A stretch of DNA of 64,000 nucleotides from Candidatus Endomicrobiellum trichonymphae (lineage in GTDB: Bacteria; Elusimicrobiota; Endomicrobiia; Endomicrobiales; Endomicrobiaceae). Where the stretch lies: positions 744,001-808,000 of the forward strand of contig NZ_AP017459.1 of the NCBI RefSeq assembly GCF_002355835.1, in the 5' to 3' direction. Each line of letters opens with the position of its first letter. The first letter of the stretch is position 1. Of the stretch, positions 1 through 64,000 are shown in pieces. The position numbers and the translations under genes were made by a program. Under the pieces are notes generated by a model. It saw only the letters and a program-made list of their open reading frames with translations. It made no database searches and had not been told where the DNA came from.

Positions 1-252
1 TACGTATCAAAACTATATTATTTCCCGCAGAAATCGAAAAATTATCCAAAATCGTCAACCTTAGAATTACTATATTCAAAAGAAGCAGTTATAGCGCATG
101 CAGAACAGCCTGCCTGTAAACAACTCAATGGATTTTATTAAAATGGACTTCCCGGATCCGGTTTCACCGGTAATAACGGTAAAGCCTCCGGTAAAATCAA
201 TGGTTAAATATTCAATTAAAGCGTAATTTTTTATGGAAAGCGCAAGCAGCAT
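1..252 (-). pseudogene. recN: recN remnant (DNA repair ATPase N-terminus, frameshifted)
   Basis: The minus strand opens with an ATG that overlaps the nadK stop (TAATG) and reads a RecN-like N-terminus: MLLALSIKNYALIEYL, then a Walker A loop TGETGSGKS near residues 33-41. The frame hits a stop after about 58 codons. Homology continues in a second frame (AITASFEYSNSKVDDF), which also stops, and then in a third frame (LDNFSISAGNNIVLIR) that runs off the window edge. At least two frameshifts therefore interrupt the ATP-binding domain, so the gene cannot make normal RecN. The nadK-recN order is common in bacteria and supports the identity. Loss of RecN would remove an SMC-like factor of double-strand break repair. 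Confidence 0.8.
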
Positions 253-1073
253 TAAACACTCCAGTGCAGCTTAGCCTTTAGAGTTTCAAAGTAAGATTTA
301 CTGCGGTTTTTTATAAGCTTGAGCGGCTTTCTATACAGAGCAAATTTTACTTTTGTCCCATTTGAAAGCGTATAATTCTCCTGCCCATCCATTGATATCA
401 TAATTTTTCCGTTGCTGTCTTTATTTTTTGTAATAAACGAAATATTACTCTTATCAGATAATATCATAGGTCTCTGTGTCAGAGTGTGCGGAGAAATAGG
501 AGTAAGAATAAAAACCGGAAGATTCGGGTAAACTATAGGTCCGTAAGCCGCAAGAGAATATGCGGTTGAACCCGTAGGCGTCGCTATAATCATTCCGTCG
601 CATTTGTATTCCGCTGTAAAATTTTTATCTATATTGACGTCAACTGTAATAAGTTTTCCGCCCGATAAGGAACGCACCACACAATCATTTACCGCTATAA
701 CTTTTATTTTTCCGCTTTTATATTCAAACTCGGCAGAGAGCAAAACTCTTTTTTCAATTCTAAACCCCGAAGATAAAATATCTTCTAAAAGCATAAATAT
801 TTCATTTGTGTCGGTATCTGTCAAAAAACCCAGCGAACCTAGATTTATACCTTTTACAGGAACTGATAACGGCGAGAATGTTCTTATCACTTTAAGCATC
901 GTGCCGTCGCCACCTATTGATAAAACAAAGTCAACCTTTCTATGCTTTACCGACATAGAATCACTTACAAATACTCTGCATTTATTTTGTTTAAGCCATA
1001 TTGCAATTTCAAATGCAAGTTTTTTTGCATTTGCTTTCGATTTATTGTAAATAATTCCAGTACTATATTCCAT
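252..1073 (-). CDS. nadK: NAD kinase
   Basis: ATP (or polyphosphate)-dependent NAD kinase, the cytosolic enzyme that makes NADP from NAD. The family signature GGDGTML lies near residue 55, followed by GINLGSLGFLTD, the NAD-contacting ND pair in VNDCVVR and the TGSTAYSLAAYGP block near residue 170. Length (273 aa) is typical. The frame can be extended four codons to a TTG, but the ATG at 1073 gives the usual N-terminus (MEYSTGIIYN) and is chosen; its ribosome site is weak (GAGAAAA). The stop overlaps the start of the recN remnant. Confidence 0.95.
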   Translation of the reverse strand: MEYSTGIIYNKSKANAKKLAFEIAIWLKQNKCRVFVSDSMSVKHRKVDFVLSIGGDGTMLKVIRTFSPLSVPVKGINLGSLGFLTDTDTNEIFMLLEDILSSGFRIEKRVLLSAEFEYKSGKIKVIAVNDCVVRSLSGGKLITVDVNIDKNFTAEYKCDGMIIATPTGSTAYSLAAYGPIVYPNLPVFILTPISPHTLTQRPMILSDKSNISFITKNKDSNGKIMISMDGQENYTLSNGTKVKFALYRKPLKLIKNRSKSYFETLKAKLHWSV

Positions 1074-1891
1074 AATTTTTCTCAATTGCCACAGTTCGTT
1101 ATTATATATAAAAACCCAACATTTTTAAAAGACAAACAGCAATTTTATCAACAATAATAGAGGAAAATTGTATGACAAGATATCCGAATTGAAGCAACGA
1201 TGACCGGAGCGCAAATTCCTAATTATTTTTTAATATCTAACCGCAACATGCCATCAGCCACTGTCATTTTAAAAAGATGAAGCTTTTAAATATGTGTATA
1301 AAAAAGAATAATAAAAGACTGTATTTTCCAGAGATAAAGTCTCGACAAAACCTGCTCAAAGACTGATGTGAAATATGGGAGTTTGGAGCGAAAATATTTA
1401 GGGCATATCGGAAGCTGAATTATTATTAAATTCTTAAACGCTATAAAAAAACATACATATTTACATTATTTACATCCAGAAATATTCATATTTTACTCAG
1501 GTCTGTCGACAATCTTATCCATCCCTATAAGTTTTGCTTCGCAGTGCGAAAGTTTCTCTATTATTGCCCAGACTGTATTCTTGTGGGACGGGTCAACCAT
1601 CCATAATTCTGTCGACAAGCTCTAATTTCATTCTCCCTCCCGTTTGATAGGTGTTTAGCGCCGAACACTAACGACACCAGCGGGGTATCCCCATAGAGTC
1701 GTTCCATTGTCTCGCCTCTCTTTCCCTCTCGGCTTCTCCTTTGGTTTTCTTTTTGCCAGTGTTTATAGTTTTGAGATGCAATGGCGTGCAGCATTTTCTG
1801 CACACTTTTGTAGAAAAGAAACATAATAACTATTTTATACAATGCAAAACCTAAGGTGAATCACAGTGCTGTACTCAACATTTTTTATTTT
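1074..1891. other. Gene-free spacer with decayed coding traces
   Basis: No intact gene is visible in this 0.8 kb. On the minus strand a short open stretch ending at the stop at 1493-1495 reads ELWMVDPSHKNTVWAIIEK and ends KIVDRPE, which looks protein-like. It is preceded about 40 bp upstream by GGAGGGAGA-ATG in another frame, suggesting a small gene broken by a frameshift. A 93-codon minus-strand frame at 1561-1842 overlaps it, but has no recognisable domain and is probably partly a shadow. No function can be given. Confidence 0.35.
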
Positions 1892-2346
1892 TTACACTAT
1901 ATTCCTTTTAGGGTCGATTATATACTTAACGTCACCGTCTGGGCGATACACACAGTGGTATCCGTTTATCAAAATAAGATTGCCGTTTCAGTCATATACA
2001 TAAAAACTATCCAAAGATCCTGAGACAGTGTTCCAATAAACATCATATTCGGATATAGGGTCTCCTCCGAAAACAAAGGTGCTAATTATATGTCAGTTCC
2101 CCGTATTGGTCAAAATTTAGATAGGCATTCCATTTGACAAGTCCCACCACTTTTCCCGCCATCATCGGTTACCATAAACCCTCTTGCTCCCTTTATTGTT
2201 TCAAGATTGCAAAGGATTTCGCTGTGTTTCTTCCCCATAGCTTTTAGCAGAGACACTGTTTTTGCGTCTGGTGCAACTCCTTTCACTGCGGATGCTACGT
2301 TTACAAACATCAACAATAACATTAAGCCTGCGATTAACTTTTTCAT
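1892..2346 (-). pseudogene. Decayed secreted protein gene
   Basis: A ribosome site (AGGGG) precedes the ATG at 2346, which opens a signal peptide: MKK, a hydrophobic stretch (LIAGLMLLLMFVNV) and an ASA cleavage site. About 78 codons later the frame stops at 2110. Protein-like sequence continues downstream in a second frame (VKWNAYLNFDQYGELTYN), then in a third (FVFGGDPISEYDVYWNTV). The third is interrupted by an in-frame TGA and resumes as NGNLILINGYHCVYRPDGD up to a TAA at 1892. Together this was one exported protein of roughly 150 residues, now broken by two frameshifts and a stop. The family is not recognised. The 78-residue N-terminal part could still be made but lacks half the protein. 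Confidence 0.7.
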
Positions 2347-2613
2347 TTTACTTCCCCTCACTTGTTTCATCTGATATACAAATTAATTTTCAATCATAAA
2401 TATATAAAACAGTATATTAAATAACCATAGATATAAAAAAGATTATATTCCTTTTTACGGCGACAACAGCTTTAAGTCTGACATTATTTCCATCAATAAT
2501 ATCCGGATAATCATTCACAGTTAATATTTAAAAACCAATCAGACATTATTGTAAAAACAAATAATAACCTTTAACGATCTCATATAATTCCCCTGCCATT
2601 TAATTTTAGTCTG

Positions 2614-3963
2614 CTAGAACTCTAACAGCACCACTGTCTCAATGTGATACGTCTGCGGAAACATATCAATAGGTATAATTTCTTTGATTTTACATTTACT
2701 GTTTTCAGTAATTAACTGCAGATCTCTTGCTAGCGTGGACGGATTACAAGAAACATAAATTATTCTTTTTGCTTTTGACTCAAGCAGAAACTTTATAATA
2801 TCTTTAGTAAGACCACTGCGCGGAGGATCGACAACCACAGCATCAAAACAACTCTTGTTTTCTTTAATCCAGTCTTCTGCATCTGAAGCATAAAATTCCG
2901 CATTAAAAACATTATTCGCCAAAGCATTTTCTTTTGCATTGTCAATTGCCTGCCCGATACACTCTACGCCTATAACTCTTTTGACATTATGAGCCATTGA
3001 AATACCAATTGCCCCCGTACCGCAGTACAAATCAAGTAAAACAGTGTATTTTGACGGATTTAACAATCTTAAAATCTCAGTGTAGAGAATTTCAGTTACC
3101 TTTGAATTTGTCTGAAAAAATGAAAACGGCGAAATATCAAAAAAATAGTCTTTCCCACCTATATTAAGCCTTTCAGTAATAAACGGCTTTCCGCACATAA
3201 GAGTCAACCTGTCAGCTAAAACCGCATCAGATTTTCTTCCGTTGGACGTCCAATAAATACTGCAAGAAAATTCGGAGAGTTCTTTTATAAGAGGTTCTAA
3301 AAACACAGATTCACAGTCAACGACATTTGTAATTACGTTGATAAGAAACTGATTATTGTTTCCAGCTTTACGTAAAACCAAATGCCTGAAAAATCCTTCA
3401 TGAGTCTTATTGTTGTACACCGAAAAGTTGTTCCCGTTTGCAAATCTTTTTACAGTTTCGACAACTTGCAAGAAACCTTTATCCGCTATAAAACAGGGCG
3501 GGACCGAAACATATCTATTAAACATTCCTTTACAGTGAAGCCCCAAATCTGCAATACCTTTATTATTAAAAAAACTGAATTCCATTTTATTTCTGTAATG
3601 CCAAATCTGCGGACTTATCAATATTTTTGAAATTTTCACTCCGGCAAAATTTAAAAGTTCCGATATATATTCCTGTTTATACTTAATCTGACTTTCATAA
3701 GAAATGTTTTGAAAAGAACATCCGCCGCAAAAGCCGAAAGACGGACACAAGGGTTCTATCCTTTCAGCAGATTTAGAAGTAATATTTTTAAGCAGAGCTT
3801 CTCTGAATGTTTTTTTTTCCTTTATCACAAGGACATCCGCGGCTTCGCCGGGAAGCAAACCTTCACTAAACAGAACAATTCCATCAGAACATCTGCAGAG
3901 AGAACGACCCGGAAAAACAATTTTTTCAGCACTAACATTAATAATTTTATTTTTTAAAGACAT
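2614..3963 (-). CDS. rlmD: 23S rRNA (uracil-5-)-methyltransferase, RlmD/TrmA family
   Basis: SAM-dependent RNA m5U methyltransferase. A TRAM-like N-terminal domain (residues 1-60) is followed by the iron-sulfur cysteines of the RumA branch: C73, C79 and C82 in a CPSFGFCGGC block, and C157. The methyltransferase core has the SAM loop DLYCGTGAIG (311-320), VVDPPRSGL (about 377-385) and the catalytic cysteine in YVSCNPST (C406). At 449 aa the length is normal. The target is probably 23S rRNA U1939 or U747; the family members (RlmD, RlmC, RlmCD) cannot be separated by reading alone. The gene stands alone, with weak Shine-Dalgarno sequence before the ATG. Confidence 0.9.
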   Translation of the reverse strand: MSLKNKIINVSAEKIVFPGRSLCRCSDGIVLFSEGLLPGEAADVLVIKEKKTFREALLKNITSKSAERIEPLCPSFGFCGGCSFQNISYESQIKYKQEYISELLNFAGVKISKILISPQIWHYRNKMEFSFFNNKGIADLGLHCKGMFNRYVSVPPCFIADKGFLQVVETVKRFANGNNFSVYNNKTHEGFFRHLVLRKAGNNNQFLINVITNVVDCESVFLEPLIKELSEFSCSIYWTSNGRKSDAVLADRLTLMCGKPFITERLNIGGKDYFFDISPFSFFQTNSKVTEILYTEILRLLNPSKYTVLLDLYCGTGAIGISMAHNVKRVIGVECIGQAIDNAKENALANNVFNAEFYASDAEDWIKENKSCFDAVVVDPPRSGLTKDIIKFLLESKAKRIIYVSCNPSTLARDLQLITENSKCKIKEIIPIDMFPQTYHIETVVLLEF

Positions 3964-4025
3964 GGGGTTGAATCTTTTTGCAAAGGTTAGATTTCTTACT
4001 TCGCTTTATCCGCGATATAATCTTT

Positions 4026-4523
4026 TCATCTATAATTGGTAAATTGTAAAGGCAACGGAAAAGATAGCTGTTTTAAATAAGCTATTACAAGCTGCAAGTC
4101 GTCTTTTTTAGTGGAAATTACTTTTATTTTTGTACCGTCTATCTGAGCCTGAACTTTTATTTTTGAATCCCTTATCAGTTTTGAAAGTTCTTTTGCTCTA
4201 TCCGACGACAGTCCCGAAATAATTTCAGCTGTCTGTCTTATGTATCCTTCAAAAGCATTTTCCTGCACTTTGTAGTCCAAAGACTTTATTGAAACGTTTC
4301 TTTTTGCAAAACGTCCTTCCAAAATATCCTTCAAGGCTTTCATCTTATATTCGTTATCTGCAATTAAAGTTATTTTTTTGTCCTTTTTATTTAACTCTAT
4401 TGACGATTTGCTGTCTTTGAAATCAAATCTGTTTGCAAGTTCTTTCCGAGCCTGATTAACGGCGTTATCCACTTCCATCATATTTACTTCCGAAACAATA
4501 TCAAAAGAAAATTTATCAGCCAT
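4026..4523 (-). CDS. yajQ: YajQ family nucleotide-binding protein
   Basis: A 165-residue member of the YajQ (UPF0234) family. The start FSFDIVSEVNMMEVDNAVNQ and the middle block NRFDFKDSKSSIEL are diagnostic. Family members bind nucleotides (cyclic di-GMP in some species) and tRNA, but the cellular role is not settled. The longer frame reaches an ATG at 4550; the ATG at 4523 is chosen because GGAGG lies about 9 nt upstream and it matches the usual N-terminus. It follows a 36-codon membrane ORF by 23 bp and is probably cotranscribed with it. Confidence 0.92.
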   Translation of the reverse strand: MADKFSFDIVSEVNMMEVDNAVNQARKELANRFDFKDSKSSIELNKKDKKITLIADNEYKMKALKDILEGRFAKRNVSIKSLDYKVQENAFEGYIRQTAEIISGLSSDRAKELSKLIRDSKIKVQAQIDGTKIKVISTKKDDLQLVIAYLKQLSFPLPLQFTNYR

Positions 4524-4546
4524 ACAGTCCCTCCGTAAATCACACA

Positions 4547-4657
4547 TCAATCAGCATCTTTTTTAGAATTTCCCTTGATAATAATATACGCAAAAAAAAT
4601 AATAAACACCGCCATAAACAGGTATGCCGGCCAGTCTGATGCAAAATCAATATACAT
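4547..4657 (-). CDS. Small single-span membrane protein (36 aa)
   Basis: A very short ORF with a strong ribosome site (GGAGGG about 8 nt before the ATG). It encodes MYIDFASDWP, one hydrophobic segment of about 18 residues (residues 11-27) and a charged tail KGNSKKDAD, as expected of a small inner-membrane protein with the tail in the cytoplasm. It lies 23 bp upstream of yajQ on the same strand. No family is recognised. The clean ribosome site, amphipathic layout and position in an operon argue for a real gene, but coding conservation cannot be tested here. Confidence 0.55.
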   Translation of the reverse strand: MYIDFASDWPAYLFMAVFIIFFAYIIIKGNSKKDAD

Positions 4658-4846
4658 TTTTCCCTCCAGTACCATTAAGCAGTTTACCAACAATATACAA
4701 AAAATCGCCGCTCATAAAACATTTTTTAACGCTCTGCGAGGCAGTATCTGTTTGTACCAACCTGATAAAACTGAAAAATCACCAAAAAACACTACAGCTT
4801 TCCGGGATTGCATAAATTCACTACGTAATTTTGTATTTTACTTATT

Positions 4847-6049
4847 TTACTCTTTATTCCCAAGCGTTTTTTGCTTCCAAACAGGAGACATTGAACGAAG
4901 ACTGCTTATAACTTTCGGCAGAACTTCAAGCACATAATCAACGTCTTCTTCCACATTATGATATCCAAAAGAAAACCGAATTGCACCTTGCGACGCAACG
5001 GGATTAACGCCCATCGCTGATAAAACATGCGACGGCTCCGATGACCCTGACGCGCATGCCGAACCCGTAGAAACAGCTACGCCTTCCATATCAAGCATAA
5101 GAAGCAAAGCCTCGCCTTCTATATAATTAAAACTCACGTTTAAAATATTAGAAACAGCTCTGCTGCCACTGCCGTTAATAATTACCTCGGGAATTGCATT
5201 AAGAATGCCTTCTTTAAGTTTTTTCCTTAAAGCAAAAACGCGCTTATTGTATTCCTCAATTTTAGCATTTGAAATCTCAAGTGCTTTTGCAAGTCCAGAA
5301 ATATACGGAATATTTTCAGTTCCGGGACGAAGTCCATTTTCATGATGTCCACCGAAAGTCATAGGCACTATATTCGTCCCACTTTTAATATAAAGAGCGC
5401 CAACGCCTTTAGGACCGTTGAATTTATGCGCCGATATTGCAAGTAAATCAATTCCAAGTTTTTTAACGTCTAAATAAAGCTTGCCTGCAGTCTGTACGGC
5501 ATCAGTATGAAAATAAATTTTCTTTTTTCTTTTTTCGTTGATTTTTTTCAATTCAGACGCAATCTCTTCTATGGGCTGAATTGAACCAACTTCATTGTTT
5601 GCATGCATTATCGTCACAAGAAGAGTATTATCTTTTACAGCCTTTTTAAAATCTTCAACGGAAACAACTCCATCTTCATCAACATTGAGATAAGTTACTT
5701 CATATCCGTTTGCTTCAAGATGCTTGCATGAATAAAAAACGGCGTGATGTTCGATCTTACTCGTAATTATATGCCCTTTCTCTCCATAAGCATTTAATAT
5801 ACCAAATATTGCAATATTGTCGGACTCGGTGCCACATCCGGTAAAAAATATTTCTTCAGGGCTTGAATTCAATAACGACGCCGTCTTCTTCCTTGCGTTA
5901 TCAAGCACTGTTTTTGCCTGTCTTCCGAAATAGTGAAAACTCGAAGCATTTCCGTAAATGTCAGAAAAATACGACTGCATTTCTTTTATAACTTCAGAAT
6001 CAACAATAGTTGTGGCACTGTTATCCAAATAAACTATTCTCTGTCCCAT
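4847..6049 (-). CDS. nifS: Cysteine desulfurase (NifS/IscS family)
   Basis: PLP-dependent cysteine desulfurase that supplies sulfur for Fe-S clusters and tRNA thiolation. Visible marks are YLDNSATT at the N-terminus, GTESDN (73-78), HH at 101-102, the PLP lysine K209 in SAHKFNGPKG, RPGTENI, and the persulfide cysteine C332 in STGSACASGSSEPSH. Length 400 aa is normal. The protein fits the NifS-like branch found in anaerobes. It is relevant to the neighbouring hydrogenase operon, which needs many Fe-S clusters. No iscU-like scaffold gene is adjacent. The gene lies immediately downstream of the mltG remnant. Confidence 0.93.
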   Translation of the reverse strand: MGQRIVYLDNSATTIVDSEVIKEMQSYFSDIYGNASSFHYFGRQAKTVLDNARKKTASLLNSSPEEIFFTGCGTESDNIAIFGILNAYGEKGHIITSKIEHHAVFYSCKHLEANGYEVTYLNVDEDGVVSVEDFKKAVKDNTLLVTIMHANNEVGSIQPIEEIASELKKINEKRKKKIYFHTDAVQTAGKLYLDVKKLGIDLLAISAHKFNGPKGVGALYIKSGTNIVPMTFGGHHENGLRPGTENIPYISGLAKALEISNAKIEEYNKRVFALRKKLKEGILNAIPEVIINGSGSRAVSNILNVSFNYIEGEALLLMLDMEGVAVSTGSACASGSSEPSHVLSAMGVNPVASQGAIRFSFGYHNVEEDVDYVLEVLPKVISSLRSMSPVWKQKTLGNKE

Positions 6050-6071
6050 TAGTGTTTCCTACTTTGTCATT

Positions 6072-6602
6072 TCAAACTTGATTAAGATAATTTTTATAAG
6101 TGTTATAAGACGAAGCAAATTTTATATATTCAAGAGTCAGTTTTACTTTATTTATAACCATAATGTACAAAACAGTAGCACACGATTGCAGTTTTATCTT
6201 TTACCTAAATCTATTGTAAAAAACCGCCGCTATTACCGATCTTTCCGTCAGTTTAACAGCTTCTCTCTCAATTATGAACGCCATTATAACTATATCTTTA
6301 AAAGGAATATTAATTTTTCCCGCCCTTTTGTACATATCAAGACATAACTTTTTTATTAAATTTGCTGCACATAATTTCAATCAACTGTTTTTCGTTCATT
6401 TCCGGATTAACAAAATACGTTTCAGGCATAAGATTAGCCTTCCAATTACTTTTTCAGAAAAACTGTAAACGCCGGCTTTAAGTTTATTTTCTCTTAAACG
6501 CACCGTTACCACCGAAGCGCTGTCACTGCTTCGCACGCTTATTAAAAACTTTATCAGAGGATGAAAAAACGCAGACGGGCAGACATATTAGCACTATCAG
6601 CA
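6072..6602 (-). pseudogene. mltG: mltG remnant (endolytic murein transglycosylase)
   Basis: Immediately after ruvX, in the usual ruvX-mltG order, the minus strand carries MltG/YceG homology spread over several frames. It begins with a membrane anchor (LLIVLICLPVCVF), then VRLRENKLKAGVYSFSE, then MPETYFVNPEMNEKQ. The catalytic-region block IPFKDIVIMAFIIEREAV continues to SVIAAVFYNRF, followed by a stop, then KIKLQSCATV, and finally LEYIKFASSYNTYKN. Intact homologues read ASIVEKEA, IAGVFYNRL, LQSDPTV and SPYNTY at these places. Several frameshifts and stops and a missing C-terminus show the gene is dead. Loss of MltG affects glycan chain-length control, while PBP1A elsewhere in the window is intact. 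Confidence 0.82.
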
Positions 6603-6606
6603 ACTC

Positions 6607-7029
6607 TTACTCATCAGACTGTATATCTAAATACGTCTGCAAAATTAATGCTGCAACAACTTTGTCTTTAATACCTTTTCGCTTTTCTCTGGAAATATCG
6701 GCTTCTTCAATAAGCATTCTTTCAGCTTGCACCGTAGTAAGCCTCTCGTCAACAGTTGTTACTTCAATATCCGAAAGAAATTTAATTTTTTCAATAAATT
6801 TACGGACAGTTTCAGCCATTCCGCCTTCAGTGCCGTTCATATTTAAAGGCAACCCCAAAACAATTATTGAAACATCCCTGTTTTTTGCAATTTCTAAAAT
6901 TTTTAAAGCATTTTTCTTTAAAGATACATTTTTTACAGTGTCAAAAGGACTTGCTGTAATCCGCAAAAAGTCTGTAATCGCAATTCCTATCCGTTTTAAG
7001 CCGTAATCAATTCCCATAATCCTGTTCAT
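6607..7029 (-). CDS. ruvX: Putative pre-16S rRNA nuclease / Holliday junction resolvase-like (YqgF)
   Basis: RNase H-fold YqgF/RuvX protein, involved in pre-16S rRNA 5'-end maturation and proposed as a resolvase. Marks: RIMGIDYGLKRIGIA at the N-terminus with the first catalytic Asp, VLGLPLNMNGTEG in the middle, VDERLTTVQAE with the second acidic residue, and KDKVVAALILQTYLD at the end. Length (140 aa) is typical. Two starts are possible: GTG at 7047, which sits right on the AGAGGG sequence, and ATG at 7029, which matches the family N-terminus and is used here. A decayed mltG follows. Confidence 0.9.
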   Translation of the reverse strand: MNRIMGIDYGLKRIGIAITDFLRITASPFDTVKNVSLKKNALKILEIAKNRDVSIIVLGLPLNMNGTEGGMAETVRKFIEKIKFLSDIEVTTVDERLTTVQAERMLIEEADISREKRKGIKDKVVAALILQTYLDIQSDE

Positions 7030-7115
7030 ATTTTTTATAATAAACACCCTCTGACAAGTTATCGTAAAGCAAGATTATTAGTAATCAATTATTATATTCC
7101 GTCTACATATTTTTG

Positions 7116-9119
7116 TCATTTTTTCATCAGTTCTTCCTGTATCGCTTCCTCCGCCGCTTTAGGAGTGCAATGCTCAAGGGTCTGGTTTGCAACTTTTACA
7201 ACCGGACCTCTAAAACATTTTTCCAAACACATAGAAACTTCTATACCTACACTGCCCTTATATTTACCGTTCTCGACAAAACTGACAATATGTTTTAAAA
7301 TTTCCTCTGAACCTCTCTGCATGCAACTGTTTCCGAAACACACACTGACTTTAATATTGCCTTTTTGGTCAGGTTTATAGATTTCAAATGTTTCATTAAA
7401 CCTCTTTCTATTTTTATATCCTGTATGCAAATACTCATGAGCTGCACAGCTTCCCGGTTTATTGAAATAATCTTTATATACTTTCTGAACGTATGGATTA
7501 TCCTGCGGTCTTCGGAGTTCCATAGTTTTATCGCTTTCATACAAAACTTTAGTCCTTGTTTTTCTTACTGATAAATCCTTATAAACAGGCTGTCCAGCTC
7601 CACCTATACATCCTCCGGGGCATGCCATAACTTCCACAAAATCATATCTCGACCTGTCAACTTTAATATCTTTTAAAATTTTTCTTGCATTTTTCAACCC
7701 ATAAACAACTGCAATATTGAGCTCTCTGCCGCCAAAATTTACTTTTACTTCCCTCAAGCCATCTTCACCACGCACAAAAACAAACTGCTCAGTTTTACCC
7801 GCTCCGCCGGAATTATTACTTACGATATCTCTCAAAACAGCTTCAGTTACGCCGCCGGAATTGCCAAATATTACTCCTCCGCCGGTTTTGAATCCCAAGG
7901 GCATATCAAATGCCGACGGCTCAAGTTCGCCAAAAAGCAACCCTGCCTCTTCAATCATTCTTGCAAGTTCCTGCGTCGTTAAAACATAATCAATATCCGC
8001 AACACCATTTTTTGAAAGTTCAGGTCTTCTCGCCTCAAATTTTTTTGCCGTACATGGCATTATTGAAACTACAGTCAAATCTTCTTTCGAAATTTTAAGC
8101 ATTTCAGGCATAATTTTTTTTGCAACAGAGCCGTACATTGCCTGCGGAGAACGACAGCTTGAAAGATTCGAAATAAAATCAGGATAATACTGCTCTACAA
8201 ATTTCACCCATGCAGGACAACACGACGTAAACAGAGGCATATCTTTATTTTTTTTCAGCCGATTGAGAAATTCATCTGCTTCTTCAACTATTGTCATATC
8301 TGCGGCAAACGAAACGTCAAAAACTTTTGCAAAACCCATAGAACGCAAAGCCGTCACAATTTTTCCAGCGGTTTCAGTTCCATTCCCACCGGCAAATCCG
8401 AATACTTCGCCGATTGACGCTCGCACTGCAGGCGCTATCGCAACCACAACTTTTTTCTTAGGATCGCTTAAAACTTTCCACACATAGCTTATTTCAGATT
8501 TAGGCATAATTGCACCGGTAGGACATACTCTTGCGCACTGTCCGCAGTAAACGCATCCCGACGATTCCAAATCACATCCTAAACTCGGACAAATTACAGA
8601 TTTTGAACCCCGGTTTGCAAAACCTATTGCTCCCACGCTTTGTATTTCATCGCAAAATCTTACGCAATTGCCGCAAAGAATGCATTTACCGGATTCTCTT
8701 ACTAAAGAGTACGTGGACACATCTTTAGGTTCTTTATGCATAACGTTTTTAAATCTTATTTTATTAATGCCAAGTCTTCTTGCTAACGTCTGAAGCTGAC
8801 AGGTTTCGCTTTTCCCGCAGGTAGTGCATTCTCTGTCGTGATTTGCAAGCAAAAGTTCTACTATAATTTTTCTCATTTCTATTATATGTTCATTATTTGT
8901 CCTAATTTTCATTCCGCTTTCAGGCGGAGTGGAACACGCGAAAAGTATTCCCTTGCCTTCAATTTCCAGCATACAAAGCCTGCATGAACCATAGATACTG
9001 AGTTCCGAATTATAACAAAACGACGGCAACTCTATATTTTCTTTTCTTATAATTTCCAAAAGATTTTTCTCATCAGTAAACGAAACTTTTCTGCCGTTTA
9101 CCGTCAAATATTTTTCCAT
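7116..9119 (-). CDS. hydA: [FeFe]-hydrogenase catalytic subunit, HydA of a trimeric HydABC enzyme
   Basis: Catalytic subunit reducing protons to H2 (or the reverse). In order: an N-terminal [2Fe-2S] domain (cysteines within CYNSELSIYGSCRLC, residues 36-50); a His-Cys [4Fe-4S] motif (HDRECTTCGKSETC); two [4Fe-4S] ferredoxin motifs (CILCGNCVRFC and CVYCGQCARVC); the H-cluster domain with TSCCPAW (about 299), MPCTAKKFE (about 355) and MACPGGC (about 499); and a C-terminal thioredoxin-like [2Fe-2S] domain (C595, C600, C632, C636). This architecture matches HydA of trimeric bifurcating hydrogenases such as that of Thermotoga. The ATG at 9119 with AGGAG upstream is preferred over the TTG one codon earlier. 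It follows hydB by about 70 bp. Confidence 0.95.
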   Translation of the reverse strand: MEKYLTVNGRKVSFTDEKNLLEIIRKENIELPSFCYNSELSIYGSCRLCMLEIEGKGILFACSTPPESGMKIRTNNEHIIEMRKIIVELLLANHDRECTTCGKSETCQLQTLARRLGINKIRFKNVMHKEPKDVSTYSLVRESGKCILCGNCVRFCDEIQSVGAIGFANRGSKSVICPSLGCDLESSGCVYCGQCARVCPTGAIMPKSEISYVWKVLSDPKKKVVVAIAPAVRASIGEVFGFAGGNGTETAGKIVTALRSMGFAKVFDVSFAADMTIVEEADEFLNRLKKNKDMPLFTSCCPAWVKFVEQYYPDFISNLSSCRSPQAMYGSVAKKIMPEMLKISKEDLTVVSIMPCTAKKFEARRPELSKNGVADIDYVLTTQELARMIEEAGLLFGELEPSAFDMPLGFKTGGGVIFGNSGGVTEAVLRDIVSNNSGGAGKTEQFVFVRGEDGLREVKVNFGGRELNIAVVYGLKNARKILKDIKVDRSRYDFVEVMACPGGCIGGAGQPVYKDLSVRKTRTKVLYESDKTMELRRPQDNPYVQKVYKDYFNKPGSCAAHEYLHTGYKNRKRFNETFEIYKPDQKGNIKVSVCFGNSCMQRGSEEILKHIVSFVENGKYKGSVGIEVSMCLEKCFRGPVVKVANQTLEHCTPKAAEEAIQEELMKK

Positions 9120-9190
9120 CAACTCAGTCTCCTAATTCCGAATAACAAACCAGTTCGATATTTTCGTCCCGAGGTAAACACAATATATTT

Positions 9191-11062
9191 TTACACTATC
9201 TCTATTGCATTAAATTTACATGATTTTATACAAATATCGCATTTTACACATTTTACAATAGCAATTTTATGTTTCTGTCTACGCTCGCCGCTTATCGCTT
9301 TCGCAGGACATTTCACTGCGCAAACCGTACAGCCGATACATTTATCGGTTATTTCATAATTTATAAGACTTTTGCATTCTCCAGCAGGACATCTCTTCTC
9401 TTTAACATGGGCATCATATTCATTCCTAAAATATTTTAAAGTCGACAAAACAGGATTAGGAGCAGTTTTACCAAGACCGCACAAAGAACCTATCTGAACC
9501 GCTCTGGCAAGTTCTTCCAAAAGCGAAATAGTATCTTCGTCAGCTTTGCCCTCAGTAATATCGCTAAGCATCAAAAGCATTTGTTTTATTCCTTCGCGGC
9601 ACAAAACGCATTTTCCGCAAGATTCATTCTGCGTAAACTGCATAAAAAACTTCGCAATGTTTACCATGCAGATACTTTTATTCATTACTACAAGTCCACC
9701 TGAACCCACCATAGCACCGACTTTTTTTAAAGAATCAAAATCCAACGAAAGATCAAGATGTTCTTCAGTCAAACATCCACCTGAAGGTCCGCCTATCTGG
9801 ACAGCTTTAAAATTACCGTCTTTAACACTTCCTTTTCCATCTGTAACTCCGCCCGAAATGTCAAATATTATCTGTCTTAAAGTCGATCCCAAAGGAACTT
9901 CAATGAGTCCAGTATTTAAAACATGTCCGGTTAATGCAAATGTTTTTGTTCCATGAGAAGACACGGTTCCCGTCTCTCTGAAAACATCTGCACCATAATT
10001 TATTATCATAGGAATAGTCGCAAGAGTTTCTACGTTATTTATCGTAGTAGGTTTCCCCCATAATCCACTCTGTGCAGGAAAGGGCGGTTTCGGCAAAGGC
10101 ATTCCTCTTTTTCCTTCAACCGAAGCTATCAGCGCAATCTCCTCGCCACATACAAAAGCTCCGGCTCCTTCCATAACGTGAAGCGTAAAATTATGTCCCG
10201 ATCCGAAAATATTTTTTCCCAAGACTTTAATATCAGACGCATCTTTCACCGCTTTTTTCATTCTCTTAACAGCAAGAGCGTATTCTGTTCTCACATATAC
10301 GTATCCTTCGTCGGCACCGGTTGCTTTTGCCGCAATTACCAAACCTTCTATAATCCCGTGCGGATTTCCTTCCATAACACTTCTATCCATAAATGCACCC
10401 GGATCGCCTTCGTCGCCGTTACAAATAATATATTTCTTTGAAGCCGTCTGATTTCTGGCCAAATTCCACTTTTTACCTACAGGAAACCCACCACCGCCGC
10501 GTCCTCTTAAGCCCGCCGCTAAAACTACATCACATATCTCCTTATCAGTCATCTCCGCGCAAGCTTTCTCTGCGGCTCTATATCCGCCGATAGAAATATA
10601 TTCTTCAATATTCTCAGGATCCATAACACCGCATTGTTTAATAACCACCCTGTGTTGTTTTTTATAAAAAGGAATTTCATTCTGCCCTTTACATACTTTT
10701 CCATTATCACTATAACAAAGTCTATCTATAAGACTGTTATTTTTAATGCTTTTTTCCAAAATTTCTTTTACATCATCAACTTTAACGTTTATATAAAGTA
10801 TCTCGGCAGGTAAAATATTTACAAGGGGTCCTTTCTGACAAAACCCCTGACAACCGCTTTTGGACAATAATGTTCCGATGTTTCCTCCTTTCAATTCGAC
10901 ACATACGCTTATCCCCAATTCTTTTGCAACAATTATAAAACTTTCAAAAACTTTAATGGATCCGCCTGCAACACAGCCTGTACCTGCACAGACAACAATT
11001 CTTTTAGTTATATTTTCCCCGGCCTTTTTAACTGACCGTGTTATATTATCTAAATCTATCAC
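9191..11062 (-). CDS. hydB: HydB, NADH/FMN-binding subunit of the [FeFe]-hydrogenase (NuoF-like)
   Basis: Flavin subunit linking the hydrogenase to NAD(H). The N-terminal thioredoxin-like [2Fe-2S] domain has C25, C30, C71 and C75. The NuoF core has the nucleotide loop GRGGGGFPVGKKW (187-199), the block CNGDEGDPGAFMDR and the [4Fe-4S] motif SCGKCVLC (481-488). Two C-terminal [4Fe-4S] ferredoxin motifs follow (CIGCTVCAVKC and CVKCDICIKSC). This is the HydB layout of trimeric hydrogenases, not of respiratory complex I, since no membrane subunits are nearby. Start is GTG with AGGGAG upstream. It lies 14 bp after hydC and before hydA in one operon. Confidence 0.95.
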   Translation of the reverse strand: MIDLDNITRSVKKAGENITKRIVVCAGTGCVAGGSIKVFESFIIVAKELGISVCVELKGGNIGTLLSKSGCQGFCQKGPLVNILPAEILYINVKVDDVKEILEKSIKNNSLIDRLCYSDNGKVCKGQNEIPFYKKQHRVVIKQCGVMDPENIEEYISIGGYRAAEKACAEMTDKEICDVVLAAGLRGRGGGGFPVGKKWNLARNQTASKKYIICNGDEGDPGAFMDRSVMEGNPHGIIEGLVIAAKATGADEGYVYVRTEYALAVKRMKKAVKDASDIKVLGKNIFGSGHNFTLHVMEGAGAFVCGEEIALIASVEGKRGMPLPKPPFPAQSGLWGKPTTINNVETLATIPMIINYGADVFRETGTVSSHGTKTFALTGHVLNTGLIEVPLGSTLRQIIFDISGGVTDGKGSVKDGNFKAVQIGGPSGGCLTEEHLDLSLDFDSLKKVGAMVGSGGLVVMNKSICMVNIAKFFMQFTQNESCGKCVLCREGIKQMLLMLSDITEGKADEDTISLLEELARAVQIGSLCGLGKTAPNPVLSTLKYFRNEYDAHVKEKRCPAGECKSLINYEITDKCIGCTVCAVKCPAKAISGERRQKHKIAIVKCVKCDICIKSCKFNAIEIV

Positions 11063-11076
11063 TATTTTACTCCCTC

Positions 11077-11550
11077 TTATTCCATTATCTTATCAATCAG
11101 TTCAACAGCTTTATCGGGAGTCATCTGCCCATAAATGTCTTCGTCTATAAGAAAAACAGGAGCAAGACCACATGCGCCAAGACACGAAACCGTTTCAATA
11201 GTAAAAAATACATCTTTTGTAGAATATTCAGCTTCTTTTAATCCAAGTTTATTTTTCAGAGCATTTATAAGACTGTTAGATTTTTTTACATGGCAGGCTA
11301 TTCCGTCACAAATTTTTATAATATGTCTGCCTTTATGTTTTAAAGTAAAATGCGAAAAAAATGTAGCAACCCCGTAAACACCTGCGGGAGAAGTATTCAG
11401 CGACAATGCTATAAAAACTAAAATTTCTTTTGGCAAATATTTGTATTCTTCCTGAACAGCCTGAAGAATTGGTATCAGCTTTGACTTATCAAAACTATTT
11501 TCTTTTAGAATCCGGCATACTGTTTTAAATTTACTGTAATTTGAATCCAT
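11077..11550 (-). CDS. hydC: HydC, NuoE-like [2Fe-2S] subunit of the [FeFe]-hydrogenase
   Basis: Small thioredoxin-fold [2Fe-2S] subunit, 157 aa. The cluster cysteines are in CDGIACHVKKS and CLGACGLAP, followed by DEDIYGQMTPDKA, as in NuoE/HydC proteins. It works with HydB in electron transfer between NADH and the catalytic subunit. It is the first gene of hydC-hydB-hydA. The ATG at 11550 has AGAGGA about 9 nt upstream. A possible promoter (TTGACC, 18 nt, TAAAGA) lies just upstream, around 11600-11630, but the match is weak. Confidence 0.94.
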   Translation of the reverse strand: MDSNYSKFKTVCRILKENSFDKSKLIPILQAVQEEYKYLPKEILVFIALSLNTSPAGVYGVATFFSHFTLKHKGRHIIKICDGIACHVKKSNSLINALKNKLGLKEAEYSTKDVFFTIETVSCLGACGLAPVFLIDEDIYGQMTPDKAVELIDKIME

Positions 11551-11751
11551 TCGCTCTGTTCCTCTAATCTGTCAATTAACAATACTAGCTAAACAATCTT
11601 ATGTATTCTTTAGTTGAAAAGCAAAAAACAGGTCAACTGTTTTATAAAGTAAACAGATGATATTAAAATAGAAATATCGCCAGCTGAAAAAAGTAAAGAA
11701 AAAAGGGATAACAATCAATAACTTAACCCCTTATATTTCGCGTAAAATCGG

Positions 11752-12930
11752 CTACTGAATTATCTTTTTCTGTTTTGATATAAGATATTTTAATATTATC
11801 GGAGTAATAAAAGTCGTAAGCATTATAACAGCAACCAAAGAGCTGTAGTCCCGCGTTGCGAAAACATTATTTTTCAAACCAATTTCTGCAAATATCAATC
11901 CCACTTCACCACGCGGCACCATTGAAACGCCTATTAAAAGTTTATTGATTCCTTTTTTTAATACGGCAAAACCAGCCACTATCTTACCCACAAAAGCAAC
12001 AACAAAAAGTGCACCCGTTGAAATTAAAATTTCTTTGTTTGCTACAACAAAAGGATTAAATGTACTTATATCAACCTTAGTACCCATCAGAACAAAAAAT
12101 ATAGGCACAAAAACCGCATAAATCGATTTTATATCTTTTTTTATCTCTTCACTTTGTTTTATCGTTGAAAGAACAAGTCCCGCAACAAACGCTCCTACTA
12201 TATGACCAAGCTCAATTTTAGTTGAGAGCGCCGATACAATAAAACAAAAAACAATCCCCATGATAAATGCTATGTAAGACTGTTTCATTTTAGAAATAAA
12301 TTTAAAAATCGTAGGCGCTATAAGTACGCCAGCGACGACGGACAACACTAAAAACAGTACTGCAGTTCCGCTTATACACACGACAGTTCCGAAACTGACG
12401 ATTCCGCCCGTAATAAGCTTTAAAATAACGGCAAGCATTGTAAGCCCTATAACATCGTCAATAATTGCAGCACCAAGCACTATCTTGGCTTCTTCAGTTT
12501 TAAGACACTTTAAATCCGTAAACACTCTTATTGTGACACCTACGGAAGTTGCCGTAAGAACAGCACCTGCAAAAATTGCCTGCATATCAGTAAGTCCAAA
12601 GCATAAAAACACAAAATATCCCAAAAAGTAAGGAACTATTACCCCAACAAATGCTACAACCATCGCCCATCCACTTGCTTTTAAAAACTCTTTTATATCT
12701 GTTGAAAGTCCGACTTCGAAAAGAAGAATTATCACGCCGAGTTCTGATATATTTGATAAAACAGGCGTTTCGCGTACAATTCCCAAAACACTAGGTCCTA
12801 TAAAAATCCCTGCTAAAAGTTCGCCGATTACAGGATTTTGCCCGAGTTTTAAAGCAATTTCACCAAAAACTTTTGCAAAGAAAAGAATACTTGCTAAAGA
12901 TATTAAAAAGTCAAATACCTCATACACCAT
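11752..12930 (-). CDS. Cation:proton antiporter, CPA2 (KefB/NapA-like) family
   Basis: A 392-residue integral membrane protein, almost entirely hydrophobic with about 12-13 spans, beginning MVYEVFDFLISLASILFFAKVFGEI. Family marks are the N-terminal QNPVIGELLAGIFIGPSVLG block, a double Asp in AAIIDDVIGL near residue 155 (the ion-binding pair of Na+/H+ exchangers) and the GHIVGAFVAGL segment near residue 240. No C-terminal RCK/TrkA regulatory domain is present, so a Na+/H+ rather than glutathione-gated K+/H+ exchanger is more likely. The ion cannot be decided from sequence. GGAG precedes the ATG. It stands alone between the hyd operon and thyX. Confidence 0.88.
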   Translation of the reverse strand: MVYEVFDFLISLASILFFAKVFGEIALKLGQNPVIGELLAGIFIGPSVLGIVRETPVLSNISELGVIILLFEVGLSTDIKEFLKASGWAMVVAFVGVIVPYFLGYFVFLCFGLTDMQAIFAGAVLTATSVGVTIRVFTDLKCLKTEEAKIVLGAAIIDDVIGLTMLAVILKLITGGIVSFGTVVCISGTAVLFLVLSVVAGVLIAPTIFKFISKMKQSYIAFIMGIVFCFIVSALSTKIELGHIVGAFVAGLVLSTIKQSEEIKKDIKSIYAVFVPIFFVLMGTKVDISTFNPFVVANKEILISTGALFVVAFVGKIVAGFAVLKKGINKLLIGVSMVPRGEVGLIFAEIGLKNNVFATRDYSSLVAVIMLTTFITPIILKYLISKQKKIIQ

Positions 12931-13037
12931 ATCACTCCAAAAAATATATTACTATTCAGATTCGTAGTACCGAACAAAATCATTTCGGAACTTACTTCAG
13001 TTTAAGCAGGAATGATAACAATAAAATTCAATATCCG

Positions 13038-13709
13038 CTATTTATATTTTTTCCACGGCTTACCGCATGAAAAAACCTCATTACAGCCTTTTCTTACGCA
13101 ATCAGGGCCTGCATCGGAAAACAACAATGCCGCTTTTTTTTTGACGAGATTTAACATAAGACATGCCATATCTCTTATTTCCCATTGCGATCTATTACAG
13201 CATCTTAATGAGAAAAAGTGTTTAAGCTCCCTTGCATTCATCGTAATTACAATTTTTGTCGCTGAAGCATTAGGCAGAATATATCTAGCGTCTTCTGCAG
13301 GAATACCCTCATCTAAAAATTCTTTATACAACGTTTCAGTATTTTTTAAAAAATCATCATATTTTTTTAACAGTGTTTTATTTTTTTTTATTGTGTCGGG
13401 AACTACATATTCAACGCCGTTTTCAAATCTTACACATCTCTGGCTCTGAACGGAAAAAGAAGCTATTCTGTGTCTTGTAAGCTGCGCAAGCAAAACACGC
13501 GAAATACCTTCGACTCCGAAAGTAAAAGAAGAATGTTCTAAAACGGAATAATGACCAGATGAAATAATTCTGCTGAGAAGTTCTTTAATCTTTTCTTTTG
13601 TAAAGTTCCCGGAAATTTCATCTATATTCTCAGAACTACGACATAACTTTGCAGCTACAGCACATATTTTTTCCGGGTCATTAGTAAACTTTAAAAGCTT
13701 TATTTTCAT
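13038..13709 (-). CDS. thyX: FAD-dependent thymidylate synthase
   Basis: ThyX converts dUMP to dTMP using FAD, methylenetetrahydrofolate and NADPH. The family motif appears as RHRIASFSVQSQRC (normally RHRxxSxxxxSxRY), with SGHYSVLEHSSFTF before it and NARELKHFFSLRCCNRSQWEI after it, which carries further dUMP- and FAD-binding residues. Length (223 aa) is normal. The usual Tyr after the SxR is a Cys here. It starts 10 bp downstream of purA on the same strand, so both are probably cotranscribed. ThyX is typical of anaerobes with small genomes. Confidence 0.94.
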   Translation of the reverse strand: MKIKLLKFTNDPEKICAVAAKLCRSSENIDEISGNFTKEKIKELLSRIISSGHYSVLEHSSFTFGVEGISRVLLAQLTRHRIASFSVQSQRCVRFENGVEYVVPDTIKKNKTLLKKYDDFLKNTETLYKEFLDEGIPAEDARYILPNASATKIVITMNARELKHFFSLRCCNRSQWEIRDMACLMLNLVKKKAALLFSDAGPDCVRKGCNEVFSCGKPWKKYK

Positions 13710-13718
13710 AAGACAGTA

Positions 13719-15053
<1,335 letters not shown>

Positions 15054-15093
15054 TCAAATGATTTAGTATTAGAGGGCGCATCTTAAAAATAAA

Positions 15094-15166
15094 CGCTCCC
15101 AACGAGATTTGAACTCGTGTCGCAGGATTGAAAATCCTGTGTCCTAGACCCCTAGACGATGGGAGC
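15094..15166 (-). tRNA. tRNA-Glu (TTC)
   Basis: A complete cloverleaf on the minus strand. It starts GCTCCCA, has a GTC/GAC D stem, an anticodon stem CAGGA/TCCTG with loop TTTTCAA (anticodon TTC), and a T stem ACGAG/CTCGT. The acceptor closes as TGGGAGC with discriminator G. CCA is not encoded. It lies 5 bp after tRNA-Lys and upstream of purA. Confidence 0.95.
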
Positions 15167-15171
15167 AAAAA

Positions 15172-15244
15172 TGAGCCCGGTGCGGTTCGAACGCACGACA
15201 ACCTCATTAAAAGTGAGGTGCTCTGCCAGCTGAGCTACGGGCCC
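15172..15244 (-). tRNA. tRNA-Lys (TTT)
   Basis: A complete cloverleaf on the minus strand: acceptor GGGCCCG/CGGGCTC (one G-T pair), D stem GCTC/GAGC, anticodon stem CCTCA/TGAGG with loop CTTTTAA (anticodon TTT), T stem GTGCG/CGCAC and discriminator A. CCA is not encoded. It is the upstream member of a tRNA-Lys-tRNA-Glu pair. Confidence 0.95.
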
Positions 15245-15331
15245 CTCTCCCCCACCTGCAAAGTAAAAAATAATTGTTAAAAAATTGGCATAGTAGCACA
15301 TATCTAAATAATTTTAACAGCGAGCGTATAA

Positions 15332-15360
15332 AAAATAACATAAAAACATTTTCTTGTCAA
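15332..15360 (-). promoter_or_regulatory. Candidate sigma70 promoter for tRNA-Lys/tRNA-Glu/purA
   Basis: On the minus strand TTGACA (15355-15360) is followed after 17 nt by TATTTT (15332-15337). It overlaps the last codons of ribH and points towards the tRNA pair about 90 bp downstream. The -35 box is consensus and the -10 box is moderate. In such AT-rich DNA chance matches are common. Confidence 0.4.
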
Positions 15361-15818
15361 ATTGCCGAGTATAAATTTACCATCTCTATTGCGCTCATTG
15401 CTGCATCAGATCCTTTATTTCCCGCTTTAGTGCCGGCCCTTTCAACAGCTTGTTCTATTGAATCCGTTGTCAACACACCAAAGATTACCGGAACATTGCT
15501 CTGAAGCGCTATGGAAGCAACGCCTTTTGAAACTTCGGCAGAGATATAATCAAAATGCGGAGTAGCTCCCCTTATAACACAACCCAGACAAATTATTCCA
15601 TTGTCCTTTCCGTTTTCTGCAATTTTTTTTGCAACCGCAGGAATTTCAAAAGCTCCCGGAACCCAGTAAACAGAAATATCTTCGTCTGCAACCGAATGCC
15701 TCTTGAGAATATCTTCTGCACCGCTTATAAGTTTATTTGTTATAAACTCATTAAATCTCGACACTACTATCGCAAATTTTTTCCCATGCGCATTTAGCTG
15801 TCCAGTGACAATATTCAT
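15357..15818 (-). CDS. ribH: 6,7-dimethyl-8-ribityllumazine synthase
   Basis: Lumazine synthase, the penultimate step of riboflavin synthesis, condensing the ribityl-aminouracil with dihydroxybutanone phosphate. Recognised by [52 protein letters not shown] (with the catalytic His) and [22 protein letters not shown]. Length 153 aa is typical. GGAGAGAG precedes the ATG. It is the last gene of the ribD-ribE-ribBA-ribH series, about 180 bp after ribBA. Confidence 0.96.
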
Positions 15819-16001
15819 TTTTCTCTCTCCGTTTTTTCATTCATATATTTGTCATTATAAACTTAAAAATCAAACTAATATGATTAACCTTTTTAAAAAT
15901 ACAGATTAACACGCAAATTCAGAGATACAATGACAGTCGTAGACCTCACCGCCTATTTTACCCACATTGAAAAGACAGCAAGGTTTACTTCGCAAAACAT
16001 T

Positions 16002-17213
16002 TTAAACCTTTTTTAACATATGTCCCATTTTTTCTTTTTTAGTCTTCAAATATTTCTCGTTGGACTTGCTAGGACTGATTTCCAGCGGAACCCTTTTTGT
16101 AATTTTTAAACCGTAACTCTCAAGTCCATTTATTTTTCCGGGATTATTAGTCATAAGATTAATGCTTTTTATACCGAGTTCGGACAACATCTGAGCACCT
16201 ATTCCATAATCTCTTAAATCCGGATCAAACCCGAGCGCTTTATTGGCTTCTACGGTATCCATACCTTTTTCCTGTAAACGATAAGCTTTAAGTTTATTTG
16301 CAAGCCCTATCCCTCTTCCTTCCTGATGTATATATAAAACTACGCCCTGCTCCGCTTCTCCAACAGCTTTTAAAGCCGTTTCAAGCTGATCGCCGCAATC
16401 ACATCTTAAAGAGTGAAATATATCGCCCGTTTCGCACGACGAATGAACTCTTACCAAAACGTTCTGCCTGTTTTTTACAACGCCTTTTACAACAGCAATA
16501 TGAGAATCTTTTGTTATCAAATCCTCAAATAAAACAAGTTTAAAGTCTCCGTATCTTGTAGGCAAATCAACGTTCACAATTTCACTGATAAATTTCTCAG
16601 TCCGGCGCCTGTAATTTACAAGTTCCCCTATTGTTATAATATGCAAATCATGTTTCTTTGCAAACTTTATCAAATCAGACATCCTCGCCATTGTTCCGTC
16701 ATTATTCATTATTTCGCATATAATTCCAGCAGGGTAAAATCCCGCAAGTCTAACCAAATCAACAGCTGCTTCTGTATGACCCGTTCTGGCTAAGACGCCT
16801 CCTTCTTTACATCTCAAAGGAAATATGTGACCTGGTCTTGCGAAATCTTCGTGTTTTGCAGTTTTATCAATGAGTTTTCTGACGGTAACAGATCTATCGT
16901 AAGCCGATATACCCGTCGTAGTACCTATTTTATAGTCAACTGACACCGTAAAAGAACAACCTTTTTTTTCCGTCGGCTTTTCAACCATATTTTCTATTTC
17001 AAGCTCCTTAAGTCTCTCATGCTTCATCGGAACACAGATAAGTCCTCTCGCATACTTCGTCATAAAATTTATAACTTCAGGAGAAGCCTTTTCAGCGGCA
17101 CAAATTAAATCTCCTTCATTTTCTCTACCGGGATCATCAACAACTATAACCATTTTACCCACTTTAATATCTTTAACCGCATCTCCTATTGATGCAAAAA
17201 CTTTATTCTTCAT
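16002..17213 (-). CDS. ribBA: Bifunctional DHBP synthase / GTP cyclohydrolase II
   Basis: Fusion enzyme supplying both riboflavin precursors. Residues 1-200 are the dihydroxybutanone phosphate synthase, with DDPGRENEGDLICAAE and GHTEAAVDLVRLAG. The second half is GTP cyclohydrolase II, with the zinc ligands in HSSCETGDIFHSLRCDCGDQ and YIHQEGRGIGL. The reading frame extends to 17252, but the ATG at 17213 has GGAG just upstream and gives the family N-terminus (MKNKVFASIGDAVKDI). The longer version would overlap ribE. Length 403 aa is normal. Confidence 0.95.
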   Translation of the reverse strand: MKNKVFASIGDAVKDIKVGKMVIVVDDPGRENEGDLICAAEKASPEVINFMTKYARGLICVPMKHERLKELEIENMVEKPTEKKGCSFTVSVDYKIGTTTGISAYDRSVTVRKLIDKTAKHEDFARPGHIFPLRCKEGGVLARTGHTEAAVDLVRLAGFYPAGIICEIMNNDGTMARMSDLIKFAKKHDLHIITIGELVNYRRRTEKFISEIVNVDLPTRYGDFKLVLFEDLITKDSHIAVVKGVVKNRQNVLVRVHSSCETGDIFHSLRCDCGDQLETALKAVGEAEQGVVLYIHQEGRGIGLANKLKAYRLQEKGMDTVEANKALGFDPDLRDYGIGAQMLSELGIKSINLMTNNPGKINGLESYGLKITKRVPLEISPSKSNEKYLKTKKEKMGHMLKKV

Positions 17214-17244
17214 ATAAACTCCATTGACATATAAGACATTCACA

Positions 17245-17862
17245 CTAGACAAACCCGTTTTCCTTTAATATTTCAAGGGAAATATTGTTTGTTTTTTTAT
17301 TTGTAAACTTCTCTACGTATTTAGCAATAATATCAGTCTCAATATTTATTTTATCACCTTTTTTTTTAAACTGCATGATTGTATTATTAAAAGTCTCAGG
17401 TATAATAAAAATTTCAAACCCCGAAACTAATATAGACGAAAGCGTTAAACTTATGCCATCAACCGCAACAGAACCTCTGCTGACACAATACGCGGATATA
17501 TTTTCCCCGCAAGAACACACAATTCTAAAGAACTGCCTGAGATTTTTTATTTCTTTTATTTCAGCGATCCCGTCAACATGTCCGCTCACTATATGTCCGC
17601 CAAGTCTCGAAGACAGTTCTATAGCGCGTTCCAAATTAACTCTTGAATTTTGTTTTAATTTTGAAAGAGTTGTAATCCTATCAGTAACGGGACTGTAATC
17701 AGCGACAAAACAGCCTTTATTTACAAAAACAACAGTCAGACATACTCCGTTAACCGAAATACTGTTGCCTTTTGCAATGCCATCAAGTTTTGTTTCAATT
17801 TCAACTTTAGAACCCGAAATATTTTTAACCGTACCAATGTCTTCAATTAAACCCGTAAACAT
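17245..17862 (-). CDS. ribE: Riboflavin synthase, alpha subunit
   Basis: Dismutates two lumazine molecules to riboflavin. It has the characteristic duplicated lumazine-binding domain: MFTGLIEDIGTV with SVNGVCLTVV in the first half (residues 1-90), and HIVSGHVDGIAEI with SVAVDGISLTL in the second (98-190). Length 205 aa is slightly short but complete. GGGAATAATTA precedes the ATG. It sits between ribD and ribBA on the minus strand, 31 bp before the ribBA start. Confidence 0.95.
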   Translation of the reverse strand: MFTGLIEDIGTVKNISGSKVEIETKLDGIAKGNSISVNGVCLTVVFVNKGCFVADYSPVTDRITTLSKLKQNSRVNLERAIELSSRLGGHIVSGHVDGIAEIKEIKNLRQFFRIVCSCGENISAYCVSRGSVAVDGISLTLSSILVSGFEIFIIPETFNNTIMQFKKKGDKINIETDIIAKYVEKFTNKKTNNISLEILKENGFV

Positions 17863-17987
17863 TAATTATTCCCTTAGTTTTGTCGTATTAAAGAACTAAG
17901 CGGCCGAAAAATACGACCACTCCGAATTATTTAAAAGTTCTCGATTCTGATATTTTGATTTTTCACAACAACATACGGAACCACACG

Positions 17988-19055
17988 TTATCTAATTTGC
18001 CCAGTTATAAGTAAATCCGGACCTATTTTTTTTACTTTCATATTTTTTATACACAATGATTCCGACATTTTCTTTACTCCTGTCCCCCCTACAACGGAAA
18101 TTGCAGTCCTACCGCCCGTTATTTTTGGAGCAATAAAAAAATATATGTCATCTACTACATCCGAAAATAAGGCTGATGCAATTATTTCACTCCCACCTTC
18201 TATTAAAATTCTTTTTATTGAAAGAGAGTCCAATTTTTTGATTATTACACTAAAATCTTTTTTTGCAGCGTCAATATTAACAGGAGATAGAATTATCCCT
18301 TCTCTATTCAAATATTTCGGGATATTTGTAATATTTAAATCATAAACAATAACCGTCGGAACACATGCGTCAAATAAATGATGGGATTTTGGGAGTTTTA
18401 ATTCCGAATCTATGACAACTCTTATCGGATTTTTTAAATTTTTTGAATGTGTCGTAAGAATAGGATTATCTTTAAGAGCCGTATTCATACCTACAAGAAC
18501 CGCATCATAGCGCGCTCTCATTTTATGTACGAAATTCCTTGATTTTTCTGATGTTATCCATTTTGAATCATATTCATAAGTCGCAATTTTACCATCTAAT
18601 GTCATTGCTGCCTTTATTGAAACTTTAGGTTTATTTTTTAAATGCTTTAAATAATCTTTAATCAGAATTCTGGATTGTTTTTTTAACAGCCCTTCATGGA
18701 CTTTAATATTGTTTCTTTCCAATATTTCTCTGCCACCTGAAACATTACTGTCAGGCACTGCATAATAAACTCTCTTTATGCCGGCCTTTATAATTGTAAG
18801 AGTGCAAGGAGTCCTCTTGCCGTAACTATTGCATGGCTCAAGCGTAACATACAAGTCCGCACCTTCAGCATTTTTTCCCGCATCTATAATCGCATTTACC
18901 TCAGCGTGATTACCGCCGAAACACTGATGCCAACCTCTTCCTACAATCTTATTGTCTTTTACAATTACACAACCCACCAAAGGATTAGTATAAACTCTGC
19001 CTTTTCCTTTTTGGGCAAGATCTAATGCAAGTTGCATATATTTGTTGCCATTCAT
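17988..19055 (-). CDS. ribD: Riboflavin biosynthesis deaminase/reductase
   Basis: Bifunctional pyrimidine deaminase (N-terminal) and reductase (C-terminal). The deaminase zinc motif reads HAEVNAI and EPCNSYGKRTPC; the reductase has KPKVSIKAAMTLDGKIAT, DAVLVGMNTALKDNP and RILIEGGSEIIASA. The frame extends to 19097, but the ATG at 19055 (MNGNKYMQLALDLA) matches the family and has AGG about 9 nt upstream. It is the first gene of the rib series. I looked for an FMN riboswitch in the 200 bp upstream and saw none. Confidence 0.95.
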   Translation of the reverse strand: MNGNKYMQLALDLAQKGKGRVYTNPLVGCVIVKDNKIVGRGWHQCFGGNHAEVNAIIDAGKNAEGADLYVTLEPCNSYGKRTPCTLTIIKAGIKRVYYAVPDSNVSGGREILERNNIKVHEGLLKKQSRILIKDYLKHLKNKPKVSIKAAMTLDGKIATYEYDSKWITSEKSRNFVHKMRARYDAVLVGMNTALKDNPILTTHSKNLKNPIRVVIDSELKLPKSHHLFDACVPTVIVYDLNITNIPKYLNREGIILSPVNIDAAKKDFSVIIKKLDSLSIKRILIEGGSEIIASALFSDVVDDIYFFIAPKITGGRTAISVVGGTGVKKMSESLCIKNMKVKKIGPDLLITGQIR

Positions 19056-19129
19056 TAAAAAATACCTAAAAAATACTTTAAGGAAAATTGTAAACAAATT
19101 GCCTTATCTAAAAAACTTTATTAATTGTA

Positions 19130-20830
19130 TGCATTTTCCCCATAACTGTCAATCGACATAACGAAAAAATGACAAAATTTTCGCCAACATGGGAATTTTG
19201 TATAATAAGTACAACTTCTTTTCAAAACAAAAAAAGATTAATTAAAAGGAGTTAAAAAATCACTACTTAAACAAATTATATCGAGCTTACCATCCTCATC
19301 CCAAACACAGAAGACATATTTTAGTAAATATCTGTTATAATTATTATAAGATTATCTGACTTATTTTAAAAGCAGACAATAAAATCGCTGATATTTCTGA
19401 GAACGCAGACATGGCTAAAATAATTGAATGCCGGTAAAGCAAAACAGTTAAACATTACGACCGGCAGAATCATAAATATAAATGGCGGAGAGAAAATGAT
19501 TAAAAAACTTAAGTTGAATTTAACGGCTTATATGAAAGTAAAGGTATGAAAAAGCTGAATGTCATGAGAGGCATACTCAACGAGATAAACATACGCGATA
19601 TGAAAAATGTTAAAATTAACGATAAAGAAACGCAGAGAATCCCTTGAAAGCTTTAAAAAGTGTTGCCTTAAGTGCTTCCAAATTTCGTTGTTCCACAGTA
19701 ATATATACATCGGCAATGTGAACATGAAGTACAATCCTCTTGTAGTAACTCGCTACTTTAAAAGAGATCTTAGACTTTAGGCGAAAACGTCTCTTAAAAG
19801 CCTTTACTTAAACCGTGAAACGATATATAATGGCTGGCATGTTTACAATGATGTGGCTTAGTCTAGCGAGCAACTTATGAATAAGCAAAATCAACAAGAG
19901 TTTGCAGAGCTGTATTATATACTCGTAAAAGGTCACGCCATTACACAAACACCTCAAGGTGGAAGGGAAGGACAGAGAAAAGAAAGTGTTGTAGGAGTAA
20001 ACGACAGTATCAGACGTTTAAACGATAAACAAAAGCAAAAGGATTATGGGTTTTCCGACGGACTTGATACTATCAGGAGTACAGAAGCTACAGATAGGCG
20101 AGCAACGCCGTAATCCATAAGATGGTTGGAGCGGTTTACGACGGCATATATAAAAGCTCTTATATGAATTATCTGGAACAAAGTTATAAAAAAAGAAAAG
20201 AGGATAATAAGTAAAATTAACTACGAGGAATTCTGTAAAAATCCAGAATAGAGAGCTGAGGCAAAAAAAGGAAAGTGCAGAAAAAAGGCGAAGAGAGCAT
20301 ACTTCAACAGATAAAATTTTGATGTGATTGTCTTAGAAAAGCTTTTGAACGTCTGTCTAAAATAAATGAAGAAGTCATTTTACAATATCTCATAGTGAGG
20401 AGCAGAAGTCTAGGAAAAGAGGCTACTTAAAAGGTATCAACTCCATAAGCACTGTAGCACTATAAAAAAACTGATAGATTGTCTTATACTAAATCTCCGA
20501 TTAGTTTTTTAGAACTTTAAAATATCTTTGAACTATATAAAGTTAAGCCTAATACCTCACTAAATTATGTATCTGTAGCAGGCAATAGCCCCCGGTACAG
20601 GATGACGTAAAATGAAAAAAACAGGTTGCGGAGACATAATGGGGTACAGGAGGATAAATGAAAGACCCAGCAAAATATTTAGTAAGATATTGTAGCGATT
20701 TAGAATTATCTGTGACGTTATTATATCTTTCTGCGATGTAATATCTGACAATATTGGCTGGGACGGGACTCTTACGGACCCGAAGCTGACGTTTCAACAG
20801 GTTTTAAGAAAAATTATCCGCATAGCGCGG
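19130..20830 (+). pseudogene. Decayed region with gene remnants of unknown origin
   Basis: This 1.7 kb has no intact gene. Near 19244 an AAAGGAG ribosome site is followed by ATC where a start would be expected, so a start codon may have been lost. Short protein-like stretches follow in changing plus-strand frames: MKKLNVMRGILNEINIRDM, then a 78-codon frame at 19877-20113 ending LDTIRSTEATDRRATP. Downstream in other frames are VIHKMVGAVYDGIYKSSYM and YEEFCKNPE. The lysine-rich, helical character and lack of any known domain leave the source open; a former prophage or accessory island is possible. Confidence 0.4.
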
Positions 20831-20854
20831 ACAAAACACAAAAAGGAGAGTAGA

Positions 20855-21187
20855 ATGAAAAAAGGTATTTTGGCATTTGTTGTAAGCGTATTCGTATTGT
20901 CGTTTGTTAGTTGCGATAAGACGAGCAAGCTGTGTGGTACTGAGAACGAAGTAAAAGCTGAAGAAGCTAAAAATAAAGAATATGATGCTAATAAGAAGTT
21001 ATTTTTAAACAAAGAATTTGGACTTCTTGAAGAAAAGACAGTCCCTTCAGCGGACTTGGAAAAATGGTTTAAAGAAGAGTACGGCATAGAGTACAGCGAC
21101 ATAAAAGTTAAGACGAACGTAGAGCAAAAAGCAAAAGCCGATTACATTGCAACTGTTAAAGAAAAAGAACAAAAGAAGCAAAAGTAA
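20855..21187 (+). CDS. Small lipoprotein, hypothetical
   Basis: A 110-residue protein with a lipoprotein signal: MKK, hydrophobic core ILAFVVSVFVLS, then FVSC as lipobox (Cys20). After cleavage it would be an anchored, highly charged (Lys/Glu-rich), probably helical protein ending KEKEQKKQK. AAAAGGAG sits about 7 nt before the ATG. It is the only intact gene after the decayed region and before the convergent obg gene. No family is recognised. The good ribosome site and signal peptide argue for a real gene. Confidence 0.7.
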   Translation: MKKGILAFVVSVFVLSFVSCDKTSKLCGTENEVKAEEAKNKEYDANKKLFLNKEFGLLEEKTVPSADLEKWFKEEYGIEYSDIKVKTNVEQKAKADYIATVKEKEQKKQK

Positions 21188-21198
21188 AGTAATTAGGC

Positions 21199-21256
21199 TT
21201 GACTTTTTGTAAATTGTATGTTAAAATCTGTGTGCGTATAATGTATACGCACACAG
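21199..21256 (+). promoter_or_regulatory. Tandem promoter-like boxes on a 13-bp perfect palindrome
   Basis: Two overlapping sigma70-like promoters read to the right: TTGACT (21199-21204), 17 nt, TAAAAT (21222-21227); and TTGTAT (21214-21219), 17 nt, TATAAT (21237-21242). The second -10 box lies inside a perfect inverted repeat, 13 bp arms with a 3-bp loop (21228-21256, arm CTGTGTGCGTATA). No T-run follows, so it is a poor terminator and could be an operator or hairpin. No gene on this strand follows before the end of obg. Confidence 0.45.
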
Positions 21257-21334
21257 AAAATCGATTAATTTAATTATGCCATGGTTTCAGAATTCCGTAC
21301 ACAGCTAGGACAGGAAAAGGACAAAAGTATAAGT

Positions 21335-22594
21335 TTATTTTTCAAAAGTAAATTCAAAATCCCCGATTCTCACGGTATCACCCGGTCTGGCACCCATTTT
21401 TTTAAGTTCAATTTCAAGACCCATTTTTTTAAGTATATTATGATAGCGTCTTAGCGACTCTTCTTCGTCAAATTTTGTCACTTCCGTAAGCGTCTCAACT
21501 TTAGCACCTGTCGCCACAAAAATACCGTTTTTAATACTAATTTTAAATTCAGGTTCATAAATATATTTTTTTACATGCAATGGCTCTACTTCCTCTTCAG
21601 TACTAAAAGCAACCGGCTTTTCAAGCATTCTTAGCATTTCTTTAAGCAATGCATCAATGCCATAACCTGTCGCCGCAGAAGTTTCAAACAATTTCTTAGT
21701 CTTTAAATGCTTCTTAAAATTTTTAATTTGCTCTAGAGAAACCGCCGAATCAATTTTGTTTAAAACTATTATAACGTGTTTTTTTGCAAGGTGTTTTGAA
21801 TATTTTTTCAATTCGTTATTAATTATTTTATAATTCTCATAAGGATCTCTGCCGTCAAAACCGTTTACATCTATTACATGTATAAGAACTTTTGTACGCC
21901 TTATATGTCTTAAAAACTCAAAGCCAAGCCCTATTCCTTTATAAGCACCCTCAATTATACCGGGAATATCAGCAGCGGTAAAGTGTTTGCCTTTATAGTT
22001 AACAACGCCTAAATTAGGAGCTAATGTCGTAAAAGGATAATCTGCAATTTTAGGTTTTGCTGCCGAAATTTGTGATAAAAGAGTAGATTTTCCAGCATTT
22101 GGAAGACCTAAAAGTCCTACGTCTGCAATTAAGCGGAGTTCAAGATTTACTTCTGCGGTTTCTCCCGGAGCACCTTTTTCGGCAATCCTGGGAACCGTGT
22201 GCCTTCCCGTTTTAAAAGAAGCGTTACCTCTGCCGCCTCTGCCACCTTTAACAATCAAAATTCTTTCTCCCACCGTTTTTAAATCCGCAAAAAATTCTCC
22301 GTTTTTAAAAATCAGAGTTCCCAAAGGAATTTTTATTATTAAGTCTTCACCGTATCTGCCAGACTTGTCACCCGACGAACCTTTTTGTCCATCTTCTGCT
22401 TTAAATTTAGGTCTGTAGGATAAATCTAAAAGAGTTGTTTTGTGCTGATCGCTTTCAAAATAGATATCGCCGCCATTACCACCATTACCGCCGTCCGGTC
22501 CGCCGTAAGGAACATACTTTTCTCTTCTAAAAGAAATGCAACCGTCACCACCGCGTCCGGCTGCAAGATAAGTATTGACTTTATCTATAAACAT
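21335..22594 (-). CDS. obg: GTPase Obg/CgtA
   Basis: Ribosome-associated GTPase acting in 50S assembly. The glycine-rich Obg domain fills residues 1-158 (RGGDGCISFRREKYVPYGG, then many GG repeats). The G domain has the P-loop GLPNAGKSTLL, DYPFTTLAPNLGVV, ADIPGII and NKID. A C-terminal OCT domain (LHVKKYIYEPEF to the end) completes the long form. Length 419 aa is typical. It lies 23 bp after rpmA in the conserved rplU-rpmA-obg order. Confidence 0.97.
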   Translation of the reverse strand: MFIDKVNTYLAAGRGGDGCISFRREKYVPYGGPDGGNGGNGGDIYFESDQHKTTLLDLSYRPKFKAEDGQKGSSGDKSGRYGEDLIIKIPLGTLIFKNGEFFADLKTVGERILIVKGGRGGRGNASFKTGRHTVPRIAEKGAPGETAEVNLELRLIADVGLLGLPNAGKSTLLSQISAAKPKIADYPFTTLAPNLGVVNYKGKHFTAADIPGIIEGAYKGIGLGFEFLRHIRRTKVLIHVIDVNGFDGRDPYENYKIINNELKKYSKHLAKKHVIIVLNKIDSAVSLEQIKNFKKHLKTKKLFETSAATGYGIDALLKEMLRMLEKPVAFSTEEEVEPLHVKKYIYEPEFKISIKNGIFVATGAKVETLTEVTKFDEEESLRRYHNILKKMGLEIELKKMGARPGDTVRIGDFEFTFEK

Positions 22595-22617
22595 TTATTA
22601 AACCGTATCTTTGGTTT

Positions 22618-22869
22618 TTAGCATTCAATATTTACATAACATCTATCGCCGGACTTTCTGATAAATTTAACCGTCCCTGTGACTTTTGCAAAAATAGTGT
22701 TGTCTTTTCCCATTCCTGCATTTACTCCTGGATGATATTTTGTTCCTCTTTGGCGGACTATAATTGCACCTGCAGAAGCTTTCTGATCTCCGTATATTTT
22801 TACGCCCAGTCTTTGACCATTTGAATCACGCCCATTGGTAGATGAACCCTGAGCTTTGACATGTGCCAT
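22618..22869 (-). CDS. rpmA: 50S ribosomal protein L27
   Basis: L27, whose N-terminal tail reaches the peptidyl transferase centre. Recognised by [23 protein letters not shown] and [20 protein letters not shown], then [14 protein letters not shown]. Length 83 aa is normal. The start directly gives MAHVKAQG, without the extra cleaved N-terminal peptide found in Firmicutes. Second gene of rplU-rpmA-obg. Confidence 0.97.
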
Positions 22870-22898
22870 TTTACTGTCTCCTTATAAATTTGCTTAAG

Positions 22899-23213
22899 TT
22901 AAGTATTGATTCCCGTAATCTCCAACTCTGTTACGTATTGACGATGTCCCTGAAGTTTTTTATATCCTTTTTTCGGCTTTCTTTTAAATACCAAAACTTT
23001 AGGACCTCTTTTCTGCGAGACAACTTTAGCTACTACTCTTGCGCTTTCAATTATTGGTTTTCCTACTGTCAGTTTTTCGCCGTCGGCAAGTAAAAGAACC
23101 TCTCTGAGAATAACTTCCTGACCCGCTTCGACTCCTTTGAGTTTCTCTACTACTAAACTGACGCCTTTTTCCACTTTGTACTGCTTTCCACCTGTTTTAA
23201 TAATTGCATACAT
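22899..23213 (-). CDS. rplU: 50S ribosomal protein L21
   Basis: L21 of the large subunit. Recognised by MYAIIKTGGKQYKVEKG at the N-terminus and VLVFKRKPKKGYKKLQGHRQ near the C-terminus. The frame reaches 23255, but the ATG at 23213 is preceded by GGAGGAG and gives the standard 104-residue protein. First gene of rplU-rpmA-obg. Confidence 0.97.
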   Translation of the reverse strand: MYAIIKTGGKQYKVEKGVSLVVEKLKGVEAGQEVILREVLLLADGEKLTVGKPIIESARVVAKVVSQKRGPKVLVFKRKPKKGYKKLQGHRQYVTELEITGINT

Positions 23214-23239
23214 TTGACATACTCCTCCATAATTTGTAC

Positions 23240-23268
23240 AATTTATAAAAATCAAAAAGATTTGTCAA
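23240..23268 (-). promoter_or_regulatory. Probable sigma70 promoter of rplU-rpmA-obg
   Basis: On the minus strand TTGACA (23263-23268), a 17-nt spacer, then TAAATT (23240-23245). The box lies about 27 bp upstream of the rplU start codon, leaving a short leader with GGAGGAG. Perfect -35, good spacing and a fitting location. Confidence 0.6.
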
Positions 23269-23316
23269 ATTAAAGCACGGGCGAACAGTGCTTTTTTTGC
23301 AATAGCGGGGGAACAA

Positions 23317-24504
23317 ATGTATATTTCAAAAAGAGTGCTGTCAATTAAGCCGTCTCCGACACTGGCAATAGACGCAAAAGCAAAAGCACTTAAACAGCAG
23401 GGAATCGACGTTATAAATTTCGGCGTAGGCGAACCTGACTTTGATACGCCTGTAAATATAAAAGAAGCGGCAATTATCGCAATAAATGCTGGTTTTACAA
23501 AATACTGTCCCGTCGCGGGGACTCCAGAATTAAAAAATGCAATCATAAATAAATTTAAAAGAGACAACGGACTCACATACACTCCTGAGGGAATTATAGT
23601 TTCAAGCGGTGCAAAACATTCTCTTTACAATCTTTTTCAATCAACAATCGACGATGGCGACGAAGTTATAATCCCCGCTCCTTACTGGGTTTCTTATACC
23701 GATATGGTTATTCTTGCAGGCGGAAAACCCGTAATAATTCATACAAGCGATAAAACCAATTTCAAAGCAACTCCGGAAAACATAGAAAAAGCTTTGACAT
23801 CTAAAACAAAAGCAATTATAGTCAACTCTCCGTCAAACCCTACGGGCGTTACATATACCGCTGAAGAACTTAAAGCAATCGCACAAGTATGCGTAAAAAA
23901 TAAAATTCTTATAATTTCGGATGACATATATGAAAAACTTATATACGACGATTTCAAATTTACGTCTATTGCAGAAGTCTCTCCGGAAGCAAAAGAATTC
24001 AGCATCGTAGTAAACGGAGTTTCAAAAGCCTATTCAATGACAGGCTGGAGAATAGGTTATGCGGCTGGACCCAAAAATATTATTTCAGCAATGACAAAAG
24101 TACAAAGCCAGTCAACTTCAAACGCTTCGTCAATCTCAATCAAAGCTGCTTTAGAAGCACTAAATGGCACGCAGAAATATGTTGAATCTATGAAAAAGGA
24201 ATTTGAAAAAAGAAGAAATTATATTGTTGAAAAACTCAATGCAATAAAAGACATCGATTGCAGAAAACCTGAAGGCGCGTTTTATGTTTTCCCAAACATC
24301 AAAGCCTTTTTAGGAAAAACTTTTAATGGTAAAGTTATAAACACAGATATCGAACTCGCAGATTATTTGCTCGACTGTGCTAAAATCGCAGTTATTCCGG
24401 GTTCAGCTTTTGGAGCGGAAGGATATATAAGACTTTCTTATGCGACTTCTGTTGAAAACATTAAAACCGGTATTGAAAGATTAGAAACAGCTCTAAAAGG
24501 GTAA
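23317..24504 (+). CDS. aspB: PLP-dependent aspartate-type aminotransferase
   Basis: Class I aminotransferase of the bacterial Ib (thermophilic AspAT) branch, 395 aa. The start ISKRVLSIKPSPTLAIDAKA, the block VINFGVGEPDFDTP, PYWVSYTDM, NSPSNPTG and the PLP-lysine segment VNGVSKAYSMTGWRIGY are diagnostic. RLSYATS near the C-terminus carries the carboxylate-binding Arg. It probably interconverts oxaloacetate and aspartate, and may also serve as the prephenate or aromatic aminotransferase. GGGGGAA precedes the ATG. Divergent from rplU and convergent with hisS. Confidence 0.92.
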   Translation: MYISKRVLSIKPSPTLAIDAKAKALKQQGIDVINFGVGEPDFDTPVNIKEAAIIAINAGFTKYCPVAGTPELKNAIINKFKRDNGLTYTPEGIIVSSGAKHSLYNLFQSTIDDGDEVIIPAPYWVSYTDMVILAGGKPVIIHTSDKTNFKATPENIEKALTSKTKAIIVNSPSNPTGVTYTAEELKAIAQVCVKNKILIISDDIYEKLIYDDFKFTSIAEVSPEAKEFSIVVNGVSKAYSMTGWRIGYAAGPKNIISAMTKVQSQSTSNASSISIKAALEALNGTQKYVESMKKEFEKRRNYIVEKLNAIKDIDCRKPEGAFYVFPNIKAFLGKTFNGKVINTDIELADYLLDCAKIAVIPGSAFGAEGYIRLSYATSVENIKTGIERLETALKG

Positions 24505-24561
24505 CTTTCTTTCACTCAAGACGATAATATCTGTCGCATACAAAGAAAGTAAGAAACGGAA

Positions 24562-24595
24562 GAAGCAGGTTTTTTTACCTGTTGCAGTTTTTTAT
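24562..24595. terminator. Terminator hairpin between convergent aspB and hisS
   Basis: An inverted repeat GCAGGT...ACCTGT (about 24565-24582, plus a flanking A-T pair) with a T-rich loop is followed by TGCAGTTTTTT. It lies between the converging 3' ends, so it fits a rho-independent terminator for aspB. In the other direction the T-run is weaker. Confidence 0.5.
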
Positions 24596-24598
24596 TTT

Positions 24599-25843
24599 CT
24601 AAAATTCGCTTATTAAAAATTCCGTCTGAGTTTTATCTTTCATATTTTTCATCAAAAATTTACCGTATTCAAATTCAGTTCTGGCAAAAATTATCGTTTT
24701 AACGGCTTTTATCTTATCTGCAAACTTAAGCTGGCTTGTCAAACTTTTACCATTTATGGGGCCGAAAACAGAAATATTTTTATTGCCTTTCAGTCCATTT
24801 CTCATCGCTTTTACAGCAAAAGAAAAAGCTTCGCTAAAAAGTTCCTGATCAGCAACAGCTATAAAAATTTTCTCTGATTCCTGAAAACTGCCGAAAAATC
24901 CTGTTTTCTGTACGGCGAGCAAAACTCTCTCAGAACCTAAAGCAAATCCAACCGCGGGAGTGTCCTGCCCCCCAAGTTCTCCGACAAGATTATCATATCT
25001 TCCTCCTGCAGCGAGAGCACACTGCGAGCCAACAGCATCCGATCGGATTTCAAAAACAGTTTTTGTATAGTAATCCAGTCCTCTCACAAGTCTCTCGTCC
25101 ACAGTATAATTGTATCCAACGCTTTTAAGCAGAGACTGCGTTAAATTAAAATTATCCTTACAGCAATTGCATAAATAATCCGACATTCTAGGCACTGCAG
25201 TAAACTTATTCGAATCCGTTTTACAGTCAAGAATTCTCAAAGGATTTTTTTCAAGCCTTCTCAAGCAATCTTCGCACAAGTCCCGCACAGAACCTAAATA
25301 TTTGACTAATGTTTCTCTAAAAAAAGGTCTGCATTTTTCACAGCCCAAAGAATTTATATATATGTTCATTTCATTTATGCCAACAGAAGAAAGCAAATGC
25401 TGTGCAAGTATGATAATTTCAGCATCTGCGGCAGGAGACGAACTGCCGAAAAACTCAGCACCTATCTGATGAAACTGCCTGTACCTTCCTGCCTGCGGTC
25501 TTTCATACCGAAACATTTCTCCCATATAAAAAAATCTGCCAGCAGGCATTGAAACATCCATCCTGTGCTCGATAAAAGCTCTTACCAGAGAAGCCGTCCC
25601 TTCGGGACGCAATGCAAGTTTTCTCTTCTTTCTGTCTTCAAAAATATACATCTCTTTTTCCACAATATCGGTTGTCTGTCCTATTGAGCGCATAAAAAGA
25701 GCGGCGTCCTCAAACACCGGAGTTCTCACCTCTTCAAAGCCGTGCCTTTTAAAAATCACTTTTGCTTTCTGTTCCAGCCAACTCATACCCGAGGCATTTA
25801 TTCCAAAAATATCGTGCGTACCGCGTGGAGCTTTATAATTCAT
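24599..25843 (-). CDS. hisS: Histidyl-tRNA synthetase
   Basis: Class II aminoacyl-tRNA synthetase for histidine, 414 aa. Motif 1 is around FEEVRTPVFEDAALF, motif 2 is FRYERPQAGRYRQFHQIGAE, and the histidine motif reads LVRGLDYYTKTVFEI. Motif 3 has AVGFALGSERVL, and a C-terminal anticodon-binding domain follows. It ends 95 bp from the convergent aminotransferase gene and starts 16 bp after the DUF502 gene. Confidence 0.96.
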   Translation of the reverse strand: MNYKAPRGTHDIFGINASGMSWLEQKAKVIFKRHGFEEVRTPVFEDAALFMRSIGQTTDIVEKEMYIFEDRKKRKLALRPEGTASLVRAFIEHRMDVSMPAGRFFYMGEMFRYERPQAGRYRQFHQIGAEFFGSSSPAADAEIIILAQHLLSSVGINEMNIYINSLGCEKCRPFFRETLVKYLGSVRDLCEDCLRRLEKNPLRILDCKTDSNKFTAVPRMSDYLCNCCKDNFNLTQSLLKSVGYNYTVDERLVRGLDYYTKTVFEIRSDAVGSQCALAAGGRYDNLVGELGGQDTPAVGFALGSERVLLAVQKTGFFGSFQESEKIFIAVADQELFSEAFSFAVKAMRNGLKGNKNISVFGPINGKSLTSQLKFADKIKAVKTIIFARTEFEYGKFLMKNMKDKTQTEFLISEF

Positions 25844-25859
25844 TTTTAACTTCCTTTAT

Positions 25860-26519
25860 TTATTCATTAAGCTTTATCTTCTTATTATTTCTCATATTTA
25901 TTACTCCGACAGAAATGACAAACTGAAACGCCTGTTCCACCGTATAATCGGTATAAACTACTTCTTCTTCTTTAAATAACAGCAAAAAACCCGTCGTAGG
26001 ATTAGGTGTAGTCGGCATAAAAGCACAGAGATGTTTTTCTCCTTTAACCGACTGCTCGCCAGTTAAAAAAGCAACGCTGTAAACTCCTTTACTCGGATAA
26101 GGCACAAAAATAATCTTTTTAAATTTTTCCACGTTGTCGTTGCCGAATATAAAATTTATAAATTGTTTTGCCGCGGAATGAACTTTTCCAAAAACAGGCA
26201 GTTTTTTAATAAACTTTTCTGCTGAATTTAAAGCACTTTTCCCGAAAACCCTGTTTGTAATAAGTCCTAGAACAATTATGCTTATAATTGAAATAAAAAA
26301 ACTCGAAATTCTTGCTATGATATGCACCCAATATGTATCAACGACAAAGTAATTTACAACGGGAAAAGCAAAACTACTTACCCATTTAAAAAGAATTTTC
26401 ATTATAGAAAACGTTAGCCATAACGGAATGACAACGACTAAACCTGTCATCACATACTTTTTAATTAAAACGCCGATTTTTTCTTTTAAAGTTTTTTTTT
26501 TCTGTTTTTCATTTTCCAT
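25860..26519 (-). CDS. DUF502 family membrane protein
   Basis: A 219-residue protein with two clear membrane spans near residues 24-48 (YVMTGLVVVIPLWLTFSIM) and 68-88 (ISSFFISIISIIVLGLI), then a soluble domain with KLPVFGKVHSAAKQF, FVPYPSKGVYSVAF and CAFMPTTPNPTTGFLL. These are marks of DUF502, a widely conserved family of unknown function. It overlaps the 3' end of the phosphohexomutase pseudogene and precedes hisS by 16 bp. No function is assigned. Confidence 0.85.
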   Translation of the reverse strand: MENEKQKKKTLKEKIGVLIKKYVMTGLVVVIPLWLTFSIMKILFKWVSSFAFPVVNYFVVDTYWVHIIARISSFFISIISIIVLGLITNRVFGKSALNSAEKFIKKLPVFGKVHSAAKQFINFIFGNDNVEKFKKIIFVPYPSKGVYSVAFLTGEQSVKGEKHLCAFMPTTPNPTTGFLLLFKEEEVVYTDYTVEQAFQFVISVGVINMRNNKKIKLNE

Positions 26520-27530
26520 AAATAAAATCCCTGCCTATTTTTAAAAGTTCATTGAGTTTTACCTGTGAATCAGATTACGCCTATATTCTTACTAGAGGTT
26601 CTGTCCCCGAGAGTCTGAAGCCTATCCACGTACTGTCGTCTAAAATAAATTTATGTCCATCGATGGTTATGCTTTTTTGAACTTTCATACCGGCAATACT
26701 TTTCGGATGCTTTGTTTCCAAAGTGCTTCTGGAAATATTCATAATCTCTGACGACAAACAAAAATCAAGTCTTGAAGTTAAAGTTTCGCCAACTAGCTTT
26801 TTAATATCTTTAAGCAAACTCGCTACAGATTTCTTGCTCATCGCAGTGGCTTCTGCCCTCAAAAGACATGCAAGAATTCCGTCTTTTTCAGACACATGCC
26901 CTCTTATTGTAAGACCTCCAGATTCTTCACCTCCGATTAAAAATTTGTCGGGATTATTCATCATAACTTCTCCGATATATTTAAATCCCACCGGTGTCAG
27001 CACAACTTCAAACGCCTATTTTTGCGGCAAAATTGTCCAAAAAATGGCTTGTCATAACGCTTCTTACTGTAATTCCAGTCCAGCCGCTTTGTTCTATTTA
27101 AATTATACAAAAGAATTAGGTATAACCTGATTGGAGTTATAAAAGTTCCGTCAGAGTCTATGACTCCAAATCTGTCAGCATCAGCATCCGCAGAAAGCCC
27201 AAGACTATACGCGATTCCTTTTTATTCCCGACTTCAAAGGAACGGATTTTACATCCTTGCTTTAGTATTTCTCTATCCTTTTTGTGGTTTCAGAAAGAGC
27301 GACCATCCCACGCGAGAGAACATTTTAATCCGTTCCCAGCCAAAATATCCGCGGCAGTTTTCGCAAAATCTTCAGACATAAATCTCGTATCATGTCCTAT
27401 AATGACAGAAGCTTTTTTATACTCTATCTTTAAGAAGATTCGCAATAGCCTGAGTAACAATAGCGACATTGAGGTAAGTAAATTCTTCCGCAATAATCCC
27501 TCTCCAACCTGACGTTCCAAATTTAATCAT
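26520..27530 (-). pseudogene. Phosphoglucomutase/phosphomannomutase-family gene, decayed
   Basis: The ATG at 27530 opens [17 protein letters not shown], the start of an alpha-D-phosphohexomutase. After about 35 codons the frame stops and continues in another as KASVIIGHDTRFMSEDF. Later the metal-binding block appears as ADADADRFGVIDSDG in another frame, then FLIGGEESGGLTIRGH and FRLSGTEPLVRI. Two stop codons follow, and in the same frame QVKLNELLKIGRDFIYG completes the usual C-terminus up to the DUF502 start. No TASHNP-type phosphoserine loop is found, so part of domain 1 seems deleted. The gene is clearly dead; an enzyme of sugar-phosphate or envelope precursor metabolism was lost. Confidence 0.85.
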
Positions 27531-27855
27531 ACTTACCTTCTATAACTGCAATTCTGAACAAACTCATTTTGAAATGCCTGACATTTTTCATTCTGCATAA
27601 GAAAAAAGGCAAAAAAACGATCCAGTTAGCTCTATTTCGTTCTTTCACTTTTTCAGCACTATTTCACCAATTCTGCCGCTGCTGACTTGTTTTCAGTCTT
27701 AGAACACAATAAAAAAGCCAATAATTTATGAGAAAGTTTACTAAACTTGGCACTTAAAAGCAAAAAATGACAATTCCGAATTGAATTAACAACGATGGCA
27801 AAATCTAACCGCGGCGCATCCTATCGATTTCTAGCTTGTTTTAAAACACACAATT
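27531..27855. other. Gene-free spacer upstream of PBP1A
   Basis: About 325 bp without an intact gene. On the minus strand a short open stretch reads KLSHKLLAFLLCSKTENKSA and then stops, possibly the end of a decayed gene. Nothing else is recognised. Confidence 0.4.
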
Positions 27856-27884
27856 TTGACACAGCTTCCATTTTAAAATATAAT
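27856..27884 (+). promoter_or_regulatory. Consensus sigma70 promoter of the PBP1A gene
   Basis: TTGACA (27856-27861), exactly 17 nt, then TATAAT (27879-27884): a perfect consensus promoter. The PBP1A ATG is at 27896, so transcription would begin only about 5 nt before the start codon. No ribosome-binding site is visible, suggesting a nearly leaderless mRNA. Confidence 0.75.
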
Positions 27885-27895
27885 TATTAATAGCT

Positions 27896-29965
27896 ATGAA
27901 ACGCAAGAAGCCAAAAAAAAAATCTTTTTTGAGTTTTCTCACAATTGCACTCATTGTCGCTGTTTTGGTAATTGCAGTGAGCAAAATTACGGCAAATTTT
28001 ATAGATAATCTGCCGTCCATAAAACAGCTTGAAAATTACACTCCCAACTTATCAACCAAAATTTACGACAAAGACAACAATCTTATAGCCGAACTTTTCA
28101 CCGAAAGACGCATTTTTATACCGATAAATAAAATACCTGTCAATCTCCAAAATGCTTTCATAGCCATTGAAGATAAAGATTTTTTCAAGCACTGGGGAAT
28201 TTCTATAAAAGGAATTATGCGCGCTTTCTCAAGGATACTGCTGAAAATGAAAATTGCAGAAGGTGGTTCGACAATAACGCAGCAGCTTGCAAAAACTATA
28301 TTCTTAACCCGCGACAAAACTTTAATCAGAAAAATAAAAGAAGCTATTCTAACTATACAGCTTGAGAAAAATTATTCAAAAGACGAAATTCTGCAACTTT
28401 ATATAAACCAGATATATTTCGGCTGCGGAGCTTATGGAGTCCAGACAGCGGCAAGAATATATTTTAACAAAAACGCCCAGGATTTAAATCTTGCCGAATG
28501 TGCAACACTTGCCGCAATCCCGAAATCTCCCAATTATTATAATCCTTTTAACAATGCAAAAGCTTCTCTTGCAAGAAGAAATCTCGTTTTATTAAGATTG
28601 AGAGAGTTAGGTTATATTACAAAAGAGAAAGAAGAAGAAGCTCTCGCGGTTGCACTGCCGACAAAAGAAACTGCGCTGAAAGAAAATATGGGACATTACC
28701 TTCTGGAATTCTTAAGAATAATGCTTGAACCGAAATACGGGACAAACGTTTTATTTAAAGGCGGACTTTCAATTTATACAACAATCGATATGAAAGCACA
28801 GGTAGGCGCCGAAAAAGCAATTGAAGAAGCGCTGGCAAATTTTGATAAAAACAAATTAAAAGTTTTTGAAAAATCAAGGCAAAAACCTGTAAAAGTACAG
28901 GGCGCGCTAATAGCTATAGATCCAAAAAACGGCGCAATAAGAGCAATGGTTGGTGGACGCAACTTCAGAGAATCCCAGTTTAACAGAGCAATTCAGGCAA
29001 AACGACAACCCGGCTCTGCTTTTAAACCTTTTATATATCTTGCAGCAATTGAAAAAGGACTTACGCCCGCAACACTTCTCAACGACGAACCTATGGTTTT
29101 TGTATATAAGGGTAAGGGAAATTCGTGGGATTTGGTTTCAAGAGATATAACAACACTTGAAACTATCGCAGAAACCGTATCCGAAAAAGACTTAATCAAT
29201 ACAAATAAAATTTGGACGCCTACAAACTACGACAAAAAATACAGAGGTCCCGTAATTTTAAAAACGGCACTTGCTTCATCTATCAACATATGCGCCATTG
29301 AAACAATTATGCAGATAACTCCACTAAAAGTTATACAGTCTGCAAAAAATTTAGGCATAACAACACCGCTTGCAAATTCTTTTTCTCTCGCTTTGGGATC
29401 AAGCGACACAACGTTACAGGAAATGGTTTCGGCTTTTGCAGTTTTTGCTTCCGGTGGCATCAAAACCACTCCTTATATTATAACAAAAATAACCGACAGA
29501 GATGGGAAAATTTTAGAGCAGAATATTCCGCAACAAAAAGAAGTCCTTTCTTCTCAGGACTGTTTTATTATCACCAATATGCTTAAGACTGTCGTAGAAA
29601 AAGGAAGCGGCTGGAATGCAAAAAACTTAGGAAGACCATGCGCTGGAAAAACCGGAACAACAAACGATTCAAGCGACGCATGGTTTATAGGATATACTCC
29701 GCAACTTGCCGCCGGAGTATGGGTAGGCTATGATGACCACTCAATATCGCTAGGCGAAAAAGTTACCGGAGGAATAATCGCATGCCCGATATGGACGCAG
29801 TTTATGAAAGAAGCTCTCGACGGGGAACTAGTGTTAGACTTTATGCAGCCCGAAAATATTGAATGGGCTTTAATCGATCCTTTAACAGGACTTCTAGCAT
29901 TAAGCAAAACATCTGGCGCCTCTTTAGAAGCGTTTGTAAAAGGAACTGTGCCGACAAAATACTGA
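27896..29965 (+). CDS. Penicillin-binding protein 1A (bifunctional peptidoglycan synthase)
   Basis: Class A PBP, 689 aa. A basic N-terminus (MKRKKPKKK) and one membrane span (residues 11-33) are followed by a GT51 transglycosylase domain with catalytic Glu in AIEDKDFFKHWG, GGSTITQQLAK and QIYFGCGAYGVQTAA. The transpeptidase domain has SAFK (Ser374-Lys377), SSIN as the SxN motif near residue 463 and KTGTTND near residue 584. All catalytic motifs are intact, so the cell still makes murein although mltG is broken. It is transcribed alone from a consensus promoter 12 bp upstream of the ATG, and no Shine-Dalgarno is present. Confidence 0.95.
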   Translation: MKRKKPKKKSFLSFLTIALIVAVLVIAVSKITANFIDNLPSIKQLENYTPNLSTKIYDKDNNLIAELFTERRIFIPINKIPVNLQNAFIAIEDKDFFKHWGISIKGIMRAFSRILLKMKIAEGGSTITQQLAKTIFLTRDKTLIRKIKEAILTIQLEKNYSKDEILQLYINQIYFGCGAYGVQTAARIYFNKNAQDLNLAECATLAAIPKSPNYYNPFNNAKASLARRNLVLLRLRELGYITKEKEEEALAVALPTKETALKENMGHYLLEFLRIMLEPKYGTNVLFKGGLSIYTTIDMKAQVGAEKAIEEALANFDKNKLKVFEKSRQKPVKVQGALIAIDPKNGAIRAMVGGRNFRESQFNRAIQAKRQPGSAFKPFIYLAAIEKGLTPATLLNDEPMVFVYKGKGNSWDLVSRDITTLETIAETVSEKDLINTNKIWTPTNYDKKYRGPVILKTALASSINICAIETIMQITPLKVIQSAKNLGITTPLANSFSLALGSSDTTLQEMVSAFAVFASGGIKTTPYIITKITDRDGKILEQNIPQQKEVLSSQDCFIITNMLKTVVEKGSGWNAKNLGRPCAGKTGTTNDSSDAWFIGYTPQLAAGVWVGYDDHSISLGEKVTGGIIACPIWTQFMKEALDGELVLDFMQPENIEWALIDPLTGLLALSKTSGASLEAFVKGTVPTKY

Positions 29966-30024
29966 AAACAGATTTCAGGCTATCAAAAACAGTATATAAA
30001 TACAGAAGAAGAAAAAGAAGGATT

Positions 30025-31491
30025 TTAACTATTCAAATATAAAATTTTATATTCTTCGCGTAATAGTTCTGTACTTGCTTCTATATCAAATTCAACGCCG
30101 AACAATTCTTCAAGTCTTGCTTTTTTCTTCATGAAATATTCAATGACATCAATATTTAATTTTATTTTTATTCTACCGTCATAACCGTCAATTTTCAACT
30201 GTTTTATTTCATCACAAACATTAATAAAAATAGACTCTTTTGAAAGAACAAAACTCAGTCCGTGACACACAGGACAAATATCACCGAGAATAGAAAACAA
30301 CGACTTTCTTTTTCTCTCTCTCGTCATCTCTATAAGACCAAGCCTAGTTATAGGCCATATTTCTATTTTAGCTTTATCAACTTTCGTAGCTTTGCGAAGC
30401 GTTTCTAAAACTTTACGCCTGTTCGAAGCTTTTTTCATATCTATAAAATCAATAACAATTATACCCCCTATATTTCTAAGTCTTAACTGTCTTGCAATTT
30501 CTTCGGCGGCTTCAAGATTCGTAATAACCGCCGTATCTTCCTGTGTAGATTTCGCTGTAAACTTTCCGCTGTTAACATCTATAGCACACAGGGACTCTGC
30601 TTCCTGTATTATAAGATAACCGCCAGAACTAAGCCATACTTTGTTGGAACACAATCTTTTTATTTCCTCTTCGATACCATACTTTTTAAATATTGGAGTC
30701 CTATCGTCGTAAAAAACAATCCTGTCAAGGAATTCAGGCAATACTATTTCAACAAAATCCGTAACATCTTTGAGTTCTTTTTGCGAATCTATACGCATAA
30801 ATATGACATCGTCAGAAAAATAATCTATTACGGTCTGAAAAACAAGTCCCAAGTCTTTATGTATAAGACTCATCGGCTTAGCATCGTCAAATCTTTCTGT
30901 TATGGATGTCCAGAGTCTTATTAAATATTTTATTTCATTTTTAATTTCCGCTTTTGTAGCTTTTTCAGCTTTAGTCCTTATTATTATGCCACCGGAAATA
31001 TCTTTTTTAAGCTCCGCAGTCATACTTTTTAATCTGTTGTATTCATGTTTATCTTTAATATTCTTTGATACGCCTATATTATTGCTGAAAGGCATATACA
31101 CTAAAAGCCTGCCCGTAAGGGAAATAGCCATTGTTACTTTAGCACCTTTGTTATGTATCGGTTCTTTATAAACCTGAACCATAATGTTCTGTCCGGCTTT
31201 AATCATATTTTTTTTACTGCGATGCTCTTTCAATGTATCGCAAACATCAAGATAGGCACCTCTACCAAAACCTATGTCCACAAATAATGAATTAAGCGCA
31301 GGCACAATATTTTTCACTCTGCCTTTATAAATATTGTTTAATATTTTTTCAGATTCTCTTCTTTCAATAAATAAATTAAAAAGTTTGCCGTTGTCAAGTA
31401 TGGCAACTCTTGATTCTTCAAACGTTCTATTAACTATTATTTCTTTTTTCACTGTTTTCTCCGTCTGGATGTTTAGCGTATTTTTAAGCAT
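30025..31491 (-). CDS. rng: Ribonuclease E/G
   Basis: Endoribonuclease of the RNase E/G family in the short, RNase G-like form (488 aa). It has an S1 domain (residues 45-130, with GRVKNIVPALNSLFVDIGFGRGAYL), the DNase I-like catalytic part with LCAIDVNSG and GGIIVIDFIDM, and the Zn-link cysteines CPVCHG near residue 418. No long C-terminal scaffold is present, so it is not a degradosome organiser of the E. coli type. It functions in rRNA and tRNA processing and mRNA decay. Convergent with PBP1A. Confidence 0.93.
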   Translation of the reverse strand: MLKNTLNIQTEKTVKKEIIVNRTFEESRVAILDNGKLFNLFIERRESEKILNNIYKGRVKNIVPALNSLFVDIGFGRGAYLDVCDTLKEHRSKKNMIKAGQNIMVQVYKEPIHNKGAKVTMAISLTGRLLVYMPFSNNIGVSKNIKDKHEYNRLKSMTAELKKDISGGIIIRTKAEKATKAEIKNEIKYLIRLWTSITERFDDAKPMSLIHKDLGLVFQTVIDYFSDDVIFMRIDSQKELKDVTDFVEIVLPEFLDRIVFYDDRTPIFKKYGIEEEIKRLCSNKVWLSSGGYLIIQEAESLCAIDVNSGKFTAKSTQEDTAVITNLEAAEEIARQLRLRNIGGIIVIDFIDMKKASNRRKVLETLRKATKVDKAKIEIWPITRLGLIEMTRERKRKSLFSILGDICPVCHGLSFVLSKESIFINVCDEIKQLKIDGYDGRIKIKLNIDVIEYFMKKKARLEELFGVEFDIEASTELLREEYKILYLNS

Positions 31492-31959
31492 ATATAATCT
31501 TAGATTGTTTTATTTTTATTCCGACTTATTATTTTTTCATTATACAATATACTCATACTTTTTCTTGAGAATTCTATCCTAATATCTGATAACCGTTTCA
31601 AAACAATAGAGCAAGTAGCATTTTATATTAAATAGAATTCAGCGTACAACACACCAAGATAGGAAATTTATGCCATCAACACATGGGCTGCAAGTGTGAG
31701 AGTAAAAATATTTTGATATTTTTGTTTGAGATGAAAGTATGTCAAAGAATACAACGGAAAACAGAAAACTAAAAAAGATTTGATTTTTATTTTGAGAATT
31801 TTTCCTCAAAAAAGCTTGACAAAAAAATTAAATAATAGATTTTATATATTATCTCTCTTACCTGCATTTTTTTCTCTCTTTCGCATTTTACTCTAAATTT
31901 GCCGTATATACGGTTTATCTATTTATTTTTCTCATACTCATTCACTTTAAACAAAAAAG
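31492..31959. other. Gene-free spacer
   Basis: About 470 bp with no supported gene on either strand. A 7-bp hairpin (TTTTGAG/CTCAAAA) and a TTGACA hexamer lie near 31790-31825 on the plus strand, but no gene follows in that direction. I see nothing else. Confidence 0.4.
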
Positions 31960-32045
31960 TGGGCGGAGAGGGAATTGAACCCTCACGACTCTTGCGAGTC
32001 TCAGGATTTTAAGTCCTGTGCGTCTGCCAGTTCCGCCATCCGCCC
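31960..32045 (-). tRNA. tRNA-Leu (TAA)
   Basis: A class II tRNA with a long variable arm. It starts GGGCGGA, has anticodon stem CAGGA/TCCTG with loop CTTAAAA (anticodon TAA), a variable-arm hairpin (GACTCGCAAGAGTC), T stem GAGGG/CCCTC and acceptor end TCCGCCC with discriminator A. CCA is not encoded. Confidence 0.95.
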
Positions 32046-32355
32046 AACAATTAAGATTAGTCTTTTAAAAAATTGTACTACAAACAACAGATCGGAAGCA
32101 AGTCAAAATATTAAAGACATCAGAATATTCATCATCGACAGAAACTATAAAACGGCAACCTTTTAAGAATTTTTATCAAAAACTTTTTATCTGTACTTCA
32201 CTTTTGCCGTTAACATAAGCCTAAGAAATACAGCTTGGCAAAAGACAAAATCTCTTTAAACCATTTTGAATGCTGAAATGTTTATCAGGAAATTCTCGTT
32301 CTTTTTTTCTTATGTTTTCAGCTTAAAGTCTGTTTACAATATGCGCAGGTATGCG

Positions 32356-32637
32356 TTAACAGACTTTGCACTTGGTCACTTCATCAGCATAATTGATTTG
32401 AAAATTGGAAATCGCTGAAGCTAACATTTCTTCTTCTTTTTTTGTTAAATTGCCTTTAGTCTTATCTCGAAGCATGAGAAGCATATCAATCGTTATCTGC
32501 GCACCTTTCAAATCTTTCTTTATTTTACCTTCAACCGGATCCTGAATTTTGCCAAGCTGACACCATGCTGAAGAAGCAAGCATCGTTATAAGATTAAAAA
32601 AATACTGATTAACATCTGAAACTTCCTTTTTTGACAT
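32356..32637 (-). CDS. DUF1844 family protein
   Basis: A 93-residue protein matching DUF1844: FFNLITMLASSAWCQLGKI, the central DLKGAQITIDMLLMLRDKTKG and LTKKEEEMLASAISNFQINY. It has one amphipathic or weakly hydrophobic N-terminal helix. The family is widespread in deep-branching bacteria and has no known function. It is followed by no gene on this strand before tRNA-Leu. An AGGAG-like site (AAAAGGAG) precedes the ATG. Confidence 0.85.
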   Translation of the reverse strand: MSKKEVSDVNQYFFNLITMLASSAWCQLGKIQDPVEGKIKKDLKGAQITIDMLLMLRDKTKGNLTKKEEEMLASAISNFQINYADEVTKCKVC

Positions 32638-33297
32638 TTTTACACTCCTTTTGGGTTTGCCAACAAAAAAATCAAGCGTATGGTAGAAAGTAAAGCTTTA
32701 ACGCCGTAATCTACCCTTCAAACACTAAGACGGCAGCATTATTTTTTGATATTTCTTTCTATAAATCCGCCGAGAATTTTTCAAAACACACAACTAAAAA
32801 GATCATAAAAAATCAGGTTGATTCTTCGTCAAGCTATTCCAAGATTAATATAATGTTTTTACCGTGAAAAGCTACCAGCTTATCAACCATAGACTACCCT
32901 CTTTCATCTGCAATATTTCCTAAAATTTCATGCAACAGAATATATCGTTCCGATCTTCCTAAAACGTCAATTTTTAACGGGAGGACTTCAAAACATCTTT
33001 AATTCCTATCGCCCAAAAATTAATTACTAATTACTTAGGATTCACGCCATAAAACAAATCGGGCAATTACTGTGTACTCTCTCAGCTTTGTAGTCTGCCG
33101 CTTCAAAGTATGATACTGCTTTTTCAGTTTTTTCCGGTAGAAGTATCGCGGCTTTCGTAAAAACAATTAAAAAATAACAAGACGCTTGTATTTTAAAACA
33201 GAAACATCTCCGACTTTTTAATTAAGAATTCCGTCTGCTTTACGAAACGGCAGTAGAATACCGGCTGGATTTATTCATAAGACATAATATTACATGA
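32638..33297 (-). pseudogene. Decayed coding region, unidentified
   Basis: 660 bp without an intact gene. Reading leftwards, minus-strand fragments look protein-like in changing frames: AAILLPEKTEKAVSYFEAAD continuing YKAERVHSNC, then LPLKIDVLGRSERYILLHEI continuing LGNIADERG, then MVDKLVAFHGKNIILILE. They are separated by stops and frame changes and are probably one or two dead genes. No family is recognised. Confidence 0.45.
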
Positions 33298-34782
33298 CTA
33301 TTTCTGAAAAAATTTATTTATCGCAACATTTATTCTTCTAACTACATCTTCTTTCCCCATAACTTCCATCATTTGGAATAAACCCGGACCCTGCATTCTT
33401 CCGGAGATTGCAACTCTTATAGGGTGAAACACCTGCCCGGTTTTAATATTTTTTTCCGCAGCTAAATTTCTTGCATACTGTTCTAAAGATATAGCTGAAA
33501 AATCCAGTTGATTCGGCAGTCTCGCCGCACTTTCGATTAAAACAAGTTTTGCAATATCTTTTGATTTCTCGGAAAGCAATGTTTTCTTCACTGCTTCTTC
33601 TTTGTAGTCCACGTTTTTTGTAAAAAAGAAATCAACAAGAGAGGGAATATCTTTCAACAACTTTATTTTATCGTGTTCTAAAATCAAAGCTTTTTTTAAC
33701 AACTCAACATCCCAAGTCTCTGTCAATTTTTCATTACCCGTATATTTCAGCCAATCAATAAACAATTCGTATACCTGCTGAGGCGTTTTTGAGCGGATTT
33801 TTTCGCCATTAAGCCACAGCAACTTTGCCGGATCAAAAATAGATGGACTTATCCCGCATCTTTCTACAGAAAATTTCTGTTTTAACTCCTCAATCGTAAA
33901 AATCTGCTGACTGTCCTCCGTAGACCATCCGAGCAATGCAAGATAATTTATCAATGCTTCCCGCAAATATCCTTCTTTTCTATATTCTAAAACAGATGTA
34001 TGTCCGTGCCTTTTTGAAAGTCTTGCGCCGCCGGCGCCCAAAATCATAGACATATGCGCAAATTCTGGCATTTTCCAACCCAAAGCATTATAAATATGCA
34101 TCTGCCGAGGGGCATTTGAAATGTGGTCGTCACCTCTTAAAACATGAGTTATTTCCATAAGATAATCGTCGACAACGCACGCAAAATTATACGCAGGTAC
34201 GCCGCTTGCTTTCATTATCACAAAATCGTCAAGCAGAGAATTATCAAATTTAACTCTGCCTCTTATAATATCGTTTAAAACGGTAGTTCCCGATCCGAAC
34301 ATTTTAAATCTTACAACAGCCTTTTTCCCTTCAATTTCTTTTTGTTTTCTTTGTCCGGGCGTAAGATGCCTGCATTTGCCATCATATTTCGGAGGAAGTT
34401 TGTCGGCTTTTGCTTTTTTTCTCATAACGTCAATTTCTTCGGGAGTACAATAACAGGGATACGCAAGTTCTTTCGCAACAAGTTCGTCCGCGTATTTCCG
34501 GTATATGCCGCGCTCTTTACGTTTCATCTGAGAGTAGGGAGAATATTTCAGATTTTCATTTCCCGGTCCCTCATTCCATTCAAGTTCCAGCCATTTCATA
34601 GCATCTAAAATAACTTTTGCGGATTCTCCAGTCGAGCGCGTTTCATCAGTATCTTCAATTCTTAAAATAAACTTTCCACCTTTATTTTTTGCAAAAAGCC
34701 AGTTAAACAAAGCCGTACGCACCCCGCCTATATGCAAATCACCAGTTGGAGACGGTGCAAATCTTACTCTTATATCACTCAT
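33298..34782 (-). CDS. gltX: Glutamyl-tRNA synthetase
   Basis: Class I synthetase, 494 aa. The HIGH-type motif is [19 protein letters not shown] and the KMSKS-type motif is [10 protein letters not shown] near residue 255, with [14 protein letters not shown] before it. A C-terminal anticodon-binding helical domain follows. The family has discriminating and non-discriminating forms; whether this enzyme also charges tRNA-Gln cannot be judged, as no gatCAB or glnS is in the window. It lies about 100 bp downstream of tyrA. Confidence 0.95.
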
Positions 34783-34878
34783 TTATTTTTCCTTTTCAGT
34801 GATAACGTCAAAATGAATTTCCGCACTGTCGTCTCTATACAGCAACAAAACTGAAACACCCGGAAACGACACTCCTCA

Positions 34879-35718
34879 TCATTTCTGTGTTTTTAAAATT
34901 TCTTCCCTGACTTTCTGCTTATCTTTTAAACTTTGTTTAAAAACGTTAAGCTCTTCTATAAACTCGTTTAAATATTTTTCAATATTTCTGCTGTTTGTGG
35001 CAAAAATCGGCGCCCACATATCCGCACTTGAAACTGCAACTCTCGTCATACTTTTAAAAGACCCTGCCGTAAGCATATCAATCTGCGGATTTTTTCTCCT
35101 TGTTTTCTTATAAATTTTATTTAACAAAAAAGCTATAATATGCGGAAAATGGCTTGTAAAAGCGACAAGTTCATCATGCTTTCTTGCAGACATTTTAACT
35201 ATGTTTGCTCCAGCATCTTTCCACATTCGAGATACAAGCGCATTTTCTGCCGATTGTTTTACCACACTAGTTATAACGACATTTGCATTTTTAAACATAT
35301 CTGCATCTGACGAAAATATTCCGTTTTTTTCTTTTCCCACCATTGGATGAGATCCAATAAAAGAAACCCCGCCATTTTTTTTTAAAGAATCTCTGATTCC
35401 TTTTTCAACAGAGTATTTTACACTTCCAGCATCGGTAATTATTGTATTTTTAGCGACTATCTTTGACAATTGTCCGTATAAAGGCACTATAGTATCAACC
35501 GGCGTGCATATAACAACAATATCAGCATCTCTTGCACTCTGCAAAGATAAAGACGTTTCATCTGCAGCTTTAAGCTTAAGAGCAGCATCTAAAGTCCCTT
35601 TTCTTCTTCCTATGCCCGTTATATGGTAACAGTTCTTTAAAGATTTGGAGTTTTTCTTTAAAGCTAACCCTAAAGAAGCGCCCATCTGTCCCAATCCCAC
35701 AATACACACTTTCAGCAT
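34879..35718 (-). CDS. tyrA: Prephenate dehydrogenase
   Basis: NAD(P)-dependent oxidative decarboxylation of prephenate to hydroxyphenylpyruvate, the tyrosine branch. The Rossmann loop VGLGQMGASLGLAL is at the N-terminus, then DIVVICTPVDTI, ITDAGSVKYSVE, SFIGSHPMVGKEKNG with the catalytic His, and VAFTSHFPHIIAFLL. Length 279 aa is typical of the monofunctional form. The ATG at 35718 is used; a TTG lies one codon upstream. The ATG overlaps the stop of a 17-codon ORF (TGATG), which itself overlaps aroF, so translation is probably coupled. Confidence 0.93.
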   Translation of the reverse strand: MLKVCIVGLGQMGASLGLALKKNSKSLKNCYHITGIGRRKGTLDAALKLKAADETSLSLQSARDADIVVICTPVDTIVPLYGQLSKIVAKNTIITDAGSVKYSVEKGIRDSLKKNGGVSFIGSHPMVGKEKNGIFSSDADMFKNANVVITSVVKQSAENALVSRMWKDAGANIVKMSARKHDELVAFTSHFPHIIAFLLNKIYKKTRRKNPQIDMLTAGSFKSMTRVAVSSADMWAPIFATNSRNIEKYLNEFIEELNVFKQSLKDKQKVREEILKTQK

Positions 35719-35771
35719 CAATCCAACAGCTCCCTTCCAACAGCTTTCGCCACCAGGTCAAGTTCTTTCAT
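35718..35771 (-). CDS. 17-codon coupling mini-ORF between aroF and tyrA
   Basis: The aroF stop overlaps an ATG (TGATG at 35773-35769), opening a 17-residue [20 protein letters not shown]. Its own TGA overlaps the tyrA ATG in the same TGATG manner (35720-35716). The GGAAGGGAG sequence inside it can act as ribosome site for tyrA. It could be a coupling device or the residue of a lost gene. No similarity is recognised. Confidence 0.4.
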   Translation of the reverse strand: MKELDLVAKAVGRELLD

Positions 35772-36739
35772 CAAATCCTAAACTGCTCAGGCAGCAAACT
35801 CTGCGGACCATCTGAAAGCGCTTCCTCCGGACGAGGATGCACCTCTATTATTATCCCATCTGCTCCTACCGCTATACTCGCCTTCGCCATCGTTCCTACA
35901 TGTTCTCTTATTCCTATCCCGTGCGAAGGATCCAAAACTACAGGCAGATGTGTAAACTTTTTCAGCACAGGCACCGCATTTAAATCCATCGTAAATCTTG
36001 TTGAATCCTCAAATGTCCTTATTCCTCTCTCGCACAATATTACATCATAGTTCCCCTGTGAAAGAATATATTCAGCAGACAGCAATAACTCTTTTACTGT
36101 CGCTGCCATCCCTCTCTTCAAAAGCACAGGTTTTTTCTGCTTTCCTGCCGCCTTTAACAAATCGTAGTTCTGCATATTCCTTGCGCCTATCTGTATAATA
36201 TCACAATACTTTGACAATAACTCTACCTGATCCACCGTCATCGCTTCGCTTATCGTAGGCATATGCAGCTTTTCCCCTGCCTCTTCCATATATTTCAATC
36301 CTTCCTCTCCCAGCCCCTGAAAAGCATAAGGCGAACTCCTCGGCTTAAACGCTCCCCCTCGGAGTATCGTCCCTCCCGCCTCTTTAACTATCTTTCCGGT
36401 ATCATTCAGCAAATCCCTGCTCTCTATCGCACACGGACCTGCCATAACATGTATCTTCTTCCCTCCTATATCCACATTCCTGCTCACCTTAATCACCGTA
36501 TTTTCTCTCTTGAACTCTCTCGATGCAAGTTTATACGGCTTTTGTATTTCATTTACATGTTCAACCACATCCATCGCTTCAAAAACTTCCTTGTATTTCT
36601 CCGCACTGTCTCCTATCATCCCTATTATCGTAATATCTTCTCCCTTCGAAACGTGAGGCTTATACCCAAGCCCTTTTACCTTTTCTGTCACCGCTGTTAT
36701 TTCTTTCTGTTTTGCTCCTTTCCTCAATGTTATTATCAT
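35771..36739 (-). CDS. aroF: 3-deoxy-7-phosphoheptulonate (DAHP) synthase, type I-beta
   Basis: First step of the shikimate pathway, 322 aa. An N-terminal ferredoxin-like regulatory domain ([20 protein letters not shown], residues 1-75) precedes the TIM barrel with [49 protein letters not shown] and [12 protein letters not shown]. This domain arrangement is the AroF type of Bacillus and Thermotoga, often feedback-regulated by Phe/Tyr. Codon choice is richer in AAG, GAG, AGG and GGG than in most genes here. It lies between hisC and tyrA and overlaps a mini-ORF coupling to tyrA. Confidence 0.95.
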
Positions 36740-36780
36740 ATCCCCTCACCTTTATTGTGTTTTCTTTCTCTTGCCGATTT

Positions 36781-37914
36781 TTACTTATTCTTACCCCTGC
36801 CAAATATCTTCTTTAATTTATCTATAAACAACTCGTTCTCCTCGCTCAACCCAATTGTCACTCTCGCCCAATCCGTAAGCTCGTATTCATCCAGCGCCCT
36901 TATTATCACTCCCTCTTTTACAAGCGCATCAAATAATTCTTTCCCTTTATATGGAAATGATTTAAAAAGAATAAAATTCCCAGCCGATTTTATATATTCT
37001 ATTTTTAGATCCCTGAATTCTTTATATAAGTATTCTTTCCCTTCCTTGACAAGTTTCAGACTTTTAGTAACCTGCTCCTTATCCCCTATTGCCGCTGTCC
37101 CTCCTATCTGCGCCAAACGATTAACGTTAAAAGGAGGCCGTGTTCTTTCAATATAATCTACTATCTCCTCGCTCGCAAAACCATAAGCTACTCTCAATCC
37201 GGCAAGTCCGTATATCTTTGAAAAAGTCCTAAATATTATCAGATTTGGATTCTCTTTTAAAAAATCAAGCCCGTCGGGATAATCTTCATCTAAAGACGCA
37301 TATTCAAAATATGCTTCGTCAAGCACAACAATTGGCTTAAGTCCTGCTTTATTTAAAGGAATTTCTTTCAAAAACTTACAAAGTTCCTCTTTAGTATTAT
37401 ATGTCCCGGTAGGATTATTAGGATTTGTCACAAAAATCGCTTTTGTCTTTTCCGTACATGCTTTAGCCATAGCAGTTAAATCATGCTTAAATCCCTCTTT
37501 CATCGCAACTACTACCGCTTTTGAACCCATTAATTTTGCCGCCATTTCATACCTTATAAACGAATGTTTCGAAATTACTATCTCTTCTTCCTTATTAAAA
37601 AATAATTTAGCTATCAGCTCTATTATCTCATCTCCTCCAGCTCCGATAAAAATATTCCTTATCCCCAATCTGTAATGTTCAGACAAGCCCTTTTTAAGCG
37701 CATAGGAATTTGAATCAGGATAATAAAATATCTCTTTTAAATTTTCTTTTATCGCTTCAATCGCTTTCTTTGAAGCTCCCAGCGGATTCTCGTTCGACGC
37801 AAGTTTTATAACCGATTTCAGTCCCATTTCTCTTTTTATCGTCTCTATCGGCTTCCCAGCAACATAAGGCTTAAATCCTTCGCACTCTTTTCTAATAAGT
37901 TTTGTTATATCCAT
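36781..37914 (-). CDS. hisC: Histidinol-phosphate/aromatic aminotransferase
   Basis: Class I/II PLP aminotransferase of the HisC type, 377 aa. Marks: LASNENPLGASKKA, GAGGDEIIELIAKLFF, FVTNPNNPTGTY, VLDEAYFEY and the PLP-lysine block TFSKIYGLAGLRVAYG. No other his gene is nearby. Its position between pheA and aroF suggests it works as the phenylpyruvate/hydroxyphenylpyruvate (or prephenate) aminotransferase of Phe and Tyr synthesis; this role is inferred from context only. Confidence 0.9.
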   Translation of the reverse strand: MDITKLIRKECEGFKPYVAGKPIETIKREMGLKSVIKLASNENPLGASKKAIEAIKENLKEIFYYPDSNSYALKKGLSEHYRLGIRNIFIGAGGDEIIELIAKLFFNKEEEIVISKHSFIRYEMAAKLMGSKAVVVAMKEGFKHDLTAMAKACTEKTKAIFVTNPNNPTGTYNTKEELCKFLKEIPLNKAGLKPIVVLDEAYFEYASLDEDYPDGLDFLKENPNLIIFRTFSKIYGLAGLRVAYGFASEEIVDYIERTRPPFNVNRLAQIGGTAAIGDKEQVTKSLKLVKEGKEYLYKEFRDLKIEYIKSAGNFILFKSFPYKGKELFDALVKEGVIIRALDEYELTDWARVTIGLSEENELFIDKLKKIFGRGKNK

Positions 37915-38122
37915 TATTTACTCTTTTCAATCACTTTCTTTTAACATATCCTTAAAAACGGTCTTCCACTTATTATCCCCTATAATACAAACTGCCTTTC
38001 CTTTCTTTGTTGCGTTTTGCAACCTGAACCGCGCTGGAGGTGGTATTATTGATATTTATTCTTTTTTTCTTTATTTTGCACAGGCGGAAAATAACATTTA
38101 TTCTATTTCAATTCTACGCACT

Positions 38123-39202
38123 TTACGCTTTTTGATAACTGCCTAAACTCTTCACAAAAACACAGCTGCGTTTTAAACTCTCTATCGTCTTCACTATATT
38201 TTCATCCTCAACATGCCCTCTTAAATCAACAAAAAACATATACTCCCACGCTTTCTTCTTCGTAGGACGAGATTCTATCTTTGCTAAATTTACTCCATTC
38301 CTGTTAAAAATTCCCAGTATATTGCACAGCTCTCCTACTTTATCCTTTACTGTAAAAACCAAACTCGTCTTATCTTTCCCGCTCGCCTTTGTCAATATTT
38401 TCCCTATAACAAAAAATCTAGTGAAATTTTCCCTGCTGTCCTGTATCCCTTTATGCAATATATACAAATCATATATCTTCGCCGACGCCTCTCCTGCTAT
38501 CGCTGCCGCAAAATCTTCTTTCACCACTTTCTTCGCCGCTTCCGTCGTCGATGATACAGGTATCAATTCCGCTTCCGGATAATTCCTCAGCGTCCAATTC
38601 CTGCACTGCGCCAATGCATGCTCATGCGAATATATCCTCAATATCTTACTCTTCCTATCTTTTACTAGAAAACACTGCTCTATCTTCAAACTTATCTCCG
38701 CACATATTTTAAGCTCCGTCTCCACAAGCATATCTAGCGTCATATTCACCGAACCCTCATTCGAATTCTCTACCGGCACTACTCCAAAATCCACCCGTCC
38801 GCTCTCAACTTCTGTCAACACTTCCCTAGGACTTGTAACCGGAATAAAATATCCTGACGACCCGAAATTCTTTATCGCTGCCTGATGCGTAAACGTCGCC
38901 CACGGTCCTAAAAATGCTATCTTTGTCGGACTTTCCAAATTCCTACACGCACTTATTATTTCCGTATATATATTCTTCAGCGCTTCCTCCCCCAAAATAC
39001 TCTTAGATGAGATTACATTCTTCAGAACTTCTTTCTCCCTCGACGGCACATAAACCGCTCCCTCTCCTTCTTTATACCCTCTGCCCTTTGCTTTACCCAC
39101 TTCTAACGCAAGCTCCGCCCTTCTATTTATAAGTCTTGCTATTTCTTTATCAACTTTATCTATCCTCTTCCTTGCACTCTGTAATTGTATCTTTGACGCC
39201 AT
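38123..39202 (-). CDS. pheA: Bifunctional chorismate mutase / prephenate dehydratase
   Basis: Fusion enzyme of the phenylalanine branch, 359 aa. The AroQ chorismate mutase covers residues 1-90 (ARKRIDKVDKEIARLINRRA), the dehydratase follows with FLGPWATFTHQAA, VENSNEGSVNMTLDM and the TRFFVIG catalytic motif, and a C-terminal ACT domain (TSLVFTVKDKVGELCNILG with ESRPTKKKAWEY) senses phenylalanine. Its first 85 codons use AAG 6 times against AAA 5 times, and AGG 4 times, unlike the AAA-dominated neighbours. A G9 tract lies at the ribosome-site position just upstream of the ATG. Confidence 0.95.
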   Translation of the reverse strand: MASKIQLQSARKRIDKVDKEIARLINRRAELALEVGKAKGRGYKEGEGAVYVPSREKEVLKNVISSKSILGEEALKNIYTEIISACRNLESPTKIAFLGPWATFTHQAAIKNFGSSGYFIPVTSPREVLTEVESGRVDFGVVPVENSNEGSVNMTLDMLVETELKICAEISLKIEQCFLVKDRKSKILRIYSHEHALAQCRNWTLRNYPEAELIPVSSTTEAAKKVVKEDFAAAIAGEASAKIYDLYILHKGIQDSRENFTRFFVIGKILTKASGKDKTSLVFTVKDKVGELCNILGIFNRNGVNLAKIESRPTKKKAWEYMFFVDLRGHVEDENIVKTIESLKRSCVFVKSLGSYQKA

Positions 39203-39206
39203 TTAT

Positions 39207-39220
39207 CCCCCCCCCACCCC
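39207..39220. repeat. Poly-C tract (C9-A-C4) at the pheA ribosome site
   Basis: On the plus strand nine C, one A, then four C; on the minus strand this is G4-T-G9, ending 4 nt before the pheA ATG, and it replaces a normal Shine-Dalgarno. A nearly identical tract (C8-A-C3) lies at 39725-39736 on the other side of a decayed gene. Long G/C homopolymers are otherwise absent from this AT-rich window. Confidence 0.7.
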
Positions 39221-39293
39221 TTACCTCTTAAAATCTAACCCTTTTTCTATCCTTATCCTTATTTTCCCCTCTATAATATTTATATAAATATAT

Positions 39294-39738
39294 TTACCCC
39301 TCTTTATTCAAAATTATATGATCGCAGAGAGAATTCTTTGCGATCATCAGTTTCGTCTGTAAGAAAAAAACGATTTTTTCATTGATCCCAGATTTTTTTA
39401 ATTTGTTACAAATTATTTCCGACAGATTTAATCTGTTGCCGTTAAGTTTAACATTAAACCTTGCTTTCCATTTCGCAGCATAGTTTATAACAGCACAAGC
39501 AGATATGACGTCCGATATAAACTTTAATTTCCTCCGCTCTAACGTAGAATTCTCTTTGTAATATTTCAAGAGAACTTTCTATTATTCCCACCGAAAGACC
39601 TTTCCAGTCTATGTGAATTGCAGCTTTAAACTTCACACACCCGTAAAACATAAGCAAAAGAACGCAACTTGCTGTGAAAATCCCCAGAATTATCACTTTA
39701 TCTGCAGTAATCAACCCGACGTAGCCCCCCCCACCCAC
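39294..39738 (-). pseudogene. Decayed membrane-protein gene between two poly-C tracts
   Basis: A minus-strand frame beginning in the C8-A-C3 tract reads LITADKVIILGIFTASCVLL with a hydrophobic segment, then KAAIHIDWKGLSVGIIESSL. Protein-like sequence then shifts to a second, overlapping frame (ERRKLKFISDVISACAVINY and KWKARFNVKLNGNRL) that ends at 39294. The two frames overlap by about 115 bp and were probably one membrane-anchored protein now broken by a frameshift. No family is firmly recognised. Confidence 0.5.
39725..39736. repeat. Poly-C tract (C8-A-C3)
   Basis: Partner of the C9-A-C4 tract at 39207-39220, in the same orientation, at the 5' end of the decayed membrane-protein gene. From here to rnpB (39739-40211) I see no supported gene or RNA on either strand. 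Confidence 0.65.
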
Positions 39739-40211
39739 AAAAGTGTCTCTGTCGTAAGTACTAACAATTTTTATGTTACGATCTGTGCATAACAGCCTTG
39801 CCGGATTTAACTTTAAGGAAACAAAAAAAAAGATTTTCTTACACCTTAGTTCATATTATAGGCAGTCTTAGTAGTCGTAAAATGTTTATGCGGAAAACTT
39901 TTTTCTGATATAAACTCATTTTTAATTTATATGTCTGTCATAAACTGATTTTCTCTTAAAACAGCAGACTTCATATAAGGGCTTATCGGCAGTCCACCGT
40001 TGTAATTTACCTTTTAAACAATCCTGAAGCAAAACTCTTTACTGCATTCAAAACAACATTAGGCATCGGAATAGGACATCGGTAAAGAAAGCTCGATAGT
40101 CGGCAACCGAAATATATGAAGACTTTTTCTGCACAGTTGAAGTTCTCCGCAGCGTCCGCTTATGCTCTCTCGCGCTGCTCAATCAGAATTTTCAAGCTCT
40201 GCTCATTTTAG

Positions 40212-40614
40212 AAGCAAAGACGGATTATAAGCCGAATTCTGTCTTTTAAAAATAAACCTTAAAAGCGCAGTCATTTCTCTGCCGTTAAAATCACTTTTAA
40301 CGATCAAGCGACTATACTTCAATCTTGCTTTCCAGTAAGGATTTAGCCGTTTCACCTTCTGCATTGCTGCAAAAGCTTATCCTTTTTCCATGCTACTTTT
40401 CCCGCTTTCTCATTTGCGGGAAAACGTCTTCCTTGATAATAAGGATACTTTTTCCGTCTCCGGAAAAGGCGTCTCTGTTCGCACCTCTGCCCTTGCGGGC
40501 GACAGGTATTACCTGCTACCGTTTTCTGAAATAATGCCTATGCTTTTTTGCAGTTAAAGTTCGGACTTTCCTCTTCACAATAAATGTAAAGCGACTGCAT
40601 ATTCGTCTCTACTT
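40212..40614 (-). ncRNA. rnpB: RNase P RNA, bacterial type A
   Basis: Catalytic RNA that removes tRNA 5' leaders. The conserved 5' block GAGGAAAGTCCG lies at 40562-40573 and the 3' block ACAGAATTCGGCTTA at 40228-40242, both on the minus strand. CAGAGAAATGACTGC is also present. The ends pair as an 11-bp P1 helix (AAGTAGAGACG with CGTCTTTGCTT), giving a length of about 403 nt. Exact ends are inferred from P1. It lies just downstream of the zinc-ribbon protein gene. Confidence 0.92.
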
Positions 40615-40622
40615 AAATTATT

Positions 40623-41333
40623 TTATTTTTGCAACAATATTCTTGAACAATTATCACAGAATACAAGTTCATGACATTTGTACGCCTGATTTATCAACTG
40701 CGGTCTTAGCATCATTCCGCAACATTCACAGCTTTCATCGCCGATAAGACATATTACCTGTCCGTCACGACAATCGCGGAGCCTTTCATACTGCATCAAT
40801 ATAGTCCTATTGATTTTTAATTTATACTCTTCCCTTTCTTTTTCTACTGCAGTTGCTTCTTTTTCAAGCTTTTTTATAAAATTTTCAAATTTATTTATCT
40901 CGTTTTTTACTATTTTTTCAATTTTTTTTAATTCATCTTCTGCAGATTTGACAATAACAAATTCCTTCTCTATTTTATCCATAAACTCCAAAATCTCATT
41001 TTCAATAACGCTCTTATCACATTCCGCTTTTTCTATCTTTAAAAGCAACGCTTTATAAATATCATTTGACTTAACGGTGTTAAGTTCTAAAGAGTGTACG
41101 CTTATTGCTTTCTCTTTTGAGTCTAACGCCGATTCTTTTTCTTTCTTTAAAGAATTCAATTTGACAAATTTTTTCTTTTTTGTCTCTGTTTCCTTTTTTT
41201 TATATTCTAAACTTTTATTTTTCTCTTCCACTAAAGACAGAACTTTACCAATTTTTTTCCTTATATCAACTATTCTAATATCATAGTTCTGCAATTCATA
41301 TAACAATTCAAGCTCCGATCTTAAATTATCCAT
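40623..41333 (-). CDS. Coiled-coil protein with C-terminal C4 zinc ribbon
   Basis: A 236-residue protein. Residues 1-185 form a long Lys/Glu-rich coiled coil, and the C-terminus carries a C4 zinc ribbon, with cysteines in DESCECCGMMLRPQ and FCDNCSRIL. This is the DUF164/zf-RING_7 family, found beside rnpB or the GTP cyclohydrolase-like gene in many bacteria. The function is unknown; nucleic-acid binding is suspected from the ribbon. It ends 9 bp before rnpB. Confidence 0.85.
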   Translation of the reverse strand: MDNLRSELELLYELQNYDIRIVDIRKKIGKVLSLVEEKNKSLEYKKKETETKKKKFVKLNSLKKEKESALDSKEKAISVHSLELNTVKSNDIYKALLLKIEKAECDKSVIENEILEFMDKIEKEFVIVKSAEDELKKIEKIVKNEINKFENFIKKLEKEATAVEKEREEYKLKINRTILMQYERLRDCRDGQVICLIGDESCECCGMMLRPQLINQAYKCHELVFCDNCSRILLQK

Positions 41334-41505
41334 TTATTTCTCTCCATACCCCGGGTCGTCATCTCTTTGGCAACGTAAAACTTGCCCTTAACACACCACC
41401 ATTCCTCAATAAAAGTGACGACAGCATACGGTCTCTGATACTTCGCCGCAGTCAACGGCAGCATAAACCGACCTGTCACGAGCCCGCTTACACAAAAATA
41501 CATAA

Positions 41506-41577
41506 TGTGTAGTGCAGGGTTCGAACCTGCCACCACTCGCGTGTGAAACGAGTGCTCTTCCACTGAGCTAACTACCC
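41506..41577 (-). tRNA. tRNA-Val (CAC), with acceptor-stem mismatch
   Basis: The minus strand folds with acceptor GGGTAGT/ACTACAC, D stem GCTC/GAGC, anticodon stem CTCGT/GCGAG, loop TTCACAC (anticodon CAC), T stem GCAGG/CCTGC and discriminator A. Position 2-71 is G-A, a mismatch, where ACTACCC would be expected. The anticodon stem also closes with a T-G pair. CCA is not encoded. It may be functional but slightly eroded. Confidence 0.85.
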
Positions 41578-41650
41578 CCATAACTACAATTATTATAGCA
41601 AATAAAAAACCCTTGATTTCTCAAGAGTTCGTCATAATTTCCGCTATAAC

Positions 41651-41724
41651 TGGGCCTGGTAGGACTTGAACCTACGACCATTCGATTATGAGTCGAGTGC
41701 TCTAACCAACTGAGCTACAGGCCC
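41651..41724 (-). tRNA. tRNA with CAT anticodon (Ile2 or elongator Met)
   Basis: The minus strand folds with acceptor GGGCCTG/CAGGCCC (preceded by C at the 3' side), D stem GCTC/GAGC, anticodon loop CTCATAA (anticodon CAT), T stem GTAGG/CCTAC and discriminator A. The first anticodon-stem pair is C-A. The GGTTCAAGTCC T arm and D arm resemble tRNA-Ile(CAT), which needs lysidine modification, but an elongator tRNA-Met cannot be excluded. It lacks initiator features. Confidence 0.85.
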
Positions 41725-41831
41725 GCTTTACATATCAACCCATACATTTAAAAATTGTACTCAAAAAATTATATTAAGTCAAACAAAAGAGATTTTTCTA
41801 CCCGAAAGTATATTGTATACGTTGTAAAAAA

Positions 41832-43724
41832 TTATTTTATACTGTCAAGCCACTCTTTTGCGCTGCTTTCGGTTGCCATTCTCCAGTCACCGCGCGGTGA
41901 AAGAGATATTGTTCCAATTTTTATCCCATCGGGAACACAGTTGCGCTTAAACTGACTTGCAAAAAAACGTTCGATAAAAACTCTCAGATATTTTTTTATT
42001 TCTTCTATGTCATATTTCCCTTTAAAGGCTTTTAGAGCAAGCATAAGTGTTTTATCCGGTTTCTGCCCAAAACGCACGGTATAATACAAAAAAAAATCGT
42101 GAAGTTCATAAGGTCCTATTATGTCTTCAGTTTTTTGCGAAATTTTACCATTATCCGACGGAAGAAGTTCCGGACTTATTTCCGTATTTAAAATAGAAAG
42201 CAGAGCTTTTTTATATTTTACGACCCTTTCGGATTCATAAGAGACAAGATGTTTAACAAGGGTCTTGGGAACCGATGAATTCACAGCGTACATGGACATA
42301 TGATCGCCATTATAAGTGCACCAGCCAAGCGCATTTTCAGACAAATCGCCCGTACCTATAACCAAACCTTCTTCGGCGTTTGCTATGTCCATCAAAATCT
42401 GCGTGCGTTCCCGAGCTTGCGCATTTTCATACACGGTATCTTCTTTGCCACTGTGTTTTATATCCGTAAGATGTTTTCTAACAATATCCGTAATTGGAAT
42501 TTTTCTAATTTGTATTCCAAGAGCTTCTGCAAGTTCCGATACGCTTTCTACGGTTTTTAAGCTTGTGCCAGGTCCCGGCATAGTAACGGCTATAATATCT
42601 TTTTTACTCCTGCCTAAAATTTCATAGCTTCTCACTACAGCTAAAAGAGCAAGGCAGGAATCAAGTCCGCCGGAGATCCCCAACACCGCATTACTCCCCG
42701 TAAATTTTAACCTTTCCGCAAGCGCTCTTGACTGCATTTGAAGTATGAGTTCCGCACGGGAAGATACAGATTTTAAATCCTCCGGAACAAATGGCAGCTG
42801 CGAAATGTGGCGCATAAGTTCCGTATCTGTTTCATCAAAATTAAATTCCACCGTGCGGTATCCGCTTGAATTATATGATTCAAAAACGTTAAGCCTGCGG
42901 CGTTCGTAAGCAAGTCTTTGTGTATCTATTTCGCATAATGTAAGCCCGCTTTCAAAAAGTCCGCCCTCCGCAAGGATTTCTCCGCTCTCGGCTATAATGC
43001 GAAACCCTGAAAAAATTATATCGCTTACCGATTCGCCGCTTCCCGCAGAAGCATAAACATAACCTGCCGATAAACGACCGCTCTGTGACTTTATAAGAGT
43101 TTTTCTGTAATCGACTTTACCGATGAGTTCGTTGGAGGCGGAAAGGTTTACTATAACCGAAGCCCCCGCCTGCACATGTCGGTTAGAAGGCGGCGAAATT
43201 ATAAACATATCCTCACATATTTCAGCGGCAATTTTGACAGTGTCGTTATTCTTTGCCGCAAAAATTATGTCCGTTCCGAAAGGTGCGGTCTGTCTGCATA
43301 ATTTAATTGACCCTGAAATATCTCTGCCCGAAACAAAATGACGAAGTTCATAGAATTCAGAATACGACGGCAACGCAGTTTTAGGCACAACACCCAAAAC
43401 TTTTCCATTCTGGAAAGCAACAGCGCATGAGTAAAGTTTTCCTTCGTTCCATATAGGGGAACCTACAAAAACAAGAGCTTTTTTCCCGACAGTGGTTTTA
43501 CAAACCATATTTAGAGCATCGCTTGCAGAATGCATAAGCACGTCAGATAAAAATAATTCCCCACACGTATACCCTGTCACGCATAGTTCTGGAAAAACTA
43601 AAAGTTCGACGCCGCAAGTATTCGCTTGCTCTATCAACTTTATTATTTCCGCGACATTTACTGAAGGATTCGCCACACTTATATGCGGCGTCGCTGCTGC
43701 AGTTTTAATAAACCCGTATTTCAT
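41832..43724 (-). CDS. nadE: NAD+ synthase, glutamine-hydrolysing
   Basis: Two-domain enzyme. The N-terminal nitrilase-like glutaminase (residues 1-280) has the Glu of LLVFPELCVTGYTCG, a Lys in VVPKTALPSY and the nucleophile Cys in AAEICEDMF. The C-terminal ATP-pyrophosphatase has the P-loop LGISGGLDSCLALL and GTGDLSENALGWCTYNGDH. Length 630 aa is typical. The frame reaches 43748; the ATG at 43724 has GAGAGGG upstream and the usual N-terminus (MKYGFIKTAAATP). Codons look more GC-rich than those of the neighbours. Confidence 0.94.
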   Translation of the reverse strand: MKYGFIKTAAATPHISVANPSVNVAEIIKLIEQANTCGVELLVFPELCVTGYTCGELFLSDVLMHSASDALNMVCKTTVGKKALVFVGSPIWNEGKLYSCAVAFQNGKVLGVVPKTALPSYSEFYELRHFVSGRDISGSIKLCRQTAPFGTDIIFAAKNNDTVKIAAEICEDMFIISPPSNRHVQAGASVIVNLSASNELIGKVDYRKTLIKSQSGRLSAGYVYASAGSGESVSDIIFSGFRIIAESGEILAEGGLFESGLTLCEIDTQRLAYERRRLNVFESYNSSGYRTVEFNFDETDTELMRHISQLPFVPEDLKSVSSRAELILQMQSRALAERLKFTGSNAVLGISGGLDSCLALLAVVRSYEILGRSKKDIIAVTMPGPGTSLKTVESVSELAEALGIQIRKIPITDIVRKHLTDIKHSGKEDTVYENAQARERTQILMDIANAEEGLVIGTGDLSENALGWCTYNGDHMSMYAVNSSVPKTLVKHLVSYESERVVKYKKALLSILNTEISPELLPSDNGKISQKTEDIIGPYELHDFFLYYTVRFGQKPDKTLMLALKAFKGKYDIEEIKKYLRVFIERFFASQFKRNCVPDGIKIGTISLSPRGDWRMATESSAKEWLDSIK

Positions 43725-43839
43725 TATTTCCCTCTCTGCCGCACTCACACATCACCGCCGTGTTTTATTAAAATCAAGCTCAAAACCAAGTTTGTTCATA
43801 ACAATATCTCTTAATCCGGGAACCGCAACAACTTTTCTA

Positions 43840-45825
43840 TTATATTAAATCCGAAGGCATAACTTCTATGCCTATAAAAGTCCCCGACGACTGCTTGAAA
43901 GTTTCAAGCAATCCTGCAAGTTTTAATATATTTTCTCTGCCGCCTTTAATTATTATATGTTGTCTGTAAACATTGTTAAGCTTTGCGATATATGCCGGCA
44001 CAGGGCCTAAAAGCTTTAATCCCAGCTTATAACTTTTAATTGAATTTTCAAGGAGAGAAAAAAGTTTTTCAGAATCGTCATCAGCTTTTTTTTCTTCTTT
44101 ATTTCTTATTGAAATTTTTGCCACGTCGCAGTAAGGAGGATAAAATAACTTTTTTCTCTCCTCTATTTCAGTTTTATAAAAAGATACAAAATCATGATTT
44201 TTTGCATACTCTATTGCGTAATGCTGTGGGTGATTTGTCTGAACTATTACGCTGCCTCTCATATCTCTTCTGCCGCTGCGTCCCGCAACCTGCGTAATAA
44301 GCTGAAAAGTTTTTTCAACTGACTTAAAACCAGGAAGATATAAAGATGTATCTGCATTTACGACACATGCCAAACTCACTCTCGGAAAATCAAATCCTTT
44401 TGCTATCATCTGCGTCCCTATCAATATATCGTATTCCTCATTTTTTATGCCTCTGTAGACTTTCTCATAATTTTCTTCTGAAGACGCAGTATCTCTGTCA
44501 AGTCTGAAAATTTTTGCGGTTTTGAAAAGTTTTTTCAACTCGTCTTCAACTTTTTGAGTTCCCGCACCAAAAACAGCTATGTCTCTGCTTTTACACACAG
44601 AACATGCCACAGGCAGATTTTTTGTTAAGCCGCAGTAATGGCATTTTAAAAGCTCCGGATTCCTGTGAAAAACCATTGAAACGGAACATTTGGAACACTG
44701 GTAAACGATGCCACATTTTCTGCACATAATCGTCGGAGAGTATCCCCTGCGATTTAAAAAAACAATTATCTGCTCTTTTCTCGCCAAAGCTTTTGACATC
44801 GCTTCTATTGTCTCCGGAAGAAGCAGTCCCGCTTTAAATATTCTGTCTCTTAACGTTAAAACTTTTACCTCAGGTAATTCTTTTTTACATATCCGTTCGT
44901 TTAATTCTATTAAATTCAGTCTGTTTTCCAGCGCGTCTTTATAACTTTCAAGAGATGGAGTCGCCGAGCCTAAAACCACGACCGCATTGTGATATACGCC
45001 GCGCCTTTTTGCAATTTCTCTGGTATCATAAGACGGTTTTTGCTCCTGCTTATACGTATGCTCGTGTTCTTCGTCGACAATTATCAGCCCTAAATTTTTA
45101 AACGGAGCAAATACTGCAGATCTTGCGCCTATCATTATTTTTATACTGCCATTTTTCGCTTTTGAAAACAGACTGTATTTCTCGATGTTGCTTATGCCAC
45201 TGTGCCAGACACCAATACTTGCGCCGAATCTTTTTGTCATAATATCCACAAATTGAATCGCAAGAGAAATTTCAGGAATAAGCATTATGGCACTTCTGTT
45301 TTGTTTTAAAACGTACTCTACAGCTTTTATATATACTTCCGTTTTTCCCGAAGCTGTAACTCCGTAAAGAAGAAAAGCATTATAAACTTTTTTCCCCAAA
45401 CTTTCATTTATTAAATTAACGGCGTTTGACTGCTGAGCGTTTAAGATATGTCTTTCATATATTTTTTTTTCATATTTATTTCTATTTTTCGGAATTCTTT
45501 TCGGAGGTTTCATTGAAACAGGAATTATCGACGCAAGCGCTTCGCCCAGAGAACAGACATAATTTTTTGAAATATAGTCCGCAATCTCCATTGTTTCTCC
45601 GGTTATAAGAGGGTCATCGTCAATAATTTTAATAATTCTTTTTAATTTTAAACCGCTGTCGCTTTCAACATTCCGACAAGATATTGCATAAGCTGTTAAA
45701 ATTCTTTTGCCAAACTGAACTTTAACTCTTTTTCCGACTATGCTTTCGGGATTCATATTCTCAGGAGGCAGATAGTAAAAGATTTTATTTAAAGGAACAG
45801 GCAAAACTGACTCTAAAACTATCAT
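43840..45825 (-). CDS. priA: Primosomal protein N', PriA helicase
   Basis: Superfamily 2 3'-5' helicase that restarts stalled replication forks. The N-terminal DNA-binding domain is followed by Walker A GVTASGKTEVYI (near residue 155), DEEH (IIVDEEHEHTYKQEQKPSY), GSATPSLES, and the zinc cysteines (CRKCGIVYQCSKC, CHYC, CSVC) around residues 370-415. Then come IGTQMIAKGFDFP and QVAGRSGR. Length 661 aa is slightly short but complete. It overlaps the uracil-DNA glycosylase gene by 4 bp (ATGA). Confidence 0.95.
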   Translation of the reverse strand: MIVLESVLPVPLNKIFYYLPPENMNPESIVGKRVKVQFGKRILTAYAISCRNVESDSGLKLKRIIKIIDDDPLITGETMEIADYISKNYVCSLGEALASIIPVSMKPPKRIPKNRNKYEKKIYERHILNAQQSNAVNLINESLGKKVYNAFLLYGVTASGKTEVYIKAVEYVLKQNRSAIMLIPEISLAIQFVDIMTKRFGASIGVWHSGISNIEKYSLFSKAKNGSIKIMIGARSAVFAPFKNLGLIIVDEEHEHTYKQEQKPSYDTREIAKRRGVYHNAVVVLGSATPSLESYKDALENRLNLIELNERICKKELPEVKVLTLRDRIFKAGLLLPETIEAMSKALARKEQIIVFLNRRGYSPTIMCRKCGIVYQCSKCSVSMVFHRNPELLKCHYCGLTKNLPVACSVCKSRDIAVFGAGTQKVEDELKKLFKTAKIFRLDRDTASSEENYEKVYRGIKNEEYDILIGTQMIAKGFDFPRVSLACVVNADTSLYLPGFKSVEKTFQLITQVAGRSGRRDMRGSVIVQTNHPQHYAIEYAKNHDFVSFYKTEIEERKKLFYPPYCDVAKISIRNKEEKKADDDSEKLFSLLENSIKSYKLGLKLLGPVPAYIAKLNNVYRQHIIIKGGRENILKLAGLLETFKQSSGTFIGIEVMPSDLI

Positions 45826-46583
45826 ATTTCACCTGTATCTAAATAATGCATAACTTTTTTCATATCTTCCCAGACAAATTTTTTTAAGTTCTGGTTCCTG
45901 AGAAGAGCAGCAGGATGAAATGTAGGTATAAGTTTTATGCCTTTATATTCTCTTACGCTGCCTCTTATCCTGCTGATGGATTCTATGCTGTTTAAAAGTC
46001 CTTTTGTGGAAGACGCTCCTAAAGTCACAATGATTTTAGGTTTAATAATTTCAAGCTGCATATCCAAATAAGGTCTGCATATTTCCATTTCTTCAAGTGT
46101 CGGAGGTCTGTCATTTGAACGTTTTTCAGGATTAGACGGATCAATCATAGCGTGACATTTAACTATATTTGCAATATACACGCTTTCTCTTGCCTGGCCC
46201 ATCGCTTCAATGATTTTCGTCAAAAGCTGTCCGGCCCTTCCTACGAAAGGTTTTCCTATATGATCTTCGTCATATCCAGGACCTTCGCCGACAAACACCA
46301 AATCGGCATCCGGGGACCCGCATCCGAAAACCGCATTTAAACGTTTTTCCCCTAAAGGACATTTTTTACAAAAACTAACTTTTTCTCTAAGCTCTCCAAG
46401 TTCTTCTCCGGAACTGGAAATTTCTGCATAAAAAGCCTGTCGTCCGGTTTTTGGAAAAACAGCTTTGCCGCATGAAACATTAGCAGACGAAGTCTTATAA
46501 ACCTCATTTTCCCCCCAATTTTTATATTCTTCAAGAGATTTTCTTGCTAGATTCAATATTTTTAAACATTCTGATTGTTTCAT
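45822..46583 (-). CDS. Uracil-DNA glycosylase, family 4 (iron-sulfur)
   Basis: Removes uracil from DNA. An N-terminal extension of about 70 residues is followed by the cluster cysteines of CKKC and the KCHAM and EICRPYLD positions, the motif VFVGEGPGYDEDHIGKPFVGRAG, the NIVKC block and the late IPTFHPAALLRN motif. Family 4 enzymes carry a [4Fe-4S] cluster. The 253-residue frame overlaps the 3' end of coaB by about 50 bp because no later in-frame ATG is near. It sits between coaB and priA, with an ATGA overlap to priA. Confidence 0.9.
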   Translation of the reverse strand: MKQSECLKILNLARKSLEEYKNWGENEVYKTSSANVSCGKAVFPKTGRQAFYAEISSSGEELGELREKVSFCKKCPLGEKRLNAVFGCGSPDADLVFVGEGPGYDEDHIGKPFVGRAGQLLTKIIEAMGQARESVYIANIVKCHAMIDPSNPEKRSNDRPPTLEEMEICRPYLDMQLEIIKPKIIVTLGASSTKGLLNSIESISRIRGSVREYKGIKLIPTFHPAALLRNQNLKKFVWEDMKKVMHYLDTGEI

Positions 46584-47184
46584 CTATAATCTTTTCCGCA
46601 ATGATTTTTTTATTTTTATTCTTCATCTCCAAAACACCGTCCGCATCTATGATATACATCGTAGCCCTATCTGAACCAAACGATTCTTTGCCATTTGCAG
46701 TTATCAAATCAAGTTTTTTATTTTTCAGTTTCAATCTGGCGTTGCCTATCAAATTTTCAGTTTCAAGCGCAAATCCTGCAACAATCTGATTTTTTTTATT
46801 TTTGCCACAATATCCAATAATATCGATATTTCGTTTAAGTTTTATCAACATTCCCAAACTGTCTTTTTTAATTTTACACTTACAAGTTTTAACCGGACAA
46901 TAATCCGCAATAGCTGCCACGCTTATTATGATATTGGCTTTTTTAAAATTCGATTTTGCTTCTTTAAACATCTCCAAAGCTGTCGTAACTTTTATAAGTT
47001 TTACATTCGTCGGAAATATGCTTGACGGACCCGAAATAAAGATAACACCGCATTCTCTTTTTAAAGCGGCTTGAGCAAGAGCATTGCCCATTTTTCCAGA
47101 TGATTCGTTGCTTATAAATCTCACGGGATCAATATATTCTTTTGTAGGTCCCGACAAAATAAGAAATGTAAGTTTTTTTGACAT
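46531..47184 (-). CDS. coaB: Phosphopantothenate-cysteine ligase domain protein
   Basis: Second half of what is usually the bifunctional CoaBC. Recognised by LILSGPTKEYIDPVRFISNESS, VAAIADYCPV, KIKKDSLGMLIKLKRNIDII and GFALETENL. It joins cysteine to phosphopantothenate, the second step of CoA synthesis from pantothenate. Here it is a separate 217-residue gene; the ATG at 47184 overlaps the coaC stop (TGATG). The separation occurs exactly at the domain boundary, and both halves look complete. Confidence 0.92.
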   Translation of the reverse strand: MSKKLTFLILSGPTKEYIDPVRFISNESSGKMGNALAQAALKRECGVIFISGPSSIFPTNVKLIKVTTALEMFKEAKSNFKKANIIISVAAIADYCPVKTCKCKIKKDSLGMLIKLKRNIDIIGYCGKNKKNQIVAGFALETENLIGNARLKLKNKKLDLITANGKESFGSDRATMYIIDADGVLEMKNKNKKIIAEKIIDETIRMFKNIESSKKIS

Positions 47185-47720
47185 CACCGCGAGATTTCCT
47201 TCATTATAACTTCAACCGAAGCAAGCCTGCCATCTCCACCGTCTCCGCAGGCAAGTTCGCCTTTTTCAGGCATAACAAATCTATAACCGTAGCTTTTTAA
47301 AGTTTCAATATTTTTCCTCGTAGCCTTATGGTTAAACATATTGGTGTTCATCGCAGGACATATTAAAATATCCGCTTTTGAAGCAAGAACAGTGCATGCA
47401 AGCAAATCGTTCGCCCTGCCGCAAGCAAGCCTAGCAATTATATCAGCGGTAGCCGGAACAATTACAATAATATCAGCTTTTTGGCCAAGCGATATGTGGC
47501 TTATTTCCCATTTGTCGGTCACTGCAAACATATCTATGTATATTTTATTTTTTGACAACGTCTGCAAAGTGATCGGCGTTATAAACTCGGAGCCACCTCT
47601 TGTTAAAATACACTCAACGTTTGCTTTAAGTTTAACAAGCTGTCTTATAATATCACAGCTCTTATATACCGCAATGCTGCCGCAAATGCCCAAAATAACA
47701 TTTTTATTTTCTAAAGCCAT
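47184..47720 (-). CDS. coaC: Phosphopantothenoylcysteine decarboxylase
   Basis: Flavoprotein of the HFCD family, 178 aa, decarboxylating phosphopantothenoylcysteine. Marks: NVILGICGSIAVYKSCDII (FMN-binding start), the catalytic His in WEISHISLGQ, PATADIIARLACGRANDLL and CPAMNTNMFNH, then GELACGDGGDGRLA. It is transcribed gmk-rpoZ-coaC-coaB and coupled to coaB by TGATG. Confidence 0.93.
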   Translation of the reverse strand: MALENKNVILGICGSIAVYKSCDIIRQLVKLKANVECILTRGGSEFITPITLQTLSKNKIYIDMFAVTDKWEISHISLGQKADIIVIVPATADIIARLACGRANDLLACTVLASKADILICPAMNTNMFNHKATRKNIETLKSYGYRFVMPEKGELACGDGGDGRLASVEVIMKEISR

Positions 47721-47752
47721 ATATTTTTTCGCACAATATCTTATCTGCTCTA

Positions 47753-47992
47753 TTATTTCGGTTTTGCCCCTTTTTTCATTTCTTTGCGCAGCCCTTCAAT
47801 TTTTTCACGCGTTGCGACATTCGTCATAACATCGTTTAATGCCTTATCTATAAGTTCAGTCTGCGTAAGTTTTCTGTAATCTTCGTTCTGTTTTATTACT
47901 TCAACCCATTCCAATACAAGTTTCACTATTTCATATCTTCCTAGCCGGGACATCGATACTGCTGATCCTAACTGCATTTCTGTAAACACCAT
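47753..47992 (-). CDS. rpoZ: RNA polymerase omega subunit (probable)
   Basis: A 79-residue protein with LGRYEIVKLVLEWVEVIKQ and TELIDKALNDVMTN, matching the SRYELV...AK..R pattern of omega, though diverged. Its position 15 bp after gmk and before coaC-coaB is the conserved gmk-rpoZ-coaBC order, which supports the call more than sequence alone. GGGGATAAAAGAA precedes the ATG. It assists assembly of the beta' subunit. Confidence 0.8.
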   Translation of the reverse strand: MVFTEMQLGSAVSMSRLGRYEIVKLVLEWVEVIKQNEDYRKLTQTELIDKALNDVMTNVATREKIEGLRKEMKKGAKPK

Positions 47993-48007
47993 TTCTTTTA
48001 TCCCCTG

Positions 48008-48637
48008 TCAAAAAAAATCATTAAAATATTTTTTATTCTTTTGAATTTTATATTTCAAAGACTTTATAATTGTTTTTACTGCAATCACAGCTTTATCTAG
48101 TTTATCATTTATAACCAGATATTCGTATTTTTGAACGGATTTGACTTCTTCCACCGCATTGCCAAGCCGCATTTTTATTATCTTTTTGTGGTCTTTATTT
48201 CTTGAAACCAGCCTTTCCTTAAGCGTTTTTAAATCAGGCGGCATTACAAAAATCATACAGGCGCCAGGATACTGCTTTTTTATGCTCATTCCCCCTTGAA
48301 TGTCAACGTCCATAAGAATATTTTTTTTCATTTTTAACATCTTGCCTAAAAATACTTTCGAAGTACCGTAATAATTGCCGTGAACTTTTGCCCACTCGGC
48401 AAATTTCCCCTCTTCAATCATCTTTTGGAATTCAGTTCTATCTATAAAAAAGTATTCTCCGCCGTTTGTTTCATCTTTCCTCGGACACCTTGTAGTGTAA
48501 GATACTGAATACACCACATTTCTGCTACTTTTGACAACAGCATTGCATATAGCAGTCTTGCCTGCTCCAGACGGCGCAGAAATAATTATTATATTACCTA
48601 ATGATTTAGCACTAGAATTGTTTAATCTTTTATTCAA
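48008..48637 (-). CDS. gmk: Guanylate kinase
   Basis: Phosphorylates GMP to GDP. Marks: IIIISAPSGAGKTAIC (P-loop), VVYSVSYTTRCPRKDETNG, GEYFFIDRTEFQKMIEEG, WAKVHGNYYGTS and MDVDIQGG. The frame extends upstream to an ATG at 48688, but that lies inside tRNA-Pro and cannot be the start. No ATG is available after it; the TTG at 48637, with GGATT about 7 nt upstream, is the best choice. First protein gene of gmk-rpoZ-coaC-coaB-udg-priA. Confidence 0.88.
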   Translation of the reverse strand: MNKRLNNSSAKSLGNIIIISAPSGAGKTAICNAVVKSSRNVVYSVSYTTRCPRKDETNGGEYFFIDRTEFQKMIEEGKFAEWAKVHGNYYGTSKVFLGKMLKMKKNILMDVDIQGGMSIKKQYPGACMIFVMPPDLKTLKERLVSRNKDHKKIIKMRLGNAVEEVKSVQKYEYLVINDKLDKAVIAVKTIIKSLKYKIQKNKKYFNDFF

Positions 48638-48661
48638 CTCAAGAATCCAAACAAAAAAATA

Positions 48662-48735
48662 TCGGGAAGGCGGGACTTGAACCCACAACCTCCTGCTCCC
48701 AAAGCAGGCGCGATAGCCAATTACGCTACTTCCCG
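48662..48735 (-). tRNA. tRNA-Pro (TGG)
   Basis: The minus strand folds with acceptor CGGGAAG/CTTCCCG, D arm, anticodon stem CCTGC/GCAGG with loop TTTGGGA (anticodon TGG), T stem GTGGG/CCCGC (one G-T or mismatch position) and discriminator A. CCA is not encoded. It immediately precedes gmk and overlaps the longest gmk reading frame. Confidence 0.93.
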
Positions 48736-48882
48736 GTTAACATTACCACACGTTCATAATACCGAATAAACTTTATTTTCAGAATTTACAGCTTGTTTCT
48801 CAATACTGAGGATGCTTTATCTATGAAATATACGGTCTTTTCCGGATCTTTCAAAGCTTTATAACCATGTTGTTTCGATTTT

Positions 48883-49497
48883 TCAGAATGATAACTGCGA
48901 ATTTGATAAACTTTTTATAATCTTTTTTACTTTTTGCAAAGCTTTTGCTCTGTGACTTAAGGAATTTTTTATTTCACAACCGAGTTCCGCAAAAGTTTTT
49001 TCATATTCCGGAACATAAAAAACCGGATCATACCCAAACCCGGCAGTCCCTGCAGTATGCTTCTTTATTGTACCAAATATTTTTCCGTCTGCCAAGAACA
49101 GTCTGCCAGCGGGACTTGCAACTGCAACCACTGTCCTGAAATTTGCCGTCCTTTTTTCTTCAGGAACATCTCTTAACTCTGCAAGCAATTTTTTATTGTT
49201 ATCGTCATAAGAACAGTTTTCGCCGGCATACCTTGCCGAATAAATTCCTGGCCTACCGTTTAAATAATCAACCTCAAGTCCAGAGTCATCTGCAATAGTC
49301 CATTTTTTAAAGAATTCAGCCGCTTTCCTCGCTTTATTTGAGGCATTTTCTTCAAGCGTTGCACCCTCTTCTATCATCGTAGGATAATCTGGAAAAGAAG
49401 TCATCGGCACAATTTCAATATCTAAATCTTTCAATATAGATTTGATTTCTTCTTCTTTATGCCGATTTTCCGTAGCAAGAACTATTTCCTTTATCAT
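48883..49497 (-). CDS. rdgB: XTP/dITP diphosphatase (RdgB/HAM1)
   Basis: House-cleaning pyrophosphatase that removes ITP, XTP and dITP. Marks: VLATENRHKEEEIKSIL at the N-terminus, TIADDSGLEVDYLNGRPGIYSARYAG, FGYDPVFYVPEYEKTFAEL and NSLSHRAKAL near the C-terminus. Length 204 aa is typical. It stands alone between valS and tRNA-Pro. Confidence 0.95.
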   Translation of the reverse strand: MIKEIVLATENRHKEEEIKSILKDLDIEIVPMTSFPDYPTMIEEGATLEENASNKARKAAEFFKKWTIADDSGLEVDYLNGRPGIYSARYAGENCSYDDNNKKLLAELRDVPEEKRTANFRTVVAVASPAGRLFLADGKIFGTIKKHTAGTAGFGYDPVFYVPEYEKTFAELGCEIKNSLSHRAKALQKVKKIIKSLSNSQLSF

Positions 49498-49585
49498 AAC
49501 AAAATTCCTTTCAACACTTTGATCTCATCTGCTCATCCGCAATTTGTTTTATGCTTTCACACACAGCGCATATTCAAAAGTTTAT

Positions 49586-49678
49586 TTAATTCTTATCTAC
49601 TCCTATGTCTAAGCCAAAATCCTCATCAAAATTTGGTAAACTGTTTCCTGTTCCTGAATATTCAACCGGATAATCGAA
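49586..49678 (-). pseudogene. Short coding-like remnant between valS and rdgB
   Basis: In the valS-rdgB gap the minus strand has an open stretch of 30 codons that reads FDYPVEYSGTGNSLPNFDED and ends GLDIGVDKN before a stop. It has no start codon or ribosome site, and an upstream stop closes the frame. It looks like the end of a lost gene. Confidence 0.3.
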
Positions 49679-49738
49679 TTATGCATTTAAATATCATCTT
49701 AAGCGCATCCGAAAACCGCAACCGGGCAGGGCTAAGAG

Positions 49739-52390
49739 CTATCCTAAAAATTTTAAACTTTCCTTTGTCTTTTCAATTTTCAGATTCGCCTCATTAAGTC
49801 TTAATTTAATTTTTTCTATTTCGGATTCAGCAGCTCTTTTTATAAAATATTTATTCTGTAATTTTAAAGTTGTTCTGCCAACCTCTTGCTTTGCAAGAGC
49901 AATTTCTTTCGCAAGTCTCGCTTTTTCTTTATCAATATCGATCAGCCCTTCCAAAAGCAAAAATATTTCAAAACCACCTGCAACAATAAGCGCAGAATTT
50001 TTAGTTCTTGTAATATTTCTTACAAACCGTATTGAACTTATTCTCGCGAGCTGTTTTATATAGCTTTCATTTTCCTTTGCAACTTTTTCTTTCCTTTCAT
50101 CTAAAACGTTAAACAACGCTTCAATCCAAACTGCAGGAGAAATGTTCATCTCGCTCCTTAAAATCCTTATCTTTACGATTATATCCTGCAAAACTTTCAT
50201 TTTTTCAATAGAACCGCTATTTCCCTCTTTAACTTCAGCAAAAGAGCTTTCGCTGATTATTCCAATATATTTTTCACCTTTATTTAATATTCGCCATATC
50301 TCTTCGGCTATAAAAGGCATTACGGGAGATACCAATTGCAATGTCGATTTCAGCACATACACAAGTATTGAGAGAACCCGCTTTTTTACATTTAAATCTG
50401 CTGACATAATACGTATCTTTGAAAGTTCCACATACCAGTCGCAGTATTTTGTCCAGAAAAAATCATAAATCTCTCTCGCAGCACTATCAATGTTATAAGA
50501 TTCATAGCCCGCTTTAACTTTTGAAGCGGTCGCGGCAAACTCTGCAATAATCCATTCGTCGGCAAGCTCAAACGTCTGAATATTTTTATCGAGTTCACTG
50601 ATGTCTTGCGAATTTATTATTATGAATCTTGAAGCATTCCATATTTTATTTGCAAAATTTCTTGCCGCCAAAAAAGATTCTTCTGAAATCTGCATATCTC
50701 TACCGGGAGCAGCAACCTGTGCGAGCGCAAATCTCAATGCGTCCGTGCCGTATTTGTCCATAATATCACCCGGATTAACAACGTTTCCAAGAGATTTTGA
50801 CATTTTTTTACCATTTTTGTCTCTTACTATGCCATGAATAAACACGTTGCTATAAGGAACATCTTTCATAAATTCCAAACCGAACTGTACCATTCTTGCA
50901 ACCCACAGATATATGATTTCATGTCCCGTAGCTAAAACCGATGCAGGATAAAAATATCTTAAATCCTCATTATTTTCATCTTCGCCCCAATCAAAAATAC
51001 TCATAGGCCACAACGCCGAAGAAAACCAAGTATCTAAAACATCTTCATCTTGAATAAATTTTCTGCCCTTGCAGCAAGAACATACTGCAGGTCTATCAAG
51101 CGAAGCAACTGGACTACAGTTCGTCCTTTTTCCTTTTTCGTCAACACAGTAATAAACCGGTATTTTGTGCCCCCACCATATTTGACGGCTCAAGCACCAG
51201 TCCTTCAAATTTTCAAGCCATAAAACATAAGGTTTTTTCCATGATTGCGGATAAAAAGACATTCTCCCGTCATTTACCGCTTCAACCGCTTTTTCAGACA
51301 TTTTCTTTACATTTAAAAACCACTGCTCCGACATCAAAGACTCTATTTTTGCAGAGCATCTGTAACATTTTCCAACCGAATGAACGTAATCTTCTGTTTT
51401 TACCAAAAATCCTGAAGCTTTTAAATCTTTAACAACTTCTTTTCTTGCTTCTTCTACACTCAAACCCAGATATTTTGACAGAACGTTTATCATTCTGCCA
51501 CTGGTATCTATTACTTCTATAGTTTCAAGATTGCTTCTCTTTCCTATTTCATTGTCAACTGCATCGTGAGCCGGCGTAATTTTAACGGCACCAGTCCCGA
51601 AAGACTTATCAACAACATAGTCTGAAATTATTTTTATTTCTCTGTCCACTAAAGGAAGTTTTACGGTTTTTCCTATAAACTTCGCATATCTATTATCGTC
51701 AGGATTTACGGCAACCGCTATATCGCCTAATATTGTTTCAGGTCTTGTTGTCGCGACGATAATGTATTCACCACAATCTCTCAGCGGGTATTTTATATAC
51801 CATAGATTACTCCTTTCGTCTTCATATTCAACTTCTATATCAGATAATGCAGTTGCACATCTGGAACACCAGTTTACGAGTCTTTTTCCTCTGTATATGA
51901 GACCTTTATTAAACAGCTTTATAAAAGCCTTCTTAACGGCTTTTGAACGACTCTCATCCATAGTAAAAGCCAGTCTGTCCCAATCCAGACCACAGCCGAG
52001 TTTCTTAAGTTGATCCAATATTGCGCTACCTGTTTCGGTTTTCCACTGCTGCATCTTTTCTAAAAATTTATCCCGTCCCAAATCATATTTTGTTCTGCCT
52101 TCTTTTTTAAGAAGTTTTTCAACAACATTTTGAGTAGCAATACCACCGTGGTCTGTGCCAGGAACCCATAAAGTATTATATCCTTTCAACTTCTTAAATC
52201 TTATTATGATATCCTGCAGAGTGACATTCAAAGCATGTCCCATGTGCAAAGATCCAGTTATATTAGCGGGCGGGATAAACATGGTAAACGGTTTCCTGTT
52301 TCCGTCCAATTTCGCTGAAAATGTCTTATTTTCTATCCAATATTTACACCATTTTTCTTCAATTTCTTTAGAATTATAAACTTTTTTCAT
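49739..52390 (-). CDS. valS: Valyl-tRNA synthetase
   Basis: Class I synthetase, 883 aa. HIGH-type motif in PPANITGSLHMGHALNV (near residue 45) and KMSKS motif in KNGKKMSKSLGNVVNPGDI. The editing (CP1) domain includes ATTRPETILGDIAVAVNP and TPAHDAVDNEIGKR. A C-terminal anticodon domain and the short coiled-coil tail (KARLAKEIALAKQEVGR) are present. A decayed copy of a short part of the CP1 region lies downstream of fabF at 54604-54725. Confidence 0.96.
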   Translation of the reverse strand: MKKVYNSKEIEEKWCKYWIENKTFSAKLDGNRKPFTMFIPPANITGSLHMGHALNVTLQDIIIRFKKLKGYNTLWVPGTDHGGIATQNVVEKLLKKEGRTKYDLGRDKFLEKMQQWKTETGSAILDQLKKLGCGLDWDRLAFTMDESRSKAVKKAFIKLFNKGLIYRGKRLVNWCSRCATALSDIEVEYEDERSNLWYIKYPLRDCGEYIIVATTRPETILGDIAVAVNPDDNRYAKFIGKTVKLPLVDREIKIISDYVVDKSFGTGAVKITPAHDAVDNEIGKRSNLETIEVIDTSGRMINVLSKYLGLSVEEARKEVVKDLKASGFLVKTEDYVHSVGKCYRCSAKIESLMSEQWFLNVKKMSEKAVEAVNDGRMSFYPQSWKKPYVLWLENLKDWCLSRQIWWGHKIPVYYCVDEKGKRTNCSPVASLDRPAVCSCCKGRKFIQDEDVLDTWFSSALWPMSIFDWGEDENNEDLRYFYPASVLATGHEIIYLWVARMVQFGLEFMKDVPYSNVFIHGIVRDKNGKKMSKSLGNVVNPGDIMDKYGTDALRFALAQVAAPGRDMQISEESFLAARNFANKIWNASRFIIINSQDISELDKNIQTFELADEWIIAEFAATASKVKAGYESYNIDSAAREIYDFFWTKYCDWYVELSKIRIMSADLNVKKRVLSILVYVLKSTLQLVSPVMPFIAEEIWRILNKGEKYIGIISESSFAEVKEGNSGSIEKMKVLQDIIVKIRILRSEMNISPAVWIEALFNVLDERKEKVAKENESYIKQLARISSIRFVRNITRTKNSALIVAGGFEIFLLLEGLIDIDKEKARLAKEIALAKQEVGRTTLKLQNKYFIKRAAESEIEKIKLRLNEANLKIEKTKESLKFLG

Positions 52391-52545
52391 TTTAAAACCT
52401 TTTTGAATCCAGTTGAAAAATTATACAAAAAAAATCACTGTCAATTGTATTTTTTTATATAATTTATTATTATTTTCTCCGTTATTCTAAAACTAAGCGC
52501 ACTTTTGTCCGAAGAAACGACGACGTCAATTTTAAAGAGGCAGTT

Positions 52546-53247
52546 ATGAAAGCGAAAACAGTGTTGATAACAGGAATTTCAAGAGGAATAGGCAAAGAAC
52601 TTACGTCATCTTTTTCAAAAAACGGGTGGAATATCTGCGGCTGTTACAAAAATAACAGTCCGGATTATACAGTTCCAAATTCTAAATTTACAAAAGCGGA
52701 CATATCAAAGCATAATGAAGTAAAGGAGCTTATAAAAAGTTCAATCAGCGAGTTCGGTAAAATTGACTGCGTTATAAACAATGCGTCAGTTGCAAAACGC
52801 GCAACCATATTTAGAATGACCAACGAAATGTGGGAACGCGTCATTAAAACAAATTTAAACGGAACTTTTTACATAATCAAAGAGGCATTAAGAACAATGA
52901 TAAAGCAGAGAAGCGGCTCAATAATAAATATCGCATCAATTTCAGCATTTAAATCTTACGTCGGCGCGGCAGGCTATTCAGCTTCAAAATCAGGGGTTAT
53001 ATCTCTAACAAGAACAGCCGCAAGAGAGGCAGGACGTTTCGGAATAACCGTAAATGCGGTTTTGCCGGGTTTTCATTTTACAAGTATGGGTGACAATGCG
53101 GGAGACGCATACATTGAAGAAGTTAAACGGAAAAGCGTTTTAAATGCTACTACAGACATCAAAGAACTTGCCGATTTCATTCTTTTTCTCGCCGGGGTAA
53201 AAACAGTATCCGGCCAGATTTTTAACTTTGACTCAAGAATAGCATAA
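52546..53247 (+). CDS. fabG: 3-oxoacyl-ACP reductase-like short-chain dehydrogenase
   Basis: SDR-family NAD(P)H reductase, 233 aa. TGISRGIGKELTSSF is the nucleotide-binding loop; NNAS at about 80, the Ser in NIASISAFKSYVG and the catalytic YSASK (about 146-150) are intact. The C-terminus AGVKTVSGQIFNFDS matches FabG. Since it is followed 65 bp later by a ketosynthase, the pair belongs to fatty acid or related polyketide-type chain extension. GGCAG-type sequence precedes the ATG. It is divergent from valS. Confidence 0.88.
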   Translation: MKAKTVLITGISRGIGKELTSSFSKNGWNICGCYKNNSPDYTVPNSKFTKADISKHNEVKELIKSSISEFGKIDCVINNASVAKRATIFRMTNEMWERVIKTNLNGTFYIIKEALRTMIKQRSGSIINIASISAFKSYVGAAGYSASKSGVISLTRTAAREAGRFGITVNAVLPGFHFTSMGDNAGDAYIEEVKRKSVLNATTDIKELADFILFLAGVKTVSGQIFNFDSRIA

Positions 53248-53312
53248 ACAGCAATACAGAAATCCTTCTTGCCGTCACTGCGGATAAATTAAGTTTATCC
53301 GGGAAAGGGGCA

Positions 53313-54439
53313 GTGGCAAAAATCAAAAAGCGGAAAACTCAGATGAAAGACACAAAACAATTCGGAATTACAGGAATCGGGATAATTTCACCTCTGGGTT
53401 CAGGCAAAGAAATAAACTGGCGGAAACTTATTAATTCCGAATCTCAAGTCCGTTATGACAAACAATACAACGCATACACTGCTCCGGTTTACGGTTTTAA
53501 AATGCAGGATGATATGCGACAATATGAGATGGCAAAAAGTGCAATTTTTGAAGCTCTGCAGGAAGCTGACATAAGAAATTCGAGATATAAGAAAAAAAGA
53601 ATCGGATTTTGCATTGGAGAAAGCAAAATAAACCCCTTTAACAGAGTTTTTACTTTTGAAAATACTCTATTAGAAAGACTCAAAAAAATTTTCAGGTTTC
53701 ACGGCACTATGCTTGCAATATCTGCGGCATGTGCGACAGGCGCTTTGGCAATCACAAAAAGCTGTAACTTTATAGAAAGCGAACTATGCGATGCAGTTAT
53801 ATGCGGGAGTGCTGAAACTTCAATACACCCCCTGTATATTTCGGCATTTAAAAATATGAAACTTCTAGCAAAGCACAATCCGAGTCCTTTTGACAAAAAT
53901 AGAGATGGTTTCGCAATAGCGGAAGGCGCCTGTTTTATTATAGTTGAAGATATAAAAAAAGCATTGAGCCGCGGAGTAAAAGTTTACTGTGAAATTAAGG
54001 GCTTTTCAAACAAAATTTATTCAAATGACACTCTGTCCGTACATTCGCATAAAAAGATGAAAGATATAATAAAAAAGCCATAAACTCAGAAACGCCCGAC
54101 TACATACACATGCATGGAAGCGGCACAAAATTAAACGATTATTACGAAAGCATGGCTGTTGCAGAAAACTTTGAAAACGCAGATAAAATTTCTTTAAGCT
54201 CCACAAAAGCAGCGACAGGACATATGCTCGGAGTTTCCGGAATGATAGGAGCGGTTTTCTCAGCACTTGCGATAAAAAACAATATTGTCCCCCCTACTTT
54301 AAATTTTAAGCATACCGATATAAATCTGGGATTGGATTATACTCCAAACAAAGCAAAAAGAAAGATTATAAATTCTGCTCTGTCTCTCTCTTTTGGATTC
54401 GGAGGACAGGGTGCCGCTCTTTTTTTCAAAAAATTATAA
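53313..54439 (+). CDS. fabF: Beta-ketoacyl-ACP synthase (FabF-like), with one -1 frameshift
   Basis: Ketosynthase spread over two frames. The first (to 54083) has GITGIGIISPLGSG and the active-site Cys in SAACATGALAI (near residue 140); the second has both catalytic His residues, in HMHGSGT and STKAATGHMLGVSG, and ends SLSFGFGGQGAALFF. The frames join at A_AAA_AAG (54071-54077), a perfect -1 slippery heptamer in register; after the slip the reading GCC-ATA-AAC continues into the second frame exactly. The in-frame stop follows one codon after the heptamer. It is either a single-base-deletion pseudogene or rescued by slippage. Start is GTG at 53313 (AAAGGGG very close) or ATG at 53343. Total about 375 aa, shorter than typical 410. 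Confidence 0.8.
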
Positions 54440-54603
54440 TCCTGAACTGCAAAATTACTACATAAAAGACTCCGAGTTAGGTCTAAAATTTTCAGATATG
54501 ATGAGAAAAAATGTATAATAGTAGTGGATTCAAAGCAATTCAAAGCAAAAGGAAAGTAAAATAATACAACCTCTGATATAACTTTAACGCCGCTATGTTA
54601 TAA
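54440..54603 (+). other. Spacer with short coding-like tail after fabF
   Basis: Beyond the fabF stop another plus-strand frame overlapping its end stays open to a stop at 54516-54518, reading YNPELQNYYIKDSELGLKF and ending DMMRKNV. It lacks a start codon. It may be a remnant of the next gene of the fabG-fabF cluster. Confidence 0.3.
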
Positions 54604-54725
54604 ACATCTATCATTCTACCGCCGCCAGTATCTATTACTTCTTATAGTTTCAAAATTGCTTCTCTTTCCTAATTCATTGTCAACTGTGTCGTGAGCCGGC
54701 CTAAAACCTTAACGTCACCAGTAAA
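54604..54725 (-). repeat. Decayed fragment of valS (partial duplicate)
   Basis: About 120 bp match valS positions 51486-51598 in the same orientation, at close to nine in ten aligned positions by eye. Shared runs include GTATCTATTACTTC and GCTTCTCTTTCCTA. Indels (a 3-base insertion and single-base changes in length) destroy the frame. The valS part encodes TPAHDAVDNEIGKR to VIDTSGRMINVLS. It lies just upstream of clpB and does not include a start or an end of valS. Confidence 0.75.
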
Positions 54726-54925
54726 GTAGAGCAAAGATGTTTATCCTAAGAAGAACGGGATATTGTTTAGAAGCATCGCACTCTGTAGTATATGGTTTTG
54801 CAGGAATTTAGAAAAATTGTTTAGCGGGGAGCTTGAAACAGCACGGAAATTCCAAGATAAACCGCAGTATATACAAATAATATTTGATTTGCATGGGCAT
54901 GAGAATAACAGGGAGAGAGAATAAT

Positions 54926-57535
54926 ATGAATCTTTCTAAATTTACTATTAAATCACAGGAAGCTCTGGCAGAGGCGCAAAACATAGCGTCGGAATACGGT
55001 AATCAGGAAATTACTTCTGAGCATCTTTTATACGCTTTAGTTAAACAGCAGAACGGGACGGTCGGCGAAATAATAAAAAAATCTGCGACGCCGGAACAGC
55101 AAAATATGCTGTATGCAAATATTTCAAAAGACTTACTCTCGGAAATTGAAAAAAAGCCGAAAGTTTCAGGCGGAAATTTATTTTTATCTCAGGGGTTAAA
55201 CAAAATTTTAAATAATTCCGAAAAGACGGCTAAAAACCTAAAAGATGAGTTTATTTCTACAGAACACATTTTTATCGCCGTATCTGAAGAGATCTCTGAA
55301 AACGCTTCAAAAATATTAAAAAAACATGGGCTTACAAAAGACATTATTTTAAAAATACTTGTAAGCATAAGAGGCGATCAGAGAATCACGGATCAGAATC
55401 CCGAGGACAAATATCAGGCTTTGGAAAAATATGGAAAAGACTTAACGGACCTAGCAAAACGCGGAAAACTTGATCCTGTTATAGGCAGAGACGAAGAAAT
55501 CCGCAGATGCGTGCAGGTTTTATCAAGAAGAACGAAAAACAATCCTGTCATTATAGGCGAGCCTGGCGTCGGTAAAACAGCAATAGTAGAAGGACTGGCA
55601 CAGCGTATAATTTCCGGAGATATTCCCGAAAACTTAAAAGATAAAAAAGTTATGGCTTTAGATTTGGGAGCATTGATAGCAGGCGCAAAATACAGAGGCG
55701 AATTTGAAGACAGGCTCAAAGCGGTTCTAAAAGAAATTCAGTCGGCTCAAGGCAGGATAATTCTTTTTATCGACGAGCTGCACACTATAGTCGGAGCTGG
55801 TTCCGCCGAAGGGACGGTTGACGCCGCAAATATGCTGAAACCTATGCTTGCGCGCGGAGAGCTTAAACTTGTCGGAGCGACAACTCTTGACGAATACAGA
55901 AAATATATTGAAAAAGATGCTGCCTTGGAAAGACGTTTTCAGCCGGTTTTCGCGGGCGAACCGTCTGTTGAAGACACCATTGCAATTTTGAGAGGCATAA
56001 AAGAAAAATACGAAGTACATCACGGCGTTAAAATAAAAGATTCGGCGCTAGTTGCTGCCGCGACGCTAAGCGCAAGATATATAATGGACAGATATCTGCC
56101 GGATAAAGCGATAGATTTAGTTGACGAGTCTGCAAGCAAACTGAGAATAGAAATAGATTCCATGCCTGCAGAACTTGACTCTGTGGAACACAGACTAAGA
56201 CAGATTGAAGTTGAAAGACAGGCTGTAAAAAAAGAGACTGACGCTGCATCAAAAGAACGTCTTGCAAATATGGAAAAAGAAATAGATAAATTGAAGCGGG
56301 ATTCAGCTGAAATGAAAGTTCAGTGGGAAAAAGAGAAATCTTCGATTTCAGAAATCAGACGGCTTAAGGCAGAAATTGAAAACATGAAAATTGAAGAGCA
56401 GAAAGCCGAAAGAAACGGCGATTTAAACGCCGTTGCAGAAATTCGTTATGGAAAAATTCCGCAGGCGCAAAAACAGCTTGAAGAAGAAAATAAAAAACTT
56501 CTAAAACAGCAGAAAGAAAAAAAGATGCTAAAAGAAGAAGTTGACGAAGAAGATATTGCCGTAGTCGTAAGCAAGTGGACGGGAATACCTGTTACGCGCA
56601 TGATGGAAAGCGAGATGCAGAAACTTCTTAAAATGGAAGATAAACTGCATGGGAGAGTCATAGGACAGGACGAAGCGATATCTGCAATAGCAAATGCTGT
56701 ACGACGTTCCCGTTCTGGACTTTCAGATCCCAACAGACCTATAGGTTCGTTTCTATTTCTGGGTCCTACAGGTGTCGGCAAAACGGAACTTGCAAAAGCA
56801 CTTGCAGAGCTTCTGTTTGACGACGAAAAAAATATAGTAAGAATCGATATGTCCGAATATATGGAAAAACACAGCGTATCTCGTTTTATAGGCGCTCCGC
56901 CCGGATATGTCGGATTTGAAGAGGGCGGGCAGTTGACTGAAGCCGTAAGAAGAAGGCCTTACTGCATAGTTTTGTTTGACGAGGTTGAAAAAGCAAATCG
57001 TGAAGTGTTTAATGTTATGCTTCAGTTGTTTGACGACGGCAGGCTTACGGATGGACGTGGAAAAACCGTTGATTTTAAAAATACGGTGATCATAATGACG
57101 TCAAACATAGGTTCTCAGCATATTCAGGAATCTGAAAACTATGACGAAATGAAAAATAAAGTTATGCAGGAACTCCGCAACTATTTCAGACCGGAGTTTT
57201 TAAACAGAATAGATGAAATAATAATATTCCGAAATTTGGGCGAGATGGAATTAAATAAAATTATAGAAATACAGATTAAATCCTTTGAAAGCCGCTTTGC
57301 GGCAAAAAATATTCATGTAAAGCTTACTGATAAAGCGAAAGACTTTATTTCTTCTAAAGGATATGATCCTGCTTTCGGAGCAAGACCTTTAAAAAGAGCT
57401 ATACAGACATATTTACTTAATCCTCTTTCTTCAAAACTCATTTCAGGAGAATTTAAAGAAGGCGACAATATTTTCGTAAGTGCGGCAGAGAAAGCCGGAG
57501 ACAGGCTGGAATTTAAAAAGAAATACGTAAATTAA
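54926..57535 (+). CDS. clpB: ATP-dependent disaggregase ClpB
   Basis: Hexameric AAA+ disaggregase working with DnaK. The N-domain (residues 1-145) has [22 protein letters not shown]1 has Walker [11 protein letters not shown] (near 210) and [15 protein letters not shown]; the middle coiled-coil domain is present ([17 protein letters not shown] onward); NBD2 has [14 protein letters not shown] (near 612), [13 protein letters not shown] and the sensor block [10 protein letters not shown]. Length 869 aa. The frame extends to 54884, but the ATG at 54926 has GGGAGAGAG upstream and the standard N-terminus. No CIRCE inverted repeat is seen upstream. Confidence 0.96.
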
Positions 57536-57736
57536 AAATATTTGTTCCGAATAGAAGCTGTTTTGATATATGTTAATGATTGCACTATATGCAGTTTATC
57601 GGCTTTAACAGTCGTCTTTTTCCTCCGCTGTGAATACGTTTTGTACGGGCATTTAATTTGTCTTTCTGCCGGATCCCATCACTATCCGGTATAATAATTA
57701 TTTTTATAATAATCGCACTATGCTGAAAGGTATAAA

Positions 57737-58387
57737 ATGTATAAAGGAATATTTGTAACAGCGACTGACACGGAAGTAGGGAAGACTTATGTATCGTGTA
57801 AAATAGCGGAAACTCTTGAAAAATCCGGTATAAATACCGGTGTTTTTAAGCCAGTTTCAACCGGCAACAGAAACGATGCAAAAGCCTTAATTAAAGCCGC
57901 GAAAATTGACGAAAACACTGAAACGGTTACGCCTGTATTTTTTAAAAATCCTATGTCTCCTTACGGAGCGTTTTTACTCGAAAGAAGAGCTTCAGACAAA
58001 ATTTTTGATTTAAAAAAAATCAATAATGCGTTTAAATATTTTTTAAACAAATACGAGTTCACCGTAGTTGAGGGGGTCGGCGGTATTTTAGTCCCCCTAA
58101 AACAAAACTTTTTTGTGAGCGATTTAATAAAAAAGTTTAATCTTCCGGTTATCGTAGTTGCGAGATTCGGCTTAGGCACGCTCAATCATACACTGCTTAC
58201 AGTTGAAAAATTAAAAAGAGACAGGCAAAAGATTTTAGGAGTTATATTAAGCGGCAAGAAAAATAACAATGACGTTTCGGTAAAATCCAATGCTTTAATC
58301 ATAAAAAAAATAACGAACCTATCCGTTTTAGAGCTGGGATACAATGAAAAAATTGATCTGGAGAAAAACATATGGATAATAAAATAA
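57737..58387 (+). CDS. bioD: Dethiobiotin synthetase
   Basis: ATP-dependent ring closure of DAPA to dethiobiotin, 216 aa. Marks: GIFVTATDTEVGKTYVSCKI (P-loop), FKPVSTG, VEGVGGILVPL and LPVIVVARFGLGTLNHTLL. Short but complete. Its stop lies 16 bp inside the start of bioA (58372), so the two are translationally coupled. AAAGGTATAA precedes the ATG. Confidence 0.94.
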   Translation: MYKGIFVTATDTEVGKTYVSCKIAETLEKSGINTGVFKPVSTGNRNDAKALIKAAKIDENTETVTPVFFKNPMSPYGAFLLERRASDKIFDLKKINNAFKYFLNKYEFTVVEGVGGILVPLKQNFFVSDLIKKFNLPVIVVARFGLGTLNHTLLTVEKLKRDRQKILGVILSGKKNNNDVSVKSNALIIKKITNLSVLELGYNEKIDLEKNIWIIK

Positions 58388-59775
58388 AGACGGCATTGAC
58401 AAATTCAGATAAAAACAATATTTGGCATCCTTTTACGCAAATGGCGGACTGGCTGAACGACGATCCGTGCAAACCTTTAATAATAGACAGAGCGAAAGGT
58501 TCATATTTGTATGACGTTGATGGGAAAAAATATCTCGACGGAATATCTTCTCTTTGGGTAACTCTTTTAGGACACAAAAATCCCAGAATAGACAAAGCAG
58601 TAAAAAAACAGATCGATAAAGTTTCACATACAACTTTTCTCGGACTTACACACAAACCCGCGATCGATTTATCCGAAAAACTCCTAAAAATACTGCCTGA
58701 CAACTTAAAAAAAATTTTTTATTCCGACGACGGTTCTACCGCCGTAGAAATTGCGTTAAAAATGGCTTATCAGTACTGGCAATTTAAAAATGAAAAACGG
58801 AGTTTTTTTCTGTCTTTAAAAAACGCTTATCATGGAGACACTATAGGCGCTGTTGCAGTAGGCGGCACAGATTTGTTCCATTCAAGATTTAGATCTTTGC
58901 TTTTTAAGAGTTTTTTTGCAATGTCACCTTACTGCTATAGATGCGTTTACAGAAAAAAGGAAATAAAGTTTCCCGTAACTGCAGAAAATTTTAAAGATCA
59001 CAATATACAGATGCACTGTCGGGGACAGTGCATAAAAGAGGTTGAGTCAATTCTTGTCGAAAATAATAAAAAAATTGCAGCTGCTGTCATTGAGCCTATA
59101 AATCAGGCGGCGGCGGGCATGATAATAATGCCCAAAGGTTATCTTAAAGAATACGCAAATCTTTGCAATCAGTACGGAATACCTTTAATCTGTGACGAAG
59201 TCGCTACGGGATTTGGAAGAACCGGAAAAATGTTTGCAGTAGAGCATGAGAATATTAAACCCGATTTTATATGTTTGTCAAAAGGCATAACAGGCGGATA
59301 TATGCCTTTGGCTGTTACTGCTACCACAAATGAAATTTATAGTGCTTTCTTAGGAAAATATGAAGAATTTAAAACTTTTTTTCACGGACATTCTTATACG
59401 GCCAATCCGCTTGCATGCACTGCCGCAAATGCGGTTATTGATACGCTAAACCAAAACAAAATTTTACAGAAGCTGCAATCTAAAATCAAACACTTGGAAA
59501 AAGAACTCACATCATTGCTAGAGCATTACAGAGTCGGAAATATCAGGCATTGCGGAGTAATGGCGGGCATAGAAATTGTTGAAGACAAAAAAACAGGAAA
59601 ACCTTACGACTCTAAACTTAAAACAGGCGCAAAAATTTGTGCGAATTTAAGAAAACATGGAATTATAATCAGAAATCTAGGCAATACGCTTGTCCTATTT
59701 TTACATCTCACAATGACAAATCGGGAAACATCAAAAATAATAAGCGCAATTAAAATTGAACTAGACAATCTCTGA
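58372..59775 (+). CDS. bioA: Adenosylmethionine-8-amino-7-oxononanoate aminotransferase
   Basis: PLP aminotransferase making DAPA from KAPA with SAM as amino donor, 467 aa. Marks: IWHPFTQMADWL at the N-terminus, GISSLWVTLLGHKNP, FYSDDGSTAVEIALKMAYQYW, YHGDTIGAVAVGG, ICDEVATGFGRTG and the PLP-Lys in LSKGITGGYMPLA. It overlaps bioD at the start and the convergent bioF by 15 bp at the end. No bioB is in the window, so the last step must be encoded elsewhere. Confidence 0.95.
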   Translation: MDNKIKTALTNSDKNNIWHPFTQMADWLNDDPCKPLIIDRAKGSYLYDVDGKKYLDGISSLWVTLLGHKNPRIDKAVKKQIDKVSHTTFLGLTHKPAIDLSEKLLKILPDNLKKIFYSDDGSTAVEIALKMAYQYWQFKNEKRSFFLSLKNAYHGDTIGAVAVGGTDLFHSRFRSLLFKSFFAMSPYCYRCVYRKKEIKFPVTAENFKDHNIQMHCRGQCIKEVESILVENNKKIAAAVIEPINQAAAGMIIMPKGYLKEYANLCNQYGIPLICDEVATGFGRTGKMFAVEHENIKPDFICLSKGITGGYMPLAVTATTNEIYSAFLGKYEEFKTFFHGHSYTANPLACTAANAVIDTLNQNKILQKLQSKIKHLEKELTSLLEHYRVGNIRHCGVMAGIEIVEDKKTGKPYDSKLKTGAKICANLRKHGIIIRNLGNTLVLFLHLTMTNRETSKIISAIKIELDNL

Positions 59776-60921
59776 AATCGAATCTGTCAGTTTTTCAATA
59801 TCCCGAGTAGTATGTCCCGCCGTAAGCGAAATTCTTATCCTTGATTGTTCTTTAGGAACAGTAGGCGGCTTTATCGCCGGAATATAAATTCCTTTTTCTC
59901 TAAGATATAACGATATTCTTTCGGTATTTTCAACGCTTCCGGTTATAACTGGTATTATTTGCGACTGCGTATTTGAAGTATTAAAACCGAGTTTGTTTAA
60001 TTTCTTTTTTAAATATTCCGCTGTTTTAAGTAAAAATGCTCTTTCAGCGGCACTTCCTTTTAAGATTTCCAGAGATTTTAAAGCGGCAGCGCATACTGCT
60101 GGAGAAATTGCCGTTGTATATATGAAAGCTCTGCTTTTATTGATTAAAAAATTGATAAGTTTAAGGGAACCGCAAACAAAACCACCCTGTGCGGCAAAAG
60201 CTTTTGAAAGCGTGCCGACGGTTATATCTATTTTGTTTGAAACGCCGAAAACTTCGGCAAGTCCTTTTCCTTCTTTTCCAAAAACCCCTGTCGAATGCGC
60301 TTCATCAACCATACTCACAGCACCATATTTCCGACATAATTCGGTAAAATCTTTTAAAGGTGCAAAGTCTCCGTCCATAGAAAAGACTGATTCAGTTATC
60401 GTTAATTTAATTTCATATTTATGCGCTCGCTTAAGCGTTTTTTCAAGCGAGTTCATGTCGCAGTGTTCATAGACAAAAATTCTGCTGCCTGAAAGTTTTA
60501 CCCCATCCCAAAGCGAAGCGTGGTTTAGTTTGTCCATTATTATGCACGAATTTTTCTCGTTTGCCATCAACGCACTTATAATACCGACATTAGTCTGATA
60601 CCCACTCGGGAGAACAAGAGAAGCCTGTTTATTTTTAAAGACGGCAAGTCCAGCTTCCAGTTCTTCGTGGATTGAAAGATTGCCGCAAACTAAACGCGAA
60701 GATGTGCCTGCAAATCCATATTTTTCTATAGCGTCCGCAACTGCTTTATTTATTTCTTTATTCCCAGCAAGATCTAAATAATTATTTGATGAAAAATTTA
60801 TGAATTTTCTTCCATTTACTTCGATCCTTACCGCAGGATTTGATTGTATAGTATTTAAAGTTCTTAGTAAACCGGCGTTTTCCATTTCTGATAATTTTTT
60901 CAATAAAAAGTCGTCAAGCAT
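59761..60921 (-). CDS. bioF: 8-amino-7-oxononanoate synthase
   Basis: PLP-dependent condensation of pimeloyl-ACP/CoA with alanine, 386 aa. Marks: NFSSNNYLDLAGNKEI, GFAGTSSRLVCGN, DKLNHASLWDGVKLSG, SVFSMDGDFAPLKD, VDEAHSTGVFG and the PLP-Lys in TVGTLSKAFAAQGGFVCGS. It faces bioD-bioA, and the 3' ends overlap by 15 bp, an unusual arrangement for a biotin cluster. Its own ribosome site is weak (GAGGGATTTAA). Confidence 0.94.
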   Translation of the reverse strand: MLDDFLLKKLSEMENAGLLRTLNTIQSNPAVRIEVNGRKFINFSSNNYLDLAGNKEINKAVADAIEKYGFAGTSSRLVCGNLSIHEELEAGLAVFKNKQASLVLPSGYQTNVGIISALMANEKNSCIIMDKLNHASLWDGVKLSGSRIFVYEHCDMNSLEKTLKRAHKYEIKLTITESVFSMDGDFAPLKDFTELCRKYGAVSMVDEAHSTGVFGKEGKGLAEVFGVSNKIDITVGTLSKAFAAQGGFVCGSLKLINFLINKSRAFIYTTAISPAVCAAALKSLEILKGSAAERAFLLKTAEYLKKKLNKLGFNTSNTQSQIIPVITGSVENTERISLYLREKGIYIPAIKPPTVPKEQSRIRISLTAGHTTRDIEKLTDSISEIV

Positions 60922-61762
60922 TTAAATCCCTCTACCGTCATTGCGGAAAAATTAAATTTGAAACTTAGTCCGGAACATTGATATCAAGCACGAATTATTT
61001 TATCTGCAAATCAGATATTGCAAAATAAAATATACTGTAATATTACTTTAAACCAAAGGCAGAGTTAAAAACCGAGCCTCGGTCAGGCATTACAATATTT
61101 CCGACGTTTTAGACTTACAGTTTTCTTGCTTGCTTAGTTAAACAACGACTTTTCGCCTATTAATTGTCGCACGTAAATGGTTCATTGCAGTTTTCTATCG
61201 TTCACAAAAGCAAGATTTTGACATTTTTCAGCGCCAAATTTCCTATATAAAAGCCCTGTCTAATATAAAAGACTAGACATTTGGAGACAAAATATTTTTA
61301 GGAGAAAATCCTTCAATATAAGTATGACACATAAAGCTTGGATTGTTTTTAAACTTCTAAAGATTACAGAGAAAACAGTCATATTGTTTTTCTATTGATA
61401 TTAATTTCCGTACTCGAAATAAGATTCAACATCTTAACAGTAAAACAGACAAAAAATGTCTTTACTGTAATACGGTTTTTTTAGGACTTTAAAATATCTC
61501 TTAGCTCTCAAACCTAACATCCCCTTACAGCAAAGAGAAAAAAGAGAGCTTTATCGCAAGAGTGGATGAAAAAGAAAGAACCGTCACTACCAGAAAAGAC
61601 AACATTCTGATGAAGCTATTTGTGTGCTGTCAAAAAACATAGTATTGAAAAAAAATAAAAACTATTCTCGTCCCGTGAATTAACTGCTCTAAAAATATTT
61701 ACAATGACAACGTTAAACATTTACCGGCATAATAAAACTGTCGTCATAAAAAGCCACTGTTT
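60922..61762. other. Gene-free spacer between bioF and argG
   Basis: 840 bp with no intact gene. Plus-strand fragments such as ANPYSKEKKESF-like and RVDEKERTVTTRKDNILMKL occur after 61540 without start codons, suggesting dead coding DNA. A hairpin with T-run is listed separately. The segment 61475-61538 resembles 20504-20560 in the other decayed region. Confidence 0.45.
61437..61482 (+). terminator. Hairpin with T-run in the bioF-argG spacer
   Basis: Arms ACAGTAAA (61437-61444) and TTTACTGT (61461-61468), with an inner GACA/TGTC pair block and a bulge, are followed a few bases later by T7. It fits a rho-independent terminator, but no intact plus-strand gene precedes it. Confidence 0.45.
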
Positions 61763-63004
61763 TTATTCACTTTTTCTCAGCATAGCCTGCATCTTTGTCG
61801 GTAATCCCCAAAGATTAATAAAACCTTCAGCGTCTTTATGATTATAAATCTCGTCCTTTTCAAAAGTCGCAAGTTTTTCTGAATACAAAGAATACTTTGC
61901 TTGCCTAGCGACAATTATAATGTTTCCTTTATAAAGTTTCAATTTTATACTGCCGGTAACATATTTTTGCGTCTCGTTGATAAAAACATCAAGAGCTTCT
62001 CTGAGAGGCGAAAACCATAAACCATAATATGCAATTTCAGCATATTTATGGGCAAGCAACTGTTTAAAATGCAATGTATCGCGGTCAATGGAAATCGATT
62101 CAAGTTCTTCGTGCGCCGCATACAATACTGCGGCGGCAGGAGATTCATAAACTCCTCTTGATTTCATACCGACAAGCCTGTTTTCAACTATATCGGCTCT
62201 TCCTATACTATTTGCGCCCGCAATTTCATTTAATTTCGTAATCAGTTCAACAGGCGTAAATTTATTGCCATCTATAGAAACTGGAATACCCTGTTCAAAT
62301 GCTATGGCAAGATACATTGGTTTATCCGGAGCCTTTTCTGGAGAAACAGTCATTTTAAACATTGACTCGTCGTACTCGTTTTCAAGATCTTCTAAAACTC
62401 CACCTTCATAAGAAATATGCCATAAATTTGCATCCGAAGAATACGGTTTTGCTTTTGTTACGGGAACGGAAATATCTCTTTTTTTAGCATAATTAATAGC
62501 ATCTTCCCTTGACTTTATATCCCACTCTCTCCATGGAGCGATAATCTTTACATTAGGTATTAAAGACTTAAAAGCAAGTTCAAACCGCACCTGATCGTTT
62601 CCTTTGCCGGTTGCACCGTGACAGACGGCATCAGCTTTTTCTTTTTTTACAACATCCGCAATTTTCTCGGCGATTATCGGTCTTGCAAGCGACGTTCCCA
62701 AATAATATTTGTTTTCATATAAAGCGTTTACTTTTATCGTCGGGTAAATATAATTTGTAACAAACTCTTTTTTTGCATCAATTATATATGATTTCGAAGC
62801 GCCGGTTTTTTTTGCTTTCTCGTCTAATCCTTCAAGTTCTTTTCCCTGCCCTACATCAACACAACACGCCACAACTTCACATCCATAATTTTCTTTTACC
62901 CATGAGAGAATGATAGACGTATCAAGTCCACCTGAATAAGCTACAACCACTTTTTTAACACCATCCCTACATACAGGTTTACTGCTCACTTTGTTAATTG
63001 CCAT
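61763..63004 (-). CDS. argG: Argininosuccinate synthase
   Basis: Joins citrulline and aspartate with ATP, 413 aa. Marks: VVVAYSGGLDTSIILSWV (PP-loop), YLGTSLARPIIA, CHGATGKGNDQVRFELAF, APWREWDIKSREDAI and SYEGGVLEDLENE. A strong GGAGGGG lies 7 nt before the ATG, inside the 3' end of argD, which it overlaps by 19 bp. argH is not in the window. Confidence 0.96.
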   Translation of the reverse strand: MAINKVSSKPVCRDGVKKVVVAYSGGLDTSIILSWVKENYGCEVVACCVDVGQGKELEGLDEKAKKTGASKSYIIDAKKEFVTNYIYPTIKVNALYENKYYLGTSLARPIIAEKIADVVKKEKADAVCHGATGKGNDQVRFELAFKSLIPNVKIIAPWREWDIKSREDAINYAKKRDISVPVTKAKPYSSDANLWHISYEGGVLEDLENEYDESMFKMTVSPEKAPDKPMYLAIAFEQGIPVSIDGNKFTPVELITKLNEIAGANSIGRADIVENRLVGMKSRGVYESPAAAVLYAAHEELESISIDRDTLHFKQLLAHKYAEIAYYGLWFSPLREALDVFINETQKYVTGSIKLKLYKGNIIIVARQAKYSLYSEKLATFEKDEIYNHKDAEGFINLWGLPTKMQAMLRKSE

Positions 63005-64000
63005 TTTAGTGCCCCCTCCAAAATTTTCACAGCAAAATCCACGTCTTTTTTCGTAATTATAAGCGGCGGCAGTAATCTCAATACCGTATCATTAGTACAA
63101 TTTATAATCAACCCTTTATCCATACAATAATTTACGATATCTTTGCCGTTTATTTTAAGATCCATTCCTATCATTAACCCGAGTCCCCTAACACATTTTA
63201 TAACTGAATATTTATCTTTTAGATTTTCAAGTTTTATGCGGAGATATTCTGCAATTTTTAAAGAATTATTTAAAAATTCTGAATTGATAATATTTAATAC
63301 CGCAAGTGCAGCGGCGCACGATACGGGATTTCCGCCGAAAGTGGAGCCGTGATCGCCACACAAAAAAGTCCCAGCGCATTTCTCTCCGGCAATAGAAGCT
63401 CCCAAGGGCAGTCCGTTAGCCAAAGATTTTGCCAAAGTGACAATATCCGGTTTAATGCCGTAATTTTCAAAGGCATATAATTTTCCGGTGCGACCCATGC
63501 CGCACTGAATTTCGTCAAAAATCAAAAGAAAGTTGTTGTCGTCACAAAACGCTCTTAGTTCTTTTAAAAATGTTTTATCTGAGGGAATTATTCCCCCTTC
63601 GCCCTGTACAGGTTCTATCATTATAGCGACGGTTCTGTTATTTGCAAGTTTCTTTACGGAATCCATATTATTAATTTCCGCAAAAACAAATTTCTCCTGT
63701 AGCGGTTTAAAAAATTTATGGAATTTATCCTGTCCTGTCGCAGAAAGCGTAGTCAGCGTTCTTCCATGAAACGAGTTGAAAAAACAAATTATCTCATATC
63801 TATTCCCCTCTTTTGAAGGATTTAAAAAACCCCATTTCCTTGCAATTTTTATTGCGCATTCATTTGCTTCCGCTCCGGAATTTGAAAGAAAAACTCTCGC
63901 GCCGGGAAATGTCCTCTTAACAAGTTCCTCGCCTAATTTAATCTGTGGAGGCGCATAATATAAATTCGAAACATGCGAGAAACTGTCTAATTGTTTTTTT
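62986..64000 (-). CDS. argD: Acetylornithine aminotransferase (5' end beyond window)
   Basis: PLP aminotransferase of arginine synthesis, partial. The minus-strand frame stays open to the window edge; upstream of an internal Met at 63666 it reads FLSNSGAEANECAIKIARKW and FFNSFHGRTLTTLSATGQDKF, typical of ArgD, so 63666 is not the true start. Later marks are IEPVQGEGGI, IFDEIQCGMGRTGK and the PLP-Lys in TLAKSLANGLPLGA. The stop overlaps the start of argG. Could also be the related succinylornithine or ornithine aminotransferase, but the neighbouring argG favours ArgD. Confidence 0.93.
   Translation of the reverse strand, partial: KKQLDSFSHVSNLYYAPPQIKLGEELVKRTFPGARVFLSNSGAEANECAIKIARKWGFLNPSKEGNRYEIICFFNSFHGRTLTTLSATGQDKFHKFFKPLQEKFVFAEINNMDSVKKLANNRTVAIMIEPVQGEGGIIPSDKTFLKELRAFCDDNNFLLIFDEIQCGMGRTGKLYAFENYGIKPDIVTLAKSLANGLPLGASIAGEKCAGTFLCGDHGSTFGGNPVSCAAALAVLNIINSEFLNNSLKIAEYLRIKLENLKDKYSVIKCVRGLGLMIGMDLKINGKDIVNYCMDKGLIINCTNDTVLRLLPPLIITKKDVDFAVKILEGALKWQLTK

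Follow-up and report, generated by a model that had tools for sequence, protein, structure and literature searches.

The ketosynthase (KS) gene described here is probably an incipient pseudogene: a young frameshift, born of slippage, in a dispensable second KS. Its loss was probably very recent and an ordinary case of gene breakage. The gene lies in a stretch of 64,000 nucleotides (the window), which was analysed as a whole. The Endomicrobium genome containing the window amounts to 1.13 Mb in four contigs. Endomicrobium are endosymbionts of termite-gut flagellates, within the phylum Elusimicrobia.

Direct reading confirmed a first-pass annotation of this DNA in that the fabF-like gene (53343-54439, + strand) is made up of two open frames. 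The upstream frame (53343-54083, +) starts with ATG 53343, ends with TAA 54081-54083 and holds the N-terminal domain (PF00109, E 1.5e-24). The downstream frame (54053-54439, +), shifted by -1, is open from 54053 to TAA 54437-54439 and holds the C-terminal domain (PF02801, E 2.8e-20). NCBIfam FabF models matched both halves, which together make up the two domains of a single beta-ketoacyl-ACP synthase. The catalytic Cys-His-His residues had been annotated as kept, and all three were found: the Cys in the upstream half (SAACATG) and both His in the downstream half (HMHGSGT and TGHMLG). The gene is otherwise intact and carries a single lesion, again as annotated. Directly upstream of it lies an intact fabG-like ketoreductase gene (52546-53247, +), identified by profile matches and by comparison with relatives, in which it is collinear with KS. 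The two genes sit between valS and clpB.

At the junction, six A (54071-54076) are followed by a G (54077). The codons of the upstream frame read ATA AAA AAG CCA TAA, which puts A_AAA_AAG (54071-54077, +) into the register of a -1 shift, as had been noted before. Contrary to the earlier description, the two frames do not meet exactly at this heptamer; they overlap by 31 nt (54053-54083, +). The overlap is bounded by TAA 54050-54052, which closes the -1 frame on its upstream side, and by TAA 54081-54083, which closes the 0 frame, and the frame change must fall inside it. Because of this overlap, the position of the shift is not fixed by the window sequence alone, and the lesion was placed in the A-run only by comparison with relatives.

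The nearest KS orthologue, from Endomicrobium sp. Hs463_bin80 (G060; L031), is intact and shares 91% amino acid identity over the N-terminal part. Its junction reads ATA ATA AAA AAA GCC, with seven A (A7) compared with six (A6) in the window, a one-base homopolymer difference from an intact close orthologue. Intact orthologues were found in 13 congeneric genomes (59-84% identity), and three further ones in Endomicrobium, that of Hs463_bin80 among them. All 16 of these readable orthologues are encoded in one frame, with junctions such as AAA AGA GCA (G025) and AAA AAA GCT or similar in others. The first-pass annotation had proposed a comparison of the A-run in related strains. Among the Endomicrobium orthologues examined, the frameshift was present in the window genome and in none of the relatives, and a search of viral contigs for variants of the junction gave no match. 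The alignment indicates that the lesion is the loss of one base from an A7 run, restricted to the window genome.

How such runs behave was seen in the part of the window collinear with the Hs463_bin80 genome (39377-64000, 92.8% identity in the alignment). Considered were A/T runs of exactly seven bases in the relative that were kept pure in both genomes. Outside intact genes, six of eight had changed in length by one since the two lineages split; inside genes it was one of 23, and that one is the run in KS. Indels thus strike A7 runs more than any other site here, and selection normally shields genes from them. These data bear on an earlier argument, namely that a heptamer in register would be a rare target for a plain indel. 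Loss of one A from the A7 run of the nearest relative creates the heptamer automatically, and seven-base A/T runs are the very sites at which indels are most frequent in this DNA. Of random 31-nt in-frame stretches taken from 35 reading frames in the window, 2.6% contained an in-register A_AAA_AAR. In the same frames, the phase that gives an in-register heptamer was found for 66 of 152 A-runs of at least six bases (43%) and for 20 of 38 A7 runs (53%). Given an indel in an A-run, the in-register heptamer is therefore expected about half of the time, and the improbability argument fails.

Within the 64-kb window, KS is the sole gene with a single mid-gene frameshift. Most of the genes that are intact in Hs463_bin80 are also intact in the window, and some differ at one end only. 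A few genes are heavily decayed, among them two with intact counterparts in the relative (6089-6452 and 26509-27224), so decay is still going on in this DNA. At 6089-7006 there is a remnant of a 316-aa gene that is intact on contig C14 of the relative; 38% of it aligns, with three frameshifting indels and a stop. A decayed match to a 472-aa gene, intact on the same contig, was found at 26509-27224, with half of its length covered, five frameshifting indels and two in-frame stops. At 48008-48735, a 226-aa ORF overlaps a tRNA-Pro gene (48662-48735) on the same strand. Several small indels relative to Hs463_bin80 at its upstream end make the start of this ORF uncertain.

The two halves of KS were compared for signs of relaxed selection. 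Between the window and Hs463_bin80, dN/dS was 0.245 for the N-terminal half and 0.039 for the C-terminal half. A value near 1 in the downstream half, which the first-pass annotation had named as evidence against its own reading, was thus not found. When changes were polarised with G025, the window branch had 7 synonymous and 13 nonsynonymous changes in the N-terminal half and 6 and 1 in the C-terminal half; the Hs463_bin80 branch had 11 and 7, and 6 and 1, respectively. With two outgroups and slightly different limits, the counts on the window branch were 8 and 14 in the N-terminal half and 6 and 2 in the C-terminal half. For the whole gene, 14 nonsynonymous and 13 synonymous changes on the window branch compare with 8 and 17 on the sister branch (Fisher p 0.17). 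Neighbouring genes had a dN/dS of 0.21 on both branches, and that of the whole KS on the window branch was close to theirs (Fisher p 0.55). The window KS is not significantly relaxed.

The lack of any decay beyond one base is a point against a pseudogene. If KS has been neutral since the lesion, the lesion covers at most roughly 20-30% of the window branch; with no other decay, a pseudogene therefore requires a young loss. A very young lesion would equally leave a low dN/dS in the C-terminal half, so this value does not tell it apart from rescue or an error in the sequence. The conservation that persists in the downstream half leaves three options: a recent loss, an error, or rescue of the gene.

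A loss of KS has taken place in relatives as well. In G019 (L018, 1501-2562) the same gene is a heavily decayed pseudogene containing some 17 stops, and the fabG that partners it is truncated; G011 retains a KS fragment with stops. Only the canonical FabF (about 36% identity) was found in G010, G013 and G033, which are 90-95% complete, and in many smaller congeners. Both genes were searched for in G001-G025, and no congener of this set that lacked KS had its fabG partner. The genome containing the window encodes elsewhere a full-length, intact canonical fabF (C1:869827) and a second, likewise intact fabG (C1:871513). With this fabF intact and many congeners devoid of KS, the window KS is dispensable.

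An incipient pseudogene would have arisen as follows. In the lineage of the window, replication slippage would have taken one A out of the A7 run in the KS that is paired with fabG. Translation would then stop just past the A-run, giving a product of 246 residues that lacks both catalytic His, and little or no active KS enzyme would be made. The cell could bear this loss because it retains the housekeeping FabF and FabG, whose genes lie elsewhere. Three points of this account are inferred: the cells truly carry the base difference, they make no useful full-length protein, and FabF takes over the function.

It is unlikely that most or all cells have an intact frame and that the frameshift stems from faulty sequencing or assembly, or from a minority allele carried by a mixed population of symbionts. 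A single-base homopolymer difference is the commonest sequencing error and also the commonest mutation, and both the single lesion and the unrelaxed constraint fit an error or a rare allele. Variation within host cells is on record for a related 'Ca. Endomicrobium trichonymphae' population, with 0.77 SNPs plus indels per kb (PMC7608387). However, a run of six A is short for the errors of modern short reads. None of the 22 other scorable genic seven-base A/T runs differed from the relative, which argues that such errors are not frequent in this assembly.

Rescue, which had been called plausible in the first-pass annotation, was not supported by the features of the site, and we consider it improbable. 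Full-length KS would then be made by a ribosomal -1 slip at A_AAA_AAG or by addition of an A by RNA polymerase, and purifying selection would persist, as the strong conservation of the C-terminal half would allow. The heptamer is in register and among the most shift-prone ones in E. coli. The next two bases, CC, are a favourable 3' context; no other 3' dinucleotide was as shift-prone in an E. coli study (PMC5009743). However, both stimulators are missing. No Shine-Dalgarno (SD)-like element, defined as lying 6-17 nt before the motif (PMC4066793), was found upstream: 54041-54071 is without GG, and hence without GAGG, GGAG, AGGA, GGNGG and AGGKG. A dnaX-type stem-loop would start about 5-9 nt after the heptamer; no downstream structure exceeded shuffled sequence (z -0.48 to +1.12), and the best fold (-5.6 kcal/mol), which starts 16 nt past the heptamer, was no better than the shuffles. 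Where stimulators are lacking, the best heptamers in E. coli yield about 0.3%, and a favourable 3' context raises this to about 3.7% at most (PMC4066793). The heptamer is shifty there because the only tRNA-Lys of E. coli pairs weakly with AAG (PMC5009743). The genome studied here encodes a tRNA-Lys(CUU) (G000:C1:368681) besides the tRNA-Lys(UUU) at 15172-15244 of the window, and this second tRNA should weaken slipping at AAG. In addition, A_AAA_AAR occurs in frame 50 times in the 14,387 codons of the window genes, so the site alone marks nothing.

For slippage of RNA polymerase, the length of the run matters. Rescue at poly-A has been reported in Buchnera and Blochmannia (PMC5009743; PMC3017870), and bypass in a laboratory gene extended to homopolymer indels of 3-8 bases (PMC3812077). 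However, transcript insertions climb exponentially with run length (PMC5574713). Most of the recorded bypass occurred at long poly-A tracts with at least 10 A (PMC3812077), and long poly-A runs are also what the demonstrated cases in symbionts rely on (PMC5009743). The A6 tract of the window is shorter than these, and no relative shares the frameshift.

Rather doubtful is a variant in which the symbiont tolerates the lesion because low-level, accidental -1 slipping at this unusually short A-run, not programmed and aided by the CC, makes enough KS, the gene having been caught soon after the mutation. A conserved programmed frameshift regulating KS, to which only the register of the heptamer points, was rejected, as the 16 orthologues are encoded in one frame and the stimulators are missing.

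As a separate observation, the C-terminal half of the genome's own dnaX (L041) contains A_AAA_AAA in frame, at nt 1277 of the extracted ORF, possibly a natural recoding site in this phylum.

None of these readings would be a new kind of system. As an incipient pseudogene, the window KS would capture one moment in the death of genes in reduced symbiont genomes, which begins at the longer A-runs and in genes with a backup. The changed seven-base runs, six of eight where unconstrained and one of 23 in genes, are a compact illustration of this. Rescue, if true, would show that poly-A rescue also works at far shorter runs and in one more phylum. With the -1 frameshifting of E. coli dnaX, the window KS shares the identical A_AAA_AAG in the same register. 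It differs from dnaX in that it has no SD-like element and no stem-loop, in the two lysine tRNAs of its genome and in a two-frame arrangement that is not conserved. With the poly-A slippage rescue of Buchnera and Blochmannia (PMC5009743), it has in common an A-run frameshift in a symbiont gene under apparent purifying selection; in contrast to those cases, it has a far shorter tract and a frameshift that other lineages do not share. The homopolymer-indel pseudogenes of Blochmannia (PMC3017870) differ in that many of their tracts are 9 or longer, compared with 6-7 A here, and the KS frameshift is seen in no relative. Like them, however, the window KS has an A/T run that changed in length by one base but is otherwise intact, and it is a dispensable gene of a reduced, AT-rich genome in which decay continues.
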